Part shown: positions 1-64,000 of the stretch, piece after piece
Numbering within the stretch: the stretch's first letter is position 1
Layout: the number at the start of each line of letters is the position of its first letter
From: an uncultured Bacteroidales bacterium
GTDB lineage: Bacteria > Bacteroidota > Bacteroidia > Bacteroidales > F082
NCBI GenBank assembly: GCA_900318265.1
Contig: ONKA01000006.1
Location: 1 to 64,000, forward strand
DNA length: 64,000 bases
Direction: 5' to 3'
The notes under the pieces: generated by a model
Database searches by the model: none
What the model saw: only the letters and a program-made list of their open reading frames with translations
Told to the model about the DNA's origin: nothing
Translations under genes and position numbers: made by a program

Positions 1-78
1 ATTCCGAACAGAGAAGTTAAGCCCCGCCGCGACGATGATACTGCGCGAAAGCGTGGGAAAGTAGTTCGCCGCCCACCC
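1..78 (+). rRNA. 5S ribosomal RNA, 3' part
   Basis: The first bases match the conserved middle and 3' half of bacterial 5S rRNA: CCGAACAGAGAAGTTAAGC, then the loop E/helix IV region and the closing strand ending in CGCCGCCCACCC. The 5' third lies outside the window, so an rRNA operon probably continues to the left. The exact 3' end is estimated to within a few bases. Confidence 0.9.
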
Positions 79-80
79 TA

Positions 81-123
81 AACGACAACCCCGACAGCAG
101 TTGCTGCCGGGGTTCGTTGTTTT
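81..123 (+). terminator. Intrinsic terminator of the rRNA operon
   Basis: A long hairpin begins directly after the 5S sequence: an AACCCCG..CAGCA arm pairs with TGCTGCCGGGGTT and is followed by TTGTTTT. It fits a Rho-independent terminator for the rRNA operon. It may also stop the minus-strand helicase transcript that converges on it. Confidence 0.8.
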
Positions 124-143
124 ATGCTGAGACCTAAAATAAG

Positions 144-1565
144 CTAATCTCCAAAGAACTCATCCTTGAAATTCACGAAATACACCCTTTCTTGTGCGCG
201 TGTCAAGGCAGTATAGATCCATCTTAAATCTTCCACCTCAAGCGTTTCCTTTTGGTTAAAGGATGAATCGATGAACACGCTGCTCCATTGCCCACCTTGC
301 GTCTTATGGCAGGTGAGTGCGTATGCGAATTTGACTTGCAAGGCGTTGAACCAAGGGTTCTTTTTCATCTCCTTGTAACGCTCCCTACGGTTGGGGATGT
401 CCATGTAGTCCTCTTCAATCGCTGCAAATAGTCTTTGGCTCTCTTCTTCCGTCAGCGAAGGGCTGTTGCTGTTCAAGGTGTCCAAAAGTATTTTTGTTTC
501 TAGGTTTGGCGCATCGGGATAGTCGGTGAAGCTGAGCTCCACATCGGCAAAACGGAACCCGTACATGTCATCGTAATGTTTGATTTTCCTGATCTCTGCC
601 ATATCACCGTTGGCGATGAAACTCATCGTTTCGTTCCCTTCCGCCCAGAAATAGTTGTTTTTCACGACCATCAACTTGTCGCTAGTCGCAATCTCACCTT
701 CGATGTTGAGTATGCGTCCGCGTATGGCCTGGTTAAACATGTTGGCGCGCTTGTTTGACTTGCAGATTACGACGGCTTCGTTTTCCGAGGTGTTGTTGAA
801 GGCATTGTGCAACATCTCTTCAAAGGTCTCTGGACTAATCTTTTGGATGTCGTCGAAGCCGTCCAGATGGAAGATGGGTAATGCGTATTCGTAGAGGTTT
901 TGTCCAAGCATCTGCCTGATGTCAGTGGCGTTGTAGAGTATGCCTGACTCCAAGGCCTGACGTTTTACCTCAGTCAGCTCATAGGTGGCTGCCGTGATTG
1001 GGAATTGTGATTTCAGATATTCGCAGTCCAAGGCTGGACTTTCTTGGCTTTCAACGGGTGGCAACTGAGCCGTGTCGCCTATCAAAAGCAGGCGGCAATT
1101 CTCACCGCTGAAGACATACCCCAACAAATCGTCGAGCAAGCTGCTCCCTCCAAACTCCCTTTGTTCGCCAATCATAGAGGCTTCATCAACGATAAACAAT
1201 GCATTCTTGAACTTGTTCTCGGCTTTTACCATCCTAAAGCTTCCGTCTGGAAAGGATTTGGTTTGGTAGATTCTACGATGTATGGTTGAGGCATTTTGTC
1301 CTGTGTAGTTACTGAGGACTTTGGCCGCTCTTCCTGTCGGTGCCATCAGCACGAATCGCATGCCTAGGGAAGGCAATGCTCTCACTAAGGTCTTGACCAA
1401 TGATGTCTTGCCCGTTCCGGCATAACCTCTTAGGATGTAGGTAGGATTGTCTTTTTGCGAAAGTAGGAAAGCAGCAATATGATAAAGCACGATAGCTTGT
1501 CCTTCGGTAGGCTCAAATCCAAAGGATTGCACCAGTTTGCCATATAGCTCGCTGCGGCTTAACAT
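144..1565 (-). CDS. RecD-like ATP-dependent DNA helicase (SF1B)
   Basis: A 473-residue superfamily 1 helicase of the RecD/Dda type, which moves 5' to 3' on single-stranded DNA. Visible motifs are Walker A GYAGTGKTS (about 47-55), Walker B VDEAS (about 126-130), motif III GDTAQLPPVES, a C-terminal UvrD-like segment with TCHKTQGGQW (about 419-428), and motif VI YTALTRAQERVYFV near the end. It lacks the long N-terminal region of RecD2, so it is a short stand-alone helicase, probably in repair or recombination. It starts 3 bp after the TamL-like gene and is probably cotranscribed with it. No RecB or RecC gene is nearby. The exact partner is unknown. Confidence 0.88.
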   Translation of the reverse strand: MLSRSELYGKLVQSFGFEPTEGQAIVLYHIAAFLLSQKDNPTYILRGYAGTGKTSLVKTLVRALPSLGMRFVLMAPTGRAAKVLSNYTGQNASTIHRRIYQTKSFPDGSFRMVKAENKFKNALFIVDEASMIGEQREFGGSSLLDDLLGYVFSGENCRLLLIGDTAQLPPVESQESPALDCEYLKSQFPITAATYELTEVKRQALESGILYNATDIRQMLGQNLYEYALPIFHLDGFDDIQKISPETFEEMLHNAFNNTSENEAVVICKSNKRANMFNQAIRGRILNIEGEIATSDKLMVVKNNYFWAEGNETMSFIANGDMAEIRKIKHYDDMYGFRFADVELSFTDYPDAPNLETKILLDTLNSNSPSLTEEESQRLFAAIEEDYMDIPNRRERYKEMKKNPWFNALQVKFAYALTCHKTQGGQWSSVFIDSSFNQKETLEVEDLRWIYTALTRAQERVYFVNFKDEFFGD

Positions 1566-1568
1566 GGC

Positions 1569-3893
1569 TTAGAAAGGATAGCCTATGCCGGCCTGGAACC
1601 TGAGGTTGTTGTATTCTTCATTGCCAAACCGCCAGTAACTGCCTGTTTCTGGGTCGGGGTATGGATTACGCAAGGCGTATGCGATGTCGAACCTGAGCAG
1701 CAGGAATGAGACGTCCAACCTGATTCCGAACCCTGCGTCGAGGGCCATCTGCTTATAGAAACTGTTGAACTTGAATTCGCTGTTAGGCATGGATTCGTTG
1801 GGATGATAAGTCCAAATGTTGCCTGCGTCAACGAATACAGCTCCTTTGAAGATGTTGTAGATGGGGAAGCGGTATTCGGCATTAAACTCCAACTGCAAAT
1901 CGCCCGTCTTCTCGATGTCATCCGAGACAGGTACATAGCCTCCGGGGCCAACGGTGCGGTATAGCCATCCACGTAGTCCGTTGGCACCACCCCCATAAAA
2001 ACTACGCTCGAAGGGCAAGTCTTTCGAGTTGCCGTAAGGCACACCTATTCCGACAAACTGACGCATGACGAACCACGATTCGTTGCCAAGGTCAAGGTGC
2101 TGCCTGATGTCGAAACTACCTCTGACGTATTGGGCGTAAGGCATGCCAAACAGTTCATGATAGCCTTGCTCGTTTTCGGTGATGAGTTTGGTCTTGTTGA
2201 ACAAGGAAATCAAGTTACCACTTGATTCAAAATCGGCGCGGATATAGAAGAAGCTACCTTCCTTGTTGATGCTTTGGGTGTTGTAGATGATGGAATATCT
2301 AGTGCCGAACAAGAGGTGGCTGGTGTATTGAGCCTTTTTTCTTTGGCTGGTTTCTGCGTCAAGATAGGCTTGGAATGTCGGGTTGATGTTGGCGATTTTT
2401 ACGCTATTGAGGAAGAAAGGCGAAAGGGCCTGAGCCAAACGATAGTTGGTTTTCCAGTCGTAGCTGTAGGAAGCCGTTGAAATGTATCGGGAATAGTAGA
2501 AGCGGGTTTGAGAGCTGAGGCCTAGTGAGAGGGTGGTGGTAGGTTGGTAGTCTCTGGCCAGGCTGATAGAAGAAAAAGGCCCAAGGAATTTGGGAAACAT
2601 CAAACTGGCAGTGAGGCCCAACTCCCAAGTGTTGAAGACGCTTTTACCACTTTCTGTGACCTCGTTTCCGACCAATTGTTGTGCCTCAAAGCCTCCTTTC
2701 AGACCAAGTTGGAAGGTCTCGGCGCCATGGAAGATGTTTTTGTTGGTGTAGGAGAGGCTACCTTTGATGCCCAAATCGCCGTCGGAGTTGGTGCCTTCAC
2801 CTTGTACGGTGAAAGAATGCACGTCGTTTTGCTGCATGGTGATGCGGCAGTTGAGCCTATTGAGGCTGTCGTTCTCGACGTTCACCGTGTCGAACTCAAT
2901 GTTAACGTTGTTGTAAAGACGGAAGTTGCTTAATGCTCGATAGGTGCTCGTGACGCTACGTTGGTTGTAAGGGAAGTCTTCAAGGACCATGATGGAACGA
3001 GAAAAGGCAGAGGGCTTCACCTGAGGCGTGTTGAAGTAATAGAAATGCAGGTGGTTGATGCGTTTCCTTTGTCCCACTTCTTGTATGAGTAAGGTTGAAT
3101 CCGTTGGGTGGTCGTTTGACCTGAAGATGGAGTAGTCAGGATAGATGCTGATCTTGTTAATGTAGTATTTCTTGTAGGCCAAGTCACTCTTTTTCAACTT
3201 CATGGTAACAGTTAGCGTGTGGTTCATGAAGTTGCTGTCTACCTCATAGAAGATGTTGTCGCGGCTGAAGAAGAAATAGCCCGAGTTTTTCATCCTTTCG
3301 GTGATGATTTCGCGTTCTTTGTCAAGTTCGAAAGCATTATAGATGTCGCCACTATCCAGCCTGAACCTTGCGCTGTCGCGCATGATATAGCTTCTGATGA
3401 GTGAGTCTTCTATGATGTGGTCTACGTGGCTGACGGTATAGGGTTGGCTAGGAGTGACGTGATAATAGACCCGCGCTTTTTTCTTTCTCTTTTGGTACTT
3501 AACGGTATGTGTGACCTTGGAATGGAAATAGCCCACCTTGTCGAGGTAACGTTCCATTTGGTTGGTCGAACGCTTGGCTTCGGCAGGGTCGTAGTAGACG
3601 GGCTCCTTGCCGAATGTCGTGTTCATCCATTTCCAGAAATTACTCTTGGGTCGCTGTTGCGATTTGTAGTAAACCCATATCGGCAAATTGGTTTGAAACG
3701 TGCTTTTGTAAGGCTTAAGTGTGATGTAGGAGGATAAAGCCGACTTGCTGATTTTGGTCTTTTTGCCCTCGATTTCAATGTTGTTGCTTCTGACCAAATA
3801 CTTTCCTTCGGGCACAAAACGTCTGATGCTGCACGACGACAACATCATGCCTACGAGAAAGAGTAGAATGATATGAAGCTTCTTGCCTGACAT
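1569..3893 (-). CDS. tamL: TamL-like outer-membrane lipoprotein of the BamA/Omp85 superfamily
   Basis: A 774-residue Omp85-superfamily protein. The N-terminus has a lipoprotein signal ending LVGMMLSSC (Cys21 lipidated), which separates it from BamA and fits TamL, the Bacteroidetes lipoprotein counterpart of TamA. POTRA-like domains fill roughly residues 30-360. The C-terminal half is a 16-stranded-barrel type domain with GGGANGLRGW, and it ends in an aromatic residue (GIGYPF) as in barrel insertion signals. The family helps insert outer-membrane proteins together with TamB, but no tamB is visible here. A TACCTTTG promoter lies 17 bp upstream and the RecD-like gene follows after 3 bp. Confidence 0.83.
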   Translation of the reverse strand: MSGKKLHIILLFLVGMMLSSCSIRRFVPEGKYLVRSNNIEIEGKKTKISKSALSSYITLKPYKSTFQTNLPIWVYYKSQQRPKSNFWKWMNTTFGKEPVYYDPAEAKRSTNQMERYLDKVGYFHSKVTHTVKYQKRKKKARVYYHVTPSQPYTVSHVDHIIEDSLIRSYIMRDSARFRLDSGDIYNAFELDKEREIITERMKNSGYFFFSRDNIFYEVDSNFMNHTLTVTMKLKKSDLAYKKYYINKISIYPDYSIFRSNDHPTDSTLLIQEVGQRKRINHLHFYYFNTPQVKPSAFSRSIMVLEDFPYNQRSVTSTYRALSNFRLYNNVNIEFDTVNVENDSLNRLNCRITMQQNDVHSFTVQGEGTNSDGDLGIKGSLSYTNKNIFHGAETFQLGLKGGFEAQQLVGNEVTESGKSVFNTWELGLTASLMFPKFLGPFSSISLARDYQPTTTLSLGLSSQTRFYYSRYISTASYSYDWKTNYRLAQALSPFFLNSVKIANINPTFQAYLDAETSQRKKAQYTSHLLFGTRYSIIYNTQSINKEGSFFYIRADFESSGNLISLFNKTKLITENEQGYHELFGMPYAQYVRGSFDIRQHLDLGNESWFVMRQFVGIGVPYGNSKDLPFERSFYGGGANGLRGWLYRTVGPGGYVPVSDDIEKTGDLQLEFNAEYRFPIYNIFKGAVFVDAGNIWTYHPNESMPNSEFKFNSFYKQMALDAGFGIRLDVSFLLLRFDIAYALRNPYPDPETGSYWRFGNEEYNNLRFQAGIGYPF

Positions 3894-3910
3894 GCAACAC
3901 GGATTTGCTG

Positions 3911-3918
3911 CAAAGGTA
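3911..3918 (-). promoter_or_regulatory. Bacteroidetes -7 promoter element of the tamL-like gene
   Basis: TACCTTTG on the minus strand matches the TAnnTTTG element of the Bacteroidetes primary sigma factor. It lies between the folC stop and the TamL-like start, giving a leader of about 10 nt. Confidence 0.6.
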
Positions 3919-3930
3919 AGAATTTTCCTT

Positions 3931-5217
3931 TTATACGACCTCGGCTACGGTGAAATTGCTGCCACCGATGAATACTATGTCATCGAAATGCGCATTGTTG
4001 ACAGCGGAACGATAGGCGTGGCTGACGGACTCGAAAACTTGTCCACGCAAACCCATGTCGAAGGCTTTTTGTGCTAAGATATTGGCATCCAATCCTCTGG
4101 GAATGTCGGCCTTGCAGAAATAGTATTCAGCGCCATGGGGCAGGAGCTGCAACACGCTGTCGATGTCCTTGTCGTTGACCATGCCGAGTACGAAATGTAG
4201 TTTCTCGTAGTTCATCTCAGCCAATTGCTTGACGACTTCGGTGATGCCGGCTACGTTGTGCCCAGTGTCGGCGATGGTCAGCGGGTCTCTGTTGAGGATC
4301 TGCCAGCGACCCATGAGGTGGGTGTTGCGGATTACCCTACCGATACCGTCGCGGATGTCGTCTTCCGAGAGGTTGAACTTGTCGCGAAGGAGGTCAAGAG
4401 CGCACATCACGGTGGTAAGGTTTTTCTGCTGGTAGTTGCCCATTAGCGGGAGCTCGAGAGCTTCCATGTAGAGCTCGCTGTTTTTCCAGATGTCATACTT
4501 TTGTATGATGTCGGACTCGATATGGATTTTGTCGCAGTCGAAGACCTGGTCGGCGAAATAGATTGGGCTGTTGCATTCCTTGGCTTTATCGATGAAGACT
4601 TGTTCGGTCTCTGGATGTGTCTCGCCGATGACGACTGGGATGTTAGGCTTGATGATACCTGCTTTTTCGTATGCGATTTTAGCCCTTGTGTCACCAAGGA
4701 ACTTCATGTGGTCGAAGTCGATGTTGGTGATGATACTCAGTTCAGGTGTGATGAGGTTGGTGGAGTCCAGCCTTCCGCCCATGCCCACCTCGACGATGGC
4801 GATGTCGATCTTTTCTTTCGAGAAATAGTCGAAGGCCATGCCCACGGTCATCTCAAAGAAGGAAAGTTCCATCTGCTCAAACCTTTCCTTGTAGGTGTCG
4901 ATGAATTGCACCACGTTTTCCTCAGGAATCATCTCACCGTTGATGCGGATGCGTTCGCGGAAATCGCGTAGGTGGGGCGAAGTGTAAAGGCCGGTCTTGT
5001 AGCCCGCTTCCTGAAACACGGACGCCAGCATGTGGGAGACGGAGCCTTTGCCGTTGGTGCCAGCCACATGCACTGACTTGAAGTCATTCTGTGGGTTGTT
5101 GAGAAGATTTAGTAGTTGGATGGTGTTGTTCAGGTCAGCTTTGTAGGCGGCGGCTCCAATGCGTTGGTACATCGGGAGCTTGTTGAACATCCAGTCGAGA
5201 GTATCGGTGTAATTCAT
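3931..5217 (-). CDS. folC: Folylpolyglutamate synthase / dihydrofolate synthase
   Basis: A 428-residue Mur-ligase-type enzyme that joins glutamate to dihydropteroate or folate in the cytoplasm using ATP. The folate-specific P-loop GTNGKGS is at about 53-59. Further signatures are TSPHLRDFRERIRING, the VEVGMGGRLDSTN segment with its metal-binding glutamate, and the C-terminal ligase domain with DTGHN. Length and both domains are complete. It follows tonB on the same strand after an 87-bp spacer that holds a palindromic repeat (5239-5288), and it precedes the promoter of the TamL-like gene. Confidence 0.95.
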   Translation of the reverse strand: MNYTDTLDWMFNKLPMYQRIGAAAYKADLNNTIQLLNLLNNPQNDFKSVHVAGTNGKGSVSHMLASVFQEAGYKTGLYTSPHLRDFRERIRINGEMIPEENVVQFIDTYKERFEQMELSFFEMTVGMAFDYFSKEKIDIAIVEVGMGGRLDSTNLITPELSIITNIDFDHMKFLGDTRAKIAYEKAGIIKPNIPVVIGETHPETEQVFIDKAKECNSPIYFADQVFDCDKIHIESDIIQKYDIWKNSELYMEALELPLMGNYQQKNLTTVMCALDLLRDKFNLSEDDIRDGIGRVIRNTHLMGRWQILNRDPLTIADTGHNVAGITEVVKQLAEMNYEKLHFVLGMVNDKDIDSVLQLLPHGAEYYFCKADIPRGLDANILAQKAFDMGLRGQVFESVSHAYRSAVNNAHFDDIVFIGGSNFTVAEVV

Positions 5218-5238
5218 AGGCGATTGTTTAATAATGAT

Positions 5239-5288
5239 GAATGCTGAATGAGGCTAAGACTAGCGTCGCTTCGCGTCATTCAGCATTC
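5239..5288. repeat. Foldback element with perfect 13-bp arms
   Basis: GAATGCTGAATGA at 5239-5251 is perfectly repeated in reverse complement at 5276-5288. The 24-base centre holds a smaller GCG..CGC palindrome. It fills the space between tonB and folC and would form a hairpin in a readthrough transcript. Confidence 0.8.
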
Positions 5289-5304
5289 CGCATTTGCTTT
5301 TAAT

Positions 5305-6063
5305 TTATTGGTTGATGACAAAAGTATACGTGATGGTTCCATGTTGCTCTTCGGGAGCATCGGGGTCGGCGGCAAAGGTCGAGCGTTTGGCAGCCTGGAT
5401 GGCTTTCTGGCGCATGGTGTTGTTGAAAATCTCGGTTCCTTTAGTGGCAACTTCGGCGCGAACGACTTGTCCGGCACGATTCACCCAAATGTCGACCACT
5501 ATCTTGCCTTCTTCACTGAAGTCATCGTCAGGACGGTGCAGGCTCTTGGCGCCACGGCCTCCGAGGTCATATCCCGTTCCATTGCCTTTACCTCCATTGC
5601 CGTCGTATTTTCTGACGCCAGCCAATCCGTTGGGCTTGCCTTGGTCACCAGGTTGTCCGGTAATGCCTTCCGAGCCACCCGCCTGAGGGCTATTGCTGCC
5701 CTTATAAATGGCGCGTTTGTTGACTTGGGGTTTCGGCTGTTCGACAGGTTTCTCTTGCTTTGGCTTGGTGACTTTGGGCTTTTCAATGGCAGGAGCCTCC
5801 TCGTCGGTTTGAGTGACGATGTCTTCCTCGTTCTTGCTTTCCTCTTGTTGTGGCTGGGCAGCCATGGGGACGGCAGGCGTTTTGGGCTGTATGTTGCCCA
5901 TGCCTTGGTCCATCATGCCCAAGTCGACCTCAACGCCTTCTTCGCCCGGCAAGGGCAAGGGCGTTTTGAAGGCCATCAGGAGCAGGACAAGCACCGCCAA
6001 TGCGTGAACCACGATGGTTCCCACGATGGCAATACCTTTGTCTTTCTTTTCTCTGCTGTCCAT
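5305..6063 (-). CDS. TonB-family energy transducer
   Basis: A 252-residue TonB-like protein. One N-terminal membrane helix (about residues 11-31, GIAIVGTIVVHALAVLVLLL) is followed by a Pro/Lys/Glu-rich linker (VEQPKPQ, KPKVTKPKQEKP), a Gly/Asn-rich stretch, and a C-terminal TonB domain containing VDIWVNRAGQVVRAEV and ending TITYTFVINQ. It would pass energy from the ExbB-ExbD proton channel to outer-membrane receptors. It comes after exbB and exbD with 3 bp between exbD and itself, which indicates one operon and a complete Ton motor. No TonB-dependent receptor is nearby, so its client is unknown. Confidence 0.9.
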   Translation of the reverse strand: MDSREKKDKGIAIVGTIVVHALAVLVLLLMAFKTPLPLPGEEGVEVDLGMMDQGMGNIQPKTPAVPMAAQPQQEESKNEEDIVTQTDEEAPAIEKPKVTKPKQEKPVEQPKPQVNKRAIYKGSNSPQAGGSEGITGQPGDQGKPNGLAGVRKYDGNGGKGNGTGYDLGGRGAKSLHRPDDDFSEEGKIVVDIWVNRAGQVVRAEVATKGTEIFNNTMRQKAIQAAKRSTFAADPDAPEEQHGTITYTFVINQ

Positions 6064-6066
6064 GTC

Positions 6067-6480
6067 TTATTTCTTTGGCGATGTGGCTAAAATCACTTTG
6101 TGGTTGTTGCCCGTGGCGTTGTTGATCTCGTTGACGGCATCAATTACGTTCACTATGAATTGCACGGGGACGGTCTTATCCGAACGCAGCACCACGGTGG
6201 CTTGGCTGTCGTTGCCAATCTTGGTGTTGATCATGTCCATAAGTTGGGTTTCCTCGGCAGGATTGTCGTCAACGAAGTATTGGTATTGGTCGTTGATGTA
6301 GACTGTGACGGTCTGCTTGGCCATGGTCTTGCTGCTGCTCGAAGGCAACATGAGCTTGATGGCGTTGGGCGCGACCAAGGTTGAGGTGAGCATGAAGAAA
6401 ATCAGCAGCAGGAACACCAGGTCCGACATGGACGAGGAGTTGAATGTTGGTTCGACCTTATTTCTTGATTTTATGGCCAT
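6067..6480 (-). CDS. exbD: ExbD/TolR-family biopolymer transport protein
   Basis: A 137-residue ExbD homologue of normal length. A single membrane helix near residues 18-37 carries the conserved aspartate in SDLVFLLLIFFML, the residue protonated during motor function. The periplasmic domain has the usual ExbD pattern, including VVLRSDKTVPVQFIVNVIDAV. It lies 12 bp after exbB and 3 bp before tonB, so the three genes are almost certainly cotranscribed. It could be called TolR, but the adjacent TonB-type protein favours ExbD. Confidence 0.92.
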   Translation of the reverse strand: MAIKSRNKVEPTFNSSSMSDLVFLLLIFFMLTSTLVAPNAIKLMLPSSSSKTMAKQTVTVYINDQYQYFVDDNPAEETQLMDMINTKIGNDSQATVVLRSDKTVPVQFIVNVIDAVNEINNATGNNHKVILATSPKK

Positions 6481-6492
6481 AATGCGCTGATT

Positions 6493-7194
6493 TTATGCGG
6501 GTTCATTCAAGACATCCATGAATTCAGTCGCCTTGCCTTCAAGCAGGTTGACGACTTTCTGAATCTTGTTGGTGATGATGGCGTGGAAGAAATAGGCTAT
6601 GATACCCACAATCAGACCGCCGACGGTGGTCACCATGGCTTCGTAGATACCAGATGAAAGCAATTCGATGTCGATATTGTTGCCCGCCATCGACATGTTA
6701 TAGAAGGCGCGAATCATACCCGTCACCGTGCCCAAGAAACCGATCATAGGGGCGGCACTGGCAATCATGGCAAGGATGCTGACGCCGCGTTCCAGTTTGG
6801 CAACCTCCAGGTTACCTACATTCTCGATGGCTGAGTTGATGTCGCTCAAAGGACGTCCAATGCGTGAGAGGCCTTTGTCGATCATGCGTGAGATAGGGGT
6901 GGAGTTGCCACGGCACAAGGCCTTGGCCGAATCCAACTTGCCGTCTTTCATGTATTCGCGGATGCGTTCCATGAATCCCTTGTCGTATTTCGTGGCACGC
7001 GATACGACGATGAATCTTTCGAAGAAAATGTAAACGGCAATGAGCGATAGCACGGCCAATAAAATCATGATCCAACCGCCCTTGGTGGCAAGTTCAAGAA
7101 TGGAAAGCTTGAATTCTGTGGGTTGGGCTGCTGCTTGTGCAGTGGCGGTTGCGCCTAAATCGTTGACAGTCTGTTGAATTTGTAGGAGGTTCAT
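6493..7194 (-). CDS. exbB: ExbB/TolQ/MotA-family proton channel protein
   Basis: A 233-residue inner-membrane protein with three predicted helices. The first is near residues 37-55 (GGWIMILLAVLSLIAVYIFF). The last two form the MotA/TolQ/ExbB core, with SAAPMIGFLGTVTGMIRAF and YEAMVTTVGGLIVGIIAYFF. It forms the pentameric stator around ExbD. It is first in an exbB-exbD-tonB unit. The upstream gap from the LolA-like gene contains a 28-bp palindrome (7224-7251), which could separate or attenuate transcription between the two gene groups. Confidence 0.93.
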   Translation of the reverse strand: MNLLQIQQTVNDLGATATAQAAAQPTEFKLSILELATKGGWIMILLAVLSLIAVYIFFERFIVVSRATKYDKGFMERIREYMKDGKLDSAKALCRGNSTPISRMIDKGLSRIGRPLSDINSAIENVGNLEVAKLERGVSILAMIASAAPMIGFLGTVTGMIRAFYNMSMAGNNIDIELLSSGIYEAMVTTVGGLIVGIIAYFFHAIITNKIQKVVNLLEGKATEFMDVLNEPA

Positions 7195-7223
7195 ATTGAT
7201 GTTGAATTGTTGAATCGTCGTTT

Positions 7224-7251
7224 GTAGAGACGTGCCATGGCGCGTCTCTAC
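7224..7251. repeat. 28-bp palindrome, GTAGAGAC family, copy 1
   Basis: The element starts GTAGAGACG and ends CGTCTCTAC, with the central bases TGCCATGGCG. It is palindromic over 28 bp except for one T:G pair. The same outer arms with different but still palindromic centres occur at 31752-31779 and 49202-49229. This copy lies between the LolA-like gene and exbB. Confidence 0.85.
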
Positions 7252-7282
7252 ATAATAACATATTACGTTTTATTTTATTGCC

Positions 7283-7918
7283 TTATCGCATGTCAATCAC
7301 ATCCACCTTGGGGTGCTTTTTTGCATCAAAGGTGAAGAATTTGTCGTCCAATTCCTGGTCGAATTTCATTTCTTTGATGGTAACGACGACCTTACTGCCA
7401 TCTTCTATATAAATGTCTGCGCTATCAATATTGGGTCTTGATTTTTTCGTATTGATTTTCAGGGTCACGCGCTTGTATTGGCCTTTTGGATTCGCCAGTT
7501 CGATGGTGGCGATGCCTTTGGCGTCAATTCCAGAGAGGGTGGCTACGTAGCTCTCGTCCAAAGAGGTAAGGAGCTTGAGGGGTGTGTTGTCGGTGCCTTC
7601 GCTGGCGTTGCTGACCATGACTTCCTCATCGTCGATGAGATACGACCAAATGGTCTTTCCGTCGGAAATGGTCTGTTGGTCGGTCATTTCAATTTTGTAA
7701 GCCTCGCCTTGCAGCCAAGCATGACCTTTTTCGGATTCCCCTAAAGTTTTTCCGTCGGGACTGATTTGGTAGTTGAAAACCATCTCCACGTTCTTGTGAC
7801 TTCTCATTTGGTCGACCATGACGCGGATAATCTTCTCGGCGTTGTTTTGTGCGCTAACTGCTTGTGCTGCAAATGCTAATGCGATGCAGGCGATGATGTT
7901 CTTGATCTTCATTTTCAA
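7283..7918 (-). CDS. LolA-like outer-membrane lipoprotein carrier protein
   Basis: A 211-residue periplasmic protein with a cleavable signal peptide (about 1-23, ending AQAVSAQ). It has the LolA fold pattern: an N-terminal helix, a strand with DGKTIWSYLIDDEEVMVSN, and a C-terminal strand with VTIKEMKFDQELDDKFFTF. LolA-family proteins carry lipoproteins from the inner to the outer membrane. Its start overlaps the ftsK stop by 4 bp, so the two are translationally coupled, and ftsK next to a LolA-like gene is a recurring arrangement in this phylum. No LolB is visible. Assignment is at family level. Confidence 0.85.
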   Translation of the reverse strand: MKMKIKNIIACIALAFAAQAVSAQNNAEKIIRVMVDQMRSHKNVEMVFNYQISPDGKTLGESEKGHAWLQGEAYKIEMTDQQTISDGKTIWSYLIDDEEVMVSNASEGTDNTPLKLLTSLDESYVATLSGIDAKGIATIELANPKGQYKRVTLKINTKKSRPNIDSADIYIEDGSKVVVTIKEMKFDQELDDKFFTFDAKKHPKVDVIDMR

Positions 7919-10620
7919 ATTCCGTTGTCTTTGTTGTAGATATCCCGCAAAATCTGTTCCAAAGCGGCTTCGGAAGTCACTTTCACTTCGCGCGACTTGC
8001 TGCCAGAGAACGGTCCGACGATGCCTGCAGCCTCCAATTGGTCGATGATGCGGCCGGCACGGTTGTAACCCAGTTTCAGCTTGCGCTGGATCATGGAGGT
8101 GGATCCTTGTCCGGTTTGCACCACGATGTGAGCAGCTTCCTCAAAGAGGCTGTCGCGCTCGCCATCTTCTTCGATGTCGGCACCTTCTCCTTCGTCTTCG
8201 GGCACCTCAGGCAGCAGGAAAGGCTCGGCATAACCACGTTGTGCGCCGATGAACTCGGTGACGGCCTCCACCTCAGGCGTGTCGATGAAGGCGCATTGCA
8301 GACGCACAAGGTCGTTGCCCGTGGAGAGCAGCATGTCGCCGCGCCCAATCAGCTGGTTGGCACCGCTTTGGTCAAGGATGGTCTTTGAGTCGACCTGCGA
8401 GATGACGCGGAAGGCAATACGTGCCGGGAAGTTGGCCTTGATGGAGCCTGTGATGATATTGACCGAAGGACGCTGTGTGGCAATGATCAAGTGGATGCCG
8501 ACGGCACGAGCCAGCTGGGCAATACGGGCTATCGGAGCCTCTACCTCGCGACCTGCGGTCATGATGAGGTCGGCGAACTCGTCGACGACAAGCACAATGT
8601 AGGGCAGGAAACGGTGGCCCTCGGTGGGCAGCAGCTTGCGGGCCTTGAACTTCTCGTTGTATTCGATGATGTTGCGGCACTCAGCGGATTTGAGGAGGTC
8701 GTAGCGCTGGTCCATCTCAATGCACAAGGAGTTGAGCGTGCGCACCACTTTCTTCACATCGGTGATGATGGCGTCCTCCGAATCGGGGAGCTTGGCCAGG
8801 TAATGGCGCTCGATGCGGTTGTAAAGCGTCAGCTCCACCTTCTTCGGGTCGACCATGACGAATTTCAGCTCCGAGGGATGCTTGCTGTAAAGCAAAGAAG
8901 CGATGATGGCATTCAGTCCTACCGACTTACCTTGACCTGTGGCACCTGCCATGAGGATGTGTGGCATCTTGGCCAAGTCGAAGACGTAGGTCTCGTTGGA
9001 GATGGTCTTGCCGATGGCGCAGGGCAGGGCATATTTTGAGTGTTGGAACTTCTCAGAGCTCAACACGCTACGCATCGAGACGGTCTCGGGCTTGCTGTTC
9101 GGCACTTCGATGCCGATGGTGCCCTTGCCCGGGATGGGCGCGATGATACGGATGCCCAAGGCGGCCAAACTCAAAGCGATGTCGTCCTCCAGGTTCTTGA
9201 TCTTCGAGATGCGGACACCCGCAGCCGGGACAATTTCGTATAAGGTGACCGTAGGTCCAATGGTCGCCTTGATCTTGTCGATGGCGATGCCGTAGTTGCC
9301 CAGGGTCTCCACAATCTTGTTCTTGTTGGCGTTCAGTTCCTCTTCGTCGATTTCCGACTTCTGTCCACCATAGTCGTTGAGCATGTCAAGGGTTGGGAAC
9401 TTGTAGTCGCGCAACTCGTAACGCGGGTCGAAAGGCGTGTCGATGGTGTGGTGCTCCATGTTTTTGCCTTTGTCCACGGTCTCTTCAGTGGGCGTATTCT
9501 CGATGACCAGCTCCACTTTTTCGGCGTTGTTGTCGGTCTTTTCGGGAACGACGTCCTTGGGCTTGGTTTCGTTTTCAGTCGTTATAACAGGTTCAACGGG
9601 ATCTTGGTCGTCGTTGGGTTTGTTGTCTTTGGGATGGATGAGGACATTCTCTTTTCCGTTTGATGGTTCGATGCCGTCCTCGGGATTGACGATGACGAAG
9701 GGCGGGTCTTTGGTGTAGGATGTTACCGGCGGCAGATTGGATTTGTTGTCCTCTTCTTCCTCGTCGTCGTTGGAATCGGGGTCAATGTCCTCACCGTTGT
9801 CGGTCGTGTTCTCCTGCTCTCTTTCAAATTGTTCCCTGATGCGTTGTTCGGCGAGGAGGGCGGCCTGTCTGCGAGCCTCATCTTCCTTTTTCTCGCGTCT
9901 TTCCTTGAAATAGTTGAGCGTTAGGTTGAACTGGTAAACAAGGAAGACCAACAGCAGGAAGGCGAGGATAATGATGACGCCTGTATTGCCGACATAGTTG
10001 GTCAGAATGGTGTTGAGCCACAAGCCGACAGCACCTCCCAAAATGGCACATTTGGGTGCCATGGTGGCGATGAAAGCGAAGAACAAAGGCATCCATACCA
10101 AACAGAGGAGGGCCCATTTCCAAATGCTCCACATCTTTATCTTGGTGGCTTCGGTTAGACGCAATCCAATCAGGGTCAGCAGGTAAACGAAGAAAAACGA
10201 GCCAATGCCGAACGACTCTTTGATGAGTGTCTGCGCCAAGAACACGCCAAGGCTACCTGTCCGGTTCTCAACGTTGACTTTTTGACTGAAGATCTGATAG
10301 CCATATTCCTGATGGCCTCCGCTGAAGAAGCTCACTAGATAGGAAACCAAAGCGATGCCCAAAAAGACGGCAAGGCAGATGAAAAGGATGCCGATGATTC
10401 TGCCCAGTCGGTTTTCCTTGTTTTGCTTCTCTTCGGTTTTCTGAGGTTTGGTGCCTTTGCTTTTTGGAGCTTTCTCGCTTTTTTTCGTCGTTGTTTTTTT
10501 GACTTTCTCTTCTGTTATTATTGGTTCTTCGGGCACAACAAGCTGGTTCTCGAAAGGATTGCTTTCGGGCTGTGCTTTTGGTCTGAATGTGTTTTCTTTA
10601 CGGTTGTTTCCTGTGGCCAT
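7915..10620 (-). CDS. ftsK: DNA translocase FtsK/SpoIIIE
   Basis: A 901-residue septal DNA pump that clears and aligns chromosome ends at division. It starts with a charged Lys-rich tail, then four membrane helices (about residues 85-225). An acidic linker rich in Glu, Asp and Asn follows (about 240-400), then the alpha/beta motor with Walker A GATGQGKSVGLN near residue 556 and Walker B VLVVDEFADL. The C-terminal gamma winged helix reads QRKLKLGYNRAGRIIDQLE and would read KOPS-type orienting sequences. Length is normal. A TACTTTTG promoter lies about 24 bp upstream and the LolA-like gene overlaps its end. Confidence 0.96.
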   Translation of the reverse strand: MATGNNRKENTFRPKAQPESNPFENQLVVPEEPIITEEKVKKTTTKKSEKAPKSKGTKPQKTEEKQNKENRLGRIIGILFICLAVFLGIALVSYLVSFFSGGHQEYGYQIFSQKVNVENRTGSLGVFLAQTLIKESFGIGSFFFVYLLTLIGLRLTEATKIKMWSIWKWALLCLVWMPLFFAFIATMAPKCAILGGAVGLWLNTILTNYVGNTGVIIILAFLLLVFLVYQFNLTLNYFKERREKKEDEARRQAALLAEQRIREQFEREQENTTDNGEDIDPDSNDDEEEEDNKSNLPPVTSYTKDPPFVIVNPEDGIEPSNGKENVLIHPKDNKPNDDQDPVEPVITTENETKPKDVVPEKTDNNAEKVELVIENTPTEETVDKGKNMEHHTIDTPFDPRYELRDYKFPTLDMLNDYGGQKSEIDEEELNANKNKIVETLGNYGIAIDKIKATIGPTVTLYEIVPAAGVRISKIKNLEDDIALSLAALGIRIIAPIPGKGTIGIEVPNSKPETVSMRSVLSSEKFQHSKYALPCAIGKTISNETYVFDLAKMPHILMAGATGQGKSVGLNAIIASLLYSKHPSELKFVMVDPKKVELTLYNRIERHYLAKLPDSEDAIITDVKKVVRTLNSLCIEMDQRYDLLKSAECRNIIEYNEKFKARKLLPTEGHRFLPYIVLVVDEFADLIMTAGREVEAPIARIAQLARAVGIHLIIATQRPSVNIITGSIKANFPARIAFRVISQVDSKTILDQSGANQLIGRGDMLLSTGNDLVRLQCAFIDTPEVEAVTEFIGAQRGYAEPFLLPEVPEDEGEGADIEEDGERDSLFEEAAHIVVQTGQGSTSMIQRKLKLGYNRAGRIIDQLEAAGIVGPFSGSKSREVKVTSEAALEQILRDIYNKDNGI

Positions 10621-10643
10621 GTTCTGTTTTCAGATTAGAAATG

Positions 10644-10651
10644 CAAAAGTA
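10644..10651 (-). promoter_or_regulatory. Promoter -7 element of ftsK
   Basis: TACTTTTG followed by CA on the minus strand matches TAnnTTTG and lies 24 bp before the ftsK start. It shows that ftsK is transcribed independently of the lipoprotein gene upstream. Confidence 0.6.
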
Positions 10652-10722
10652 CACAAAAAAATGCGGTTTGGAAAGGTATTTTGTTGATATTTTACACTCC
10701 CAAAATAAGATTCTTTGAATAC

Positions 10723-11280
10723 TTATTGGTGTGTGATTTCCAAACCAACATTAAAACTCTTTGTGACCTTCTCCACGATCTCATCATAGAGTTGTTTCTT
10801 GGCTTTAGGATATATTAGGTTAACGGTGTATTCAATATCGTTAGTCAAGATGGTTTTTCTGTAGAGAATAGTACCCTCTTCATCGGTTCCCGAAATCACA
10901 AACCAATTGTCCTTTTGTACGGCATAGGAAACAGTTCCGATATAGCTGCTTTTGCACTCCTTGAATAACTCTTCGATGGAATCATCCAATACGTTATAGG
11001 AAGCAAAAACGCTCATTTCTTCATTTTCTCCCTTGAATATTCTTCCGTCGCCGTTTTCGGGCTCGGGTTGGGGGGAGAGGAATGTTGGGTACATTATTGA
11101 GAAGCCGAAGCGAGGGTTTGTATAGGTGTCATAACTGATGGCATCGTTCGTTGGTGACTTCGTGTCAAGTTTTTCTGACGAAGTTGACGGTTTTGTTGCT
11201 TCTTTTGTCTTTGAATTGTTGTTTGAACACGAAGCCATCCCTATCGCCAAAGCGAGGAGGACTATAAGTGCTTTTTTCAT
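10723..11280 (-). CDS. Small predicted lipoprotein of unknown function
   Basis: A 185-residue protein with a clear lipoprotein signal (lipobox GMASC, Cys at about 18), a low-complexity Lys/Ser/Thr linker (about 20-45), and one globular domain beginning NPRFGFSIMYPTFL. That opening resembles PsbP-like or hypothetical periplasmic proteins with an RFGFSxxYP motif, but I cannot assign a function. It lies 21 bp downstream of lepB, so it is probably cotranscribed with the signal peptidase gene. It is not part of the ftsK transcript, which has its own promoter. Confidence 0.75.
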   Translation of the reverse strand: MKKALIVLLALAIGMASCSNNNSKTKEATKPSTSSEKLDTKSPTNDAISYDTYTNPRFGFSIMYPTFLSPQPEPENGDGRIFKGENEEMSVFASYNVLDDSIEELFKECKSSYIGTVSYAVQKDNWFVISGTDEEGTILYRKTILTNDIEYTVNLIYPKAKKQLYDEIVEKVTKSFNVGLEITHQ

Positions 11281-11301
11281 GTCGAGTTTGTTATAGGTTG
11301 T

Positions 11302-12843
11302 TTATTTCGGGATTCTGAACATTCTCTTCCAGCGGATGCCGCCGTTTTCCTTGTCTCTTGAGAGCCAAACGAGGATGGGCTTGCCTACGATGTGGTTCTC
11401 TGGCACATAGCCCCAATAACGTGAGTCGGCGGAATTGTGGCGGTTGTCGCCCATCATCCAGTAGTAGTCCATCTCGAAGGTGTAGCTGTCAGCAGGTTGG
11501 CCGTCGATGTAAATCTTGTCGCCTTCCACCTTGAGGTCGTGGAGCTCGTAAGCGTGGATGATACGCTCGTAGAAGGGCAAGGTGTTGACATCCAGTTTCA
11601 CGGTCACGCCTTTCTTTGGGATGTAGATAGGACCGAAGTTGTCCACGTTCCAAGGATAGAGGTCGGGGCGGTTGGGGAAGAGGCTGGTGCTGGTGCCCAT
11701 GCCAGGAGCCTGCACACTGCGCATCACGGAAGTGATGTAAGGTAACTTGATGAGTTCGTCGGCCACCTTCGCGCTGATGTTGAGGACGAAGGTATTGGGG
11801 TCGTCAGTGCGGTAGCCTTCGGTGATTTCGTATTTGTCCAAAGTCTGCTTGTTGATGCCGCCGTTGGTGGTCACCACGGTATAGTTGTGCTGCATATTCT
11901 CAGGCTCGAAAGCTTTCTCACCGTTGATATACACTACTCCGTTGACGATTTGCAGCGAGTCGCCAGGCATACCGATGAGGCGCTTTACATAGTTTTCGCG
12001 TTTGTCCACAGGGTGAGCGATAACCTTGCCCGAAGGTGTCATCTGTCCATTAAGGGGGATGCTTACTTTACCGCTCCAAACCGCTTCGCGTCCAAATTCG
12101 CGCACGAGGTCGTAATAGCTGACGCTGCTTTGGTAGTTTTCACAGACCGTGTCGCCAGCGGGGTAGTTGAACACGATGGGGTCGTAGCGCTTCATCGTCG
12201 AAACGCCAGGATAGCGATGATAAGGCAGCTTGATCCATTCGAGGTATGACTTTTTGGTCTTGCTCCAAGGCAAAGTGTTGTGCACAAAGGGGAAGGAAAG
12301 AGGCGTGTTTTGGCCCTTGGGACCGTAATGTATCTTGCTGACCACCAAGTAGTCACCTACGCAGAGAGATTTCTCCATACTCGAAGTAGGGATGGTGAAC
12401 ATCTCGAAGACGTAGGTCCTGATGATCAGAGCAGCGACCACGGCAAAGACGATGGCATCGAACCATTCGCGGGCAGTCGACTTCTTAGGCCGTTTGGTCG
12501 TGAGCGGGTCTTGGTATTTGTCGTTTTTGGCGATGATGGGGAAGAAAATGAAGGGCAAAAGGGCGGCCATGCCTTCTTCCCAGACCTTGAATCTGCCGAA
12601 GCACTTGCCCAGTTCTACGAGCATGAGCAACAGCATGAAAATGTTGATGTAGGGGAAGACGATGAAGAACCACCACCAGAATTTCTTCTGCTTGCCGATG
12701 ATTTTCAGCATGATATAAATGTTGTAATAGGGGATGAGGCAATAATAGCCTTTCTGTCCAGCGGCCTCAAACTGTTTCCAGCAGAATGCAAACGGGATGG
12801 TGAAGAGGGCCGGGACGATAAGAATGAACAATAATAATGACAT
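11302..12843 (-). CDS. lepB: Signal peptidase I with an N-terminal DUF5684-like membrane domain
   Basis: A 513-residue type I signal peptidase that removes signal peptides at the inner membrane. The catalytic Ser lies in IPTSSMEKS (about residue 155), the catalytic Lys in NYVKRLIGMPGDSL, and box E is MMGDNRHNSADSRYWG. A long insertion between the Lys box and box E is usual in Bacteroidetes. The first 120 residues form extra membrane helices with GYYCLIPYYNIY, resembling DUF5684. I chose the ATG at 12843 and not the frame opening at 12930. The longer start would include the TACTTTTG promoter at 12900-12907 and overlap the ATPase gene, whereas MSLLLFILIVPALF begins the membrane domain directly. 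Confidence 0.92.
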   Translation of the reverse strand: MSLLLFILIVPALFTIPFAFCWKQFEAAGQKGYYCLIPYYNIYIMLKIIGKQKKFWWWFFIVFPYINIFMLLLMLVELGKCFGRFKVWEEGMAALLPFIFFPIIAKNDKYQDPLTTKRPKKSTAREWFDAIVFAVVAALIIRTYVFEMFTIPTSSMEKSLCVGDYLVVSKIHYGPKGQNTPLSFPFVHNTLPWSKTKKSYLEWIKLPYHRYPGVSTMKRYDPIVFNYPAGDTVCENYQSSVSYYDLVREFGREAVWSGKVSIPLNGQMTPSGKVIAHPVDKRENYVKRLIGMPGDSLQIVNGVVYINGEKAFEPENMQHNYTVVTTNGGINKQTLDKYEITEGYRTDDPNTFVLNISAKVADELIKLPYITSVMRSVQAPGMGTSTSLFPNRPDLYPWNVDNFGPIYIPKKGVTVKLDVNTLPFYERIIHAYELHDLKVEGDKIYIDGQPADSYTFEMDYYWMMGDNRHNSADSRYWGYVPENHIVGKPILVWLSRDKENGGIRWKRMFRIPK

Positions 12844-12899
12844 GTTTAATTGTGATTTCTTAATTAACGAATGAATAAATGAAATAGTATTTTCGGCTG

Positions 12900-12907
12900 C
12901 AAAAGTA
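12900..12907 (-). promoter_or_regulatory. Promoter -7 element of lepB
   Basis: TACTTTTG followed by CAGCC on the minus strand, a typical Bacteroidetes promoter core. It lies just downstream of the ATPase stop codon (12912-12914) and gives lepB its own promoter with a leader of about 50 nt. Confidence 0.65.
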
Positions 12908-12911
12908 GGAA

Positions 12912-14201
12912 TTATTTCTGTAGCAACCAATCACAGGCTTCCACGCAATGGATGGTTTTGCCGTGCTCTGTAAGGTCTTTCGTATCGCCGTACATCATCA
13001 CTAAGGTTAAATGGTTGCATTTGGTAAGGGCGGCACCTTTCAGCAATCCTCCTATCTCGCGGTTATAAAGCCGTTTGCTGGGATTGCGGAAGTCGTAGGT
13101 CACTTGTACGAGTTCAGTGACGCGGTTACGGTCGGTGAGGGCAAAGTCAACCTCGAAGGACTTTGGTTGTTTGATGTAGTATAGTTGTTCCGATTCATAC
13201 TGCATTCTGCGCATCAGCTCAATGGCGACAATGTTTTCCAAGCGCCAGCCAAGGTTTTCGGTTAGCAGTGCATCCTCGTGGTCGTCCACAAAAGCCGTGT
13301 CGATGGCGTAGCATTTCCGACTGGTCTGTCGGTCGATGCTTTTGTAGGAAAATCGTGGCAAAATGCGCAATAGGTAGGCCTCTTCAAGATAGGAAACGTA
13401 GTTTTTTACCGTATGGATTGATTTTATTTGGTAGTCTTTTTTCAACGAAGCAAACGAAAGCTCTTGGCAAAACTTGTCGAGTGTGGCATTGGCTATTTGT
13501 TGCAGAGTGGTTTTGTATCGGATTTTATAGCGTTTGCAGATATCCTTTGTCAGGATGGCTTCAAGCAACGACATGATGTAACGTCGTTGGTTTTTCATGT
13601 TCAGCGTTTCTGGGAAACCTCCTTGTTTCATGTATTGCTCCAAAGCATGAAGCCTCAATCCTGATGCCTTTGTGGTAAGGCTTGTAGTGTCGATACCTTT
13701 TGCGGTGCAATATTCCTGGAACGAAAAAGGAAACAACTCGATTTGGTTGTATCTTCCGGTGAGATGGGTCGCCAGGTCACTGCTCAACAGGTTGGCATTG
13801 CTCCCTGTGATGACCAAATGTAGTTTTTGTCGTAGCAAACGGTTGACAAACAAATGCCATTTCGGAGCGTTTTGTATTTCGCCCATAAATAGACAGTCGA
13901 AGTTGCCGTATAGGTTGTACAAGGCTTTCAGAATATCGTTTAAGTGTTCAGCGCTTAGGTTGGCGAGGTTTTCGTCGTCGAAATTGACGTAGGCGAAATT
14001 ACGTTTGCTTTCCATCAGCACTTTTTGACACAAAGTTGATTTTCCGCAACGTCTCACCCCTATGACAACTTGGACAAGATTGCTGTCTAAGTCGAGTTCT
14101 TTTTCTTCTTTGCGTGTGACAAACTGGGAAAAGTCCGTTTCCCGAAGCTCGTTCATCTGGTCGCGCAGTATGACTTCAAAATCCTTTATTTCCATCCTCA
14201 A
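12912..14201 (-). CDS. AAA_14/DUF4143-type ATPase
   Basis: A 429-residue ATPase of the AAA_14 + DUF4143 family, common in many copies in Bacteroidales and of unsettled role. Walker A is GVRRCGKST (about 48-56). The following strand reads CLFMGEIQNAPKW where family members usually have DEIQ, so the Walker B aspartate is replaced by glycine. An arginine-bearing ITGSNANLLSS motif follows. The C-terminal DUF4143 part contains VKNYVSYLEEAYLLRILPRF and a nuclease-like EVDFALTDRNR segment. The gene separates dapB from lepB, which are normally close, and is preceded by four 33-bp repeats. It has its own promoter at 14215-14222. The start may be the ATG at 14201 or the one at 14195. Confidence 0.87.
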   Translation of the reverse strand: MRMEIKDFEVILRDQMNELRETDFSQFVTRKEEKELDLDSNLVQVVIGVRRCGKSTLCQKVLMESKRNFAYVNFDDENLANLSAEHLNDILKALYNLYGNFDCLFMGEIQNAPKWHLFVNRLLRQKLHLVITGSNANLLSSDLATHLTGRYNQIELFPFSFQEYCTAKGIDTTSLTTKASGLRLHALEQYMKQGGFPETLNMKNQRRYIMSLLEAILTKDICKRYKIRYKTTLQQIANATLDKFCQELSFASLKKDYQIKSIHTVKNYVSYLEEAYLLRILPRFSYKSIDRQTSRKCYAIDTAFVDDHEDALLTENLGWRLENIVAIELMRRMQYESEQLYYIKQPKSFEVDFALTDRNRVTELVQVTYDFRNPSKRLYNREIGGLLKGAALTKCNHLTLVMMYGDTKDLTEHGKTIHCVEACDWLLQK

Positions 14202-14214
14202 AGCAAATTTGATG

Positions 14215-14222
14215 CAAAAATA
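14215..14222 (-). promoter_or_regulatory. Promoter of the DUF4143 ATPase gene
   Basis: TATTTTTG on the minus strand, with TTTG about 18-19 bp further upstream (minus-strand GTTTGTAAT near 14237-14245), matches both boxes of the Bacteroidetes promoter. It lies between the 33-bp repeats and the start codon. Confidence 0.65.
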
Positions 14223-14249
14223 GTAATAATCTTTTAATTACAAACATCA

Positions 14250-14372
14250 AACTGCACTTTTTGGAAAGTTTTTTATACTCTAAACTGCACTTTTTGGGAG
14301 GTTTTTAGTGTTCTAAACTGCACTTTTTGGAAGGTTTTTAGTGTTCTAAACTGCACTTTTTGGAAAGTTTTA
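14250..14372. repeat. Four tandem 33-bp repeats upstream of the DUF4143 ATPase
   Basis: The core AAACTGCACTTTTTGG recurs with its CTGCAC at 14252, 14285, 14318 and 14351, an exact 33-bp period. Units differ at a few bases (GGAAAG, GGGAGG, GGAAGG, GGAAAG). The last unit runs into the dapB stop codon. One minus-strand frame stays open through the array as a repeating 11-residue peptide, but it has no start codon. There are no unique spacers. Confidence 0.95.
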
Positions 14373-15074
14373 GAACAAATCCTCCATTCCAAACACGCCC
14401 GTCTTCCCAACAAGGAACTCGGCAGCGGCTATGGCACCCATAGCGAAGCCTTGGCGGTTGAAAGCCTCGTGGGTGAGGGTGATTTTGTCGGCGAGCGACT
14501 CGGCCATCACACTATGAATGCCGTTTACTTCACCTTCGCGGGTCACTTTAATAAATAAGGTATGATTTGCGGGAGCGTCGATGCTCCAACGATCATAATC
14601 ATGGTCGATGGCAAGGATGTCGTTGGCCAGCTTTACGGCGGTGCCGCTGGGCTTGTCGAGTTTGTGGATGTGGTGGGTCTCCGCCATGGAGAGTTGGTAG
14701 CCATACTTCTCTGCAAACTTCGCCAACTGTTTGTTGAGTAGGAACATGATGTTCATCCCAATGCTGAAATTGGGCGCGGTGAAGAGGCTTTGTTTCTCGG
14801 CCAAACAACGCGTTTTGATTTCCTCGAAATGGTCTTGCCAGGCTGTTGTGCCAACCACAATTGGAATATGCATGTCGAAGCAGCGGTGGATGTTGGCCAC
14901 CACTTGGTCAGGCTGGCTGAAGTCGATGGCGACATCGGCCTGCTTCAATTTTTCAAGGCGATCTTCCCATTCCTGGGTGTTGTCGATGGTAACGACGATG
15001 CTATGCTGGCGGGCGAGGGCGGTTTTCTCCACCTCGTGGCCCATCTTTCCGTATCCGATTATTGCAATTTTCAT
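14370..15074 (-). CDS. dapB: 4-hydroxy-tetrahydrodipicolinate reductase
   Basis: A 234-residue enzyme of lysine and meso-diaminopimelate synthesis that reduces 4-hydroxy-tetrahydrodipicolinate with NAD(P)H. The N-terminus MKIAIIGYGKMG holds the nucleotide-binding GxGxMG loop. The catalytic ETHHIHKLDKPSGTA segment carries the His pair and the Lys, and the protein ends GKTGVFGMEDLF. The frame stays open to 15161, but the ATG at 15074 begins the conserved Rossmann strand, so the extra 29 residues are not used. Upstream lies a foldback element and downstream the 33-bp repeats, whose last unit contains the stop codon. Confidence 0.94.
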   Translation of the reverse strand: MKIAIIGYGKMGHEVEKTALARQHSIVVTIDNTQEWEDRLEKLKQADVAIDFSQPDQVVANIHRCFDMHIPIVVGTTAWQDHFEEIKTRCLAEKQSLFTAPNFSIGMNIMFLLNKQLAKFAEKYGYQLSMAETHHIHKLDKPSGTAVKLANDILAIDHDYDRWSIDAPANHTLFIKVTREGEVNGIHSVMAESLADKITLTHEAFNRQGFAMGAIAAAEFLVGKTGVFGMEDLF

Positions 15075-15104
15075 GGTGCGTAATATATGTTCAAAATAGA
15101 GCTT

Positions 15105-15235
15105 GAAACACAAACCTTCTGCTTTTTGCCTCATGGCGGAGGAACATCCGCCATCTCCCACGCTCGAAGACGATGTCGAGTGGGAGATAGCGGGTCAAGC
15201 TCGCTATGAGGGCAAAGAGCAGGTTTTGTGGTTCT
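15105..15235. repeat. Cloverleaf-like foldback element between DUF5683 gene and dapB
   Basis: Outer arms of about 30 bp pair imperfectly (15105-15134 with 15206-15235; TTTGCC..TCAT against ATGAGGGCAAA). They enclose three hairpins: TGGCGGA/TCCGCCA, ATCTCCCAC/GTGGGAGAT and ATAGCG/CGCTAT. The third loop holds GGGTCAAGC, also present in the repeat at 50557-50673. No reading frame is present. Confidence 0.8.
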
Positions 15236-15249
15236 AGGTTCATAGTCAG

Positions 15250-15891
15250 TTAGAAATTGAGTTGAAAGGATAATCCCACTTGTGCGTATTGTGGTATCAT
15301 TATTGGCTGTTCAATGGGTCGATATGGATCGATGCTCAAAGAGAGGTCGTCGCTGATGTCGTAGTTGTATAGGTGACCATCCACGCAGGCATCTACGATG
15401 TTGAGGCCGTACCATGCGATGGTTAGTATGGTGTAGAATTCGAAATCACGGCGGTACGACTCTTTATAGGTCTGCAGTTGGCTGTCGGCGTATCGGTTGG
15501 CCAAGTCGGTCTCGTGTTCGTTCAAGGTCACACCCTCGGGTAGGTCGCCAGTCTTGTATTCGTAAGCGTGGAGATAGGAACTGTACTCGTAGTAGTTGTT
15601 ATAGACCAGATACCCCAATCCACCCAATCCAGCGTATACAATGGGCACCTTCCACCATTTGCCGTTGTAAACTTGTCCCAATCCAGGCAGACAGGCCGAC
15701 ATGATGGTGGCTTTTTGCGGGCTGTGTGGTTTCTTGGATTTGACGACTTTGGCGGTTTTCGCTTCCTTCACCACCGTGTCGGCGGTGAGGATGGCATTGC
15801 CTACGGTGTCGAATACAACGTTTTGCGCTTCCGTTTGCTGAAAGGCGATGAGTATGAGGATGCCCACTAGAAACAGGAAACGGCGCAGCAT
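15250..15891 (-). CDS. DUF5683 domain membrane protein
   Basis: A 213-residue protein of the DUF5683 family, found in Bacteroidetes next to parB and of unknown function. It has an N-terminal signal peptide (about 1-22, ending FQQTEAQ), a Lys-rich linker, and the family core AxxMSACLPGLGQVYNGKWWKVPIVYAGLGG with a hydrophobic segment that probably spans or enters the membrane. Further hydrophobic stretches lie near LTIAWYGLNIVDACVDGHL. It starts 5 bp after parB, so it belongs to the par transcript, and the foldback at 15105-15235 separates it from dapB. Confidence 0.85.
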   Translation of the reverse strand: MLRRFLFLVGILILIAFQQTEAQNVVFDTVGNAILTADTVVKEAKTAKVVKSKKPHSPQKATIMSACLPGLGQVYNGKWWKVPIVYAGLGGLGYLVYNNYYEYSSYLHAYEYKTGDLPEGVTLNEHETDLANRYADSQLQTYKESYRRDFEFYTILTIAWYGLNIVDACVDGHLYNYDISDDLSLSIDPYRPIEQPIMIPQYAQVGLSFQLNF

Positions 15892-15896
15892 GGCGT

Positions 15897-16787
15897 TTAT
15901 TTGCGGTTAAAGAGTTCCATGATGCGGTCAAACTCGGCTTCGTCCTTGAAGTCGATGACTACGCTGCCGTGACCCTTGATGTCGCGTTTCACTTTCACCT
16001 TGGTGTTGAGCGTTTGCGACAGGGTCTTGATCTTGCTCTTGAAGTGTTCGGGGATGAAGTTGGTCTGCTTGCGTTCCTTGTCGGCCTTGCCTTTGGCCTT
16101 GTCGGCCATCTCCTCGGTCTGGCGCACGGTCATCTCATCCATGATGATCTGTTGGAGGAGTTTCAGCTGTTCTTCCTTGTCGTTGATGTTGATGAGGGCA
16201 CGGGCGTGACCCATGCTGATGTGACCGTCGCGGATAGCAAGTTGAATCTCGGGTGGCAACTTCAACAATCTCAAGAAGTTGGCTACGGCACTACGGCTCT
16301 TGCCTACCTTCTCGCTCACTTCCTCTTGGGTGAGGCTGCACTCGTCGATGAGGCGTTGGTAGGAGATGGCCACCTCGATGGCGTTGAGGTTCTCGCGGTG
16401 GATGTTCTCGATGAGGGCGAGTTCAAGCATTTGTTCGTCGTTGGCCACACGGATGAAGGCCGGAATCTTGGTGAGTCCAGCCATCTTGGAGGCGCGCAGA
16501 CGGCGTTCACCCGAGATGAGTTGGTATTTGTTATAGCCAAGCTTTCTGACCGTAACGGGTTGAATCACACCTTGTTCCTTGATGGATTGGGCCAGTTCGC
16601 GCAAGGCAGTCTCGTCAAATTCGGTGCGGGGCTGGAAGGGGTTGGTCTCAATCAGGTTGATGTCGATTTCGGCTACGGCACCAGCCACAAAGTCGCCGCT
16701 GATGTCGCGGCTGGTGATGTCGGTTTCGGGGCTTTGCAGGATGCTGTCGAGGCCGCGGCCAAGGGATCTTTTGTTTTTGTCAGGCAT
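15897..16787 (-). CDS. parB: Chromosome-partitioning protein ParB/Spo0J
   Basis: A 296-residue CTP-dependent centromere-binding clamp. It has the N-terminal box RSLGRGLDSIL and the ParB core with NPFQPR and the GERRLRASKMAG nucleotide motif (about 93-104). ENIHRENLNAIE, a central helix-turn-helix (TQEEVSEKVGKSRSAVANFLRLLKL) and a C-terminal dimer domain follow. It would load at parS sites and recruit SMC. It lies 6 bp downstream of parA in the same transcript. I found no parS-like palindrome in the window, so the origin-proximal sites are probably elsewhere. Confidence 0.96.
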   Translation of the reverse strand: MPDKNKRSLGRGLDSILQSPETDITSRDISGDFVAGAVAEIDINLIETNPFQPRTEFDETALRELAQSIKEQGVIQPVTVRKLGYNKYQLISGERRLRASKMAGLTKIPAFIRVANDEQMLELALIENIHRENLNAIEVAISYQRLIDECSLTQEEVSEKVGKSRSAVANFLRLLKLPPEIQLAIRDGHISMGHARALININDKEEQLKLLQQIIMDEMTVRQTEEMADKAKGKADKERKQTNFIPEHFKSKIKTLSQTLNTKVKVKRDIKGHGSVVIDFKDEAEFDRIMELFNRK

Positions 16788-16793
16788 GGCGTG

Positions 16794-17573
16794 TTAGTCT
16801 TTGGTGGATAAGTTGTTCTTTTCGAGGATCTCGCGGGCGAGGTTGAGGTAGTTGATGGCGCCAGTGCTGTTGGCGTCGTACATGACGATGGTCTTGCCGA
16901 AGCTGGGGGCCTCGCTCAAACGTGTGTTGCGGTTGATGATGGTGTTGAACACCATGTCCTGGAAGTGCATCTTGACCTCTTCCACGACTTGTTTCGACAG
17001 GCGCAGACGGGTGTCGAACATGGTGAGCAGGATGCCTTCGATGTCGAGGTTGGGGTTGAGGCGCGTTTGCACGATCTTGATGGTGTTGAGCAGTTTGCCT
17101 AGACCTTCGAGGGCGTAGTATTCGCATTGCACTGGGATGATGACCGAGTCGGCGGCTGTGAGCGCGTTGACGGTGACGAGACCCAGAGACGGCGAGCAGT
17201 CAAGGATGATGAAGTCGTAGTCGCCCTTGATGGGGGCCAGCAGCTTCTTCATCATCAGTTCGCGCTCGGGCAGGTTGATCATCTCGATTTCGGCTCCCAC
17301 GAGGTCGATATGGGCTGGCAACAGGAAGAGGTTGGGTGTCTCCGTTTCCGTGATGACGGTCTTCGGATCCACATGGTCGATGATACACTCGTAGACGCTC
17401 GTCTCGACGGTTCTAGGATCAATGCCCACGCCTGAGGTGGCGTTGGCTTGAGGGTCGGCGTCGATAAGGAGTGTCTTGTATTCGAGGACGGCCAGACTGG
17501 CCGCGAGATTGATGGCGGAAGTGGTCTTTCCCACGCCGCCTTTTTGGTTGGCTATCGCTATTGTCTTACCCAT
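16794..17573 (-). CDS. parA: Chromosome-partitioning ATPase ParA/Soj
   Basis: A 259-residue deviant-Walker ATPase that drives origin segregation with ParB. The N-terminus IAIANQKGGVGKTTSAINLAASL contains the deviant Walker A with its signature lysine (KGGVGKTT, about 11-18). DADPQANAT and the switch region DYDFIILDCSPSLG follow. It is the first gene of the par cluster. A TATTTTTG element at 17598-17605 lies 25 bp upstream, and a TTATCAACA inverted repeat (17645-17673) lies further up. Confidence 0.96.
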   Translation of the reverse strand: MGKTIAIANQKGGVGKTTSAINLAASLAVLEYKTLLIDADPQANATSGVGIDPRTVETSVYECIIDHVDPKTVITETETPNLFLLPAHIDLVGAEIEMINLPERELMMKKLLAPIKGDYDFIILDCSPSLGLVTVNALTAADSVIIPVQCEYYALEGLGKLLNTIKIVQTRLNPNLDIEGILLTMFDTRLRLSKQVVEEVKMHFQDMVFNTIINRNTRLSEAPSFGKTIVMYDANSTGAINYLNLAREILEKNNLSTKD

Positions 17574-17597
17574 TTTTCAATCAAAAAAATTTCGCTA

Positions 17598-17605
17598 CAA
17601 AAATA
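17598..17605 (-). promoter_or_regulatory. Promoter -7 element of the parA operon
   Basis: TATTTTTG on the minus strand, 25 bp before the parA start codon, matches TAnnTTTG. I see no well-placed TTTG box about 19 bp upstream of it. Confidence 0.5.
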
Positions 17606-17644
17606 CGCGTTTTGGCGCGATTTATTGCCGCCGCAAATGGAAAG

Positions 17645-17673
17645 TTATCAACACAACAAAGATTTGTTGATAA
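17645..17673. repeat. TTATCAACA inverted repeat upstream of parA
   Basis: TTATCAACA at 17645-17653 and TGTTGATAA at 17665-17673 form a perfect 9-bp inverted repeat with an 11-bp spacer. It resembles two opposed DnaA-box-like sequences but differs from TTATCCACA. It could equally be an operator for the par operon. Function is not known. Confidence 0.6.
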
Positions 17674-17700
17674 GTTTTTGTCGATAAAGGAAATGGCAAC

Positions 17701-17726
17701 AAAAAAGGCCGCAAACGCTTGCGGCC
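17701..17726 (-). terminator. Intrinsic terminator of the PUR-domain gene
   Basis: The minus strand reads GGCCGCAA, a four-base loop, TTGCGGCC and then six T. It follows the stop codon of the PUR-domain gene by about 25 bp and precedes the par promoter. Confidence 0.85.
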
Positions 17727-17750
17727 TATGTGTGTTTTGGCTTGAAATGC

Positions 17751-18128
17751 TTATTTGTCCAGGCTGTCGAACCATTTGTCGATGGCGCTGTCGATCTCAC
17801 TGTGGCTTTCGCCTTCCGTGTGCTCGAAGTGACGCGGCTCGGGCTGGTCGTAATAGTCGGCCGGATACTCGCCCGTTTCGATGTACTTGATGGCATCAGT
17901 CAGTCCCTTCGAAACCTTCTCAAAGTCTTCCTTATAGAGGAAAATTTTGTGCTTCTCGTAGAAAAAGCGTTGCAGACCTTCGTCGAAACGGCGCTTGCTT
18001 TCGGTTATGGTGATGTACTTCTCATCATTCTTCGTTGACTTCACATCGAAAAAGTAGGTTCTCTTTCCTGCTTTCACTGCCTTCGAGAACAGCTCTTCTT
18101 TCTCTTTCATTTCATTTTCTTCCATCAT
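17751..18128 (-). CDS. PUR-alpha-like (DUF3276) nucleic-acid-binding protein
   Basis: A protein of about 125 residues with one PUR repeat: GKRTYFFDVKSTKNDEKYITITESKRRF, then KHKIFLYKEDFEKVSKGLTDAIKYI, and an acidic tail. PUR proteins bind single-stranded DNA or RNA, and the Bacteroidetes version is annotated DUF3276. The frame opens with TTG at 18185, but that codon sits inside the promoter element TATTTTTG (18183-18190), so it cannot be in the transcript. The ATG at 18128 or 18125 is the likely start. It is divergent from the exonuclease gene and ends at a strong terminator. Confidence 0.85.
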   Translation of the reverse strand: MMEENEMKEKEELFSKAVKAGKRTYFFDVKSTKNDEKYITITESKRRFDEGLQRFFYEKHKIFLYKEDFEKVSKGLTDAIKYIETGEYPADYYDQPEPRHFEHTEGESHSEIDSAIDKWFDSLDK

Positions 18129-18182
18129 GTCTTTCAATAATTTGATACTTTCTAAATGTTCTTTTTTGTTTGAAAAGTGGGG

Positions 18183-18190
18183 CAAAAATA
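18183..18190 (-). promoter_or_regulatory. Promoter -7 element of the PUR-domain gene
   Basis: TATTTTTG followed by CCCC on the minus strand. It lies about 55 bp before the ATG at 18128 and rules out the earlier TTG start. Confidence 0.6.
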
Positions 18191-18223
18191 GGAAAAAAAT
18201 GGATATTGCTACTTTTTATGTGT

Positions 18224-18231
18224 TATTTTTG
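18224..18231 (+). promoter_or_regulatory. Promoter -7 element of the exonuclease operon
   Basis: TATTTTTG followed by CACTC, 20 bp before the exonuclease start, divergent from the PUR-gene promoter 34 bp away. Confidence 0.6.
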
Positions 18232-18251
18232 CACTCAAAATCACAACCTGT

Positions 18252-19067
18252 ATGGAACTGAATCTGAAACGCCCTATCGCTTTCTTCGACTTGGAAACGA
18301 CTGGCCTGAATCCTTCGCACGACCGCATCGTAGAGATGAGCGTGCTGAAAATCAATGTGAACGGCGACGAGGAGCAACGTGTTTGGCTGCTCAACCCCGA
18401 AATGCCTATTTCGCCCGAATCCACTTCTGTGCATGGCTATACCGATGCGATGGTGGCCGACAAGCCCACTTTCCGCGAGAAAGCCAAGGAGATTGCCCTG
18501 TTCATCGGCAATGCCGACCTCGCGGGCTATAACATCCTGAAATTCGACCTGCCGATGCTGGTGGAGGAATTCCTGCGCGTGGATTACGACTTCGACCTGA
18601 AAAGCCGCGACTTCATTGATGTGATGAACATCTACATGAAGATGGAGCCACGCAACTTGAAGAGCGCCTACCGCTATTTCTGCCACGCCGAATTGGAAGG
18701 AGCACATGGCGCCATGGCTGACACCAAGGCCACCTATGATGTGCTTTGTGCCATGCTCGACAAGTATCAAGGTGTTGATTATGAGGATGGAAAAGGCAAC
18801 AAGTCGCAAGGCCCAATCAACGACATGAAGCAACTTTCGGAGTTTTCGGCCCACCATAAGAATGCCGACCTCTCGGGCCAGATCATCTTCGATGAGGAAG
18901 GTAAGGAGGTCTTTATGTTCGGCAAACACAAGGGTGAGCGCGTCGAGGATGTGTTCCGTAAAGAGCCGCCCTATTACGACTGGATTATGAAAAACGATTT
19001 CCCGCGCTATACGAAGAAGGTGGTGACTGCCATCAAGTTGCGCATGGGAGGTAAAAATGTAAAATAA
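18252..19067 (+). CDS. DnaQ-like 3'-5' exonuclease
   Basis: A 271-residue DEDD-family exonuclease. Exo I is FFDLETTGLNP (about 13-23) with the Asp and Glu metal ligands. Exo II is NADLAGYNILKFDLPML, and Exo III includes HGAMADTKATYDVL. The C-terminal 80 residues contain FGKHKGERVEDVFRKEPPYYDWIMKNDFP, a segment found in stand-alone Bacteroidetes homologues of the DNA polymerase III epsilon subunit. It may proofread or trim DNA or RNA, and the substrate cannot be told from sequence. The stop TAA shares its last A with the next start codon, so translation is coupled. Confidence 0.9.
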   Translation: MELNLKRPIAFFDLETTGLNPSHDRIVEMSVLKINVNGDEEQRVWLLNPEMPISPESTSVHGYTDAMVADKPTFREKAKEIALFIGNADLAGYNILKFDLPMLVEEFLRVDYDFDLKSRDFIDVMNIYMKMEPRNLKSAYRYFCHAELEGAHGAMADTKATYDVLCAMLDKYQGVDYEDGKGNKSQGPINDMKQLSEFSAHHKNADLSGQIIFDEEGKEVFMFGKHKGERVEDVFRKEPPYYDWIMKNDFPRYTKKVVTAIKLRMGGKNVK

Positions 19068-19678
19068 TGAAAATCATCTGTATAGGACGTAACTATTTGG
19101 CGCACGTCAAGGAATTGGACAATGCGCTACCTACCGAGCCCATGTTTTTCATGAAGCCTGATACGGCCTTGTTGCCTGCAGGTGAGCCTTTTCCTTATCC
19201 TAATTTCAGCAAGGAAATCCATTACGAGACGGAATTGGTGCTACGAGTATGCAAAACAGGGAAGGCGATTGACGAGAAATCGGCTTCTGAGTATTACGAT
19301 GCTATCACCGTGGGCATTGATTTCACCGCCCGCGACTTGCAAAGCGAGTGCAAGGCCAAAGGACATCCTTGGGAAGTCGCCAAGTCATTCGATTTTTCTG
19401 CTCCCATCGGTGATTTCGTGAAAATCAGCGGGTTGAGAAATCCTGATGACATTGCTTTTGGCATGAAACTCAATGGTGAATGGGTGCAGCAAGGGCATAG
19501 TCGCGACATGATTTTCGACTTCAATACGATTGTCTCCTATGTCTCGCGTTTCGTCACGCTGAATCCGGGCGATTACATCTTCACGGGGACTCCGCAAGGG
19601 GTAGGCGAGGTGCATGTCGGAGATAGGTTGGAGCTGTTCTTGGAAGGAGAATCTATGTTTGGTTTCTGTGTAAAATAA
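19067..19678 (+). CDS. Fumarylacetoacetate hydrolase (FAH) family protein
   Basis: A 203-residue single-domain FAH-superfamily enzyme. It begins MKIICIGRNYLAHVKEL. FFMKPDTALL, the metal-binding IHYETELVLRV segment and DFTARDLQSECKAKGHPWEVAKSFD follow, and near the end IFTGTPQGVGEV. The family includes oxaloacetate decarboxylase/tautomerase and acylpyruvate hydrolases. The short form seen here is close to the latter, but the substrate cannot be chosen from sequence. Its start overlaps the exonuclease stop by one base, and the tricorn protease follows 28 bp later. Confidence 0.88.
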   Translation: MKIICIGRNYLAHVKELDNALPTEPMFFMKPDTALLPAGEPFPYPNFSKEIHYETELVLRVCKTGKAIDEKSASEYYDAITVGIDFTARDLQSECKAKGHPWEVAKSFDFSAPIGDFVKISGLRNPDDIAFGMKLNGEWVQQGHSRDMIFDFNTIVSYVSRFVTLNPGDYIFTGTPQGVGEVHVGDRLELFLEGESMFGFCVK

Positions 19679-19706
19679 AGATAATCAATAAAATAAATAT
19701 TTTTCT

Positions 19707-22700
19707 ATGAAAAAACTATTTCTTTTTACTCTATTGGCGCTCGGATTGAGTCTTTCCGCCCAACCCTTGTGGATGCGCCACAATGTGATTTCGCCCCAGG
19801 GCGACAAGATTGCTTTTTGCTATAAAGGCGATGTGTATGTGGTGAACGCCAACGGCGGCAAAGCCACGCAAATCACCACGAATGCCGCTTACGATGGCGA
19901 CCCGATATGGTCATCCGACGGCAAACAGATTGCCTTCTCCACCGACCGAAACGGTAACTTCGATGTGTATCTTGTTTCGGCAGAAGGCGGTGTTGCCCAA
20001 CGCATTACGACGAACTCGGCCACCGAGATACCCTTGGCATTCTCGCCCGATGGAAAGGAAATCTATTTCACCGCCCAAATTCAGAAAGCAGCTGAGAATG
20101 TGCAGTTTGCCTCTGGTTGGATTACCGAGTTATATAAGGTGAGCACCGAAGGCGGCCGCCCTGAACAGGTGGTGGCCGTGCCGGTGAGCAGCATATCGTT
20201 TGACAAGGACGGCAAGTCCTTCCTTTATTACGATCGCAAAGGCAGCGAGAACATTTGGCGCAAACACCACACTTCTTCTGTGGCACGCGATGTGGTGTAC
20301 TACAACGCCAAGAAGAAGACGCATACGATCCTCACGACCAACGTGGGTGAAGATAGGGATCCAAGATATCTGCCTGGCTATAAGGATGTTGTGTTCTTGA
20401 GCGAACGCAACAATGGCAGTTTCAATGTCTATAAGGCTCCCGCTGACAACCTTGAACAAGTGGAGGCAGTGACTCACTTCAAGACGCACCCTGTCCGCTT
20501 TTTGAGTGTGGCCAACAACGGCCTGCTGTGCTATGGCTACATGGGGGAGATCTACACACAACGCATTGGCGGTGAGCCGCAAAAGGTGAACATCGAAATC
20601 GTCAACGACCAAGCAGAGGAACAACTGGTGAAGCAGGACTTCAAGGGTGCGGGTAGCTTTGCGTTGAGCAGCGACGGTAAGTTGATTGCCTTCGTCTCGC
20701 GTGGTGAGGTCTTCGTCACGGGTGTGGACGAATACGCCACCACGAAGCAGATCACGCATACCCCGCAGGCCGAGCGCAGCCCTTCGTTCTCGAAGGACGG
20801 CCGCACCTTGGTCTATGCCTCGGAGCGCGACGGCTACTGGAACCTCTACCAAGCCACCATCGTGCGCAAGGAGGACTACAACTTTGCCTACGCCACCTTG
20901 ATTGACGAGAAGCCCCTGTTCGACAACGACGGCATCGAGCGCAGCAATCCCGATTATTCGCCCGATGGCAGGGAAATTGCGTTTGTTGAGAATCGTAATA
21001 TCTTGAAAGTCTATAACATAGAATCAAAGAAAGTTCGCCAAATCACCGATGGCACACAACATTACGGTAGCATTGGCTATGAATGGTCACCCGATGGCAA
21101 ATGGTTTGCCATAACCTTGATAACCCACATGCGCGACCCTTATTCCGATGTCGCTATTGTCTCGGCCAGCGGTGATATGAAGATCTACAACATCACCGAG
21201 AGCGCCTACTTCGACGACGACCCGCAGTGGGTGTTGGATGGCAATGCCATTCTCTACAATTCAGACCGTTACGGTATGCGTTCTCATGCCTCGTGGGGCA
21301 GCCAAAGGGATGTCTTCATCGCCTTCTTGAACCAGGAGGCCTACGACAAATTCCGCCTCAACAAAGAAGAATACGCCTTGTTGAAGGAGCAGGAGAAAGG
21401 CAAGAAGGACGACAAGAAAGACGAGCCGAAAAAGGAGGAGAAGAGCGACAAGAAGAAAGACAAGAAAGACAATAAGAAGGACGGCCCTTCGACAGGCTCA
21501 GGGACCTCGAATGACGAGAAGCCCAAGGAATCCAAGAAGATTGAGGTGGACTTGGAGCATTTGCAGGACCGTGTCATCCGCCTGACGCCGATGTCGTCCA
21601 ATTTGAGTGGTATGGCCTTGTCGAAGGACGGCGAGAAGCTTTATTTCATGACCTCGTTTGAGAAAGGCTACGACCTCTGGGAGATGGACGTCCGCGAGAA
21701 GTCGATGAAGATCACGAAGAAGATGGGGCAGGGCGGTGCACATTTGGTCGTGAAGGACGACAACATCTTCCTGCTTTCGGGCGGCAACCTGCAAAAGGTG
21801 GACAAGGGTGGCAAGTCGACGCCGATTAAATTCGATGCCACCATGGAACTCGACCTCGCCGCCGAACGTGAGTATATGTTCAACCATGTCTTCCTGCAAA
21901 CCGAGAAGCGTTTCTTCATGAAAGACCACCACGGCGTGGACCTCGACATGATGAAGGAGGCCTACCAGCCTTTCTTGGCGCATATCAACAACAACTACGA
22001 CTTCTCCGAAATGTTGAGCGAGATTTTGGGCGAGCTGAATGTGTCGCATACGGGTTCGGGTTATCGTCCTTCAAGTCGTGGAGGTGACGCCACGGCAGAG
22101 TTCGGCGTGCTTCTCGACCTCGACTACAAAGGCGACGGCTTGAAGATTGCTGAGGTGGTGGAAGGCGGTCCTTTCGACAAGAAGAACTCCAAAGTGAAAA
22201 CGGGTTCTGTTATCCAAAAGATTGACGGCGTGGAGATTACGAAAGGCATGGACTACTATCCTTTGCTTAACAACAAACGCGACAAGACCGTTTTGGTGAC
22301 CGTCTCCGATGGCGGCAAGACTTGGGACGAGACCGTGAAGCCTATCAGCCATGGTGCGATGAACGAACTGCTTTATAACCGTTGGGTGAAGCACAACGAA
22401 GAAACCGTGGAGAAGCTCTCCAAAGGCCGCCTTGGTTATGTCCACATCCGCAGCATGGGTGATGCCAGCTACCGCGATGTATATTCTCAAATCCTCGGCA
22501 AATACAACCTCTGCGACGGCATTGTCATCGACACGCGCTTCAATGGCGGCGGTCGCCTGCACGAGGACATCGAAATCTTGTTCAGCGGTGAGAAATACTT
22601 GGAGCAAGTCGTCAACGACAGCGTGGCCTGCGTGATGCCTTCGCGACGCTACAACAAGCCCTCGGTAATGATTATCGGTGAGGCCAATTATAGCAATGCG

Positions 22701-23000
22701 CACGGCACGCCTTGGGTCTATAAATACAAGAAGATGGGCCGGCTCGTGGGTATGCCTGTGCCTGGCACCATGTCGAGCGTGACTTGGGAGACCTTGCAAG
22801 ACCCGTCGTTGTATTTCGGTTTGCCCGTGGTGGGTTATCGCACTGAAAAAGGCAACTGGTTGGAAAATACGCAATTGGAACCTGATGTCAAGGTGCGCAA
22901 CACACCCGAGAAGATGGCAGATGGCATTGATGAACAACTGGAAGCTGCCGTGAAGGAATTGCTAAAAGAGGTGAAGGAATTCCATTATTGGGGAAAATAA
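19707..23000 (+). CDS. Tricorn-type S41 protease with beta-propellers and PDZ domain
   Basis: A 1097-residue secreted protease. A signal peptide (about 1-18) is followed by WD40-like/PD40 propeller repeats such as SSDGKQIAFSTDRNGNFDVY and SPDGREIAFVENRN (about 25-560). Next come a very Lys/Asp-rich linker (about 565-620), the second half with a PDZ domain (LKIAEVVEGGPFDKKN), and the S41 catalytic core with the serine in ANYSNAHGTPW near the C-terminus. Tricorn homologues degrade peptides, and in Bacteroidetes they are periplasmic. The linker includes a palindromic repeat translated as GPSTGSGT (593-600; 21483-21506), an apparent insertion that keeps the frame. Confidence 0.93.
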   Translation: MKKLFLFTLLALGLSLSAQPLWMRHNVISPQGDKIAFCYKGDVYVVNANGGKATQITTNAAYDGDPIWSSDGKQIAFSTDRNGNFDVYLVSAEGGVAQRITTNSATEIPLAFSPDGKEIYFTAQIQKAAENVQFASGWITELYKVSTEGGRPEQVVAVPVSSISFDKDGKSFLYYDRKGSENIWRKHHTSSVARDVVYYNAKKKTHTILTTNVGEDRDPRYLPGYKDVVFLSERNNGSFNVYKAPADNLEQVEAVTHFKTHPVRFLSVANNGLLCYGYMGEIYTQRIGGEPQKVNIEIVNDQAEEQLVKQDFKGAGSFALSSDGKLIAFVSRGEVFVTGVDEYATTKQITHTPQAERSPSFSKDGRTLVYASERDGYWNLYQATIVRKEDYNFAYATLIDEKPLFDNDGIERSNPDYSPDGREIAFVENRNILKVYNIESKKVRQITDGTQHYGSIGYEWSPDGKWFAITLITHMRDPYSDVAIVSASGDMKIYNITESAYFDDDPQWVLDGNAILYNSDRYGMRSHASWGSQRDVFIAFLNQEAYDKFRLNKEEYALLKEQEKGKKDDKKDEPKKEEKSDKKKDKKDNKKDGPSTGSGTSNDEKPKESKKIEVDLEHLQDRVIRLTPMSSNLSGMALSKDGEKLYFMTSFEKGYDLWEMDVREKSMKITKKMGQGGAHLVVKDDNIFLLSGGNLQKVDKGGKSTPIKFDATMELDLAAEREYMFNHVFLQTEKRFFMKDHHGVDLDMMKEAYQPFLAHINNNYDFSEMLSEILGELNVSHTGSGYRPSSRGGDATAEFGVLLDLDYKGDGLKIAEVVEGGPFDKKNSKVKTGSVIQKIDGVEITKGMDYYPLLNNKRDKTVLVTVSDGGKTWDETVKPISHGAMNELLYNRWVKHNEETVEKLSKGRLGYVHIRSMGDASYRDVYSQILGKYNLCDGIVIDTRFNGGGRLHEDIEILFSGEKYLEQVVNDSVACVMPSRRYNKPSVMIIGEANYSNAHGTPWVYKYKKMGRLVGMPVPGTMSSVTWETLQDPSLYFGLPVVGYRTEKGNWLENTQLEPDVKVRNTPEKMADGIDEQLEAAVKELLKEVKEFHYWGK
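21483..21506. repeat. 24-bp palindromic repeat inside the tricorn gene
   Basis: The element contains CCCTTCGACAGGCTCAGGG and is the exact reverse complement of 33281-33304 over 24 bp. It is read in frame as GPSTGSGT in the charged linker of the protease. Confidence 0.85.
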
Positions 23001-23014
23001 AAAATGCGTTGAAG

Positions 23015-23161
23015 GCCTCAACAGGTATGTCATCCCAACGAAGGCATGTGGGCAAAGGCATGGGATCTATAGCTGTTGAGGCCGTAAATTAGGGTTTTTA
23101 CCTCTTGAACCGCCTCCTATAGATTCCCGCCTTCGCACTTGCCCCTGTTGGAATGACATAG
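23015..23161. repeat. Compound inverted-repeat element between tricorn and transglutaminase genes
   Basis: GGCCTCAACAG (23015-23025) pairs with CTGTTGAGGCC (23074-23084). TATGTCATCCCAAC (from 23027) pairs imperfectly with GTTGGAATGACATA (23148-23161). CTATAG and GGGATCT blocks recur inverted inside. It looks like two related units facing each other. The element fills most of the 224-bp gap; I see no gene in it. Confidence 0.75.
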
Positions 23162-23224
23162 AAGGCTGGCGCTATTACAATTTTAGCACGATTCTTGCGT
23201 TAACATGGGAAAACAACTTGTCCC

Positions 23225-24256
23225 ATGCGAAAGCGTTTGCATCTTATAATGTTTTTGGTCATTGCCGGCCTCGCCGCCTCAGCGCATACTGTTGTGGAAT
23301 GGGATGACTATTTTGAGGTGGAGCATGCATGGGAATACAACAAAAAGAAATGCACCATCTCGCTGAATATCAGCACGGAGCTTTATGATTATTATCGCAA
23401 CGACCGCGAGCATCTGGCCTATCGATATAGGTTCCAGGGCGATGAATTGCCACCCAATTACTTCAGTTTCATGCTTTCGGAGCACGATCGTCCAGTGATG
23501 CGGGCTTTGGCGACCGAGTTCAGCAAGAATGCCACTTCGGATTTGGAGAAAATCAATCTGGCGCTTTCTTTCGTGCAGTCCTTGTCATACGCCCACGACA
23601 CTGACAGCAAGGGTGCTGACGAATATGTGCGCTACCCCATAGAGACTTTGGTGGACGGTTGTGGCGACTGTGAGGATAAGGTGGCCTTGCTGACGGCTTT
23701 GTTCTATGAGATGGACGTTGACTTCATTCTTTTGGTGTTGCCCGAGCACATGGCCATCGGCGTGCATTGCGATGGGATAGAGGCTGAACGGTATCTCCAA
23801 TTCCGTGGGAAGCGGTATTATTATTTGGAGACTACCATGACGGGTTGGCTGATAGGGCAGATTCCCGAAGATTATGCCGAGGCGCGCATGGAGGCCGTCC
23901 CCGTCGATGATACGCCAAACCTGCTTATGAAAGGTGTGCGATTTGAGTCGAAACCTGCTTCAACGTTTCATAAGGCCGACTGCGAATTGGAAGTCGATTT
24001 GCAGAACCTGGGACCTAGATGTGCGAGGGGGTTGATGCTGCGTGTGCGAATCATCGAGAAAGGGAGGCCCAACTACCTGTTGGCAGACGAATATTATTCA
24101 CTCAGTCCTTTGCAGGAAGGCGAACAGCGTACTGAAAGAATTGCACTTAAAAGCTTGATCAAGGAACGTTGTGCATTGGAGCTGGAACTGACGGGACCGG
24201 AGGTTGCGCCACTTTCCTACTCGTTGGGGTTGAGCTATAGACGTGCCAGCAATTGA
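23225..24256 (+). CDS. Secreted transglutaminase-like protein
   Basis: A 343-residue protein with a short signal peptide (about 1-20, ending GLAASAH). The central domain has the papain-like transglutaminase fold: VDGCGDCEDKVALLTALFYEM holds the likely catalytic Cys (about 145), VLPEHMAIGVHCDG the His, and the region around YLETTMTG the third residue. The C-terminal 100 residues look like a beta-sandwich. Such domains in bacteria are usually proteases or peptide-linkage enzymes, and the substrate is unknown. Its stop codon directly abuts the stop codon of the converging GH20 gene, with no base between, so the two transcripts must overlap. Confidence 0.8.
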   Translation: MRKRLHLIMFLVIAGLAASAHTVVEWDDYFEVEHAWEYNKKKCTISLNISTELYDYYRNDREHLAYRYRFQGDELPPNYFSFMLSEHDRPVMRALATEFSKNATSDLEKINLALSFVQSLSYAHDTDSKGADEYVRYPIETLVDGCGDCEDKVALLTALFYEMDVDFILLVLPEHMAIGVHCDGIEAERYLQFRGKRYYYLETTMTGWLIGQIPEDYAEARMEAVPVDDTPNLLMKGVRFESKPASTFHKADCELEVDLQNLGPRCARGLMLRVRIIEKGRPNYLLADEYYSLSPLQEGEQRTERIALKSLIKERCALELELTGPEVAPLSYSLGLSYRRASN

Positions 24257-26872
24257 CTATTCCACCATCACCTCATCCATAAAGATCCAAGAGTCAAATC
24301 CTGCTCCAGGTAGGCCTTCTGGCAACTTTCCTGGATTCTTCACCACGATGCGCAGATAACGCGTGGAGAGGTTGGGCGTAGCGAAACGCTCACGGAAAGT
24401 ATGGTTTCCTTTCAATGCAATGTCGGTTGAGAGGTTGAAGGTCTTGAAAGGCTTGTAGTTCTTGCCGTCGTTAGAAGTGTAGACTTCGACCACATCCGGA
24501 CGCAAAATCCAATCGTGGGCATTGACCAAGAAGCCGATATTCAACGCGTTGACCTTGGTCACAGAGCCCAAGTCGATTTCAAGGTCAGCATCAATGCCAT
24601 AGAAACCTTGCCAATGCCCGTCTGTGTAGTCATCACTACCTAAGTTGCCATCAAGCAAGGCATTATCGCCTCCGCCCGAGTATTCAGGACGATAATTACC
24701 CGCCGGGCTATTGAGTTGTTTCAGCCTACCCGTACCTTTGTGGTAGCAGAAATAACGTTCGGTGCAAATCGGTTCACCAAGAGCATTGAAACAAGCCGCT
24801 TTCACAAGACAAGGACGCTCCAAAACGACGGGATTCCGATAAATGGAATCGTTTTCCGTAACTTCTTTTCCGTCAAGGGTATAGTGGATGGCTTTGTCGC
24901 CAAAAACGGTTTTCAGCGCGATGGCGGCATTACCATTCTTGTCGGTTATAGCTTCGATAAATGGCAGATATTCAAGTTGTTGCAATTCTCTGGCAATGTC
25001 ATCGTATTTCTTCAAATTGACATCCAACCAATACGGACGGCTTTCGATGTTCCAGACCTTGACGTATTCGGTCTTCAAGTCGTGGAGAGAGGCGGTCAAC
25101 TCGGATAGCATCTTTTGGCTTTCAGTGATGTTGGCTTTCGTTGGGTCGTTGTAAGTGCGATAGAGTTGTATCCGGGTTGTGTTGCGTTTGGCGCACCATT
25201 GCATGCGATGCACGGCATAAAGGGCATTGTCGAAGAGGTCGGCGTTGCGCTTCACTTTGTTTTTGTCGTTTTTCAGCTCTTTCTCCAAGGTTGAGAGCGC
25301 CACGGAAGCCCGTTGGTTCAGGGCTTTGACGGAATCGTTGACAAGGGCAGGGAAGAAGGGAACCATAGGTTCTGTCCTGGCAGTGAACTTGCCTATGCCG
25401 TCGATTTTTGTCCATTCTGAGAGTTCGTCAAGATGTTGGCAGATTTCGTCGGAAAGACTGCCCATGAAATGCACGGTGAAGTTGGCTTCAGTAGTGCGCT
25501 CTTGTTGGGAAGCGGCGTTCCAACTCATCTCGGCACCCAATGCCAATCCGTATAAAGCACAGTTGGTCAGTGACTCGCCGAAGTCGTCCCAACAGGTGTT
25601 GATGACGCCCATCGCGCCGTTTTTGTAGCCGTCGCGGCATAGGTTGGTGATGTTCTTCTTGAATTCATAATGCTTGGGCCAAACCCTTTCGGAAAGGCTC
25701 ACGCCTGGGGCAACAAAGTAATTGCGACCCGATTTGACGTAGGGTTGCAGGAAGTCGTTAAAGTCGTCTATGCCCACATAACTCCAAGCGATGAGAAAGA
25801 GGTCTTTGTCCAGGTTGTCAAGGATTTCAGGGTGCTGGTCGGCGATGTCGCCCCACATCATCACGCGCTTACGATAAGGTCGCAACATACGATTGATGCG
25901 GTTAATGTGTTGGTAATATACCTTTTCTGCTCCAATGGAATCGACGTATGCTTTGGCATAGCCTTGGCCGAGGCTTTCGGTTTCGTCGCAATTGATGTTG
26001 AAATAGGGTGACTTATAGGCGTTTGCCACCTCGCGGAGATGGTCTTCAAGGAATTGGTAGGTTTCCTCCGTGGCGGGGTTGAGGTTCCATTTCGTGTCGG
26101 CCAAATGGCTGTAAAACGGGTTGCACAAAATCTCCTCAAAATGCCCAAAACATTGCTGGTTTCCAATGATTTGGATATGGTACGGCTTGCAAAAGTCTTC
26201 CAACTCCTTGATTTCCTCAGCGGTGAAGGCATCGGTGGGGGCGATGTCGGGGTGGCATTTGGTCTTGAAGGTGTGTTCGGTGTAAAGCGAGAACGCATTG
26301 AGTTTACATTCTGCAAGTTGCGGAATAAGACGTTTCAAGTAGTCCATGCTGACGATAGGACCACGGCTGATGTCGTCCTGCCAGGCACGTACCTTGAAAT
26401 TGGGCCAGTCGGTGATGGTCATGCTGGGAATGACGATGGTGCCGCTTGGACTTTTCAGATAGGCGTAACGATAGAGCTGCTTCAAGCTCTGGGTGGCATA
26501 AAAGAGTCCCGTGTTGGTGGTGGCCTCCAAGCGGATGAAATTGTTGTTGACCGTTAAGCGGTAGGCTTGGTCCTCGTTTTCGCTCACGCCGAGGTGGTCG
26601 GTCTTGATGAGTTCGATGAAATGCATGCCTTTGATGACACCGCGTGAAAACATCACTTTCCTGCCGCTGATTTGGTCCAAATCGTTGCGGAAGAGCGTGA
26701 TAATCTGGTTAATCTCGGCATCAGAGGCGTCGTAGGTGAGGACGACGTTATCGTCCCATGTGAAATAACCATCAGTGAATTCGACTTGTTGCGGGGTGGG
26801 AAGGATATGGGTGTTTTGTGCGAAGGCGCATAGACTGAAAAGGCAAAGGATAATCAGGAATCGGGTTCTCAT
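24257..26872 (-). CDS. GH20 beta-N-acetylhexosaminidase with C-terminal F5/8-type carbohydrate-binding domain
   Basis: An 871-residue secreted glycosidase. It has a signal peptide (about 1-19), then a GH20b-type N-terminal domain (LPTPQQVEFTDGYFTW). The catalytic barrel starts at RAWQDDISRGPIVSMDYLKRLI and holds the catalytic Asp-Glu pair in NINCDETES near residue 295. A chitobiase-like segment (YTLDGKEVTE) and a C-terminal discoidin/F5-8 type C domain (about 740-871) follow. It would release terminal N-acetylhexosamine from glycans in the periplasm or at the surface. Its promoter at 26889-26896 is back to back with that of cutC. No Sus-type transporter is nearby. Confidence 0.92.
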   Translation of the reverse strand: MRTRFLIILCLFSLCAFAQNTHILPTPQQVEFTDGYFTWDDNVVLTYDASDAEINQIITLFRNDLDQISGRKVMFSRGVIKGMHFIELIKTDHLGVSENEDQAYRLTVNNNFIRLEATTNTGLFYATQSLKQLYRYAYLKSPSGTIVIPSMTITDWPNFKVRAWQDDISRGPIVSMDYLKRLIPQLAECKLNAFSLYTEHTFKTKCHPDIAPTDAFTAEEIKELEDFCKPYHIQIIGNQQCFGHFEEILCNPFYSHLADTKWNLNPATEETYQFLEDHLREVANAYKSPYFNINCDETESLGQGYAKAYVDSIGAEKVYYQHINRINRMLRPYRKRVMMWGDIADQHPEILDNLDKDLFLIAWSYVGIDDFNDFLQPYVKSGRNYFVAPGVSLSERVWPKHYEFKKNITNLCRDGYKNGAMGVINTCWDDFGESLTNCALYGLALGAEMSWNAASQQERTTEANFTVHFMGSLSDEICQHLDELSEWTKIDGIGKFTARTEPMVPFFPALVNDSVKALNQRASVALSTLEKELKNDKNKVKRNADLFDNALYAVHRMQWCAKRNTTRIQLYRTYNDPTKANITESQKMLSELTASLHDLKTEYVKVWNIESRPYWLDVNLKKYDDIARELQQLEYLPFIEAITDKNGNAAIALKTVFGDKAIHYTLDGKEVTENDSIYRNPVVLERPCLVKAACFNALGEPICTERYFCYHKGTGRLKQLNSPAGNYRPEYSGGGDNALLDGNLGSDDYTDGHWQGFYGIDADLEIDLGSVTKVNALNIGFLVNAHDWILRPDVVEVYTSNDGKNYKPFKTFNLSTDIALKGNHTFRERFATPNLSTRYLRIVVKNPGKLPEGLPGAGFDSWIFMDEVMVE

Positions 26873-26888
26873 AGTTGGAAAATTTCTG

Positions 26889-26896
26889 CAAAGATA
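26889..26896 (-). promoter_or_regulatory. Promoter -7 element of the GH20 gene
   Basis: TATCTTTG followed by CAG on the minus strand, 17 bp upstream of the start codon. Confidence 0.65.
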
Positions 26897-26909
26897 ACAA
26901 CAAAACTGC

Positions 26910-26917
26910 TATATTTG
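26910..26917 (+). promoter_or_regulatory. Promoter -7 element of cutC
   Basis: TATATTTG followed by CC on the plus strand, 41 bp before the cutC ATG and divergent from the GH20 promoter. Confidence 0.6.
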
Positions 26918-26957
26918 CCACAAAATTAACTTCGTTGAATTTGATATTTCTAGGACT

Positions 26958-27692
26958 ATGATTAGATTGGAAATTTGTGCTAACGGCATCAAGTCGTTGC
27001 AGAATGCGATGGATGGCTGCGCCCAGTGCGTGGAGTTGTGTGAGTGCCTCGAAGTGGGTGGCGTGACGCCCTCGTTCGGAACTTTGGCCAAGGCCATCGA
27101 CATTTCGTTTATCCCTATGCGCGTGCTCATCCGTCCGCGACCAGGCAACTACATCTACGATGAAGAGGAAGTCGAGATGATGAAGACCGACATCATGCTC
27201 TGTAAGAAATTGGGCTTCGAGGGTGTAGTCATCGGCGCCTTGAACGACAAGGGAGAACTTGACGTTGAAACCATCAAGGCCTTGATGGGAGCAGGCGAAG
27301 GCTTGAAGTTCACCTTTCATCGCGCCATCGATGCCTGCGTGAAACCTTTTGAGGCGGTTGAACAACTGATTGAACTCGGTTTCGACAAAATTCTGACTTC
27401 GGGCGGCAAGCCCACAGCTTTGGAAGGCGTCCCAATGATTGCCGAGATGCAGTTGCGTTATGGCGACAAGATCGGCATCATGCCAGGCGGCGGCATCAAC
27501 CTTGGCAATGTGAAGGAGATCCTTGACATGACGGGTGCCGTGCATTGCCACGCCTCGCTGGCGCATTGGGTGCCACGCTTCAATGAGAAACTCTATCCAA
27601 ACCAGAAGGACGCGACTGGCGCAATGATGGTCTGGACTGAGTCGAACAAGGACTTGATTTACGAGATGGAGAAAATCTTGAACCCGTTTTAA
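26958..27692 (+). CDS. cutC: CutC-family protein (copper homeostasis family)
   Basis: A 244-residue TIM-barrel protein of the CutC family. Conserved segments are RLEICANG at the start, GGVTPSFGTLAKA, VLIRPRPGNYIYDEEEVEMM, GVVIGALNDKGELD, FHRAIDAC, KILTSGGKPTALEG, and IMPGGGINLGN. CutC was linked to copper tolerance in E. coli, but its enzymatic role is not settled, so the name should be taken as a family label. It is transcribed alone from the divergent promoter. A 139-bp foldback begins 4 bp after its stop codon. Confidence 0.93.
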   Translation: MIRLEICANGIKSLQNAMDGCAQCVELCECLEVGGVTPSFGTLAKAIDISFIPMRVLIRPRPGNYIYDEEEVEMMKTDIMLCKKLGFEGVVIGALNDKGELDVETIKALMGAGEGLKFTFHRAIDACVKPFEAVEQLIELGFDKILTSGGKPTALEGVPMIAEMQLRYGDKIGIMPGGGINLGNVKEILDMTGAVHCHASLAHWVPRFNEKLYPNQKDATGAMMVWTESNKDLIYEMEKILNPF

Positions 27693-27695
27693 TTC

Positions 27696-27834
27696 GTCAC
27701 AAAACCCACAAAACAAGCAAAACATCTTTTGTTGGTGTTGGCGGCGCGCAACCGCGTCGCCGCCGGAAAGCAGGCCGGTTGGCTGCTTTCCATCCAAATG
27801 GGAAAGGTTGTATGGGTTTTGCTGGTTTTGTGAC
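27696..27834. repeat. 139-bp foldback element between cutC and the beta-mannosidase gene
   Basis: GTCACAAAACC at 27696-27706 is repeated inverted at 27824-27834, with further AGCAAAAC pairing inside. Two GC-rich hairpins lie within: GGCGGCG/CGCCGCC and GGAAAGCAG/CTGCTTTCC. The left arm carries an extra 9 bases. The element fills the whole space between the two genes and has no reading frame. Confidence 0.85.
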
Positions 27835-27848
27835 AAAAAAGAATAGCA

Positions 27849-30161
27849 ATGAAAAAAGTATTGTTTTATTTCTTAGCATTGACGGTTTTAGTTGGCTGTC
27901 AACAAGTTGAAAAGCAAAACGTCGTCGTTCAACTCCTTAACCAAGGATGGACGCTCACGGGCGACACCTTAGATATTAATTTGCGGGTCGATGTGCCCTC
28001 GGTGGTGCAGCAGAGCCTCTATGAAAACGGTCTTATCCCGCATCCCTATCTCGGCACGGTGGAAAACCAATTGCTTTGGATTTCAGACCATCCTTGGGAC
28101 TACACACTACATTTCGATGCAGACAAGGAACTATTTGAAAAAGAGAATGTTGAGCTTTGTTTTGAAGGTCTTGACACCTACGCCGAAGTTAGTTTGAATG
28201 GCTATGAGCTTTTTTCTGCCGACAACCAGTTCCGTGAATGGAAAGCAGATGCGAAACCATTTTTGAAAGAGAAAGACAACCTGCTTGAAGTGCATTTTAT
28301 CCGATACGACAGCACCCAATTGGCTTTGTATGAGCAACATCAGCCTAAATTGCCCGAAAAATATGCCGTCTCGCGTAAGGTTCCCTATCAGCATGGCTGG
28401 GACTGGGCACCAAGGTATAAGAATGTGGGCATCTGGAAGCCGGTGAAACTGATGGGCTGGAACGATGCGAAGTTGGATTATGCCTATATTTCCACATGTT
28501 ATGCTGATTCTGATAGTGCTTGGCTGTGGCTGCGATATGGCATTGATAATAGGATGGATGAGGCGGAATTCCAGGTGGAATTGAGTATGAGTTCACATCA
28601 GGATGAGTCTTTTTTCTTAAACCATGAAAGGACATTGAGCTTTCCTGCAAAGCCATTAAAAACGGGAACGCATCAAATATCCCTGATAGTTCCCATGCGG
28701 AATCCTCAACTTTGGTGGCCCAACGAGATGGGCGAACAACCGTTGTATGACTTTGAAGTCGTCTTGAAAAAAGATGGTAAGGTGATGGATTCTAAAAAGT
28801 TCAAGACGGGTATCCGTACCTTCGAGATGGTCGATGAACCCGACAGCATTGGTCGCGCCTTCTATTTCAAGGTGAATGGCGTGCCGATGTATGCCAAAGG
28901 CGCCAACTATGTCCCCGAGGAGATGATTGAGACTTGGATCAATGCCGACAATACGCTACGTCTGCTACGTCAGGCCAAGGAGGCGCATTTCAATATGCTT
29001 CGCGTGTGGGGTGGAGGCATTTATCCATCGGACGATTTCTTCAACATCTGCGATTCGTTGGGCATCTTGGTTTGGGAAGACTTCATGTATGCTGGCACGA
29101 TGTATCCCTATGACGAGGCTTTCCTCGAAAACGCCCGAATTGAGGCGGAGGAGCAGGTGAGACGATTGGCAAGTCATCCGTCGTTAGCCTTGTGGTGTGG
29201 TGGAAACGAGATCTCGGAAGGCTACTATAACTGGGGCTGGCAGAAGTCGTTGAATTGGTCGGAAGAAGACGACCAGGCCATTAAGGCAGGATACGACCAA
29301 CTCTTTGAAACCATATTACCAGAAGCGGTGACCTTGTACGACGGCACGCGACCTTATTGGCCCAGCTCGCCCTCGAAAGGCTGGGGCCGACCCGAGAGCC
29401 TGACCGAAGGCGATGTGCATTATTGGGGCGTTTGGTGGGGCGAGTTGCCTTATGAAGTCTATCGCGAGAAAGTGGGTCGCTTCAATAGTGAGTACGGCTA
29501 CCAAAGTTATCCCGATTACCAAACTTTGCTGAAAATCGCGCAAGGCGAGGAGTTGAGCAAGGATGCCGAAGTGATCGCGGCGCACCAGAAACACGCCCGT
29601 GGCACCAAACAAATCGACGACTTCATCAAACGGTATTACCCCAATGCCCAGCCCAAGGATTTTGAGGAATATGTGCATCTGAGCCAACTTTCGCAAGCCT
29701 ACGGAATGGAAATCGCTATTGAGGCGCACCGCACGGCTAAGCCCTACAACATGGGCACACTCTATTGGCAACTCAACGACGCCTGGCCTGTGACTTCATG
29801 GTCGTCCATCGACTATTACGGCAATCCCAAGGTGTTCCACGAAAGACTAAAGACCCTTTACGCGCCCGTGCTTTTAAGTCTCGACAAGAAAGACTATGGC
29901 GTTTTCGTGACTTCCGACTTGATGCGCAGCATTGATGGAACCCTGACCATCACGGTGTGCGACCTTGAAGGCCAACAGTTGTTTGAGCAAAAAGTGAAAG
30001 TGGAGATGGTTGCCAACGAGAACCGTAAATACACTGTTGAAGGTTTAAACGAATACTTGCGCAACCATGACTTGCAAAAGGTTTATGTGAAGTTGCAATT
30101 GACCGAAGGCGAAACCCTCACCGCCGAGCGCAAATGCTATTTTTCCGCTTTTTTTGAGTGA
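27849..30161 (+). CDS. GH2-family beta-mannosidase-like glycosidase, lipoprotein
   Basis: A 770-residue GH2 enzyme. It has a lipoprotein signal (LTVLVGC, Cys about 17), an N-terminal jelly-roll (LNQGWTLTG, WDYTLHFDAD), an immunoglobulin-like domain, and the TIM barrel beginning YFKVNGVPMYAKGANYVPEEM. The acid/base Glu is in WCGGNEISEG (about 455) and the nucleophile Glu in RFNSEYGYQS (about 548). The motifs WGWDWAPRYKN and VPSVVQQSLYENG are typical of beta-mannosidases rather than beta-galactosidases. It would trim beta-linked mannose from N-glycans or mannans. With the GH20 enzyme nearby this suggests host or yeast glycan use, but no dedicated utilization locus is visible. Confidence 0.9.
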   Translation: MKKVLFYFLALTVLVGCQQVEKQNVVVQLLNQGWTLTGDTLDINLRVDVPSVVQQSLYENGLIPHPYLGTVENQLLWISDHPWDYTLHFDADKELFEKENVELCFEGLDTYAEVSLNGYELFSADNQFREWKADAKPFLKEKDNLLEVHFIRYDSTQLALYEQHQPKLPEKYAVSRKVPYQHGWDWAPRYKNVGIWKPVKLMGWNDAKLDYAYISTCYADSDSAWLWLRYGIDNRMDEAEFQVELSMSSHQDESFFLNHERTLSFPAKPLKTGTHQISLIVPMRNPQLWWPNEMGEQPLYDFEVVLKKDGKVMDSKKFKTGIRTFEMVDEPDSIGRAFYFKVNGVPMYAKGANYVPEEMIETWINADNTLRLLRQAKEAHFNMLRVWGGGIYPSDDFFNICDSLGILVWEDFMYAGTMYPYDEAFLENARIEAEEQVRRLASHPSLALWCGGNEISEGYYNWGWQKSLNWSEEDDQAIKAGYDQLFETILPEAVTLYDGTRPYWPSSPSKGWGRPESLTEGDVHYWGVWWGELPYEVYREKVGRFNSEYGYQSYPDYQTLLKIAQGEELSKDAEVIAAHQKHARGTKQIDDFIKRYYPNAQPKDFEEYVHLSQLSQAYGMEIAIEAHRTAKPYNMGTLYWQLNDAWPVTSWSSIDYYGNPKVFHERLKTLYAPVLLSLDKKDYGVFVTSDLMRSIDGTLTITVCDLEGQQLFEQKVKVEMVANENRKYTVEGLNEYLRNHDLQKVYVKLQLTEGETLTAERKCYFSAFFE

Positions 30162-30165
30162 GGGC

Positions 30166-30195
30166 TGTAACTTTTTTGTTGTTTCTCCGTATTAC
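30166..30195 (+). promoter_or_regulatory. Predicted ECF-sigma promoter of the DUF2807/beta-barrel gene
   Basis: TGTAAC (30166-30171), 16 bases, then CGTATTAC (30188-30195), with TCTC directly before the CGTA. The same two boxes with identical 16-base spacing and the same TCTC occur in front of the ECF sigma gene (33227-33256, minus strand). No TAnnTTTG element is visible here. Confidence 0.7.
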
Positions 30196-30279
30196 GGTTG
30201 ATGACGCGAGACAAAGTGACATCCTTTAGTCCTGACGCGTCAAAAAAAGAAACAACAAACATCAAAAACACCAATAAAA

Positions 30280-31692
30280 ATGAAAACAAGATTATTTTTC
30301 ACAGCCTTGTTGCTGCTGGCCTTCGGAACAGTGAAGGCGCAAGACACCGTGACTGCTGCACCAAAACAGCAAGATCCGGCAATTATAATGAGGAATATGC
30401 CTGACATGTCGCAACTCCCCGAGTTGCTGCGCGAACTGGGTGTGAACCTTCAAATGCTTACCGACTCGGTCGATTGGAAGTCTTTTGAGCAAGACATGGA
30501 GAAGTGGGGCGCAGAAATGGAAGAATGGGGTCGCAAGATGGAACAGTGGGGGTCAGAGTTTGAGAAAAAATATGATATGCCGAACAACTATCGTCCTGCA
30601 AAGAAAGATGATTCCCCAATTAGCGTTATTCGGATAACGGGTTCGGGCGATGTCGTTATCAGCCAGACTCCAGGACATTTTTCATTGAAGAAAGAGGGCA
30701 AGATATCCTCCGACAACCGTACGGAGTCGGGAATGCTCCTTCTTTCCAGTTCAGACGACTATGAAGTTGAAGTCTCACAACTTGAGAACATCCAGTTGCT
30801 TTCGTCAGGCGATGTCATCTGCAAGAACACCATAAAAGGCGACTATATCAATGTCTATAATGGTGGATCGGGCGACATGGTTATGAAGTTGGATTACGAT
30901 ACCATACACGTTGTCCTGAATGGTTCGGGAGATATCATTCTTCAGGGTAGATGCAATGTGTTGGAAACCATACTGCTTGGAAGCGGTGATTTGAATGTTG
31001 ACGGTTTGAATGTCGTGAAATCGAATGTCGTGGAAAAAACATCGTCAAAGGATAGCTATTCCGTCAAAAAGAATCTCCTTTTCGATGCCCATTGGAATGG
31101 CTTCGAGGCTGGCTTGAATATGCTCCTTGACCCGTCTGAAATGAATGTGTATACAGGCCCCGATGATGCAATGGCCATCCGTCCGCTGCGTAGCTGGTAC
31201 TTCGGCTTCAACATCGCCGATGTGGGCGTTGCCTTCGATAGGAGACATAGGGTTGGCTTGTTTACAGGCATCGGCCTCGGTTGGAACAATTACAGTTGGA
31301 AAAACCCAGTCAAGATGATGGTGGAAGACGGTGAGTTAATCAACGATCTGCTGCCTGAGGAGCGCCCCGTGAGAAACAGCAAGTTCGGGTTGCTCTATCT
31401 TCAGGCTCCCTTGATGGTGGAAGTGAGACCGGTGCGCTATCTCTATATCGACCTAGGTGTGACGGGAGGCATCCGTCTTGCCGCATGGAACCGCATCAAA
31501 TATAGTGATGGCGAAAACAACAAGACCTACTCGAACTATCTGACGAACCTGTTCAAATGCGACGCCTCGCTGCGCGTTGGCGGTGAAAATCTGGGTTTCT
31601 TTGTCAACTATGCTCTTGTGCCTACTTTCGTTAAAGGGCGTGATGCAGACAAGGCCCACCCACTCATGCTTGGGTTCAGCGTCAATTTCTGA
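30280..31692 (+). CDS. Envelope protein with head-GIN (DUF2807) domain and C-terminal beta-barrel-like domain
   Basis: A 470-residue exported protein. It has a signal peptide (about 1-20, ending GTVKAQ), then a helical stretch rich in Met, Glu and Trp (EKWGAEMEEWGRKMEQWG, about 68-90). A right-handed beta-solenoid follows with repeated GSGD motifs (ITGSGDVVIS, NGGSGDMVMK, LNGSGDIILQ, LLGSGDLNVD), the DUF2807 signature. The C-terminal 200 residues look like an outer-membrane barrel ending HPLMLGFSVNF. The function is unknown. Its promoter has the same boxes as the sigma gene at 32715-33215, so it is the best candidate target of that sigma factor, probably part of an envelope stress response. 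Confidence 0.82.
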   Translation: MKTRLFFTALLLLAFGTVKAQDTVTAAPKQQDPAIIMRNMPDMSQLPELLRELGVNLQMLTDSVDWKSFEQDMEKWGAEMEEWGRKMEQWGSEFEKKYDMPNNYRPAKKDDSPISVIRITGSGDVVISQTPGHFSLKKEGKISSDNRTESGMLLLSSSDDYEVEVSQLENIQLLSSGDVICKNTIKGDYINVYNGGSGDMVMKLDYDTIHVVLNGSGDIILQGRCNVLETILLGSGDLNVDGLNVVKSNVVEKTSSKDSYSVKKNLLFDAHWNGFEAGLNMLLDPSEMNVYTGPDDAMAIRPLRSWYFGFNIADVGVAFDRRHRVGLFTGIGLGWNNYSWKNPVKMMVEDGELINDLLPEERPVRNSKFGLLYLQAPLMVEVRPVRYLYIDLGVTGGIRLAAWNRIKYSDGENNKTYSNYLTNLFKCDASLRVGGENLGFFVNYALVPTFVKGRDADKAHPLMLGFSVNF

Positions 31693-31751
31693 TCTGTTTC
31701 ACGCTGGATAAGGTTTTCCTTTTCATGCAAAAATCGCAGATTATTATGAAT

Positions 31752-31779
31752 GTAGAGACGTAGCGCGCTACGTCTCTAC
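31752..31779. repeat. 28-bp palindrome, GTAGAGAC family, copy 2 (perfect)
   Basis: The element begins GTAGAGACG, has the centre TAGCGCGCTA and ends CGTCTCTAC. It is a perfect 28-bp palindrome located between the converging DUF2807 and anti-sigma genes, where it could act in both transcripts. It is not followed by a T run. Confidence 0.9.
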
Positions 31780-31836
31780 TTGTATTATAACCCGACAATT
31801 TCTGCGTATTCTGCGATTTCTGCGTGAGATAAACGA

Positions 31837-32718
31837 TCATTCTTCCCGTTTGTCCTGCCAGTTCTCTTTCACTTCCTCGAAGCGTTCGTCGGCGCGGTAG
31901 TAGGCCGTCATGGCGATGTCAGTAGCGGCCAAATTGAATTCTTTCTTGGCTGTGCTAAGGCCAACTGAGATGATGCTGGCAAAGCTGTCGTGACGGCCAT
32001 CGGTCAGGAGATAGATGCCCTTGCCGATGAAAGAAAGGTTGCGCTCGTCTTCATTCGTCTTCACATAGTTGCTTTCGTCGAATTGGGCAAAAGCCAGATC
32101 GGAATACAAATGGTAGGCGATGAGGCCGAAGTCAGGTTCGTAAGCCTGAGTTGTCGTTAATGCAATAGGTGTTCCTTCGGCTTTTATAGGTTGCAAATCC
32201 GCCAACAAAGTCGTTTCAGTCCTGACGGTTTTTGGTTGTTTCTTTACCTTGTTTTGTGTTGTCTTGTTTTGTGTCGTCGCAAAACTGATCGTGCGAGGTG
32301 GCAGTGTCTGGCTTTCTTCCGAGGTGATCAAACGGGTGGGAAGGACAGGCTTCAATTCGGCAACGGGTTCCACTTTGGGCAGTTGTTTTTCGGGCCACAG
32401 GGTGACGGTGAGCAGCAATCCGGCAGCGGCGGCAGCCGAGGCAATCTTGACATAAAGCGGGATGATGGTACGGTTGGGACGGCCCTTCGACCCTTCGACG
32501 GGCTCAGGGCTCAGGGGCCTTTGTTTCAAGCGCTCTTTGTTCTTGAACTCGATTTGAGGCGCCTCCAAATGGGGCAGTTCCTCGGTGAGCTCGTTCCAGT
32601 CCAGACCTTGTGCGGCGACGAAGGCTTTCAGCTGCTCCGCCTCGTCGGGGCTGAGGTTGCCCTCCAGGTAATCCAGGAGGTAGGCCTCGTAGTTGTCGAT
32701 GGTGATGTTTGTCTTCAT
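31837..32718 (-). CDS. Predicted anti-sigma factor, membrane anchored
   Basis: A 293-residue protein. The N-terminal 60 residues (NYEAYLLDYLEGNLSPDEAEQLKAFV) match the short cytoplasmic domain of Bacteroidetes anti-sigma factors. A membrane helix follows (about 86-106, IPLYVKIASAAAAAGLLLTV), then a periplasmic region of unknown fold. Its ATG overlaps the sigma-factor stop by 4 bp, which strongly supports a sigma/anti-sigma pair. Residues 67-80 (RPLSPEPVEGSKGR) are encoded by a palindromic repeat inserted between the sigma-binding domain and the helix (32481-32519). The pair would release the sigma factor on an envelope signal. Confidence 0.82.
   Translation of the reverse strand: MKTNITIDNYEAYLLDYLEGNLSPDEAEQLKAFVAAQGLDWNELTEELPHLEAPQIEFKNKERLKQRPLSPEPVEGSKGRPNRTIIPLYVKIASAAAAAGLLLTVTLWPEKQLPKVEPVAELKPVLPTRLITSEESQTLPPRTISFATTQNKTTQNKVKKQPKTVRTETTLLADLQPIKAEGTPIALTTTQAYEPDFGLIAYHLYSDLAFAQFDESNYVKTNEDERNLSFIGKGIYLLTDGRHDSFASIISVGLSTAKKEFNLAATDIAMTAYYRADERFEEVKENWQDKREE
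32481..32519. repeat. Extended copy of the CCCTTCGAC palindrome inside the anti-sigma gene
   Basis: A core CCCTTCGACGGGCTCAGGG is nested inside a second pair of arms (GGCCCTTCGA and CTCAGGGGCC), as if the element had partly duplicated. It is read in frame as part of the linker before the membrane helix. Confidence 0.8.
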
Positions 32719-33215
32719 GGCTCTATGTCAATAAGGTTGTCGATGCTTTTCAGTTTGTTTTTCAGCGCGGTGCGGGCGCGGAAGATGTTAACCTTCACTT
32801 GTGACTCACTCATCCCCGTGATGTCGCCTATTTCCTGGTAGCTATAGCCCTCATAGTCGCGCAAAAGCAAGGCGTTGCGTTGTGCTTCGGGAAGGGTGGT
32901 CAAGGCCTTGTGTAGGATGTCGTTGACGTCAGGGTAGGGGGTTCCATGGGTTTTCTCTTCGGTGGGCGTATAGTCTTCTGCGCTCACAAAGCGTTGTCTC
33001 TGACGGACTTCGTCAATCATGGCGTGGTGGGCGGTGGTGAAGAGGTAGGATTTCGCCTTGGCAAAATCCACTGTTTTGGCCTTCTCCCAAACGCGGGCAA
33101 AGCTTTCCTGCACCACGTCCTCGGCCTGCTCGCGGTTGCGGAGGCTCGAGAACGCGAAGCGGAAAAGCCGGTCGGCATATTGCTCCACGCACTGGTTGAA
33201 TTGACTTCTGTCCAT
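32715..33215 (-). CDS. ECF-type RNA polymerase sigma factor
   Basis: A 166-residue sigma-70-family protein of the extracytoplasmic function group. Region 2 is FRFAFSSLRNREQAEDVVQESFARVWEKA and region 4 is LPEAQRNALLLRDYEGYSYQEIGDITGMSESQVKVNIFRARTAL, with no region 3 between. The anti-sigma gene overlaps its end by 4 bp. A promoter with TGTAAC and CGTATTAC boxes (33227-33256) lies 12 bp upstream and is shared with the gene at 30280, which suggests autoregulation plus one clear target in the window. Confidence 0.93.
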   Translation of the reverse strand: MDRSQFNQCVEQYADRLFRFAFSSLRNREQAEDVVQESFARVWEKAKTVDFAKAKSYLFTTAHHAMIDEVRQRQRFVSAEDYTPTEEKTHGTPYPDVNDILHKALTTLPEAQRNALLLRDYEGYSYQEIGDITGMSESQVKVNIFRARTALKNKLKSIDNLIDIEP

Positions 33216-33226
33216 CTTTAATGAAT

Positions 33227-33256
33227 GTAATACGGAGATTTTGCGAAAAAGTTACA
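33227..33256 (-). promoter_or_regulatory. Predicted autoregulated ECF-sigma promoter
   Basis: On the minus strand TGTAAC (33256-33251), 16 bases, then CGTATTAC (33234-33227). Boxes and spacing are identical to 30166-30195. It is placed directly before the sigma-factor start codon. Confidence 0.72.
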
Positions 33257-33280
33257 TGAAATAGAAAATTTTCTTGTTAA

Positions 33281-33304
33281 GGTCCCTGAGCCTGTCGAAG
33301 GGCC
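33281..33304. repeat. 24-bp palindromic repeat upstream of lgt
   Basis: The element contains CCCTGAGCCTGTCGAAGGG and is identical, in reverse orientation, to the copy inside the tricorn gene at 21483-21506. It lies between the sigma-factor promoter and the lgt promoter. Confidence 0.85.
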
Positions 33305-33327
33305 GACTTGTATTTGGAAATAATTCC

Positions 33328-33335
33328 TACCTTTG
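33328..33335 (+). promoter_or_regulatory. Promoter -7 element of lgt
   Basis: TACCTTTG followed by CC, 17 bp before the ATG at 33352. It decides the lgt start, because the longer frame would begin upstream of the promoter. Confidence 0.65.
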
Positions 33336-33351
33336 CCGAAAATTTCATGCC

Positions 33352-34263
33352 ATGTTACTCAATTACATCACCTGGAACATCGACCCTGTCCTGTTTTCCA
33401 TCGGCAATGTCCACGTGCGTTGGTATGGCCTTATGTGGGCCTTGGGCTTTTTGTTGGGCTATTTCGTCATGCGTAAGATCTACCGTCGCGAGAAGATGCC
33501 AGACGAATCCTTGGACAAGTTGTTGGTCTTTATGCTATTGTTCACTGTCGTTGGTGCACGACTGGGCCATTGTTTGTTTTATGAGCCGGATTATTATCTC
33601 TCCCATCCTTTGAAGATGCTCGCTGTGTGGGAAGGCGGTTTGGCCAGCCACGGCGGTGCCATTGGTATTTTGCTGGGTTTGTGGCTCTATGTGCGCAGCT
33701 ACAATAAGTCGACCAAGAAGACGAAGGACAACCCGCAGCGTATCAATTACATTTGGATCCTTGACCGTATTGTTGTCCCCGTCTGTCTAGTCGGTGCCTT
33801 GATCCGTTGCGGCAATGTGACCAACCACGAGATTTATGGCACGCCCACCTCGTTGCCATGGGGTTTTGTTTTCATGCGAGGCGCTGAGCAGTTTTGTGGC
33901 ACTGTCGACAATTACACGGCTTGCACTGCGGGCGACTGTTGTCCTCCAAGCGAGTGGCTGCCCTGCCATCCGACAGGACTCTACGAGGCTTTCTTCTGCC
34001 TCGTGGCCATGGGCATCCTGTTATGGATGTACTACAAGCGCGACCTCGGTCACAAACAGCCCGGCTTGATGTTCGGTACCTTCCTCGTCATCATCTTCGG
34101 TTCGCGCATAGGCATCGAGTTTTTGAAGAATGTACAAGTGGAATTTGAGAAGGGCATGGCTTTCGACATGGGCCAATGGCTCAGCGTTCCTTTTGTGCTG
34201 ATTGGCATTGGAATGATTGTTTGGAGCTTTGTGCATCGGAGGAAAGTGGAGAGTCAAGGCTGA
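33352..34263 (+). CDS. lgt: Prolipoprotein diacylglyceryl transferase
   Basis: A 303-residue polytopic inner-membrane enzyme that moves diacylglycerol from phosphatidylglycerol to the lipobox cysteine, the first step in lipoprotein maturation. Conserved segments are VRWYGLMWALGFLLGY, VGARLGHCLFYEP, WEGGLASHGGAIG (the catalytic His region), a lid-like loop, PTGLYEAFFCL, and the late FGSRIGIEFLKNVQ arginine motif. Start at the ATG at 33352, because the promoter TACCTTTG lies just upstream and the earlier in-frame codons encode only the palindromic repeat. It would serve the several lipoproteins in this window. Confidence 0.95.
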   Translation: MLLNYITWNIDPVLFSIGNVHVRWYGLMWALGFLLGYFVMRKIYRREKMPDESLDKLLVFMLLFTVVGARLGHCLFYEPDYYLSHPLKMLAVWEGGLASHGGAIGILLGLWLYVRSYNKSTKKTKDNPQRINYIWILDRIVVPVCLVGALIRCGNVTNHEIYGTPTSLPWGFVFMRGAEQFCGTVDNYTACTAGDCCPPSEWLPCHPTGLYEAFFCLVAMGILLWMYYKRDLGHKQPGLMFGTFLVIIFGSRIGIEFLKNVQVEFEKGMAFDMGQWLSVPFVLIGIGMIVWSFVHRRKVESQG

Positions 34264-34281
34264 AGCAGAGAAGCATGACAT

Positions 34282-34319
34282 AAAAAGCCAGCGTCCGGAC
34301 AACCGAACGCTGGCTTTTT
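34282..34319. terminator. Bidirectional intrinsic terminator between lgt and the DUF2723 gene
   Basis: AAAAAGCCAGCGT..CGG pairs with CCG..ACGCTGGCTTTTT around a short loop, with one mismatch. The A run and T run allow it to end both converging transcripts. Confidence 0.92.
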
Positions 34320-34339
34320 ATTGGTACCTCAACGATACC

Positions 34340-37300
34340 TTATTCATAATAAGCGGCAAGGTACTGCATCATGCGATCCGAGATGTCTTGCGCCAGCTCA
34401 TTGCGCTCGTATCTCTTGGCCACGTCGCCGAAGTGCTTGAGTAGGCTCATGCCTTCGTCGATTTCTTCTTCGTAGTACTTTTTGAACTTGGGCTTCATCT
34501 TGCCGTAGTATTGTACGATGTCGCTGTAGTTGTCGACCAACTTCATGAGGTAGTCGTCGCCCTTTTCAAGTTCGCCGCACGCGTAGTACATCTCAGGGAA
34601 GTGGTAGGTGTGGATCTCGGCGGGGAACTTCTCATTGGGGAAGAACTCTTGGAACTTGTCCATCACAATGACGGCAGAGTCTAATTGTCCATGGTTGACA
34701 AGGCTCTGTGCCAAGCGAGAGTAAGCCAACTGGGCATAGCTCATGTTGCGCACGCTTTCGCGATCGGGCACCACGCCGTCTTGGTTCATACTGCCCCAGT
34801 TGACGATGCCTTCGTTGGCTTTGGTGACCAGCAGGTCGTAGCTGCCGTCGCGGTAGACGCCGCCACGGTAGGCCTTCACGTAGTCTTCAGCCTCGACGGG
34901 GATGAAACGGTAGGCCAAACCTTCCATGTGGAGGTATTTGTCGATGCCCAACACTTTCGACATGTCGCTGAACGAGGTGAAGTACACTGGACGTTCCCAA
35001 TTGTTGGTGGCCATGAAGTCCAAGAGCATGAGGGAGTTCTTGTACAGGTAGTTGTCCTTGATTTCCCATGCGATTTCGTCCACGATGTTGTCTTTCATGC
35101 TTTCGGGAACGATGCCATTGCGGATGCAGGCATCTTTGTCGACGGTGAGCTTCACGTTGCGGCACGGCACATAGTTGTAGCTGACGTCCATGTAGCGTTT
35201 CACCGCCTTGGGGTTGTGGATGAAGTCTATGAGTTGCTTCAGCTCCACCGTTTTGCCTTTGAAGTAGTCTTCTTCTTCAATAGGAACGGATTCGTTGATG
35301 CCATTGTCGTATTCTTTTTGGGTCAAAGTAAGCGGAAGCTTCTCCGACTCGTACACCTTGCGACCCATTTGGTGGACATACCAATAGCCGCCCGAAAGCA
35401 TGTAATTGCACACGCGCACATCGGTACGGAAGCCTTCCACTTCTTGCACGTACCACAAAGGGAAGGTGTCGTTGTCGCCACGGGTGAAGATGACCGAGTT
35501 GGGTGGCAACTGTGCCAAGTAGTTTCGTGCCCAGTCGCGAGCCGAGGTCTTGCCCGAGCGGTTGTGTTCTTCCCATCCGTTGGCGGCCAATACGCATGGC
35601 ACGGCGAGGAAGCAAATCAAGCCTATGGCCACAGCTGTGATGATGCTGTTCTTCTTCGTCAGCTTGTTGATGATGTCGATAAGGGCGATGACGCCGAAAC
35701 CGATCCAGATGGCGAAGGCGTAGAACGAACCGGCATAGCTATAGTCACGCTCACGCGGTTGGTTGGGTGTCTGGTTCAGGTAGATGACAATAGCCAAACC
35801 CGTCATGAAGAAGAGCAAGAAGATGATCCAGCTTTGCTTCAGATCTTTCTTGAGCAGCCAAATCAAGCCGATGAGGCCGAGGATGAGCGGTAGGAAATAA
35901 TAGGTCGTGCGGCCCGGGTTTTGAAGGCTGGCAGGGATGTCGCTTTGGTCGCCGAGTCTGGCGTTGTCGATGAAGTTGATGCCGCTGAGCCAGTTGCCGT
36001 GGGTCAGCTCGCCTTGGCTTTCGATGTCGTTCTGACGGCCCACAAAGTTCCACATGAAATAGCGCCAATACATCCAGTTGCATTGGTAGTCGATGAAGAA
36101 CTTCATGTTTTGCCCGAAGGTGGGCTTGCTCACGTTGACGACCTCGCCTCGGTAGTTTCTGACTTGAACGTTGTTGCCTGTGACTGCGCCTTTATCATTC
36201 TTTCGATAGTTTTCATACATCTCCGAGTGCGTGCCTCTTTGCGTGCTCCACATGCGGGGGAAGAGGGTCTTCATCTCATCAGGATAGTCGGGCAGGCTGC
36301 GCTTGTTGTCGTCGGTGATGACGTACTTTCCCTTCTCTTTGTCCTTGACGTAGACGGGGTTGCCGTCCTTAAGGCCGGAGACAGGAGCGTTATAGTAGGG
36401 GCCGTACAGCAATGGCCAACTGCCATATTGGTCACGATTGATGTACGACAGCATTGAAAGGGCTTCCTTGGGCTCGTTCTCGTTGATGGGTGTGTTGGTG
36501 TTGGCACGGATGATCAGCATGAAGAACGAAGAGTAGCCGATGAGGATGAACATCAGTGAGAGAATGGCGGTGTTGGCAATGACATGTCCTTTTTTCTTTG
36601 AGAACCAGAGTCCCCAAATGATAAGTCCGATGACGAGGGCAAAGAAGACGATGGCACCCATATTAAAAGGTGCACCAAGAGAGTTCACGAAGAAAAGCTC
36701 CGTCTTGCCAGCCAGGTTGATGACCTGAGGCACGAGGAACATGTTGAGGAACCACAACAGGACCACTGAAACTAGGCCTGCCAGCACAAAACCACCAAAC
36801 GAGGTCTTTTGCCATTTCTTGAAGTACACCACATACACGAAGGCGGGTACACACAACAGATTGAGCAGGTGGACACCGATGGAGAGGCCGATGAGGAAAG
36901 CGATGAAGATAATCCATCGGGTGCTCTTTGGGTCGTCGGCAACTTGTTCCCATTTCAGGATGGCCCAGAAGGTGACGGCGGTAAAGAACGACGACATGGC
37001 GTAGACCTCGCCCTCCACAGCATTGAACCAGAACGATTCGGTGAAGGTGTAGGCCACTGCGCCAACGATACCGGCCAGCAACACGCCAATCTTATTCGCC
37101 CAAGGTGCGTCTTCGCCTTCTTTCATCCACACTTTGCGCGCCATCATGGTGATGGTCCAGAAAAGGAAAGCGATGGTGAGGGCGCTACAGATGGCCGACA
37201 TCACGTTGACCATCATGGCCACTTTGGTGACGTCGCCGCCCGCAAAGAGCGAGAAGAAACGTCCAATCATTTGGAACAGAGGTGCCCCAGGCGGGTGACC

Positions 37301-37441
37301 CACTTGCAGTTTGTAAGCCGTTGAAATGTACTCACCGCAGTCCCACCAGCTCACGGTAGGCTCAAGGGTGAGGAAATACACGACGGCGGCAACAATGGCT
37401 ACCAACCATCCTGTAATCGTGTTTAACCTTTTGAATGTCAT
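34340..37441 (-). CDS. DUF2723 polytopic membrane protein, GT-C-like
   Basis: A 1033-residue Bacteroidetes protein of the DUF2723 family. The N-terminal half has about a dozen membrane helices starting at ITGWLVAIVAAVVYFLTLEPTVSWWDCGEYI. The Asp and Glu in WWDCGEY match the first loop of GT-C glycosyltransferases such as protein O-mannosyltransferases. The rest is a soluble region with LPPNSVIFTRGDNDTFPLWYVQEVEG. Members are proposed to act in protein O-glycosylation, but the exact reaction is not shown by sequence. It is transcribed alone from the promoter at 37499-37506. Confidence 0.88.
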   Translation of the reverse strand: MTFKRLNTITGWLVAIVAAVVYFLTLEPTVSWWDCGEYISTAYKLQVGHPPGAPLFQMIGRFFSLFAGGDVTKVAMMVNVMSAICSALTIAFLFWTITMMARKVWMKEGEDAPWANKIGVLLAGIVGAVAYTFTESFWFNAVEGEVYAMSSFFTAVTFWAILKWEQVADDPKSTRWIIFIAFLIGLSIGVHLLNLLCVPAFVYVVYFKKWQKTSFGGFVLAGLVSVVLLWFLNMFLVPQVINLAGKTELFFVNSLGAPFNMGAIVFFALVIGLIIWGLWFSKKKGHVIANTAILSLMFILIGYSSFFMLIIRANTNTPINENEPKEALSMLSYINRDQYGSWPLLYGPYYNAPVSGLKDGNPVYVKDKEKGKYVITDDNKRSLPDYPDEMKTLFPRMWSTQRGTHSEMYENYRKNDKGAVTGNNVQVRNYRGEVVNVSKPTFGQNMKFFIDYQCNWMYWRYFMWNFVGRQNDIESQGELTHGNWLSGINFIDNARLGDQSDIPASLQNPGRTTYYFLPLILGLIGLIWLLKKDLKQSWIIFLLFFMTGLAIVIYLNQTPNQPRERDYSYAGSFYAFAIWIGFGVIALIDIINKLTKKNSIITAVAIGLICFLAVPCVLAANGWEEHNRSGKTSARDWARNYLAQLPPNSVIFTRGDNDTFPLWYVQEVEGFRTDVRVCNYMLSGGYWYVHQMGRKVYESEKLPLTLTQKEYDNGINESVPIEEEDYFKGKTVELKQLIDFIHNPKAVKRYMDVSYNYVPCRNVKLTVDKDACIRNGIVPESMKDNIVDEIAWEIKDNYLYKNSLMLLDFMATNNWERPVYFTSFSDMSKVLGIDKYLHMEGLAYRFIPVEAEDYVKAYRGGVYRDGSYDLLVTKANEGIVNWGSMNQDGVVPDRESVRNMSYAQLAYSRLAQSLVNHGQLDSAVIVMDKFQEFFPNEKFPAEIHTYHFPEMYYACGELEKGDDYLMKLVDNYSDIVQYYGKMKPKFKKYYEEEIDEGMSLLKHFGDVAKRYERNELAQDISDRMMQYLAAYYE

Positions 37442-37498
37442 GGTGATATAAAAACTATTTGATGATTATCGAATCAAAAAACGGCACTTGCCAAACGG

Positions 37499-37506
37499 CA
37501 AAGATA
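37499..37506 (-). promoter_or_regulatory. Promoter -7 element of the DUF2723 gene
   Basis: TATCTTTG followed by CC on the minus strand, about 58 bp upstream of the DUF2723 start codon. Confidence 0.6.
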
Positions 37507-37622
37507 CGGCTTTTTTGTTTCGCATCCATCTGAATAACACCAAAAACGATATTCGTATTGCAGGAATGCAACTTTTTTTCAAAAAAATTGAAAAAATCGC
37601 TTGCACATAACGAAATTAGTTG

Positions 37623-37630
37623 TACTTTTG
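37623..37630 (+). promoter_or_regulatory. Promoter -7 element of tRNA-Gln
   Basis: TACTTTTG followed by CAGCC, 24 bp before the tRNA, with TTGC about 20 bp further upstream. It is a strong match to the Bacteroidetes consensus. Confidence 0.7.
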
Positions 37631-37653
37631 CAGCCGCATTCGGAAACGAATGA

Positions 37654-37724
37654 TGTCGAGTGGTGTAATGGCAGCACTGCAGATTTTGGTTCTGCCTGTC
37701 AAGGTTCGAATCCTTGCTCGACAA
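37654..37724 (+). tRNA. tRNA-Gln (anticodon TTG)
   Basis: The acceptor stem TGTCGAG pairs with CTCGACA. The D arm contains GGTGTAATGGCAGC. The anticodon arm CAGA-TTTTGGT-TCTG places TTG at positions 34-36, and the T arm carries GGTTCGAATCC. The CCA end is not encoded. It is a single tRNA gene followed by its own terminator. Confidence 0.96.
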
Positions 37725-37742
37725 CTTAAGGTGGAAGAAAAG

Positions 37743-37771
37743 ACCTGCTACTTTGAGTAACAGGTTTTTTT
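37743..37771 (+). terminator. Intrinsic terminator after tRNA-Gln
   Basis: ACCTGCTACT pairs with AGTAACAGGT around a TTG loop and is followed by a run of T. It separates the tRNA from the rimP operon. Confidence 0.85.
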
Positions 37772-37842
37772 ATTTGAATAGCCCTGTAGGGGCGACGGAT
37801 GATAAGCAGGCGGTTTGAACCCCTGCTTTAAAAACAAGTAAT

Positions 37843-38298
37843 ATGATAAACAAAGAACAAGTATCAACCCTCTGCGAAGAAGCCCTTGCCAATACCGACC
37901 GCTTCCTCGTGGAAGTGAAGGTGAAGCCCAACAACGTGATCGAAGTCTACGTGGATTCCGACACGGCCGTCAACATCGACCATTGCGCTGAGTTGAGCCG
38001 TTATATCAACGAGAAACTCGACCGCGATGTTGAGGACTATGAGTTGACTGTGCTCTCATGGGGTCTTTCAGGTGCTTTGAAGATGGATCGCCAGCTTCAA
38101 AAATATGTTGGCAAGGACGTGGAAGTGAAGACGAAAGAATTAGGCAAGATGCAAGGCAAGCTGGTGAGTTTTGATGCTGAAAAGGTGGAATTTGCCCCTG
38201 CACCCAAGAGAGCCACGAAGAAGAAACCCGTGGAAGAACTTGTCAACCTGTTCTTTGAACGCAATAAAGTGGAAATAAAACCCGCAATAATCTTTTAA
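37843..38298 (+). CDS. rimP: Ribosome maturation factor RimP
   Basis: A 151-residue protein needed for 30S subunit assembly. The N-terminal domain has VYVDSDTAVNIDHCAELSRYI and the conserved LTVLSWGLSGAL corresponds to the usual EVSSPGxxRPL region. An SH3-like C-terminal domain follows. It heads the widely conserved rimP-nusA-infB operon, with 31 bp before nusA. Its leader holds a hairpin (AAGCAGG 37804-37810 with CCTGCTT 37822-37828) without a T run, which may be a minor regulatory structure. Confidence 0.93.
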   Translation: MINKEQVSTLCEEALANTDRFLVEVKVKPNNVIEVYVDSDTAVNIDHCAELSRYINEKLDRDVEDYELTVLSWGLSGALKMDRQLQKYVGKDVEVKTKELGKMQGKLVSFDAEKVEFAPAPKRATKKKPVEELVNLFFERNKVEIKPAIIF

Positions 38299-38329
38299 AT
38301 CTTTGAATATTTAAATCAACATTATAAAA

Positions 38330-39589
38330 ATGGATAACTACAAATTAGTAGAAACTTTCTCGGAATTCAAGGAATTCAAGAACATCGACCGCGAAGCCAT
38401 GATGCGCATCATCGAGGATGTGTTCCGTGGCATGCTGAACAAGAAGTTTGACTGCGACACCACCGACTTCATCGACATCATCGTGAACGTCGACAAGGGT
38501 GACTTCGAAATCTACCACAACCGCACCGTGGTTGAAGACGATGAGCTGGAAGACCCGCTGCGCGAAATCAAGCTGTCGGATGCCATCAAGATCGAGCCCG
38601 ACTTTGAGGTGGGAGAGGAAGTGAACGAGGAGCTGCGCATCGAGAGCTTCGGTCGCCGCGATATCCTCGCTCTGCGTCAGAACCTCCAGACCAAAGTGTC
38701 TGAGTATGAGAAGGAAAACATCTTCCAGAAGTACAAGGAGAAGGTCGGTGAGATCATCACTGCCGAGGTGGCCCACGTGTGGAAACGCGAGATTGTGGTC
38801 GTCGACGACGAGAACATCGAACTGATTCTGCCCAAGATGGAACAGATTCCTGCCGATATATATAAGAAAGGTGACACCATCCGTGCCATCGTGAAGAGCG
38901 TAGAGAGCGTCAACGGTTCGCCTGTGGTGACTTTGTCGCGTACATCTGAGATCTTCCTGCAGCGTTTGCTTGAGGCTGAGGTGCCTGAGATTTACGATGG
39001 TCTTATCACCATCAAGAAGATTGTCCGTGAGCCTGGTCAGCGTGCCAAGATTGCCGTTGAGTCCTACGACGACCGCATCGATCCTGTCGGCGCCTGCGTT
39101 GGTATGAAGGGAACGCGTATCCACGGCATCGTCCGCGAGCTGCGCAACGAGAACATCGACGTCATCAACTGGACTACCAACCCCGTGTTGCTCATCACCC
39201 GTGCCCTTAGCCCTGCTAAGATCACCAACATCGTCCTGAGCAGCGACAACACCATGGCTAATGTGTATATGGAGAACGACCAGATTAGCCTCGCCATTGG
39301 TAAAGGTGGCTACAACATCAAGCTGGCTGGTAAGCTGACGGGTTATGAAATCGACGTCTACCGCAACAGCGAGGCAGACAATGCCGAAGAGGATGTCGAC
39401 CTGCAAGAGTTCTCCGACGAAATCGACCAGTGGGTCATCGACTCACTCGTCAAGATGGGTTGCGACACCGCCAAGGATGTGTTGAAATACACGCCCGAAG
39501 AGGTGGCCAACCGTGCCGACCTTGAAATTGAGACCGTCAGAGACGTGTTCCGCATCCTGAGGGCCGAGTTTGAACAAGATGCCGAATGA
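38330..39589 (+). CDS. nusA: Transcription termination/antitermination factor NusA
   Basis: A 419-residue factor that binds RNA polymerase and modulates pausing. It has the N-terminal polymerase-binding domain (about 1-130), the S1 domain (GEIITAEVAHVWKREIVVVDDENIE), and two KH domains with GACVGMKGTRIHGIVREL and LAIGKGGYNIKLAGKLTGYEIDVY. A short acidic C-terminal tail with a helix-hairpin-helix-like segment (SLVKMGCDTAKDVLKYTPEEV) follows. It lacks the long acidic repeats of E. coli NusA, as is usual in this phylum. It lies 42 bp before infB. Confidence 0.96.
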   Translation: MDNYKLVETFSEFKEFKNIDREAMMRIIEDVFRGMLNKKFDCDTTDFIDIIVNVDKGDFEIYHNRTVVEDDELEDPLREIKLSDAIKIEPDFEVGEEVNEELRIESFGRRDILALRQNLQTKVSEYEKENIFQKYKEKVGEIITAEVAHVWKREIVVVDDENIELILPKMEQIPADIYKKGDTIRAIVKSVESVNGSPVVTLSRTSEIFLQRLLEAEVPEIYDGLITIKKIVREPGQRAKIAVESYDDRIDPVGACVGMKGTRIHGIVRELRNENIDVINWTTNPVLLITRALSPAKITNIVLSSDNTMANVYMENDQISLAIGKGGYNIKLAGKLTGYEIDVYRNSEADNAEEDVDLQEFSDEIDQWVIDSLVKMGCDTAKDVLKYTPEEVANRADLEIETVRDVFRILRAEFEQDAE

Positions 39590-39631
39590 TGCCAAGGCAA
39601 TTAAATAAACGAGAAACAAAGAGAAGAAACT

Positions 39632-42532
39632 ATGTCCGAAGAAACTAATTTTTCAATTCGATTGTCGAAAGCGGCAAAAGAGTTTAATGTGGGAAAGGAC
39701 ACCATAGTGGAATTCCTTGGCAAAAAGGGCTTCCAGGTGGACTCCTCTCCCAACACGAAGCTCACGGCAGACATGTATGCGCTGCTCGTGAAGGAATATC
39801 AGGGCGAGAAGGAAGTGAAGAACGAGGCCATGAAGTTGGGCAACCTCTCTTACAAGGGTGGTAGTGTTTCCGTTGATTCGGCATTGCAATCGCAAAAACC
39901 CGTCGATGAGGAAGAACACGAAGAAGTGATCATCCGCACGAATACGATATCATCGCCAACGAAAAAGACGAGTAAGAAAACGACTGTGGCTGAGCCTGAA
40001 AAGGTCGAGAAACCAGAGGAGACTGAGATGAAAGAAACTCCGAAACAGGAAGTTGAGAAAGAACCTGAAAAGGCTGAGCCGGAGAAGAAAGAAGAGACTG
40101 TTTCGGGTAGCTCACTGAAGATCCTCGGCAAGATTGATTTGGAGCCTAAAAAGTCTGAAAAGCAGGAGAAGAAGGAGAAGAAAGCCGAAAAACCTGCTCA
40201 ACCTCAGGAAAAGAAACAGGAGAAGCCTCAGCCGAAACCTGTGGAGCCAAAACAAGAGACCCCTGTTAAGGTTGAACCTGTCAAGGAAGAAGAGAAGCCC
40301 GCTGAGCCTAAGGTCATCCGCTTGGAAGCTCCCAAGCTGACGGGCCCCACCGTGTTGGGTACCTTGGAACTGCCTGTCGAGAAGAAAGGCGGTAAATCTG
40401 GCGACTCGAAGAAAAAGAAACGCAAACGCATTGTGGGCGGTCGCCCCGAAGGCTCGTCCGAGAACCCGACTGGTCCTAATGTGAATGCTGGCGGCAAGAA
40501 ACAGGAGGGAGGCAAGCCTGGTAAGGGTCCGAAACCCGCCGACCAAGGTGGAAAGAAAGGTCTTAAGGACAGCCCGAAGCCTGGTAAGAAAGACAAGAAA
40601 GGCAAACGCGAAGAGAAACCCGAGCTGAGCGAAGAGGAAATCTCGAAGCAGATTAAGGACACCTTGGCACGCCTCGCCCCAATGGGCAAGTCGAAGACCT
40701 CCAAGCACCGCCGCGAGAAACGTCAGCAGGTGGCTGGCAGCATGATGGAGGAGATGATGCGCCAGGAAGAGGACAAGAAGGTGCTGAAGGTGACCGAGTT
40801 CGTCACGGCCAACGAGTTGGCAACGATGATGAACGTGCCTGTGGTGAAGGTCATCGGCACCTGCATGAGCCTCGGTATGCCTGTCTCCATCAACCAGCGT
40901 CTCGATGCTGAAGCATTGACTGTGGTGGCCGAGGAGTTCGGCTTCCAAGTCGACTTCGTCAGCGCCGACGTGCAAGAGGCCATCGCCGAGACCGAAGAGG
41001 TCGACCGCGAAGAGGACCTCGTGCCCCGTTCGCCCGTCGTCACCGTCATGGGTCACGTCGACCATGGTAAGACCAAACTTTTGGACTATATCCGTAACAC
41101 CAACGTGGTGGCCGGTGAGGCAGGTGGTATCACCCAGCACATCGGTGCCTACGAGGTGACCACCGAGAGTGGCAAGAAGATCACCTTCTTGGATACGCCT
41201 GGTCACGAAGCCTTTACGGCTATGCGTGCCCGTGGTGCCAAGATCACCGACGTCGCCATCATCGTCATCGCTACAGACGACAGCGTGATGCCGCAGACCG
41301 TCGAAGCCATCAACCATGCTCAAGCTGCTGGCGTACCTATCGTCTTCGCCCTGAACAAGATCGATAAACCCACCGCCAACCCCGACAAGATTCGTGAGCA
41401 ACTCGCTAATATGAACATCCTCGTCGAGAGTTGGGGCGGTAAGTACCAAGACCAGGAGATTGCCGCTAAGATCGGTTTGAACGTCGATGCACTGCTCGAG
41501 AAGGTGTTGCTTGAGGCCGAGCTCCTCGACCTGAAGGCTAACCCCAACCGTCTCGCCAAGGGCACGGTCATCGAGTCCGCATTGGACAAGGGCCGTGGCT
41601 ATGTGGCCAAGATTCTGGTGCAAAACGGCACCTTGAAGATCGGTGACATGGTGCTGGCTGGCACTACCTATGGTAAGGTGAAGGCCATGTTCGACGACCA
41701 CAACCGTCCCGTCAAGGAGGCAGGTCCTTCCACCCCGGTGCTGTTGCTGGGTCTGAATGGCGCTCCTATGCCGGGTGACGCCTTCAACGTGATGACCGAC
41801 GAGCGTGAGGTGAAAGCCATCGCCAACCGTCGTGAGCAACTGCAGCGCGAACAGACGCGCCGTACCAGCCCGCACATCACCTTGGACGAGATTGGCCGCC
41901 GTATCGCCATTGGCGACTTCAAGGAACTCAACATCATCGTCAAGGCCGATGTGGACGGTTCCGTGGAGGCCTTGGCCGACAGCTTGCTGAAACTTTCCAC
42001 CGAGGAAGTGCAGGTCAACGTCATCCACAAGTCGGTGGGTGCCATCAGCGAGTCGGACGTCATGCTGGCTTCTGCATCCAACGCCGTCATCGTGGGCTTC
42101 AACGTGCGTCCTACCGCGCAAGCGCGTAAGATGGCTGAGAACGAGAAGATCGATATCCGTCTCTACTCCATCATCTACACCGCCATCGAAGAGATCAAGG
42201 CCGCTATCGAAGGCATGTTGGCTCCCGAAATCGAAGAGGTGGTCACTTGCAACCTCGAGATCCGTGAGACCTTCAAGATCAGCAAGGTCGGTACTATCGC
42301 TGGCTGTATGGTTCTGGACGGCAAGGTCACCCGCAATACTAAGGTCCGTGTCATCCGCGATGGCATCGTGATCTACACGGGTGTGCTCGGCTCCTTGAAG
42401 CGTTACAAGGACGACGTCAAGGAAGTCAGCGCCGGCATGGACTGTGGCTTGAACATCGAGAACTTCAACGACATCAAGGTCGGCGATATCATCGAGGGTT
42501 ACACCGAGAAGGAAGTCGCAAGGAAGTTATAA
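39632..42532 (+). CDS. infB: Translation initiation factor IF-2
   Basis: A 966-residue GTPase that brings initiator tRNA to the ribosome. The first 330 residues are an extended, highly charged Lys/Glu/Pro-rich region after a short IF2-N domain ([24 protein letters not shown]). The G domain has GHVDHGKT (G1, about 474), [12 protein letters not shown] (G2), DTPGHEAF (G3) and NKIDKP (G4), followed by domains II-IV. The antisense strand stays open for 669 codons because of the repetitive composition, which is not a gene. It ends at a strong bidirectional terminator and closes the rimP operon. Confidence 0.97.
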
Positions 42533-42562
42533 AAAAAGACCGGCAACACCGGTCTTTTTTTT
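42533..42562. terminator. Bidirectional intrinsic terminator after infB
   Basis: GACCGG, loop CAACA, CCGGTC, flanked by an A run and a run of eight T. It lies between the converging infB and lipoprotein genes and overlaps the lipoprotein stop region. Confidence 0.92.
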
Positions 42563-45113
42563 ACAACTTTGTTATCACTTTTAGCAACTGTTCGCCCAAG
42601 CCAATCGTATACCCCTGTTTCATAAACACCACCTCGCTGTTGGCGTTGGCGATGAGGAAGATGGGGCGGACGTCGGGGTTGAGGTGCATGCATTCAATGA
42701 GATCGTCACGGGTGGAGCCGTCGTCGATGCCATAGACGATGCCTTCGGGCAGCTCGTTGAAGTTCTTCAGTTTGAATTTGTCATATTCCTCCTTGCTGCT
42801 GAAGATGAAGATCATTGGCAAACCGTTGTCCTCGAAGTTCTTGCGGAAGGCAGCGATGTCTTGCATGGCGTGGGTGGTGGGTTCGCTGCCTTGGTCAAGA
42901 TAGCCGAGGATGAAATAGTCGTTACCCATCAATAGCCTTGGATTGCCGTCTTCACCCGTCTCAGGGTCGGTGAAGTGGATGTCGGCGTAGAAGCAACCGA
43001 TGACATGTACGTCGTGGTCGGCTTCGCGCAAAATGAGGTTCACTTGTGTGGTCGTGTCAGCCTTGATGCTGAAGAATTCGCTGTGGGTCAGCGCGGTGCC
43101 ATCGTCCAGGCGCGTTCCTGCCGTGAGGATGTAATAACCCTCGTCCAAAGGTGTAGGATGCTCAAAAGAGGAGAGCATCATGCCATCGTCGATACCTGGG
43201 TCTTTGGCGTCGTAGGCCAACAAGCGGAAACTGTTGCCATCGAATTTCTTGATGCTGAAATGTGTGTAGTATTTCGGGTCGGCGACGGAAGCGATGGGGT
43301 AGTATTGGATGTCCAGATATCCCACGGCGGCATAGGTAGGCTCAGCAGATTCGAAGTCCACATTGGTCCATTCCTTGCCGAAGTATTGCACATTTCCGTT
43401 TACGGGGTTGATTTGTGCGGCGATGCCCAAACTACGTGCCATGCTGACGAAGAAGATGTCGCGCGAATGGCGGTCGGCCTTACGGGCTTTTAAGACTCCC
43501 AAAGGTGAGATGGGAAAACGTTGGGGATTCAGGTTGTCATCGGTTTGGATATTTTCTTTCACCCAGTTGACCAACAGAGCGGGATTGTCATGGTATTGCC
43601 GTCTCTCCGTTTCGGGGAAGAACTCGGAAAGGGTCTTGCGGTAAGGCACCAGCATCTCGTTGCTCACGCGAGGATTGAGGATGTACTGGGCGTAATGCTC
43701 GGACGGCATGGAGATGATGGATTGCTCGAGACCAGGCGTGTTGTCGAGATGGTCTTTGAGTACTTCAAGGCTGACATCGCGCAAGTCTTTGTCGGAGATG
43801 TTGCTGAGCAGCTCCACGGCCTTGATCTCTTGGCCTTTGTCTTGGGCGTATTTCACGAAATCGGCGATGGTTTGCCAGTTGCCCCAAGTCTTTTCATAAA
43901 TACTACAGAGTTTTTTGTTGCCCGTATTCATAATCTCTTCCATCTGGGCTTTCTTGCAATCAGCGATGTAGGCGTTGCGCAGTGAGTCTTCAAAGGCCAA
44001 GCGGCGGTCGTTCTCGGTACGCATCTCGGCCGTGACTTCAGGCAAGACGCTGGTCGGGGCTGGTGGCACCATGTCGAACTCGAAGATGTCGTTTTGGCCC
44101 TGCTCGTGGTCGAGCGTGATGGTGATGCTGTCTTTCTCGCCCGACTTGAACACTTGGAAACCGAATTTGCCATCTTTGGCGGCGTAGGCCATCATGCAGC
44201 CCAAGCCAGAGGTGAGCCAGGTCTGGCCGTTCTCGTCGGTAGTTTTTGTAACGACAGTGCAGAATTCTGCATAATTGTAAATCTTGAACTCCACGGGCAG
44301 GTTAGCTTGCGGCTTGCCGTCACTGTCAACCACGGTAAAAGTGGTCTTGGCGGTCTTGCCATAGTTGTCTACCACGTTGATTTCCGTGTAGTTGGCGCTG
44401 CGGCTGATGACCTCCTCGGGACCGTCATAATCGCCGAAGACGCGGGTGTGTAATAATAAGGTGCGTGAGGCGGGCTCGTTGAACCAACCCAAGTCGAGCA
44501 CTGGCTCAGGTTCGCAGGCGCCGAGGAAGTGCCATTGCCCGTCTACCCAAGCCTCCACCCAGGCGTGGTTGTCGTCGCAGTGCGCCCAGCGGGGGGTATA
44601 CACTTGTCTTGCAGGAATGCCCACAGTGCGTAAGGCGGTCACCAATAGCGTTGATTCCTCGCCACAGCGACCCCACGAGGTCTTGATGGTGGCCATCGGA
44701 GCGCTAGTACGGCTGTCGCTACCTTTATAGTTGACATGCTCGTGGCACCAATGGTTCACTTCGAGGACGGCATCGTAAAGTGACAAATCCTTCACGCGGC
44801 CTTTGAGTTCTTCATAATAAGTGGCACGAAAGCGGTCGAGGTTCTCGTTGTTGACGCGGACGGGTACCACAAAATGCTTGAACTCGCGCTCGGGAATGTT
44901 TTGGCCCCAAGGCAGTTCTTGTTTGGCCAGGAAAGCAAAGTGGACACACTCGCGGTAATAATCTTCGGTGTAGTCCACGCTGTCGCCGAGCGGCATGTAT
45001 TGGTATAGGAATTCCAAGGCTGCTTTTTCATTGAAAGCCATTTTCTTTTCGGTTGAGCAGGCGGAAAAGAGAAAGGCAGAGATGGTAATGAGTGCGAGTA
45101 AGGTGTTTTTCAT
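42561..45113 (-). CDS. Large lipoprotein with transglutaminase-like domain
   Basis: An 850-residue lipoprotein (lipobox SAFLFSAC, Cys about 18). The transglutaminase-like core has SWGRCGEESTLLVTALRTVGIPARQVYTPRW with the catalytic Cys, then DDNHAWVEAWVDGQWHFLGACEP with the His and Asp. A carboxypeptidase-regulatory-like beta domain (KTTFTVVDSDGKPQANLPVEFKI) and further domains follow. The C-terminal 100 residues (PMIFIFSSKEEYDKF) look thioredoxin-like. It may be a peptidase, and the substrate is unknown. I chose the ATG at 45113, which opens the signal sequence. The frame runs to 45185 but that extension crosses the promoter at 45131-45138. Confidence 0.87.
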   Translation of the reverse strand: MKNTLLALITISAFLFSACSTEKKMAFNEKAALEFLYQYMPLGDSVDYTEDYYRECVHFAFLAKQELPWGQNIPEREFKHFVVPVRVNNENLDRFRATYYEELKGRVKDLSLYDAVLEVNHWCHEHVNYKGSDSRTSAPMATIKTSWGRCGEESTLLVTALRTVGIPARQVYTPRWAHCDDNHAWVEAWVDGQWHFLGACEPEPVLDLGWFNEPASRTLLLHTRVFGDYDGPEEVISRSANYTEINVVDNYGKTAKTTFTVVDSDGKPQANLPVEFKIYNYAEFCTVVTKTTDENGQTWLTSGLGCMMAYAAKDGKFGFQVFKSGEKDSITITLDHEQGQNDIFEFDMVPPAPTSVLPEVTAEMRTENDRRLAFEDSLRNAYIADCKKAQMEEIMNTGNKKLCSIYEKTWGNWQTIADFVKYAQDKGQEIKAVELLSNISDKDLRDVSLEVLKDHLDNTPGLEQSIISMPSEHYAQYILNPRVSNEMLVPYRKTLSEFFPETERRQYHDNPALLVNWVKENIQTDDNLNPQRFPISPLGVLKARKADRHSRDIFFVSMARSLGIAAQINPVNGNVQYFGKEWTNVDFESAEPTYAAVGYLDIQYYPIASVADPKYYTHFSIKKFDGNSFRLLAYDAKDPGIDDGMMLSSFEHPTPLDEGYYILTAGTRLDDGTALTHSEFFSIKADTTTQVNLILREADHDVHVIGCFYADIHFTDPETGEDGNPRLLMGNDYFILGYLDQGSEPTTHAMQDIAAFRKNFEDNGLPMIFIFSSKEEYDKFKLKNFNELPEGIVYGIDDGSTRDDLIECMHLNPDVRPIFLIANANSEVVFMKQGYTIGLGEQLLKVITKL

Positions 45114-45130
45114 GGTGCAATTGTTTGCTG

Positions 45131-45138
45131 CAAAGATA
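45131..45138 (-). promoter_or_regulatory. Promoter -7 element of the transglutaminase lipoprotein
   Basis: TATCTTTG followed by CAGC on the minus strand, 18 bp before the start at 45113. Confidence 0.65.
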
Positions 45139-45160
45139 GTGTTTAATAAGAAAAATACGC

Positions 45161-45168
45161 TATCTTTG
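45161..45168 (+). promoter_or_regulatory. Promoter -7 element for the methyltransferase leader
   Basis: TATCTTTG followed by CGCC on the plus strand. If used, transcription starts near 45175 and the methyltransferase mRNA has a leader of about 300 nt containing the structured region below. A TTTG box upstream is not clear. Confidence 0.5.
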
Positions 45169-45253
45169 CGCCAAATAAAGACCAAACGTATCGTAGAGAT
45201 AAAAATAGAGAATAACTAACATATTAAAAACCAAAGCATTAGCTATTATTTCG

Positions 45254-45474
45254 CGTTCGACGAAGTCTACCAAACAATAATTGAACCACAGAAATAATAT
45301 CTTGTAGGTGTCGTAAGATACCCATGCCAAGAATAATGTACTAATGCTCACGCTGCAAGCGTGGGTAGTACTTATTTGGCGTGGGGGTTTGGTAGACACC
45401 TGTCGAACGGATAACGAACCCCACGCTTCGTTTATGCCGTTTCGTGATTGATAGCATTGCGAAAACTATCAATC
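45254..45474 (+). ncRNA. Structured leader upstream of the EcoRI-type methyltransferase
   Basis: This occupies most of the 362-bp gene-free stretch 45114-45475. An outer stem pairs CGTTCGAC..GTCTACCAAAC (45254-45275) with GTTTGGTAGAC..GTCGAACG (45387-45409). Inside are hairpin 1 (TATCTT 45298-45303 with AAGATA 45315-45320) and hairpin 2 (CCCATGCCAA 45321-45330 with TTGGCGTGGG 45376-45385, continued by GTACTA/TAGTAC and CACGC/GCGTG). The loop of hairpin 1 (AGGTGTC, 45306-45312) complements GACACCT at 45395-45401, a potential pseudoknot. GCGTGGGG (45379-45386) can instead pair with CCCCACGC (45419-45426). A last perfect hairpin, GATTGATAG (45446) with CTATCAATC (45466-45474), ends one base before the start codon. 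Whether it acts as RNA or DNA is not known. Confidence 0.6.
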
Positions 45475-45475
45475 C

Positions 45476-46684
45476 ATGGCAAGAGAAGATTTGACAAATG
45501 CAAAAAGAGCAAAAAAGGATGAGTTTTATACAATGCTTGATGACATCGCATTGGAGTTAAAGCATTACAAACCCTATTTCAAAGACAAAGTTGTTTTTTG
45601 CAATTGCGATGATCCATACGAAAGCAATTTCTTCAAGTATTTTGCCCTCAATTTCAATTCATTTGGATTGAAAAAACTGATTGCCACTTGCTTTAATGGC
45701 TCTCCAATTGCAGGTGATGAACTTCCTTTGGTGTTTGACATGGCTGACGAGGAACCTAAGAAAACAGCCTATAAGGTTGAAATATCGGAAGTGAAAGATT
45801 ACAACGGCGATGGTGCAGTGAATCTCACGGACGTGCAGTATTTGATTCAAAACGATAAAAATGTGCTGTCGTTACTGAAAGGTAATGGAGATTTCCGCTC
45901 GCCAGAATGTATCGAACTGTTGAAGGAGGCGGATATTGTGGTCACCAATCCACCGTTTTCACTTTTTAGAGAGTTTGTTGGAATGTTGGTGAAATACCAA
46001 AAACAGTTTCTGATTATCGGGAACACCAATTCTCTAGCATGTAAAGAAATCTTCGGCTTGTTCCAAAAAGACCAGATTAGGACAGGATACACCAATTTCA
46101 ATGTTGGGATGTTTTTCGTCGTTCCAGATAGTTTTGAAAAATTTCATCATATAGAAAATGGTCATAAAGTTGCACGTGTATCAACATCTTGTTGGTACAC
46201 TAATCTTCCTGTTGCTAGACATAATGAAGAGATTGATCTATATAAAAACTACATGCCCGAAGAGTATCCAAAGTATGATAATTATGACGCAATAAATGTT
46301 GATTCATATAGAAATATTCCTTGTGATTATTATGGAATAATGGGAGTCCCTATAACTTTCCTGGACAAATTCAATCCTAATCAATTTGAATTACTTGGCT
46401 CGACACAAAGAGGTTGTCATGAATTAGTTCCAGACACTAGAAAATATGATGATTATTGGGAATGCAAACCGAATGGAGAAAAAACAGGCTCTTCAGGGAG
46501 TAAAACTAATGAAAATGGGAATTTATTAAGGAATGATGGAATACATAATTATTTTGTAAACTCAGAAGGAAGACAAATTCAATCTGCATATTCGAGAATT
46601 TTCATCCGTCGTCGTCAGGCGAAGACTGTTCCATACAAGGCAAGCGAATCATTCGTCCCGATGGCAGCAGAAGGGAATGAATAG
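45476..46684 (+). CDS. Adenine-specific DNA methyltransferase, EcoRI-MTase family
   Basis: A 402-residue predicted N6-adenine methyltransferase of the M.EcoRI family. It opens MAREDLTNAKRAKKDEFYTML and has VVFCNCDDPYESNFFKYF (a family signature), the catalytic TNPPFSLFREFV motif (about 157-168), and the family C-terminal part IPCDYYGIMGVPITFLDKFNPNQFELLG. Residues about 109-120 (DYNGDGAVNLTD) read like a dockerin/EF-hand calcium loop. The gene is clearly more AT-rich than its neighbours, particularly after 46100, which suggests transfer. The DUF262-HNH gene follows after 105 bp. Recognition sequence cannot be inferred. Confidence 0.88.
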   Translation: MAREDLTNAKRAKKDEFYTMLDDIALELKHYKPYFKDKVVFCNCDDPYESNFFKYFALNFNSFGLKKLIATCFNGSPIAGDELPLVFDMADEEPKKTAYKVEISEVKDYNGDGAVNLTDVQYLIQNDKNVLSLLKGNGDFRSPECIELLKEADIVVTNPPFSLFREFVGMLVKYQKQFLIIGNTNSLACKEIFGLFQKDQIRTGYTNFNVGMFFVVPDSFEKFHHIENGHKVARVSTSCWYTNLPVARHNEEIDLYKNYMPEEYPKYDNYDAINVDSYRNIPCDYYGIMGVPITFLDKFNPNQFELLGSTQRGCHELVPDTRKYDDYWECKPNGEKTGSSGSKTNENGNLLRNDGIHNYFVNSEGRQIQSAYSRIFIRRRQAKTVPYKASESFVPMAAEGNE

Positions 46685-46696
46685 CAACAGCCAACC

Positions 46697-46743
46697 CGTC
46701 CCGAAGGGACGATACTCGCTTTACCGTAGGTCGCGACCTACGG
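46697..46743. repeat. Two palindromes between the methyltransferase and HNH genes
   Basis: CGTCCCGAAGGGACG is a short hairpin, and CCGTAGGTCGCGACCTACGG (46724-46743) is a perfect 20-bp palindrome. No T run follows either, so they are not typical terminators. Confidence 0.8.
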
Positions 46744-46789
46744 CAGCACCCCCAGTAGGAAAACATAACAATCTAAACAAGAATACCCT

Positions 46790-47914
46790 ATGGAAATAAC
46801 ACTTCATGAAATCAATATCCGCGAGTTGGCGGAAGGCTATCAAGACCTTAGTGCGGCTGAAGAAGGCATCGTAGGTTACGGTGGTCGGCTGAATATCCGC
46901 CCAAAGTATCAGCGTGAGTTTGTCTATGACGACAAAAAACGTAACGCGGTTATCGATACCGTTTGGAACAAGTTCCCACTCAACGTGATGTATTGGGTAA
47001 AAACTGATGGTGCCGATGGCATCGAATATGAACTGCTTGACGGACAACAACGTACTATATCGATATGCTCGTTTATCGCTGGCGAATTTATGATGATTAT
47101 TGAGGGCAACCTCTGCGCTTGGGATAACCTCACGGAAACGCAGAAAGAGCGAATCTTGAACTATCCGCTTCAAATCTACATCTGCGAAAACGGCACCGAT
47201 GAGGAAAAGCTGAAGTGGTTCAACATCATCAACATTGCAGGTGAAAAGTTGACTGAACAGGAGATCCGAAACGCCATTTATTCAGGCCCATGGGTGACGC
47301 AAGCCAAACGCCGTTTTTCCAAGACGGGTTGCGTGGCTTACAAAATCGCCTCGGATTACATGTCGGGTTCGCCTATCCGACAGGATTATTTTGAGAAAGC
47401 CTTGAAATGGATTGGCAACAAGCAGGGCAAGAGTATCGAACAATATATGGCTGAACATCAGCACGATACCGATGCCGACCAACTTTGGCAGTATTTCCAA
47501 GATGTGATTCATTGGGTGGAAAAACTGTTTGGACGCAAGTATAAAAAAGAGATGAAAGCGGTTGATTGGGGTATCCTTTACAACCAATACTACGACACAA
47601 CGCTCACGGCTACTGCTATCGCTCAAGAGGTTTCAAAACTTATGGCCGACTCCGATGTGCAGAAGAAATCAGGCATATTCCATTATGTTTTCGACCACGA
47701 CGAACATCACTTGGGTATCCGTGCCTTTGACGACAACACCAAGCGTGAAGTTTACGAAAAGCAAAACGGTATATGCGCCATCTGTGGTAAGCATTTTGAA
47801 ATCGAGCAAATGGAAGCCGACCATATTACGCCGTGGTGTGATGGAGGCCGTACCATCGCTGAAAACTGTCAGATGCTCTGCAAGGAATGTAATAGACGGA
47901 AGAGCGGGAAATAA
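46790..47914 (+). CDS. DUF262 domain protein with C-terminal HNH endonuclease
   Basis: A 374-residue protein with two parts. The N-terminal DUF262 domain, related to GmrS and to ParB-like folds, has RPKYQREFVYDDKKRNAVIDTV and the signature LLDGQQRTISICSF (about 82-95). The C-terminal 60 residues form an HNH nuclease with a zinc-binding CAICG..CKECN frame and catalytic ADHITPWCDGGRTIAENCQMLC. This resembles GmrSD-type modification-dependent restriction enzymes, but the GmrD-like DUF1524 part is replaced by a short HNH. With the methyltransferase upstream it may form a restriction-modification or other defence pair. A bidirectional terminator follows. Confidence 0.85.
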   Translation: MEITLHEINIRELAEGYQDLSAAEEGIVGYGGRLNIRPKYQREFVYDDKKRNAVIDTVWNKFPLNVMYWVKTDGADGIEYELLDGQQRTISICSFIAGEFMMIIEGNLCAWDNLTETQKERILNYPLQIYICENGTDEEKLKWFNIINIAGEKLTEQEIRNAIYSGPWVTQAKRRFSKTGCVAYKIASDYMSGSPIRQDYFEKALKWIGNKQGKSIEQYMAEHQHDTDADQLWQYFQDVIHWVEKLFGRKYKKEMKAVDWGILYNQYYDTTLTATAIAQEVSKLMADSDVQKKSGIFHYVFDHDEHHLGIRAFDDNTKREVYEKQNGICAICGKHFEIEQMEADHITPWCDGGRTIAENCQMLCKECNRRKSGK

Positions 47915-47940
47915 ACTGCCGAAAGTCGGTTTACCACAAA

Positions 47941-47967
47941 AAAAGGTGGTAAGCTTACCACCTTTTT
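47941..47967. terminator. Bidirectional terminator after the DUF262-HNH gene
   Basis: GGTGGTAAGCTTACCACC flanked by an A run and TTTTT, between converging genes. Confidence 0.9.
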
Positions 47968-47980
47968 GACAACATTTCAT

Positions 47981-48005
47981 CTGGATCGCTTCGTGCCTCG
48001 CGATG
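47981..48005. repeat. REP-like element, copy 1 (CATCGCGAGG form)
   Basis: The minus strand reads CATCGCGAGGCACGAAGCGA and continues TCCAG. It matches the plus-strand copy at 63298-63322 except for one loop base and a paired T-to-C/A-to-G change, so base pairing is kept. Confidence 0.75.
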
Positions 48006-48027
48006 ACGCGAAGCGACGACAAGCCAA

Positions 48028-49179
48028 CTAAACCATGAATTCTTCCAACGAGGAGAACAGAATCTCTTTCAGTTCCTCTTTGTGCTCGGGCGTGGTCTGC
48101 GTGAACAGGAATCCCCAGATGCTCATGGCGGGGTTCATGATGTCGCGGGTCTCAAGCACGCCGTGGAAGTGCCGCTTGATGCGCTCGAAGTCCAAGGCGC
48201 GGTTGGTGTCGTATGGCTTATCTAGTACGATGAAGCTGAACACGTCGTTCTCGATGCCGTTCCACATGGTGGCATAGTCGGGACGAATGCCCTCGAAATA
48301 GCACTGTACAGGCAGCAGATGGCAGGTGTGACGCGTCAAGTCGTTGAGGCACATGCCAGCGAAACGCAGCGGGTTGACCTCAATCGGGATGGCACGACCT
48401 GTGTTTTTGTCGACGCGGAACTCCACATGCATCGGGAAGTTCTTCAGGCCGAGCACGCCGTTTAGGTCGATGCAGAACTGGTTGAAAGCTGGATAGTTGG
48501 CCTCGAAGATTTGCTTGCTCATGCAGTAAAGGCGGTCGCTCACGTCGGTCTCGTTCTTGAAGATGTGGTGGAAGATGTTGATGATGTTGGGCTTGCCCTC
48601 GGCATCATAATAGGCGTCCACGGCATATTCCTCGCCTTCGATGAACTGCTCAAGCACGAACTTTTCGCTGCGTACCACAGTCTCGGGGAACACGGCGCAT
48701 TGCTTGGCGAAGTTTTGGTCGATGTCGTCCAAGGCGGCCTGCCATTCAGCCTTGTTGCGGACGATATACACGCCCACGCTGAGGAATCCTACTGCGGGTT
48801 TCAGCACCAAAGGCAGCGGCAACTCGTCGGGGTTGAGGTTGCGCAAGGCTTTCATCTCCACCTCTTTGTAATAGAAGTCGGGATAAATCTGCTGGCAGAT
48901 GCGACGGAAAGCGGCCTTGTCCTTCAGGATCTTGACCTTTTTCACCAGTTCCGACTCAGGCAACTGGGCGTAGAGCCACACCAAGGCGTTCTCGGAGACG
49001 GCATACAACTGATGGCTTTGCTCGTATTTTTCAACGAAAGCCTTGTCGTCCAAAAGGTTAAGGTGATGGCCTTGGCCTTTCAGCACCTCGGCCATGTCGT
49101 TATGTAAGACGGGGATTTGTTTTTCCTCTAAATACGCCACCAATGGGGCGGAAACGTATGGTTTTTCTAGAATGATCAT
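48028..49179 (-). CDS. ATP-grasp domain protein of unknown substrate
   Basis: A 383-residue ATP-grasp enzyme, a family that joins a carboxylate to an amine or thiol through an acyl phosphate. The N-terminal domain begins MIILEKPYVSAPLVAYLEEK. The central fold has LPLVLKPAVGFLSVGVYIV (ATP-binding Lys), RSEKFVLEQFIEGEEYAVDAYYD, and the metal-binding MHVEFRVDKNTGRAIPIEVNPLRFAG. Family members include carbamoyl-phosphate synthase-like and D-Ala-D-Ala ligase-like enzymes. Nothing here fixes the substrate. It is 55 bp downstream of purA, with the 28-bp palindrome copy 3 between them. Confidence 0.85.
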   Translation of the reverse strand: MIILEKPYVSAPLVAYLEEKQIPVLHNDMAEVLKGQGHHLNLLDDKAFVEKYEQSHQLYAVSENALVWLYAQLPESELVKKVKILKDKAAFRRICQQIYPDFYYKEVEMKALRNLNPDELPLPLVLKPAVGFLSVGVYIVRNKAEWQAALDDIDQNFAKQCAVFPETVVRSEKFVLEQFIEGEEYAVDAYYDAEGKPNIINIFHHIFKNETDVSDRLYCMSKQIFEANYPAFNQFCIDLNGVLGLKNFPMHVEFRVDKNTGRAIPIEVNPLRFAGMCLNDLTRHTCHLLPVQCYFEGIRPDYATMWNGIENDVFSFIVLDKPYDTNRALDFERIKRHFHGVLETRDIMNPAMSIWGFLFTQTTPEHKEELKEILFSSLEEFMV

Positions 49180-49201
49180 GGTTTGTGTTTTGTATTGTGT
49201 T

Positions 49202-49229
49202 GTAAAGACGTTGCGGGCAACGTCTCTAC
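49202..49229. repeat. 28-bp palindrome, GTAGAGAC family, copy 3
   Basis: The element begins GTAAAGACG, has the centre TTGCGGGCAA and ends CGTCTCTAC. It pairs throughout except for one A:C mismatch and two central G. It lies between purA and the ATP-grasp gene. Confidence 0.85.
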
Positions 49230-49234
49230 CAGTT

Positions 49235-50518
49235 TTATCTCAAAATATTCTGCGTCCTGTCGGGACCGTACGAAACGAATTTGATCGGCACACCGACGTA
49301 ATCCTCAATGAATTTGATATAGTCTTCCAGTTTCTGCGGAATCTTGCCTTCTATCTTCTGTTGCCAGCCGGGGATTTCGGTGTAGACGGGTTCCATGGTC
49401 TCAGTGCAGGCGGCGAAAGGCAGATGTTGGGTCTCTTGTCCGTTGTAACGGTAGGCGGTGGCGACTTTCAAGGTGGCGAAGTCATCCATCACGTCGGACT
49501 TCATCATCATCAGGTCGGTGACACCGCTGAGCATGACGGCATATTTCAGTGCGGGCAGGTCGAGCCAGCCGCAACGGCGCGGACGGCCTGTGGTGGCGCC
49601 AAACTCGTGTCCGTTCTGGCGAAGCATCTCACCTGTCTCGTCAAACAGCTCGGTGGGGAAGGGACCAGTGCCCACGCGGGTGCAGTAGGCCTTGAAGATG
49701 CCGTACACCTTGCCCACGCGACTTGGAGCGATGCCCAATCCAGAGCAAACACCAGCTGCAATGACGTTCGAAGAAGTGACGAAAGGATAGCTGCCGAAGT
49801 CCACGTCAAGCATGGAGCCTTGGGCGCCTTCGGCCAGCACCTTCTTGCCGTTGTCGAGGGCTTCGTTGATGAAATACTCACCGTCGACAAACTGGTATTG
49901 TTTCAGGTATTCGATGCCTTCGAACCACAGTTTTTCGTATTCGGCGAAGTCGAGGCCGTCGAGTTGGAAGCCCTGCATCTCGAAGCCGAGGCCGGCGATT
50001 TGCTGGAGATGGGCTTTTTTCAGGTTTTCGTATTTCTCGCGGAAGTCAGCAGAATTGATGTCGCCGATCCGGAGGCCTCTGCGGGCGGTCTTGTCGGTGT
50101 AGGTCGGGCCTATGCCTTTCAGCGTGGTGCCGACTTTCATCTTGCCCAAAGCCTTCTCGTTGGCGGCGTCCATGGCGCGGTGGGTGGGCAGGATGAGGTG
50201 GGCGCGGTTGGCGATCATCAAAGTCTTGCGCAGGTCGAAACCGGCCTTGCGCAGGCCTTCGATCTCACCTTTTAATATATGTGGTTCGATGATTACGCCG
50301 TTGCCGATCAGGTTGATGCAGCCTGGAGTCAAAACACCTGAAGGGATGTTGTGCAAAACGAATTTTTTGCCTTCAAACTCAATGGTATGACCGGCATTGG
50401 GGCCGCCTTGGAAACGGCAGACGATGTCATAATTCGGGGTGAGGGCATCGACCACCTTGCCTTTGCCTTCGTCGCCCCATTGTAAGCCAAGTAAGATATC
50501 TAATTTGTTCATTTTCAA
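49235..50518 (-). CDS. purA: Adenylosuccinate synthetase
   Basis: A 427-residue enzyme that makes adenylosuccinate from IMP, aspartate and GTP, the committed step to AMP. It has the glycine-rich GLQWGDEGKGKVVD loop with catalytic Asp (about 11-24) and GGPNAGHTI with the catalytic His. Later come GIGPTYTDKTARRGLRIGD, VLAEGAQGSMLDVDFGSYPFVTSS, and TGRPRRCGWLDLPALKYA. Length is normal. The start is ATG at 50518 or the second Met two codons later. It is preceded by a foldback repeat (50557-50673) that separates it from the fur-like gene on the same strand. Confidence 0.97.
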   Translation of the reverse strand: MKMNKLDILLGLQWGDEGKGKVVDALTPNYDIVCRFQGGPNAGHTIEFEGKKFVLHNIPSGVLTPGCINLIGNGVIIEPHILKGEIEGLRKAGFDLRKTLMIANRAHLILPTHRAMDAANEKALGKMKVGTTLKGIGPTYTDKTARRGLRIGDINSADFREKYENLKKAHLQQIAGLGFEMQGFQLDGLDFAEYEKLWFEGIEYLKQYQFVDGEYFINEALDNGKKVLAEGAQGSMLDVDFGSYPFVTSSNVIAAGVCSGLGIAPSRVGKVYGIFKAYCTRVGTGPFPTELFDETGEMLRQNGHEFGATTGRPRRCGWLDLPALKYAVMLSGVTDLMMMKSDVMDDFATLKVATAYRYNGQETQHLPFAACTETMEPVYTEIPGWQQKIEGKIPQKLEDYIKFIEDYVGVPIKFVSYGPDRTQNILR

Positions 50519-50556
50519 TTATATTTCAGTGTTGTTTTCTTGTTTGTCATTGCTTT

Positions 50557-50673
50557 TGGCTTTTGGCCTTTGGCTTCTGGCAGCTCCACCGCATTTAGGA
50601 GATTGCGGGTCAAGCCCGCAATGACGTACTCGGTTGAAGCTGCCAATAGCCAATAGCTAGAGGCCAGTAGCCA
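50557..50673. repeat. Foldback element with TTTTGGC-type arms between the fur-like gene and purA
   Basis: The left arm is built of short direct repeats (TTTTGGC, CTTTGGC, TTCTGGC) ending GGCAGCT. The right arm carries the inverted AGCTGCC followed by AATAGCC repeats. The centre holds the hairpin ATTGCGGGTCAAGCCCGCAAT. It fills the space between the two genes and ends at the fur-like stop codon. Confidence 0.75.
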
Positions 50674-51120
50674 TCAACCTTTCTTTTTATGTCCGTAGAA
50701 TATCAACGAATGATGCGTAATCTCAACACCCAATTGTTCCTCAATGGAGCGTTGGATTTCAAGCAAACGGGGGTCGCAAAACTCCATGACTTGTTCCGTT
50801 TCCATGTCGATGAAATGGTCGTGCTGGCGGAACTTGTAGGAGCGTTCGTATTGCGCACAATTGTGCCCAAACTGGTGCTTGATGACAAGCCCACAGTCTA
50901 GCAGTAGGTCGATAGTGTTGTATAGTGTAGCCCTGCTGACACGGTACTTGTTGTCTTTCATCTGATTATACAGCGAGTCGATGTCGAAGTGCCCATTGGT
51001 GGAGTAAATCTCCTTCAATATGGCGAAACGCTCGGGAGTCTTGCGCAACTTCCTCCGCTGCAGGTAATCGATGAATAACTTCTTGACGGCCAGATAGGTA
51101 TTATCAAACGAATCTTTCAT
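50674..51120 (-). CDS. Fur-family transcriptional regulator lacking the CxxC zinc site
   Basis: A 148-residue metal-dependent repressor homologue. The winged helix has RKTPERFAILKEIYSTNGHFDIDSLY and the recognition helix YRVSRATLYNTIDLLLDCGLV. The dimerization part has FRQHDHFIDMETEQVMEFCDPRL. Most Fur proteins have a CxxC pair where this one reads DMETE, and there is no C-terminal CxxC, so the structural zinc site is missing. Metal-sensing His and Asp near HDHF remain. The target metal cannot be told; Fur-like and PerR-like are both possible. It has its own promoter at 51144-51151. Confidence 0.87.
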   Translation of the reverse strand: MKDSFDNTYLAVKKLFIDYLQRRKLRKTPERFAILKEIYSTNGHFDIDSLYNQMKDNKYRVSRATLYNTIDLLLDCGLVIKHQFGHNCAQYERSYKFRQHDHFIDMETEQVMEFCDPRLLEIQRSIEEQLGVEITHHSLIFYGHKKKG

Positions 51121-51143
51121 TTTTCTTACGTCATGATGAGGCG

Positions 51144-51151
51144 CAAAGATA
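51144..51151 (-). promoter_or_regulatory. Promoter -7 element of the fur-like gene
   Basis: TATCTTTG followed by CGCC on the minus strand, 24 bp before the start codon. Confidence 0.65.
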
Positions 51152-51192
51152 AGAATATTTTTCAGACAGATTCTAAATAACCGACATTATTT

Positions 51193-53391
51193 TTAATTGC
51201 TCTTGCGCACCACTTTCTGGATTTCTTTCAACTGGTTCAGCTTTGCCATCAGGTCGTCGAGTTCCTTGGTGTTGTGCACATAGATGGAGATGGTAGCTTC
51301 CACCACATCTTGTTTGGCCTCCATGTGAAGCATGTGCAGGTTGAGTTTCATCTCATTGGAGAGTAGGTTGGTCATGCGGTGGAGCAGTCCAGCCGAATCT
51401 AAAGCGGTGATTTTTAAGTCTGCAAGGAAAGCGATTTCACTCTTGGGTTGCCATTTGGCCTTCACGATGTTGTTGCCGAAGCGTGAAGAGAGTTGGATGG
51501 CCTTGGGACAGTTGCTCCTGTGGATTTGCAGAGGCTCGCCAGGGAAGCTGAAGGCAATGACGTCGTCGCCAGGGATGGGGTTGCAGCAGGTCGACACGTT
51601 GAAGTCGAACTCGCCCGAGGTGGTGATGGACGGTGTTTCGTCTTTGTCTTTGCTGCTGTTGCCCAAGAGGCCGAAGGTGATGTAACGCACAAAACTGCCG
51701 TTCGACTGAGGCTTTAGCACACTGCGGATAAGGCGTTCGTCGATTTTGCCTATGGCCACATTGTAATAAAAGTCGATGGTACTGGTCAGCTTCTCGGCTG
51801 CCATCACTTCGTTGCGGTTGACTTTCGAGGGCTCCATGTCGAGTTTCTTCATGATAGCCTCGTATTTTTGTTCGCCCTCTTCGCGGAAAGTGCGGCGGTA
51901 TTCCTTGATGCCGCTCTTGAGACGCGACTTGGCCGTAGCCGTGGCGAGGAACTCGAACCATTTCTCTTGCGGGTGTTGCGACTCGGAGGTGATGATCTCC
52001 ACTTGGTCGCCCTTGGTGAGCTTGCGGTCAAGTTGAGCCAACTGGTTGTTGACATTGGCCGCAATGCTGTGGTCGCCGATTTCACTGTGGATGTAATAGG
52101 CGAAGTCGAGCACGGTGGAACCTTTGGGCAACGTGATCATCTTGCCTTGCGGGGTGAATACGTATATTTCGTCGGAGAAGAGGTCGAGCTTGAAGTTGTC
52201 GACGAACTCGATGGCGTTGTCCGACTCGCTTCCGATGAGGTCCTGGGCTTTTTTCAGCCATTCGTCGAAGCCGCTCTCGGTCTTGTCGTCGTCGGTTTTG
52301 TATTTCCAATAAGCCCCGAAACCCTTTTCGGCAATTTCCTCCATGCGTTGGCTGCGGATCTGCACCTCGACCCAGTTACCCGTCTGACCCATCACCACAG
52401 CATGAAGCGATTCGTAGCCATTGGCTTTCGGGAACGAAATCCAGTCTTTCAGTTTTTTGGTGTAGGGACGGTAGCAGTTGGTGAGCACGGCATAGATCTT
52501 CCAACACTCCATGCGTTCCTGTTCTTTCGGGCAGTCGGTGATGAGGCGAACGATGAAGGAACCATACAAGTCTTCGAAGGCCAACTCTTTGTCCATCATG
52601 CGTTTCCAGACTGAGTTGACCGAGCGTTCCTTGATCTCGGCTCTGGCTTTGATGCCATTCTTTGCCAATTCGGCCTCTATGGGAGCGATAAAGTCGCGCA
52701 GTTCGCCCATGCGTTTGCCACGCACGTCGTCCATGCGTTTGCGGATGTTGTAGTAGATGGTGGGGTTGGTGTATTTCAACGACAGGTCTTCCAACTCGAT
52801 TTCGATGGCATGGAGGCCGAGGCGATAGGCGAGGGGTGCATAGATATAGGTGGTCTCCGAGGCGATCTTCAACTGCTTGTGCTTGGGCATTGAGTCCAAG
52901 GTGCGCATGTTGTGCAGACGGTCGGAGAGCTTGATGAGCACCACGCGGATGTCGTACGACAGCGAGGAGATGACCTTCTTGAAGTTCTCGGCTTGAGCGC
53001 TCTCGGCGCCTTCGAGGTTGGCGAACTTGGTGAGGCCATCCACCACGCGCTCCACCTTCTCGCCGAACATCTCGCGGATGTCATCGAGGGTGTATTTCGT
53101 GTCTTCCACCACGTCGTGCAGCAGGGCGCAAACGATGGAGGTGCGTCCAAGTCCAATGTCGTGGGCCGCGATGGTGGCCACCTCAATGGGATGGTAGATA
53201 TAAGGTTCGCCCGAGCGGCGGCGTTGGTCTTTGTGGGCCTCGCAGGCGAAATAGAACGCCTTGTCGACCATTTCCAGGTCGGCGGCTTCCTTGCGCGTCT
53301 GCCAAGCGTCGATGAGGCGCTGGTGTCGTCGCTCGATTTCTTCTTTCTCTTCTTTGGAATACGTGTCGGGTAAAATGGGCGTCATAGGCAA
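51193..53391 (-). CDS. rel: Bifunctional (p)ppGpp synthetase/hydrolase Rel
   Basis: A 732-residue long RSH enzyme that makes and destroys the alarmone (p)ppGpp. The hydrolase domain retains the catalytic HDVVED motif (about 92-97) and the metal-binding His in EAHKDQRRRSGEPYIYHP, so it is probably bifunctional. The synthetase domain has FEDLYGSFIVRLI and ANGYESLHAVV. A TGS domain (IYVFTPQGKMITLPKGSTVLDFAY), a helical part, a zinc-finger/CC domain and a C-terminal ACT domain follow. Its promoter lies at 53409-53416, and the fur-like gene follows after 72 bp with its own promoter. Confidence 0.95.
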   Translation of the reverse strand: MPMTPILPDTYSKEEKEEIERRHQRLIDAWQTRKEAADLEMVDKAFYFACEAHKDQRRRSGEPYIYHPIEVATIAAHDIGLGRTSIVCALLHDVVEDTKYTLDDIREMFGEKVERVVDGLTKFANLEGAESAQAENFKKVISSLSYDIRVVLIKLSDRLHNMRTLDSMPKHKQLKIASETTYIYAPLAYRLGLHAIEIELEDLSLKYTNPTIYYNIRKRMDDVRGKRMGELRDFIAPIEAELAKNGIKARAEIKERSVNSVWKRMMDKELAFEDLYGSFIVRLITDCPKEQERMECWKIYAVLTNCYRPYTKKLKDWISFPKANGYESLHAVVMGQTGNWVEVQIRSQRMEEIAEKGFGAYWKYKTDDDKTESGFDEWLKKAQDLIGSESDNAIEFVDNFKLDLFSDEIYVFTPQGKMITLPKGSTVLDFAYYIHSEIGDHSIAANVNNQLAQLDRKLTKGDQVEIITSESQHPQEKWFEFLATATAKSRLKSGIKEYRRTFREEGEQKYEAIMKKLDMEPSKVNRNEVMAAEKLTSTIDFYYNVAIGKIDERLIRSVLKPQSNGSFVRYITFGLLGNSSKDKDETPSITTSGEFDFNVSTCCNPIPGDDVIAFSFPGEPLQIHRSNCPKAIQLSSRFGNNIVKAKWQPKSEIAFLADLKITALDSAGLLHRMTNLLSNEMKLNLHMLHMEAKQDVVEATISIYVHNTKELDDLMAKLNQLKEIQKVVRKSN

Positions 53392-53408
53392 TCTTCTTTT
53401 TCAGACCG

Positions 53409-53416
53409 CAAAATTA
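53409..53416 (-). promoter_or_regulatory. Promoter -7 element of rel
   Basis: TAATTTTG followed by CGG on the minus strand, 18 bp before the rel start codon. Confidence 0.6.
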
Positions 53417-53490
53417 GGGATAATCCTTTGTATCGTTGGCATTTTGAGCGGATTTTTTTGAAGGTTTAGATGGATTTTTTGGAAAATTTG

Positions 53491-53498
53491 TATATTTG
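53491..53498 (+). promoter_or_regulatory. Promoter -7 element of the zinc-ribbon membrane protein gene
   Basis: TATATTTG followed by CCCC on the plus strand, 24 bp before the ATG at 53522. Confidence 0.65.
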
Positions 53499-53521
53499 CC
53501 CCATCATCAATCGATAAAACC

Positions 53522-54007
53522 ATGGAAGGATACAAGAAATGCCCTTACTGCGGCGAGGAAATCCCTGAGAGCGCTGCGAAATGTATGTATTGCACGGCTT
53601 GGCTAAAGGGACAAAACCCCGAGCAACCCGCCAGAGAGGAGGTGCCGCCTCAACAACCCAGATACCAAAGCGCCACTCCGACAACCAACGTTTATGTCAA
53701 TGCAACTCCAGCACAAGCTGCTGCTTTCCAACCCCAACCCGTGAGACAGAAAAACGGACCAGGGAGTGCGGGACTTGTGCTGTCCATTCTTGGTTTGGTG
53801 TTGTGCTGGGTGCCCGTTGCGAATCTCATTTTATGGTTCCTCGGCTTCCTGTTTTCGTTTATCGGTATGTTCAAGCGCCCCAAAGGAAAGGCTATCGCCG
53901 GTCTGGTGATTTCTATCGTATGCCTGGTGACCCTCATCGTGCTGTTCTCTGTCTTGGGGCAGGCTCTTATCGAATCGGACGCGTTGGATAAGCTGTTTAA
54001 TTATTAA
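53522..54007 (+). CDS. Small membrane protein with N-terminal zinc ribbon and DUF4190-like helices
   Basis: A 161-residue protein. The first 30 residues form a zinc ribbon, CPYCGEEIPESAAKCMYC. A Pro/Gln/Ala-rich linker follows (about 35-75), then two hydrophobic helices (GLVLSILGLVLCWVPVANLI and AGLVISIVCLVTLIVLFSV) separated by a short basic loop with FKRPKGK, as in DUF4190-type proteins. There is no signal peptide, so the ribbon would be cytoplasmic. The function is unknown. It stands alone between rel and lepA. Confidence 0.8.
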   Translation: MEGYKKCPYCGEEIPESAAKCMYCTAWLKGQNPEQPAREEVPPQQPRYQSATPTTNVYVNATPAQAAAFQPQPVRQKNGPGSAGLVLSILGLVLCWVPVANLILWFLGFLFSFIGMFKRPKGKAIAGLVISIVCLVTLIVLFSVLGQALIESDALDKLFNY

Positions 54008-54062
54008 ACAAACTGTCAGTGCTTTTCATGCGTTTTTATGAGGCTGCAAACGAAATTTTTCC

Positions 54063-54070
54063 TAATTTTG
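54063..54070 (+). promoter_or_regulatory. Promoter -7 element of lepA
   Basis: TAATTTTG followed by CAGCCCA and then the lepA ATG at 54078. The element is only 7 bp before the start codon, so the mRNA may be leaderless or nearly so. Confidence 0.6.
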
Positions 54071-54077
54071 CAGCCCA

Positions 54078-55865
54078 ATGAAAAACATCCGTAATTTTTG
54101 CATCATAGCCCATATCGACCATGGCAAATCGACCTTGGCCGATAGACTTTTGGAACTAACCCATACGCTCAACGACAAAGAACTCGTCGACCAGGTGCTC
54201 GACGACATGGATCTTGAGCGTGAGCGCGGCATCACCATCAAGAGCCACGCCATCCAAATGAAATACAACTACAAGGGAGAGGAATACACCCTCAACCTTA
54301 TCGATACTCCTGGCCACGTCGACTTCTCCTACGAGGTTTCGCGCAGCATTGCGGCCTGCGAAGGCGCTTTGCTGGTTGTGGATGCCACGCAAGGTATTCA
54401 GGCCCAGACGATTGCCAACCTCTATTCTGCCCTTGAACATGACCTCGAAATCATCCCCGTGATGAACAAGATTGACATGGACAGTGCCATGGTCGACATT
54501 GTGGAAGACCAGATGGTGGACCTCTTGGGTTGTGACCCTTCGGAAATCCTGAAGGTCAGTGCCCGCACAGGCGAAGGCGTGCCCGCCGTGCTTGATGCCA
54601 TTGTGGAACGTGTTCCATGCCCGAAGGGCGACCCTGAAGCACCGCTGCAAGCCCTCATCTTCGATTCGGTGTTCAACTCGTTCCGTGGTATTATCGCCTA
54701 TTTCCGCATCATGAATGGCACTATGCATACCAACGACTTGGTGAAGTTCTTCGCCACGGGCAAGGAATACAACGCCGACGAAATCGGTGTGCTGCAACTG
54801 AAGCAAGTGCCGAAAAAAGAGCTCTCTGCAGGCGACGTGGGTTATATTATCTCTGGCATCAAGACCTCGAAGGAGGTCAAGGTGGGCGACACCATCACGC
54901 ATGTCGAACGCCCCTGTGCTGAGCCGGTGGCGGGCTTCGAGAATGTAAAACCCATGCTGTTTGCGGGTATTTATCCCGTCGACGCAGATGACTACGAGGA
55001 GCTGCGCGCTTCGTTGGAGAAGCTGCAACTTAATGATGCTTCTCTAGTTTGGGAACCCGAGTCGTCGGCGGCACTGGGCTTCGGCTTCCGTTGCGGCTTC
55101 TTGGGCCTCTTGCACATGGAGATTGTGCAGGAGCGCCTCGACCGCGAATTCGACATGGATGTCATCACCACGGTGCCCAACGTGTCGTTCAAGTGCTTCA
55201 AGACCGACGGCGAGATGATTGAGGTGCACAACCCCAGCGGCTTGCCCGAGGTGACGAAGATTGACCATATCGAAGAGCCATATATCCTTGCGCAGATTAT
55301 CTCGAAGAACGAGTTCACCGGACCTATCATGACGCTCTGCATCGACCGTCGTGGCGTGCTGAAGAATCAGGTCTACCTCTCCACCGACCGTGTGGAGTTG
55401 ACCTTCCAGATGCCGTTGAGCGAAATCGTCTTCGACTTCTACGACAAGCTGAAATCCATCTCGAAGGGCTATGCCTCCTTCGACTACCATATTGCTGGCT
55501 ATCAGGATGCCGACTTGGTGAAACTCGACATTATGCTCAACGGCGAGTCTGTTGATGCCCTGTCGACCTTGATCCACCGCGGCCATGCCTACGACTTCGG
55601 TCGTCGCATGTGCGAGAAGCTGAAGGAATTGATTCCTCGTCACCAGTTCGACATCGCCATTCAGGCGGCCATCGGTGCGAAGATTATCGCCCGTGAGACG
55701 GTGCGTCAAGTGCGCAAGGATGTGACGGCGAAGTGCTACGGCGGCGACGTCTCCCGTAAGCGCAAACTGCTTGAAAAACAGAAGGCTGGCAAGAAACGCA
55801 TGCGTCAAATCGGCAATGTCGAGGTGCCGCAGTCGGCGTTCCTTGCTGTCCTGAAATTGGATTGA
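54078..55865 (+). CDS. lepA: Elongation factor 4 (LepA)
   Basis: A 595-residue translational GTPase that acts on stalled or misassembling ribosomes. G1 is [16 protein letters not shown] (about 11-26). [15 protein letters not shown] is switch I, DTPGHVDF is G3 and NKIDM is G4. The EF-G-like domains and the LepA-specific C-terminal domain ([27 protein letters not shown]) follow. Length is normal. It precedes dprA and rsgA on the same strand, with 30 bp to dprA containing three TAAACTC-type repeats. Confidence 0.97.
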
Positions 55866-55895
55866 TCCTTCTCTAAACTCTAAACTCTAAACTAA

Positions 55896-56993
55896 ATGAC
55901 CGCCCTCCAATATCAAATTGCATTGACCCTCCTCCCTGGTATCGGTGATATCAGCGGGAAGAAATTCGTGCAGTATTGCGGCAGCGCCGAGGCCATCTTC
56001 AAGGAGACGCGCAAGTCGCTGGAGAAGATTACAGGTATGCGCGAGGCTTCCATCGACGCCATCTGCAAGCCTAAGGAATACCTGAAAAGGGCAGAGGAGG
56101 AGATCGCCTTCGTCGAGAAAAACGGTATACAGCCTTTGTTTTTCTTGGATGCTGACTATCCGCGTCGGCTGTCACAATGCGATGACGCCCCGATGATGCT
56201 GTATTACAAAGGCAAGGCTAACCTCAACGCCAACCGCGTGGTGGCCATCGTTGGCACACGCAACATCACGGAATACGGCAAGGAGAACTGCAATCAACTG
56301 GTGGAGGATTTGAAGGAGGACAACGTTCTGATTGTAAGCGGATTGGCATACGGTGTTGACACTTGTGCGCACAAGGCTTCCGTGAAACAAGGCATCCCCA
56401 CCGTTGGCGTGATGGGCAGTGGTATGCAGCAGATCTATCCTGCGCCAAACAAAAAACTGGCTACCGATATGGTGGAGCAAGGTGGTGGCATCCTGACGGA
56501 ATGCATGAGCGGCACCTTGCCTGATCGAGAGAATTTCCCGCGTCGCAACCGCATCATCGCTGGCATGGCCGACGCCGTGGTAGTCATCGAGTCGGCGATG
56601 AAAGGCGGCTCGCTGATTACTGCCGATTTGGCCAACTCCTACAGCCGCGATGTGTTCGCTTATCCTGGCCGTGTGATGGATATCTACAGTCAGGGTTGCA
56701 ACTACCTCATCCGCACCAACCGTGCCCACCTCATGGAAAGCGTGCTCAACCTGCGTTACATCATGCGCTGGGATTCGGAGTCGAAGAGTGAGAAACAGAC
56801 GGCTTTGTTTCGTGAGTTCACTGCAGAGGAAAAACTCATTATGGACTGCTTTGGCTCGAATGCAGTCGTCAATCTTGATGAAATCATCGTGAAGACCGAG
56901 TTGCCGACCACGAAGATTGCAGCTATTCTGTTGACATTGGAATTCGACGGCGTGCTGATGGCACTGCCAGGCAAAAGATACCAGAAATGTTAG
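55896..56993 (+). CDS. dprA: DNA-processing protein DprA
   Basis: A 365-residue protein that loads RecA on incoming single-stranded DNA during transformation. It has an N-terminal helix-hairpin-helix region (LLPGIGDISGKKFVQYCGS), the Rossmann core with VAIVGTRNITEYGK, IVSGLAYGVDTCAHKASV, TVGVMGSGMQQIYPAPN and FPRRNRIIAGMADAVVVIE, and a C-terminal winged helix (about 300-365). It is complete. Its last 7 bases overlap the rsgA start, so the two are cotranscribed. No other competence genes are in the window. Confidence 0.95.
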   Translation: MTALQYQIALTLLPGIGDISGKKFVQYCGSAEAIFKETRKSLEKITGMREASIDAICKPKEYLKRAEEEIAFVEKNGIQPLFFLDADYPRRLSQCDDAPMMLYYKGKANLNANRVVAIVGTRNITEYGKENCNQLVEDLKEDNVLIVSGLAYGVDTCAHKASVKQGIPTVGVMGSGMQQIYPAPNKKLATDMVEQGGGILTECMSGTLPDRENFPRRNRIIAGMADAVVVIESAMKGGSLITADLANSYSRDVFAYPGRVMDIYSQGCNYLIRTNRAHLMESVLNLRYIMRWDSESKSEKQTALFREFTAEEKLIMDCFGSNAVVNLDEIIVKTELPTTKIAAILLTLEFDGVLMALPGKRYQKC

Positions 56994-57925
56994 GCAAGGT
57001 CATCAAATCGACGGGCAGCTGGTACATCGTCCTCGACGAACAAGGACGACAGTGGGAGTGTCGTCTGCGCGGCAAGATCCGTTTGGATGGTATCCGCTCC
57101 ACCAATCCCGTGGCCGTGGGCGACAACGTGCAGTTTGAGCAGGAACCTGGCAAGGACACGGGCGTGATCAAAAAGATCGAGCCGCGCTATAATGTGATTG
57201 TGCGTCAGTCGGTCAACCTGAGCAAGGCCTCGCATATCATCGCCGCCAATGTCGACTTGGCCATTGTGGTGGCTACTATCGCCCAGCCGCGCACCTCCAC
57301 TGGTTTCATTGACCGTTTCCTGGTCACTGCCGAAGCCTACCATATCCCCGCCGCCTTGGTTTTCAACAAGTGCGACCTCTACACCGACGAGCAGATAGGG
57401 GAGATGTGCGTGTTAATGGAATACTACCAGAGCCTGGGCTATACCTCTTTCGGTGTTTCGGCCAAGACGGGCTTCCAGATAGAAGAGTTGAAAGCCTTGA
57501 TGCAAGATAAGATTTGCTTGTTTTCGGGTCATTCCGGTGTGGGCAAGTCGGCCCTTGTGAAAGCCCTCGACCCTTCGTTGGATGTTCGCATCGGTGCCAT
57601 ATCCGACTACCATGAGAAAGGCAAGCACACCACCACCTTCGCCGAGATGCATCATCTCGATTTTGGAGCGTGGATTGTCGACACGCCTGGCATCAAGGAA
57701 TTTGTGTTGTACGATCTTGAAAAAGAGACCTTGGCCCAGCGTTTCCCCGAGATGCGCAACCTGATGAGCGAGTGCCGTTTTGCCAATTGCACCCATACCC
57801 ATGAACCAGGCTGTGCGGTGAAAGCAGCCGTCGAAAACGGCGACATCGCCGATTGGCGTTATGTGAATTACATCCGCATGATGACTGACGAAAGCCATGA
57901 TTCAGTAAAAGAAGAAGGATATTAA
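56987..57925 (+). CDS. rsgA: Ribosome small-subunit GTPase RsgA
   Basis: A 312-residue circularly permuted GTPase that helps 30S subunit maturation. An OB domain (about 1-75) is followed by motifs in permuted order: FNKCDLY (G4), then FSGHSGVGKSALVKAL (G1), HTTTFAEMHHL and VDTPGIKEFVL (G3). The C-terminal zinc knuckle is CRFANCTHTHEPGC. The ATG at 56987 overlaps the dprA stop. It ends 80 bp before nadK, in a space filled by an inverted repeat (57942-57979). Confidence 0.96.
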   Translation: MLGKVIKSTGSWYIVLDEQGRQWECRLRGKIRLDGIRSTNPVAVGDNVQFEQEPGKDTGVIKKIEPRYNVIVRQSVNLSKASHIIAANVDLAIVVATIAQPRTSTGFIDRFLVTAEAYHIPAALVFNKCDLYTDEQIGEMCVLMEYYQSLGYTSFGVSAKTGFQIEELKALMQDKICLFSGHSGVGKSALVKALDPSLDVRIGAISDYHEKGKHTTTFAEMHHLDFGAWIVDTPGIKEFVLYDLEKETLAQRFPEMRNLMSECRFANCTHTHEPGCAVKAAVENGDIADWRYVNYIRMMTDESHDSVKEEGY

Positions 57926-57941
57926 ACCATGACCATTGACT

Positions 57942-57979
57942 CTGACCCTGACCAGCGGATTTGTCTGGGTCAGGGTCAG
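57942..57979. repeat. CTGACCCTGACC inverted repeat between rsgA and nadK
   Basis: CTGACCCTGACC (57942-57953) pairs perfectly with GGTCAGGGTCAG (57968-57979), loop about 14 nt. Each arm is itself a repeat of TGACCC/GGGTCA, and a further GGTCAGGG follows. No T run follows. Confidence 0.8.
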
Positions 57980-58005
57980 CGGTCAGGGTAAAAACAAAAA
58001 AGCTA

Positions 58006-58878
58006 ATGAAGATCGCCCTATTTGGAAAGACCATCGCCCCGGAGAATGGGGAATACATGCGTCAATTATTCAAGAAATTGGCCGACAACCAAGTGGAAAT
58101 TGTTGTTTACCAACTATTTGCTGACATTGTCTCCGCCTTCGTCCCCGAAGGCGTGCAATACAGCGTTTTCCACTCGCATGAAGACCTGAAAGCCGACCTG
58201 TTGTTCTCCATCGGCGGCGACGGTACCATCCTCGACACGGTGCCCTTCGTGCTCAATTCAGGCATTCCGGTGGTGGGCATCAATATGGGACGCCTAGGTT
58301 TTTTGTCCAGCATCTCCAAAAACGAGATTGACATGGCGATCAATAGCGTGCTCACTGGCGATTACTCCGTGGAGCAGCGCACACTCCTGGAGTTGGTCTC
58401 GCCTGAGAAGGTTTTCGACGATGTGAAATATGCCCTCAATGAGTTGAATGTCATCCGCAATCCAGAGCATAGTCTATTGGCTATCAAGGTGTTTGTTGAC
58501 GATATCTATCTCAATACCTATTGGGGCGACGGCATCCTGCTGGCCACCCCAACGGGTTCTACGGCCTACTCATTGAGTGCCGGTGGCCCCATCATTGCAC
58601 CCAATGCAAAGAATTTTGTTATCACACCCATTGCCACGCACAATTTGACGGTGCGACCCGTGGTCATTCCTGATGACAGTACCATCCGCATTCAGGTGGA
58701 AGGACGCGAGAAGAAATTTGTCTTCAGCATGGACTCAAGAAGCTGTACGTTAGATACTTCCGTACAACTGGAAGTGCGCAAGGCAGGCTTCTGCCTCAAC
58801 TTGGTCAGGATGCGTGGCGAGGACTTTTTCGGCACTATCCGGAATAAGTTGATGTGGGGCAAAGACAATAGAAATTGA
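58006..58878 (+). CDS. nadK: NAD kinase
   Basis: A 290-residue enzyme that phosphorylates NAD to NADP. The conserved LLFSIGGDGTILDTVPFV contains the GGDGT motif (about 73-77). NMGRLGFLSS, the NE/D-type LNELNVIRNPEHS segment, and GDGILLATPTGSTAYSLSAGGPI follow. The frame opens upstream at 57961 within the inverted repeat, but the ATG at 58006 begins MKIALFGKTIAPEN, the usual start of the family. The DUF6089 gene follows with its own promoter. Confidence 0.95.
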   Translation: MKIALFGKTIAPENGEYMRQLFKKLADNQVEIVVYQLFADIVSAFVPEGVQYSVFHSHEDLKADLLFSIGGDGTILDTVPFVLNSGIPVVGINMGRLGFLSSISKNEIDMAINSVLTGDYSVEQRTLLELVSPEKVFDDVKYALNELNVIRNPEHSLLAIKVFVDDIYLNTYWGDGILLATPTGSTAYSLSAGGPIIAPNAKNFVITPIATHNLTVRPVVIPDDSTIRIQVEGREKKFVFSMDSRSCTLDTSVQLEVRKAGFCLNLVRMRGEDFFGTIRNKLMWGKDNRN

Positions 58879-58906
58879 TTTCTGTCGTTTTCATTAGAAA
58901 AATTCG

Positions 58907-58914
58907 TAATTTTG
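58907..58914 (+). promoter_or_regulatory. Promoter -7 element of the DUF6089-uppS-bamA unit
   Basis: TAATTTTG followed by CAG, 12 bp before the ATG at 58927, giving a very short leader. It probably serves DUF6089, uppS and bamA. Confidence 0.6.
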
Positions 58915-58926
58915 CAGTTTTGAATT

Positions 58927-59829
58927 ATGATTAGAAAACTTCGTTTCTTATTGATATTGAGCTGCTTGGCTATTTTTATCCAAGCCAATGCCCAATTTGA
59001 CGACCCCAAGACGCTTGAAATCGGTCCTCATGCTGGTGTGAGTTACTATATGGGCGACCTCAACCCGACCTTGCCTTTTGCCATGCCGCAGCTGGAATAC
59101 GGTGGTGTGGTGCGTTTCAACTATAACAACCGTTGGACTTTTCGCGCCGACTATTCTTATCTCACCGTGAAGGGCGATGATGCAATCGTCAAATGGCGTC
59201 CCGAACGAGGCCTGAATTTCACAAGCAAGATCCATGACCTCAGCTTTGTGGCAGAATTCAATTTCTTGGAATACTATACGGGTAACCCGAAAAGAAATGT
59301 CTCGCCTTATATTTTCGGTGGCATTTCGGTGTTCTATTATACGGCTTATGCCACGGTCGGCGATACCTTGATTGACCTCAGCGACCACCTGACGGAACCT
59401 GCTCCTGCCGAACCCAAATGGTACGACAAAGCCTTCGGCAAGACCAGTCCCATTGGTATCTCCATTCCCTTCGGCATGGGTGTGAAACTTGCCTTGTCGA
59501 AACACATGGCAGCCACGGTGGAATGGCGCATGCAGAAGACCTTTACCGACTACCTTGACGATGTGGCCACGGTGTATCCAGCCGATGACCAACATGCCAC
59601 AGTCATTGTCAACGGTATGTATTATGACCTTACTGACCCTACGGCGACTCCGTCTGGTATTCCTGTGAACTCCAGTGGGAATCCTACGAGCACTCCTAAC
59701 GGGAACTATACAAAAGACCAACAACGCGGCAACTCTGCTTTCAACGACTGGTTTGGCATGGCACGCGTGTCGCTGACTTGGAAAATCAACCTGCCCGACG
59801 GCAGAGGCTGTAACTTGAGCAAATTCTGA
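58927..59829 (+). CDS. DUF6089 family outer-membrane beta-barrel protein
   Basis: A 300-residue exported protein with a signal peptide (about 1-22, ending FIQANAQ) and alternating beta strands of an eight-stranded type barrel (LEIGPHAGVSYYMGDLNPT at the start, NDWFGMARVSLTWKINL near the end). A low-complexity loop rich in Thr, Pro, Ser and Asn lies near 240-265. DUF6089 genes stand just upstream of uppS and bamA in this phylum, so a role in envelope assembly is plausible but unproven. The gap to uppS is 3 bp. Confidence 0.85.
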   Translation: MIRKLRFLLILSCLAIFIQANAQFDDPKTLEIGPHAGVSYYMGDLNPTLPFAMPQLEYGGVVRFNYNNRWTFRADYSYLTVKGDDAIVKWRPERGLNFTSKIHDLSFVAEFNFLEYYTGNPKRNVSPYIFGGISVFYYTAYATVGDTLIDLSDHLTEPAPAEPKWYDKAFGKTSPIGISIPFGMGVKLALSKHMAATVEWRMQKTFTDYLDDVATVYPADDQHATVIVNGMYYDLTDPTATPSGIPVNSSGNPTSTPNGNYTKDQQRGNSAFNDWFGMARVSLTWKINLPDGRGCNLSKF

Positions 59830-59832
59830 CCT

Positions 59833-60591
59833 ATGGAACTGAAGGATCAACTGATGCAACAAATCGACCGCGAGCGTCTGCCGCAGCATATCGCTATCAT
59901 CATGGACGGCAACGGCCGTTGGGCCAAGGAGAGAGGAAAAGCCCGACTCTTTGGGCACCAAAGTGCCATACAGTCGGTGCGCGAGGTGTCGGAAGGATGT
60001 GCAGAGTTGGGTGTGGGTTACTTGACTTTGTATGCCTTCTCCACTGAGAACTGGAATCGCCCCTTGGCCGAAGTCAGCGGATTGATGTCGCTGTTGGCCA
60101 CCACCATCACGAAAGAGGTGGTCACGATGAACAAGAACAGCATCAAGTTGAATGCCATTGGCGACTTGAAGAGCTTGCCTAAAGCCAACTACGACCAGTT
60201 GATGCAGGCTATTGAAGACACGAGCCATAACACCCGCATGACTTTGACCTTGGCTTTGAGCTATTCGGGCCGTTGGGATCTGAAGCAAGCCTCACAACGC
60301 ATGGCACAGGATGTGGCAGCAGGCAAACTGGCTCCCGAGGCTATCGATGACGCTACGATTTCGTCCTACCTCTCGACGGCGGGCATTCCTGATCCCGAAC
60401 TGCTCATCCGCACCAGCGGTGAAGAGCGTATCAGCAACTTCTTGCTGTGGCAATTGGCCTATTCTGAACTCTATTTTACCCAAAAATATTGGCCCGACTT
60501 CCGCAAGGCCGACCTCTATGAGGCGATTTTGAACTATCAACACCGTGAACGCCGTTTCGGGAAGACGAGCGAACAAGTAAACACTAAATGA
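59833..60591 (+). CDS. uppS: Isoprenyl transferase (undecaprenyl diphosphate synthase)
   Basis: A 252-residue cis-prenyltransferase that makes undecaprenyl diphosphate, the lipid carrier for peptidoglycan and O-antigen. The signature HIAIIMDGNGRWAKERG holds the catalytic Asp. GHQSAIQSVREV, LTLYAFSTENWNRP, and the C-terminal ELLIRTSGEERISNFLLWQLAYSELYF with the Mg-binding Glu follow. Length is normal. It is 3 bp after the DUF6089 gene, and bamA starts 15 bp after its stop. Confidence 0.97.
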   Translation: MELKDQLMQQIDRERLPQHIAIIMDGNGRWAKERGKARLFGHQSAIQSVREVSEGCAELGVGYLTLYAFSTENWNRPLAEVSGLMSLLATTITKEVVTMNKNSIKLNAIGDLKSLPKANYDQLMQAIEDTSHNTRMTLTLALSYSGRWDLKQASQRMAQDVAAGKLAPEAIDDATISSYLSTAGIPDPELLIRTSGEERISNFLLWQLAYSELYFTQKYWPDFRKADLYEAILNYQHRERRFGKTSEQVNTK

Positions 60592-60606
60592 TTGAAAGAT
60601 AATATT

Positions 60607-63252
60607 ATGCGATTGAGATATATACCTTTGATGCTGTTTCTGATGACTCTCTTGGGTTTTGGAAACAGCGCTTTTGCCCAAATCCAAATCGGCGACGACC
60701 TTTCGGAGGTCAACTATGCCCGCCCACAGAAATACGAGATAGGCGGTGTGGTCGTCGAAGGCGCCAAGTACGTCGACGGTTCTATGCTGAGTATGATTGC
60801 TGGCTTGAGAGTAGGTGACGAAATCTCTATCCCGGGTGACGAAATCTCGAACGGCATCCGCAAGATTTGGGAACAAGGTCTTTTTGAGGATGTGGCCGTC
60901 AACGCTACCGATTTTGTGGGCAACAAGGTCTTCCTCCAAATCGTCATTAAGGAAAAGCCGCGTGTATCGAGGTTCTCTTTCAACGGCATCAAGAAGAGCG
61001 AGGCCGATGACATTCGCAATAAAATCAACCTCTCGCGTGGTGACATCGCCACCGACCATCTGCTGACTAAGACTACCCGCATCATCGAGGATTTCTTCTA
61101 CGACAAAGGCTATCTCAACGTGGATATCGACATCGAACAAAAGCCTGACACTGTGCGCGAGAACTACATCGACATGGTCATCAATATCGATAAGGGCGAT
61201 AAGGTGAAGATTGGGCAAATTAACGTGATTGGCAATGAGAACCTCGCCGATGGTCAGGTGCTGGCTTCGATGAAGGAGACCAAGCAACGCGGCCATTTCA
61301 ACCCGTTGGATCCGCTTGGTCCGACCATTGTGAATGCCATTGCGGATGTGGTGACCTTGCATCCCTTGAGGGCCATCAATGGGGTGGAGGAATACTTCTA
61401 CGACAACTATCGCCCACGCATCTTCAAGGCTTCCAAATACATCGAGAAGAACTTCGAGGACGACAAGAAGCTTATCATCGACAAATACAACGCCAAAGGT
61501 TATCGTGACGCACGCATTGTCAAAGACTCGGTGTATCGCATCGATGATCAGAACATGGGCATCGACCTTGTCATTGACGAAGGTAACAAATATCACTATC
61601 GCAACATCACTTGGACGGGCAACACCAAGTACACTGACGAGACCCTCAACTCCATCTTGGGCATCAAGAAAGGCGATGTATATAATAAGGAGTTGCTCGA
61701 CAAGAACCTAAACTACAGTGAGACCAATCTCGACATCAGCTCGTTGTATATGGACGACGGCTACCTCTTCTTCCGTGTGGATCCCGTTGAAGTGGCTATA
61801 GAAAATGACTCCATCGACCTCGAAATCCGCATCACCGAAGGCAAGCAGGCGCGTATCAACAATATCACGTTGGCGGGAAATACCAAGACCTACGACCATG
61901 TGGTGCTGCGTGAGCTTTACACCCGTCCAGGACAGCTGTTTAGCCGTAGCGATGTGTTGCGCTCCGTGCGTGAATTGGCCACCCTTGGTTTCTTCAACCA
62001 GGAGTCCATCAACCCCGATGTGCAGCCCAATCCCGCCGACAACACCGTTGACATCGACTATTCCGTGGAGGAGGCCGCTGCCGACCAGATCCGTTTCTCG
62101 GCAGGTTTCGCTGCCCAAATGCTGATGCTGGAAGCTGGCTTGCAGTTCTCCAACTTCTCGATGCGCAACATCTTCAACAAGAAAGCATGGAAACCTTTGC
62201 CGATGGGCGATGGACAGAAGCTGTCGTTGGGCGTGAGTACCTTGGGCAGCCGTTACATCACTTACAATATTTCGTTTACCGAGCCTTGGCTAGGTGGCCG
62301 CAAGCCTAACTCTTTGACGGCCTCGTTCTACCAGTCGTTCTTCTCCAACAATTACGAAAAGGATGATACAAACTATGGTTGGTTCAATATGACGGGTGGT
62401 ACTGTCGGTTTGGGTCGCCGCTTGACGTGGCCTGATGACTATTTTGCCTTGTATCAAGGCCTTAACTTCAAACGTTACAGCCTGCACAACTACCAATCGA
62501 CCCACCTGAGTGTTGGTGACGGTAATGGAAAGTTCAACCTTCTTAGTTACAGTTTTGTGCTGTCGCGCAACTCGGTGAGCCAGCCCCTGTATCCTCGTAG
62601 TGGCTCCGAGTTCCAACTTGGACTTGAGATCACACCGCCCTATTCGCTGCTGAACAACAAGGATTATAGCGACCTCTCTGAAAACGAAAAGTACAAGTGG
62701 ATTGAGATGCACCGTTGGACATTCAAGGCGGCTTGGTATACCGAGCTTTATGAGAAACTCGTGATGATGACCCGCGTGCGCTTTGGCTATCTGGGTTATT
62801 ATAACGACCAGATTGGTCCCACGCCTTTCCACCGTTACTTCCTTGGCGGCGATGGCTTGAATAACTATTCGTTCGACAGCCGCGAGCTCGTCGGAATGCG
62901 TGGCTATGCCAACAACTCGCTCACGCCAGGCTTTTACAACAATTCCGGCACGGGCGGCAATGGCGGTAACATCATGACGAAATACACCCTGGAGTTGCGT
63001 TATCCGCTCTCGTTGAATCCTCAGGCCACTATCTATGCCTTGACCTTCTTGGAGGCTGGTAACTGCTGGCTAGGGTTCAAGAACTTTGACCCGTTTGAGG
63101 TGAAGCGTTCAGCTGGTGTCGGCGTGCGCATCTTCCTGCCCATGTTCGGTTTGCTTGGCCTCGACTGGGGCTACGGCTTCGACGATGTTTATGGCACCAC
63201 AGGAAATAATCATAGCCAGTTCCACTTCTCTATCGGAGGATCTATTGATTAG
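60607..63252 (+). CDS. bamA: Outer-membrane protein assembly factor BamA
   Basis: An 881-residue Omp85 protein, the core of the barrel assembly machine. A cleavable signal peptide (about 1-25, ending GNSAFAQ) distinguishes it from the lipoprotein TamL at 1569-3893. Five POTRA domains span about 40-460, and the barrel contains GLNFKRYSLHNYQ, HRYFLGGDGLNNYSFDSRELVGMRGY and SAGVGVRIFLPMFGLLGLDWGYGFD. I use the ATG at 60607. A TTG at 60592 is in frame but would add only five residues in front of the signal. The OmpH chaperone follows, as in many Gram-negatives. Confidence 0.96.
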   Translation: MRLRYIPLMLFLMTLLGFGNSAFAQIQIGDDLSEVNYARPQKYEIGGVVVEGAKYVDGSMLSMIAGLRVGDEISIPGDEISNGIRKIWEQGLFEDVAVNATDFVGNKVFLQIVIKEKPRVSRFSFNGIKKSEADDIRNKINLSRGDIATDHLLTKTTRIIEDFFYDKGYLNVDIDIEQKPDTVRENYIDMVINIDKGDKVKIGQINVIGNENLADGQVLASMKETKQRGHFNPLDPLGPTIVNAIADVVTLHPLRAINGVEEYFYDNYRPRIFKASKYIEKNFEDDKKLIIDKYNAKGYRDARIVKDSVYRIDDQNMGIDLVIDEGNKYHYRNITWTGNTKYTDETLNSILGIKKGDVYNKELLDKNLNYSETNLDISSLYMDDGYLFFRVDPVEVAIENDSIDLEIRITEGKQARINNITLAGNTKTYDHVVLRELYTRPGQLFSRSDVLRSVRELATLGFFNQESINPDVQPNPADNTVDIDYSVEEAAADQIRFSAGFAAQMLMLEAGLQFSNFSMRNIFNKKAWKPLPMGDGQKLSLGVSTLGSRYITYNISFTEPWLGGRKPNSLTASFYQSFFSNNYEKDDTNYGWFNMTGGTVGLGRRLTWPDDYFALYQGLNFKRYSLHNYQSTHLSVGDGNGKFNLLSYSFVLSRNSVSQPLYPRSGSEFQLGLEITPPYSLLNNKDYSDLSENEKYKWIEMHRWTFKAAWYTELYEKLVMMTRVRFGYLGYYNDQIGPTPFHRYFLGGDGLNNYSFDSRELVGMRGYANNSLTPGFYNNSGTGGNGGNIMTKYTLELRYPLSLNPQATIYALTFLEAGNCWLGFKNFDPFEVKRSAGVGVRIFLPMFGLLGLDWGYGFDDVYGTTGNNHSQFHFSIGGSID

Positions 63253-63297
63253 TTTAGAGTTGAGTGTTTAGAGTTTAGAGTTAGTAGCACTTTGTGT

Positions 63298-63322
63298 CAT
63301 TGCGAGGAACGAAGCAATCCAG
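63298..63322. repeat. REP-like element, copy 2 (CATTGCGAGG form)
   Basis: CATTGCGAGGAACGAAGCAA followed by TCCAG; the short stem ATTGC/GCAAT closes a GAGGAACGAA loop. It is the counterpart of 47981-48005. It lies between bamA and ompH, flanked by AGAGTTTAG-type and TTTGAAT-type short repeats. Confidence 0.75.
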
Positions 63323-63414
63323 TCTTTTGAATCTTTGAATTTTGAATTTTGAATCCCTTTTTGGAACGATTATTGATAAAGCAAACAAGAAAACAATTAG
63401 AAACACTATAAACA

Positions 63415-64000
63415 ATGAAAGCATTTAAAACCTTGATCTTGACCGCTGCCTTGGTTTGTGGCGGCATCATGACTGCCAATGCACAGCTTGGCGGTGGACA
63501 GAAAATCGTCTATGTCGATTCGGAATACATTATGGAAAACATTCCGGAATACGGCGATGCACAAGAAGAACTGAACGCTTTGTCGGAGAAATGGCAGAAA
63601 GAAGTGAAGGCCATCTACGACAAGGTGTCGGAGATGTACAGTAAGTATCAGACCGAGATGCTGCTCCTTTCGGAAGACCAGAAACGTGCCCGTGAGCAGG
63701 CCATCGTCGACAAGGAACAGGAAGCTAAGAACCTTCAGATGCAGTATTTCGGATCGGAAGGACAACTCTACCAAAAACGCACAGAACTTATCCAGCCCAT
63801 CCAGGAGAAGGTCTACACGGCCATGAAGGAAGTGGCCCAGACCAAGAACTACGCCTTTATCCTTGACCTCGCTTCGGGAACTTCGGTGCTCTATGCCAGC
63901 GACAAGAACGACGTGAGCGACGACGTGCTCGATCAACTTGGCAACGTCATGCAGACCGTGCGTCGCGAAAACCGTCGTAAGGCCAATGCTGCTCCTGCAG
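63415..64000 (+). CDS. ompH: OmpH/Skp-family periplasmic chaperone, truncated by the window end
   Basis: The frame opens at ATG 63415 (MKAFKTLILTAALVCGGIMT) and stays open to the last base, so the C-terminus is outside the window. It has a signal peptide (about 1-23), then QKIVYVDSEYIMENIPEYGDAQEELN, the standard OmpH/Skp opening. A long coiled-coil region (EKWQKEVKAIYDKV and QKRTELIQPIQEKVY) and FILDLASGTSVLYASDKNDV in the base domain follow. Skp holds unfolded outer-membrane proteins for BamA, whose gene lies directly upstream. The visible part is about 195 codons and near full length for the family. Confidence 0.93.
   Translation, partial: MKAFKTLILTAALVCGGIMTANAQLGGGQKIVYVDSEYIMENIPEYGDAQEELNALSEKWQKEVKAIYDKVSEMYSKYQTEMLLLSEDQKRAREQAIVDKEQEAKNLQMQYFGSEGQLYQKRTELIQPIQEKVYTAMKEVAQTKNYAFILDLASGTSVLYASDKNDVSDDVLDQLGNVMQTVRRENRRKANAAPA

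Follow-up and report, generated by a model that had tools for sequence, protein, structure and literature searches.

A Bacteroidales leader RNA with three pseudoknots and a start-codon hairpin ahead of exchanged restriction-modification, cell-surface and other genes

In the genome of an uncultured Bacteroidales bacterium (GCA_900318265.1), the gene for an EcoRI-type adenine methyltransferase is directly preceded by DNA that can fold into an elaborate set of stems, which raises the question of what kind of element this is and what it would control. Here we report a computational analysis of this locus within a window of 64,000 nt (positions 1 to 64,000 of contig ONKA01000006.1, to which all coordinates refer), as well as of its homologues in other genomes. 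We identified a leader RNA domain of about 262 nt. The best explanation, held with moderate confidence, is that it represents a class of cis-regulatory RNA in Bacteroidales that has not been described before and that acts as a gate at the start codon. The methyltransferase gene and the adjacent gene for a GmrSD_N-HNH protein look like a type II restriction-modification operon: PADLOC assigns the pair to MTase_II and REase_II, placing a methylase and a restriction enzyme family side by side, and the operon is flanked by a Transglut_core gene and an ATP-grasp gene.

The features of the locus are collected in Table 1. The segment 45240-45480 folds at -88.3 kcal/mol compared with -57.3 kcal/mol (s.d. 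4.3) for 200 dinucleotide shuffles, none of which was as stable (z -7.2); on this value and the covariation described below, a chance hairpin was rejected. The original prediction had placed the leader at 45254-45474. Its structure proved real, but about 40 nt at the 5' end, starting from 45214, had been missed together with the P4 pseudoknot, which spans P1 and P2. The outer stem, predicted at about 19 bp, is found in the window as P1 (9 bp) plus P2 (11 bp), and the predicted pseudoknot between AGGTGTC and GACACCT is present as P6, the first strand of which (45307-45312) can, by eye, alternatively form a local hairpin with 45317-45322. A further competing stem had been proposed between 45379-45386 (GCGTGGGG) and 45419-45426 (CCCCACGC); the two are complementary in the window, but across the family, 45420-45427 finds its partner in 45358-45365, the 3' arm of the P7 hairpin, and this pairing is named P9. 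The final hairpin, P10, has the predicted perfect 9-bp arms (45446-45454/45466-45474), followed by one base and then the ATG. Upstream, the box TATCTTTG agrees with TAnnTTTG, which we take to be the Bacteroidota -7 promoter consensus. The roughly 45 nt between this box and the leader hold no start codon, and a search for a leader peptide found no ATG, GTG or TTG in 45172-45240. An upstream reading frame starting from P7 of the window was rejected, being closed early in two other copies (L014 and L012, by eye).

Table 1. Coordinates of the leader RNA, its predicted helices and the neighbouring features in the window
Feature	Position	Strand	Basis or remark
Promoter -7 box TATCTTTG, Bacteroidota-type	45161..45168	+	about 50 nt upstream of the leader
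Whole leader RNA domain	45214..45475	+	model R1, 194.9 bits; the window sequence is also in the model's seed
5' segment, conserved, mostly unpaired	45214..45243	+	alignment of homologues
P4 pseudoknot, 5' strand TATTATTTC	45244..45252	+	partner-swap z -5.1, 0/5000 permutations
P4 pseudoknot, 3' strand GAAATAATA	45291..45299	+	partner-swap test, as for the 5' strand
P1 outer stem, 5' strand	45254..45262	+	two-sided changes in 7/7 modelled pairs; swap z -13
P1 outer stem, 3' strand	45401..45409	+	covariation and swap test
P2 stem, 5' strand	45265..45275	+	swap z -15; P2 lies outside the model used to find copies
P2 stem, 3' strand	45387..45397	+	swap test
P6 pseudoknot, 5' strand AGGTGTC	45306..45312	+	swap z -6.5, 0/5000
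P6 pseudoknot, 3' strand GACACCT	45395..45401	+	swap test; overlaps the end of P2
P7 arm	45321..45385	+	lower stems 45321-45342/45367-45385; terminal hairpin 45346-45354/45358-45366
P9, 5' strand AGCGTGGG	45358..45365	+	bases of the 3' arm of the P7 hairpin; swap z -9.1
P9, 3' strand CCCACGCT	45420..45427	+	in and beside the P8 loop; swap test
P8 small hairpin, 3' of P1	45413-45418/45427-45432	+	by-eye reading
P10 start-codon hairpin GATTGATAG...CTATCAATC	45446..45474	+	-8.7 kcal/mol; two-sided changes in 6/9 pairs
EcoRI-type adenine methyltransferase, 402 aa	45476..46684	+	PF13651, E 1.4e-131; MTase_II, 2.2e-108
GmrSD_N + HNH protein, 374 aa	46790..47914	+	REase_II, E 1.9e-130; likely restriction partner

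A DNA search with 45180-45475 found similar sequences in 60 of 199 genomes (the own genome and its relatives) at E<=0.001, with many of the matches confined to the 5' segment or the 3' hairpin. The covariance model R1 was built from 36 aligned leaders, and its structure consists of P1, the P7 hairpin and P10 only. Of 297 genomes, 69 had a match to R1 at E<=1e-3, namely 62 from the same genus, one more from the family and six from other families of the order. At 88 bits or more there were 77 places in 50 genomes (46 of the genus), and many of the remaining matches were short or weak. The 75 strong copies used below comprise 73 of these places (leaving out G054:C9, G086:C3, G014:C378 and G047:C5) plus L068 and L073, which belong to a set of order-level relatives from a protein search (L068-L073), all of them metagenome-assembled or uncultured by title. 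Among 395 genomes drawn evenly from the phylum and searched with stricter filters, R1 matched only the own genome, and the leader, as far as these searches reach, is an RNA of Bacteroidales with most of its occurrences in a single genus. Besides the strong copy in the window, the own genome holds a second one that is weak and divergent (27.7 bits); the latter stands directly before another DNA methyltransferase gene and resembles, over 1276 bases, a locus encoding an Eco57I/N6_Mtase protein. Searches of phages, plasmids and viral contigs, the viral ones with exact patterns only, found no leader.

Whether the fold is under selection was examined in two ways. When 100 matches were aligned to R1, 96.4% of cells paired, as against 25-53% with the partners slid by 1-3 columns, and two-sided compensatory changes were present in 7 of 7 pairs of P1, 9 of 9 pairs of the P7 hairpin and 6 of 9 pairs of P10, values that were reached by none of 500 shuffles. 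RNAalifold, run on the plain alignment, returned only P1, the P7 hairpin, P10 and a 3-bp stem and missed P2, which counts against the preferred explanation given below. The R1 alignment is fitted to the three helices of its model, and those outside it were therefore tested separately, by comparing the duplex energy of each sequence's own strands with that of strands swapped between sequences, in 5000 permutations over 45 representatives (clustered by shared 8-mers from 74 rows, after L123 and L130 had been removed from 76). Own partners were favoured for P1 (z -13), P2 (-15), P4 (-5.1), P6 (-6.5) and P9 (-9.1), each with 0 of 5000 permutations reaching the observed value, whereas three unrelated pairs of regions used as controls gave z values of 0.4-1.3; the values are approximate rather than strict probabilities, the representatives being related and the regions cut at fixed offsets. 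Own strands beat the mean of the swapped ones in 45 (P2), 34 (P4), 40 (P6) and 35 (P9) of the 45 sequences, so that P4 and P9 were no better than swapped in 11 and 10, respectively. The swap test supports P2 and the three pseudoknots P4, P6 and P9 as real helices. The covariance-model matches, covariation, the swap test and the distance to the ATG described below strongly support the original idea of a structured leader, conserved in the family, in which some pairings exclude others and a hairpin adjoins the start codon.

The strand that carries the selected fold could also be determined. Across 25 pairs in the 75 strong copies there are 216 G-U pairs and only 2 A-C mismatches, and because the opposite strand would turn each G-U into an A-C, it is an RNA of the coding strand that is conserved and not a DNA cruciform. 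Taken together, these sequence comparisons show that the conserved molecule is a sense-strand RNA with the nested stems P1, P2, P7 and P10 and the pseudoknots P4, P6 and P9. The same counts argue against a DNA-level reading, in which the leader is a mobile foldback or a site of recombination that marks where exchanged cassettes end. Such a role would accord with the fact that the leader travels with exchanged gene cassettes, with homology to six other loci that begins at the leader's 5' end (45209-45219), and with the existence of empty sites. A foldback or MITE would, however, be expected in many dispersed copies, and the own genome has just the two mentioned above; in a non-systematic look at cassette edges, neither a constant 3' end nor a target duplication was seen. 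According to the original prediction, copies away from methyltransferases would mark a mobile foldback. Such copies do exist, but the conclusion fails, because the copies, taken as a set, keep the fold by compensatory change and a near-constant distance to the ATG. We regard this reading as largely refuted and very improbable.

The position of the leader relative to the gene behind it is short and nearly fixed. The ATG falls 0-3 nt past the end of the model in 64 of the 75 strong copies, and an ORF starts nearby in 72. Of 73 copies (two with less than 150 nt of upstream sequence being left out), 49 have a TAnnTTTG box in the 150 nt before the leader, with a mean of 4.5 in 200 base shuffles, and in 45 the box lies at -100 to -30 (shuffle mean 2.2); several copies without a box directly follow another ORF. 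The downstream genes are mixed. First ORFs could be scanned at 71 loci (setting aside L123, a remnant without a gene, and L105, L190 and L200, where no ORF was found), with some of the proteins truncated (e.g., L053, L100, L113, L196 and L201) and several orthologous, so that independent contexts are fewer. EcoRI-type methylases account for 49 of the 71. The 22 others include four family-2 glycosyltransferases, four SGNH/GDSL hydrolases, three acyltransferases, two GtrA and two DUF2334 proteins, and one each of a Tsp45I-like restriction enzyme, an Eco57I-like methylase and a ResIII-HNH helicase, the remaining four being, by eye, three small HTH proteins and a 215-aa protein encoded before a methylase-like gene. 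Control of methyltransferase expression, as suggested by the original prediction, does not hold as a methyltransferase-specific function, given these 22 first ORFs, and was rejected in that form, the leader also standing before other restriction-modification genes, surface genes and small HTH genes. By eye, divergent leaders of the same plan precede a 105-aa HTH gene in many genomes as well as two other HTH copies. The divergent leaders recognised include those of L003, L057, L058, L130, L222 and L223.

Conversely, not every EcoRI-type methyltransferase gene has the leader. The leader is not tied to METHYLTRANSFERASE: an R1 match lies directly upstream of 49 of 68 EcoRI-type loci, with two broken copies in addition; the 68 are loci with a visible 5' end, compared by hand, two more lying at contig edges and six with an unmatched N-terminus being left out. 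Among the 19 loci without a match, L057 and L058 at least have divergent leaders (fold z -5.2 and -6.8), and four others (L060, L061, L065 and L066), as well as two loci from the protein search, L071 and L074, show little or no structure (z +1.2 to -2.7). A family of small HTH-like proteins in the same genus (L209-L228) has matches in 59 of 100 genomes, up to 19 in one; some copies have a structured leader and others do not, and two scanned members gave no Pfam hit.

Given an RNA in front of such a mixture of genes, does it act on the mRNA to which it is joined, or as a molecule of its own? As a free-standing non-coding RNA, it would act in trans or bind the encoded proteins, e.g., by guiding the HNH partner or serving as its scaffold. 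The large fold with several pseudoknots, often with its own promoter, fits such a role, and the HNH domain weakly resembles those of IscB/Cas9d and Cas9; the IscB/Cas9d matches, however, are confined to the HNH domain and far below cut-off (NF040563, 26.5 bits versus a cut-off of 175), 22 of the 71 first genes, the genes covered by the systematic scan, are not EcoRI-type methylases but mostly surface or HTH genes, and the junction to the ATG is short and near-constant. A trans-acting RNA is improbable on this evidence.

The short junction favours action on the downstream start codon. Under the preferred explanation, 45214-45475 would be the structured end of a 5' UTR of about 300 nt, transcribed from the promoter near 45161, and the RNA class would be carried ahead of horizontally exchanged defence and cell-surface genes. 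P10 would lie in the ribosome-binding region and keep translation low by default, the body from P1 to P7 would act as a sensing domain for a metabolite, a protein or another common signal, and an exchange between the P7 hairpin and P9 would report the state of the body to P10 and through it to the ATG. The simplest reading is that translation stays low until the fold of the leader changes; the part that moves is best sought in the P7 hairpin and P9, conserved pairings that exclude each other. By duplex energy, with loop costs left aside, P9 is more stable than the arms of the P7 hairpin in 36 of 45 representatives (means -18.3 and -13.0 kcal/mol), the exceptions including L078, L080, L082 and several similar copies. 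P10 reaches -5.2 kcal/mol or lower in 42 of 45 representatives; it is weak or absent in L125, L091 and L122 and also, by eye, at the 105-aa HTH genes. A structure of -5.2 kcal/mol over the Shine-Dalgarno region is reported to cut reporter protein five-fold in Prevotella bryantii, and Bacteroidota start sites are described as generally without Shine-Dalgarno sequences and with weakly structured 5' UTRs (PMC3155529), a setting in which the leader would be a natural start-codon gate; in Flavobacterium johnsoniae, initiation is reported to be tuned by mRNA structure (PMC6847099).

A further relay from the body to P10 might be provided by pairing of CUAUUA in the 5' segment with UGAUAG in the 5' arm of P10. 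All 10 ungapped copies with an A at the first position of the motif have a U partner, and two more, L122 and L124, pair in another register. In three of four copies gapped at this position, however, a C stands opposite the A, the pairing does not stand out in the swap test (z -1.7, 259 of 5000 permutations), and the covarying position can also be explained by P4. The pairing is weakly supported, and we keep it only as a possibility.

Two other readings of the leader as a cis-acting element were weighed against a start-codon gate. The first is a transcription attenuator, in which P9 and a U-rich run would form an intrinsic terminator and the P7 hairpin the antiterminator, with P10 secondary. 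The 9 nt on the 3' side of P9 are 75% T, against 34% across that region, in the 45 representatives, long runs of T also occupy this position in divergent copies (by eye), and the P7 hairpin and P9 have one strand in common, all as an attenuator would have it. The strands of P9, on the other hand, are separated in the window by 54 nt that hold the 3' strands of P2 and P1, unlike a usual terminator; the T run of the window itself is broken (TCGTTTATG), and scanning for terminators gave no match at this place. As attenuation also leaves the short, near-constant distance to the ATG unexplained, we consider it unlikely. The second is a constitutive structural element, a fixed fold that would stabilise the mRNA, or position or recruit the ribosome in an IRES-like manner, without sensing. 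This would suit the very tight geometry at the ATG of unrelated genes, as well as the sequence of the 5' segment and P10, which are strongly conserved beyond the needs of pairing while the middle of the leader varies. It is at odds with the conservation of both mutually exclusive pairings, P7 and P9, and with the placement of P10 over mRNA that ribosomes of Bacteroidota apparently require to be unpaired, and it too appears rather unlikely.

If the leader senses, what might it sense? Like riboswitches, it combines a conserved, aptamer-like fold in the 5' UTR with covariation; unlike theirs, its genes do not form the pathway of one ligand, being EcoRI-type methylases at 49 of 71 loci and other restriction-modification, surface and HTH genes at the rest. 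The absence of a common metabolic pathway among the downstream genes is unusual for a metabolite riboswitch and speaks against one. It is possible, although we hold it tentatively and with more doubt than confidence, that the leader is a shared expression gate for a regulon of defence and surface genes in Bacteroidales. Acquired along with unrelated genes for restriction-modification, glycan modification and HTH proteins, it would in a riboswitch-like manner make newly exchanged genes answer to a single signal, such as a metabolite of infection or stress, or a protein. The gene set (DNA modification, surface glycans and HTH proteins) leads us to guess at a signal connected with phages or with stress on the envelope. 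If the leader does sense something, it would show how Bacteroidales use RNA to subject defence and surface genes that are exchanged freely to a shared signal, and the nature of the ligand could then be addressed by direct experiment.

Leader RNAs of such size and conservation are uncommon, and we know of no such RNA ahead of restriction-modification genes. Expression of the latter can be controlled by C proteins, which are DNA-binding regulators; the leader is likewise a candidate means of such control, but is an RNA and also precedes genes outside restriction-modification. The closest structural analogy is the cobalamin riboswitch, a large 5'-UTR RNA with a multi-stem body, a hairpin adjacent to the start codon and, beyond P1, a loop whose bases fold back to pair with the body; the leader has the same three elements, a multi-stem body, back-pairing from a loop outside P1 and a hairpin by the start codon. 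Structured RNAs upstream of HNH-containing genes are represented by the IscB omega-RNA (HEARO RNA). The leader similarly precedes a gene pair that includes an HNH domain, but it has no Rfam match, its first gene encodes a methylase or another restriction-modification, surface or HTH protein rather than IscB, and no IscB gene was found adjacent to it. No reverse transcriptase, as would be expected of a retron, was present among the two downstream genes or the flanking Transglut_core and ATP-grasp genes.

That the leader belongs to no known riboswitch class, as originally noted, holds against Rfam 15. A search of the whole window with its 4227 families at the gathering threshold returned only tRNA and 5S rRNA, both elsewhere in the window; within 45100-45600, seven weak matches up to E 10 all came from microRNA, snoRNA or lncRNA models below threshold, with no riboswitch among them, and 20 diverse homologous loci matched no family. 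Bacteroidales-1 (RF01693), Bacteroides-1 (RF01694) and Bacteroid-trp (RF01692) are described as structured RNAs of the same phylum (PMC2864571), but the leader matches no Rfam 15 family at the gathering threshold, these included. No description of the leader RNA was recognised among the publications listed by literature searches; in a report of thousands of candidate RNAs (PMC8040213), the searched words do not occur in the main text, and its supplementary lists may hold the leader unnamed. The leader probably belongs to the cis-regulatory leaders, a known kind of RNA, as a class not described before; its unusual features are the three pseudoknots, the start-codon hairpin and the mixed set of exchanged genes.

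The site occupied by the operon is itself variable. In the region that corresponds to 45125-48028 of the window and in L150-L189, it is either empty or filled by leader-methylase-HNH cassettes of different types, and in 13 of 40 fetched neighbourhoods the Transglut_core and ATP-grasp genes adjoin without the operon. At one such empty site, L159, the scar consists of the promoter and the end of the HNH gene. The last codons of the HNH gene are also left as a scar, at empty sites or after other genes, in L106 (2718-2833 and 3578-3700), L183 and L134. Site-specific mobility of the cassettes was rejected: left edges cluster at the start of the leader, where the homology between the window and six other loci sets in, and right edges of different cassettes differ, so that homologous exchange is enough. 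In L106 and L135, which share the same chromosomal site with near-identical upstream sequence, an acyltransferase gene replaces the methylase-HNH pair after the leader, and the interior of the leader also differs; exchange in this case seems to have taken place inside the leader. At the 3' edge of the cassettes in L069, L070, L043, L107 and L108 there are palindromes of the type GCACTTCGCGAAGTGC, in some followed by GTGAGTCA, which are perhaps terminators or repeats. Finally, L132 (G001:C28:13000-19958) and L133 (G069:C14:70000-80000, reversed) contain gene arrays, in which one scanned gene encodes a DUF1016_N + YhcG_C nuclease (PADLOC PDC-S02) and several genes are preceded by only the first 60 nt or so of the leader, running straight into the ATG; these short leaders read as truncated or ancestral forms.
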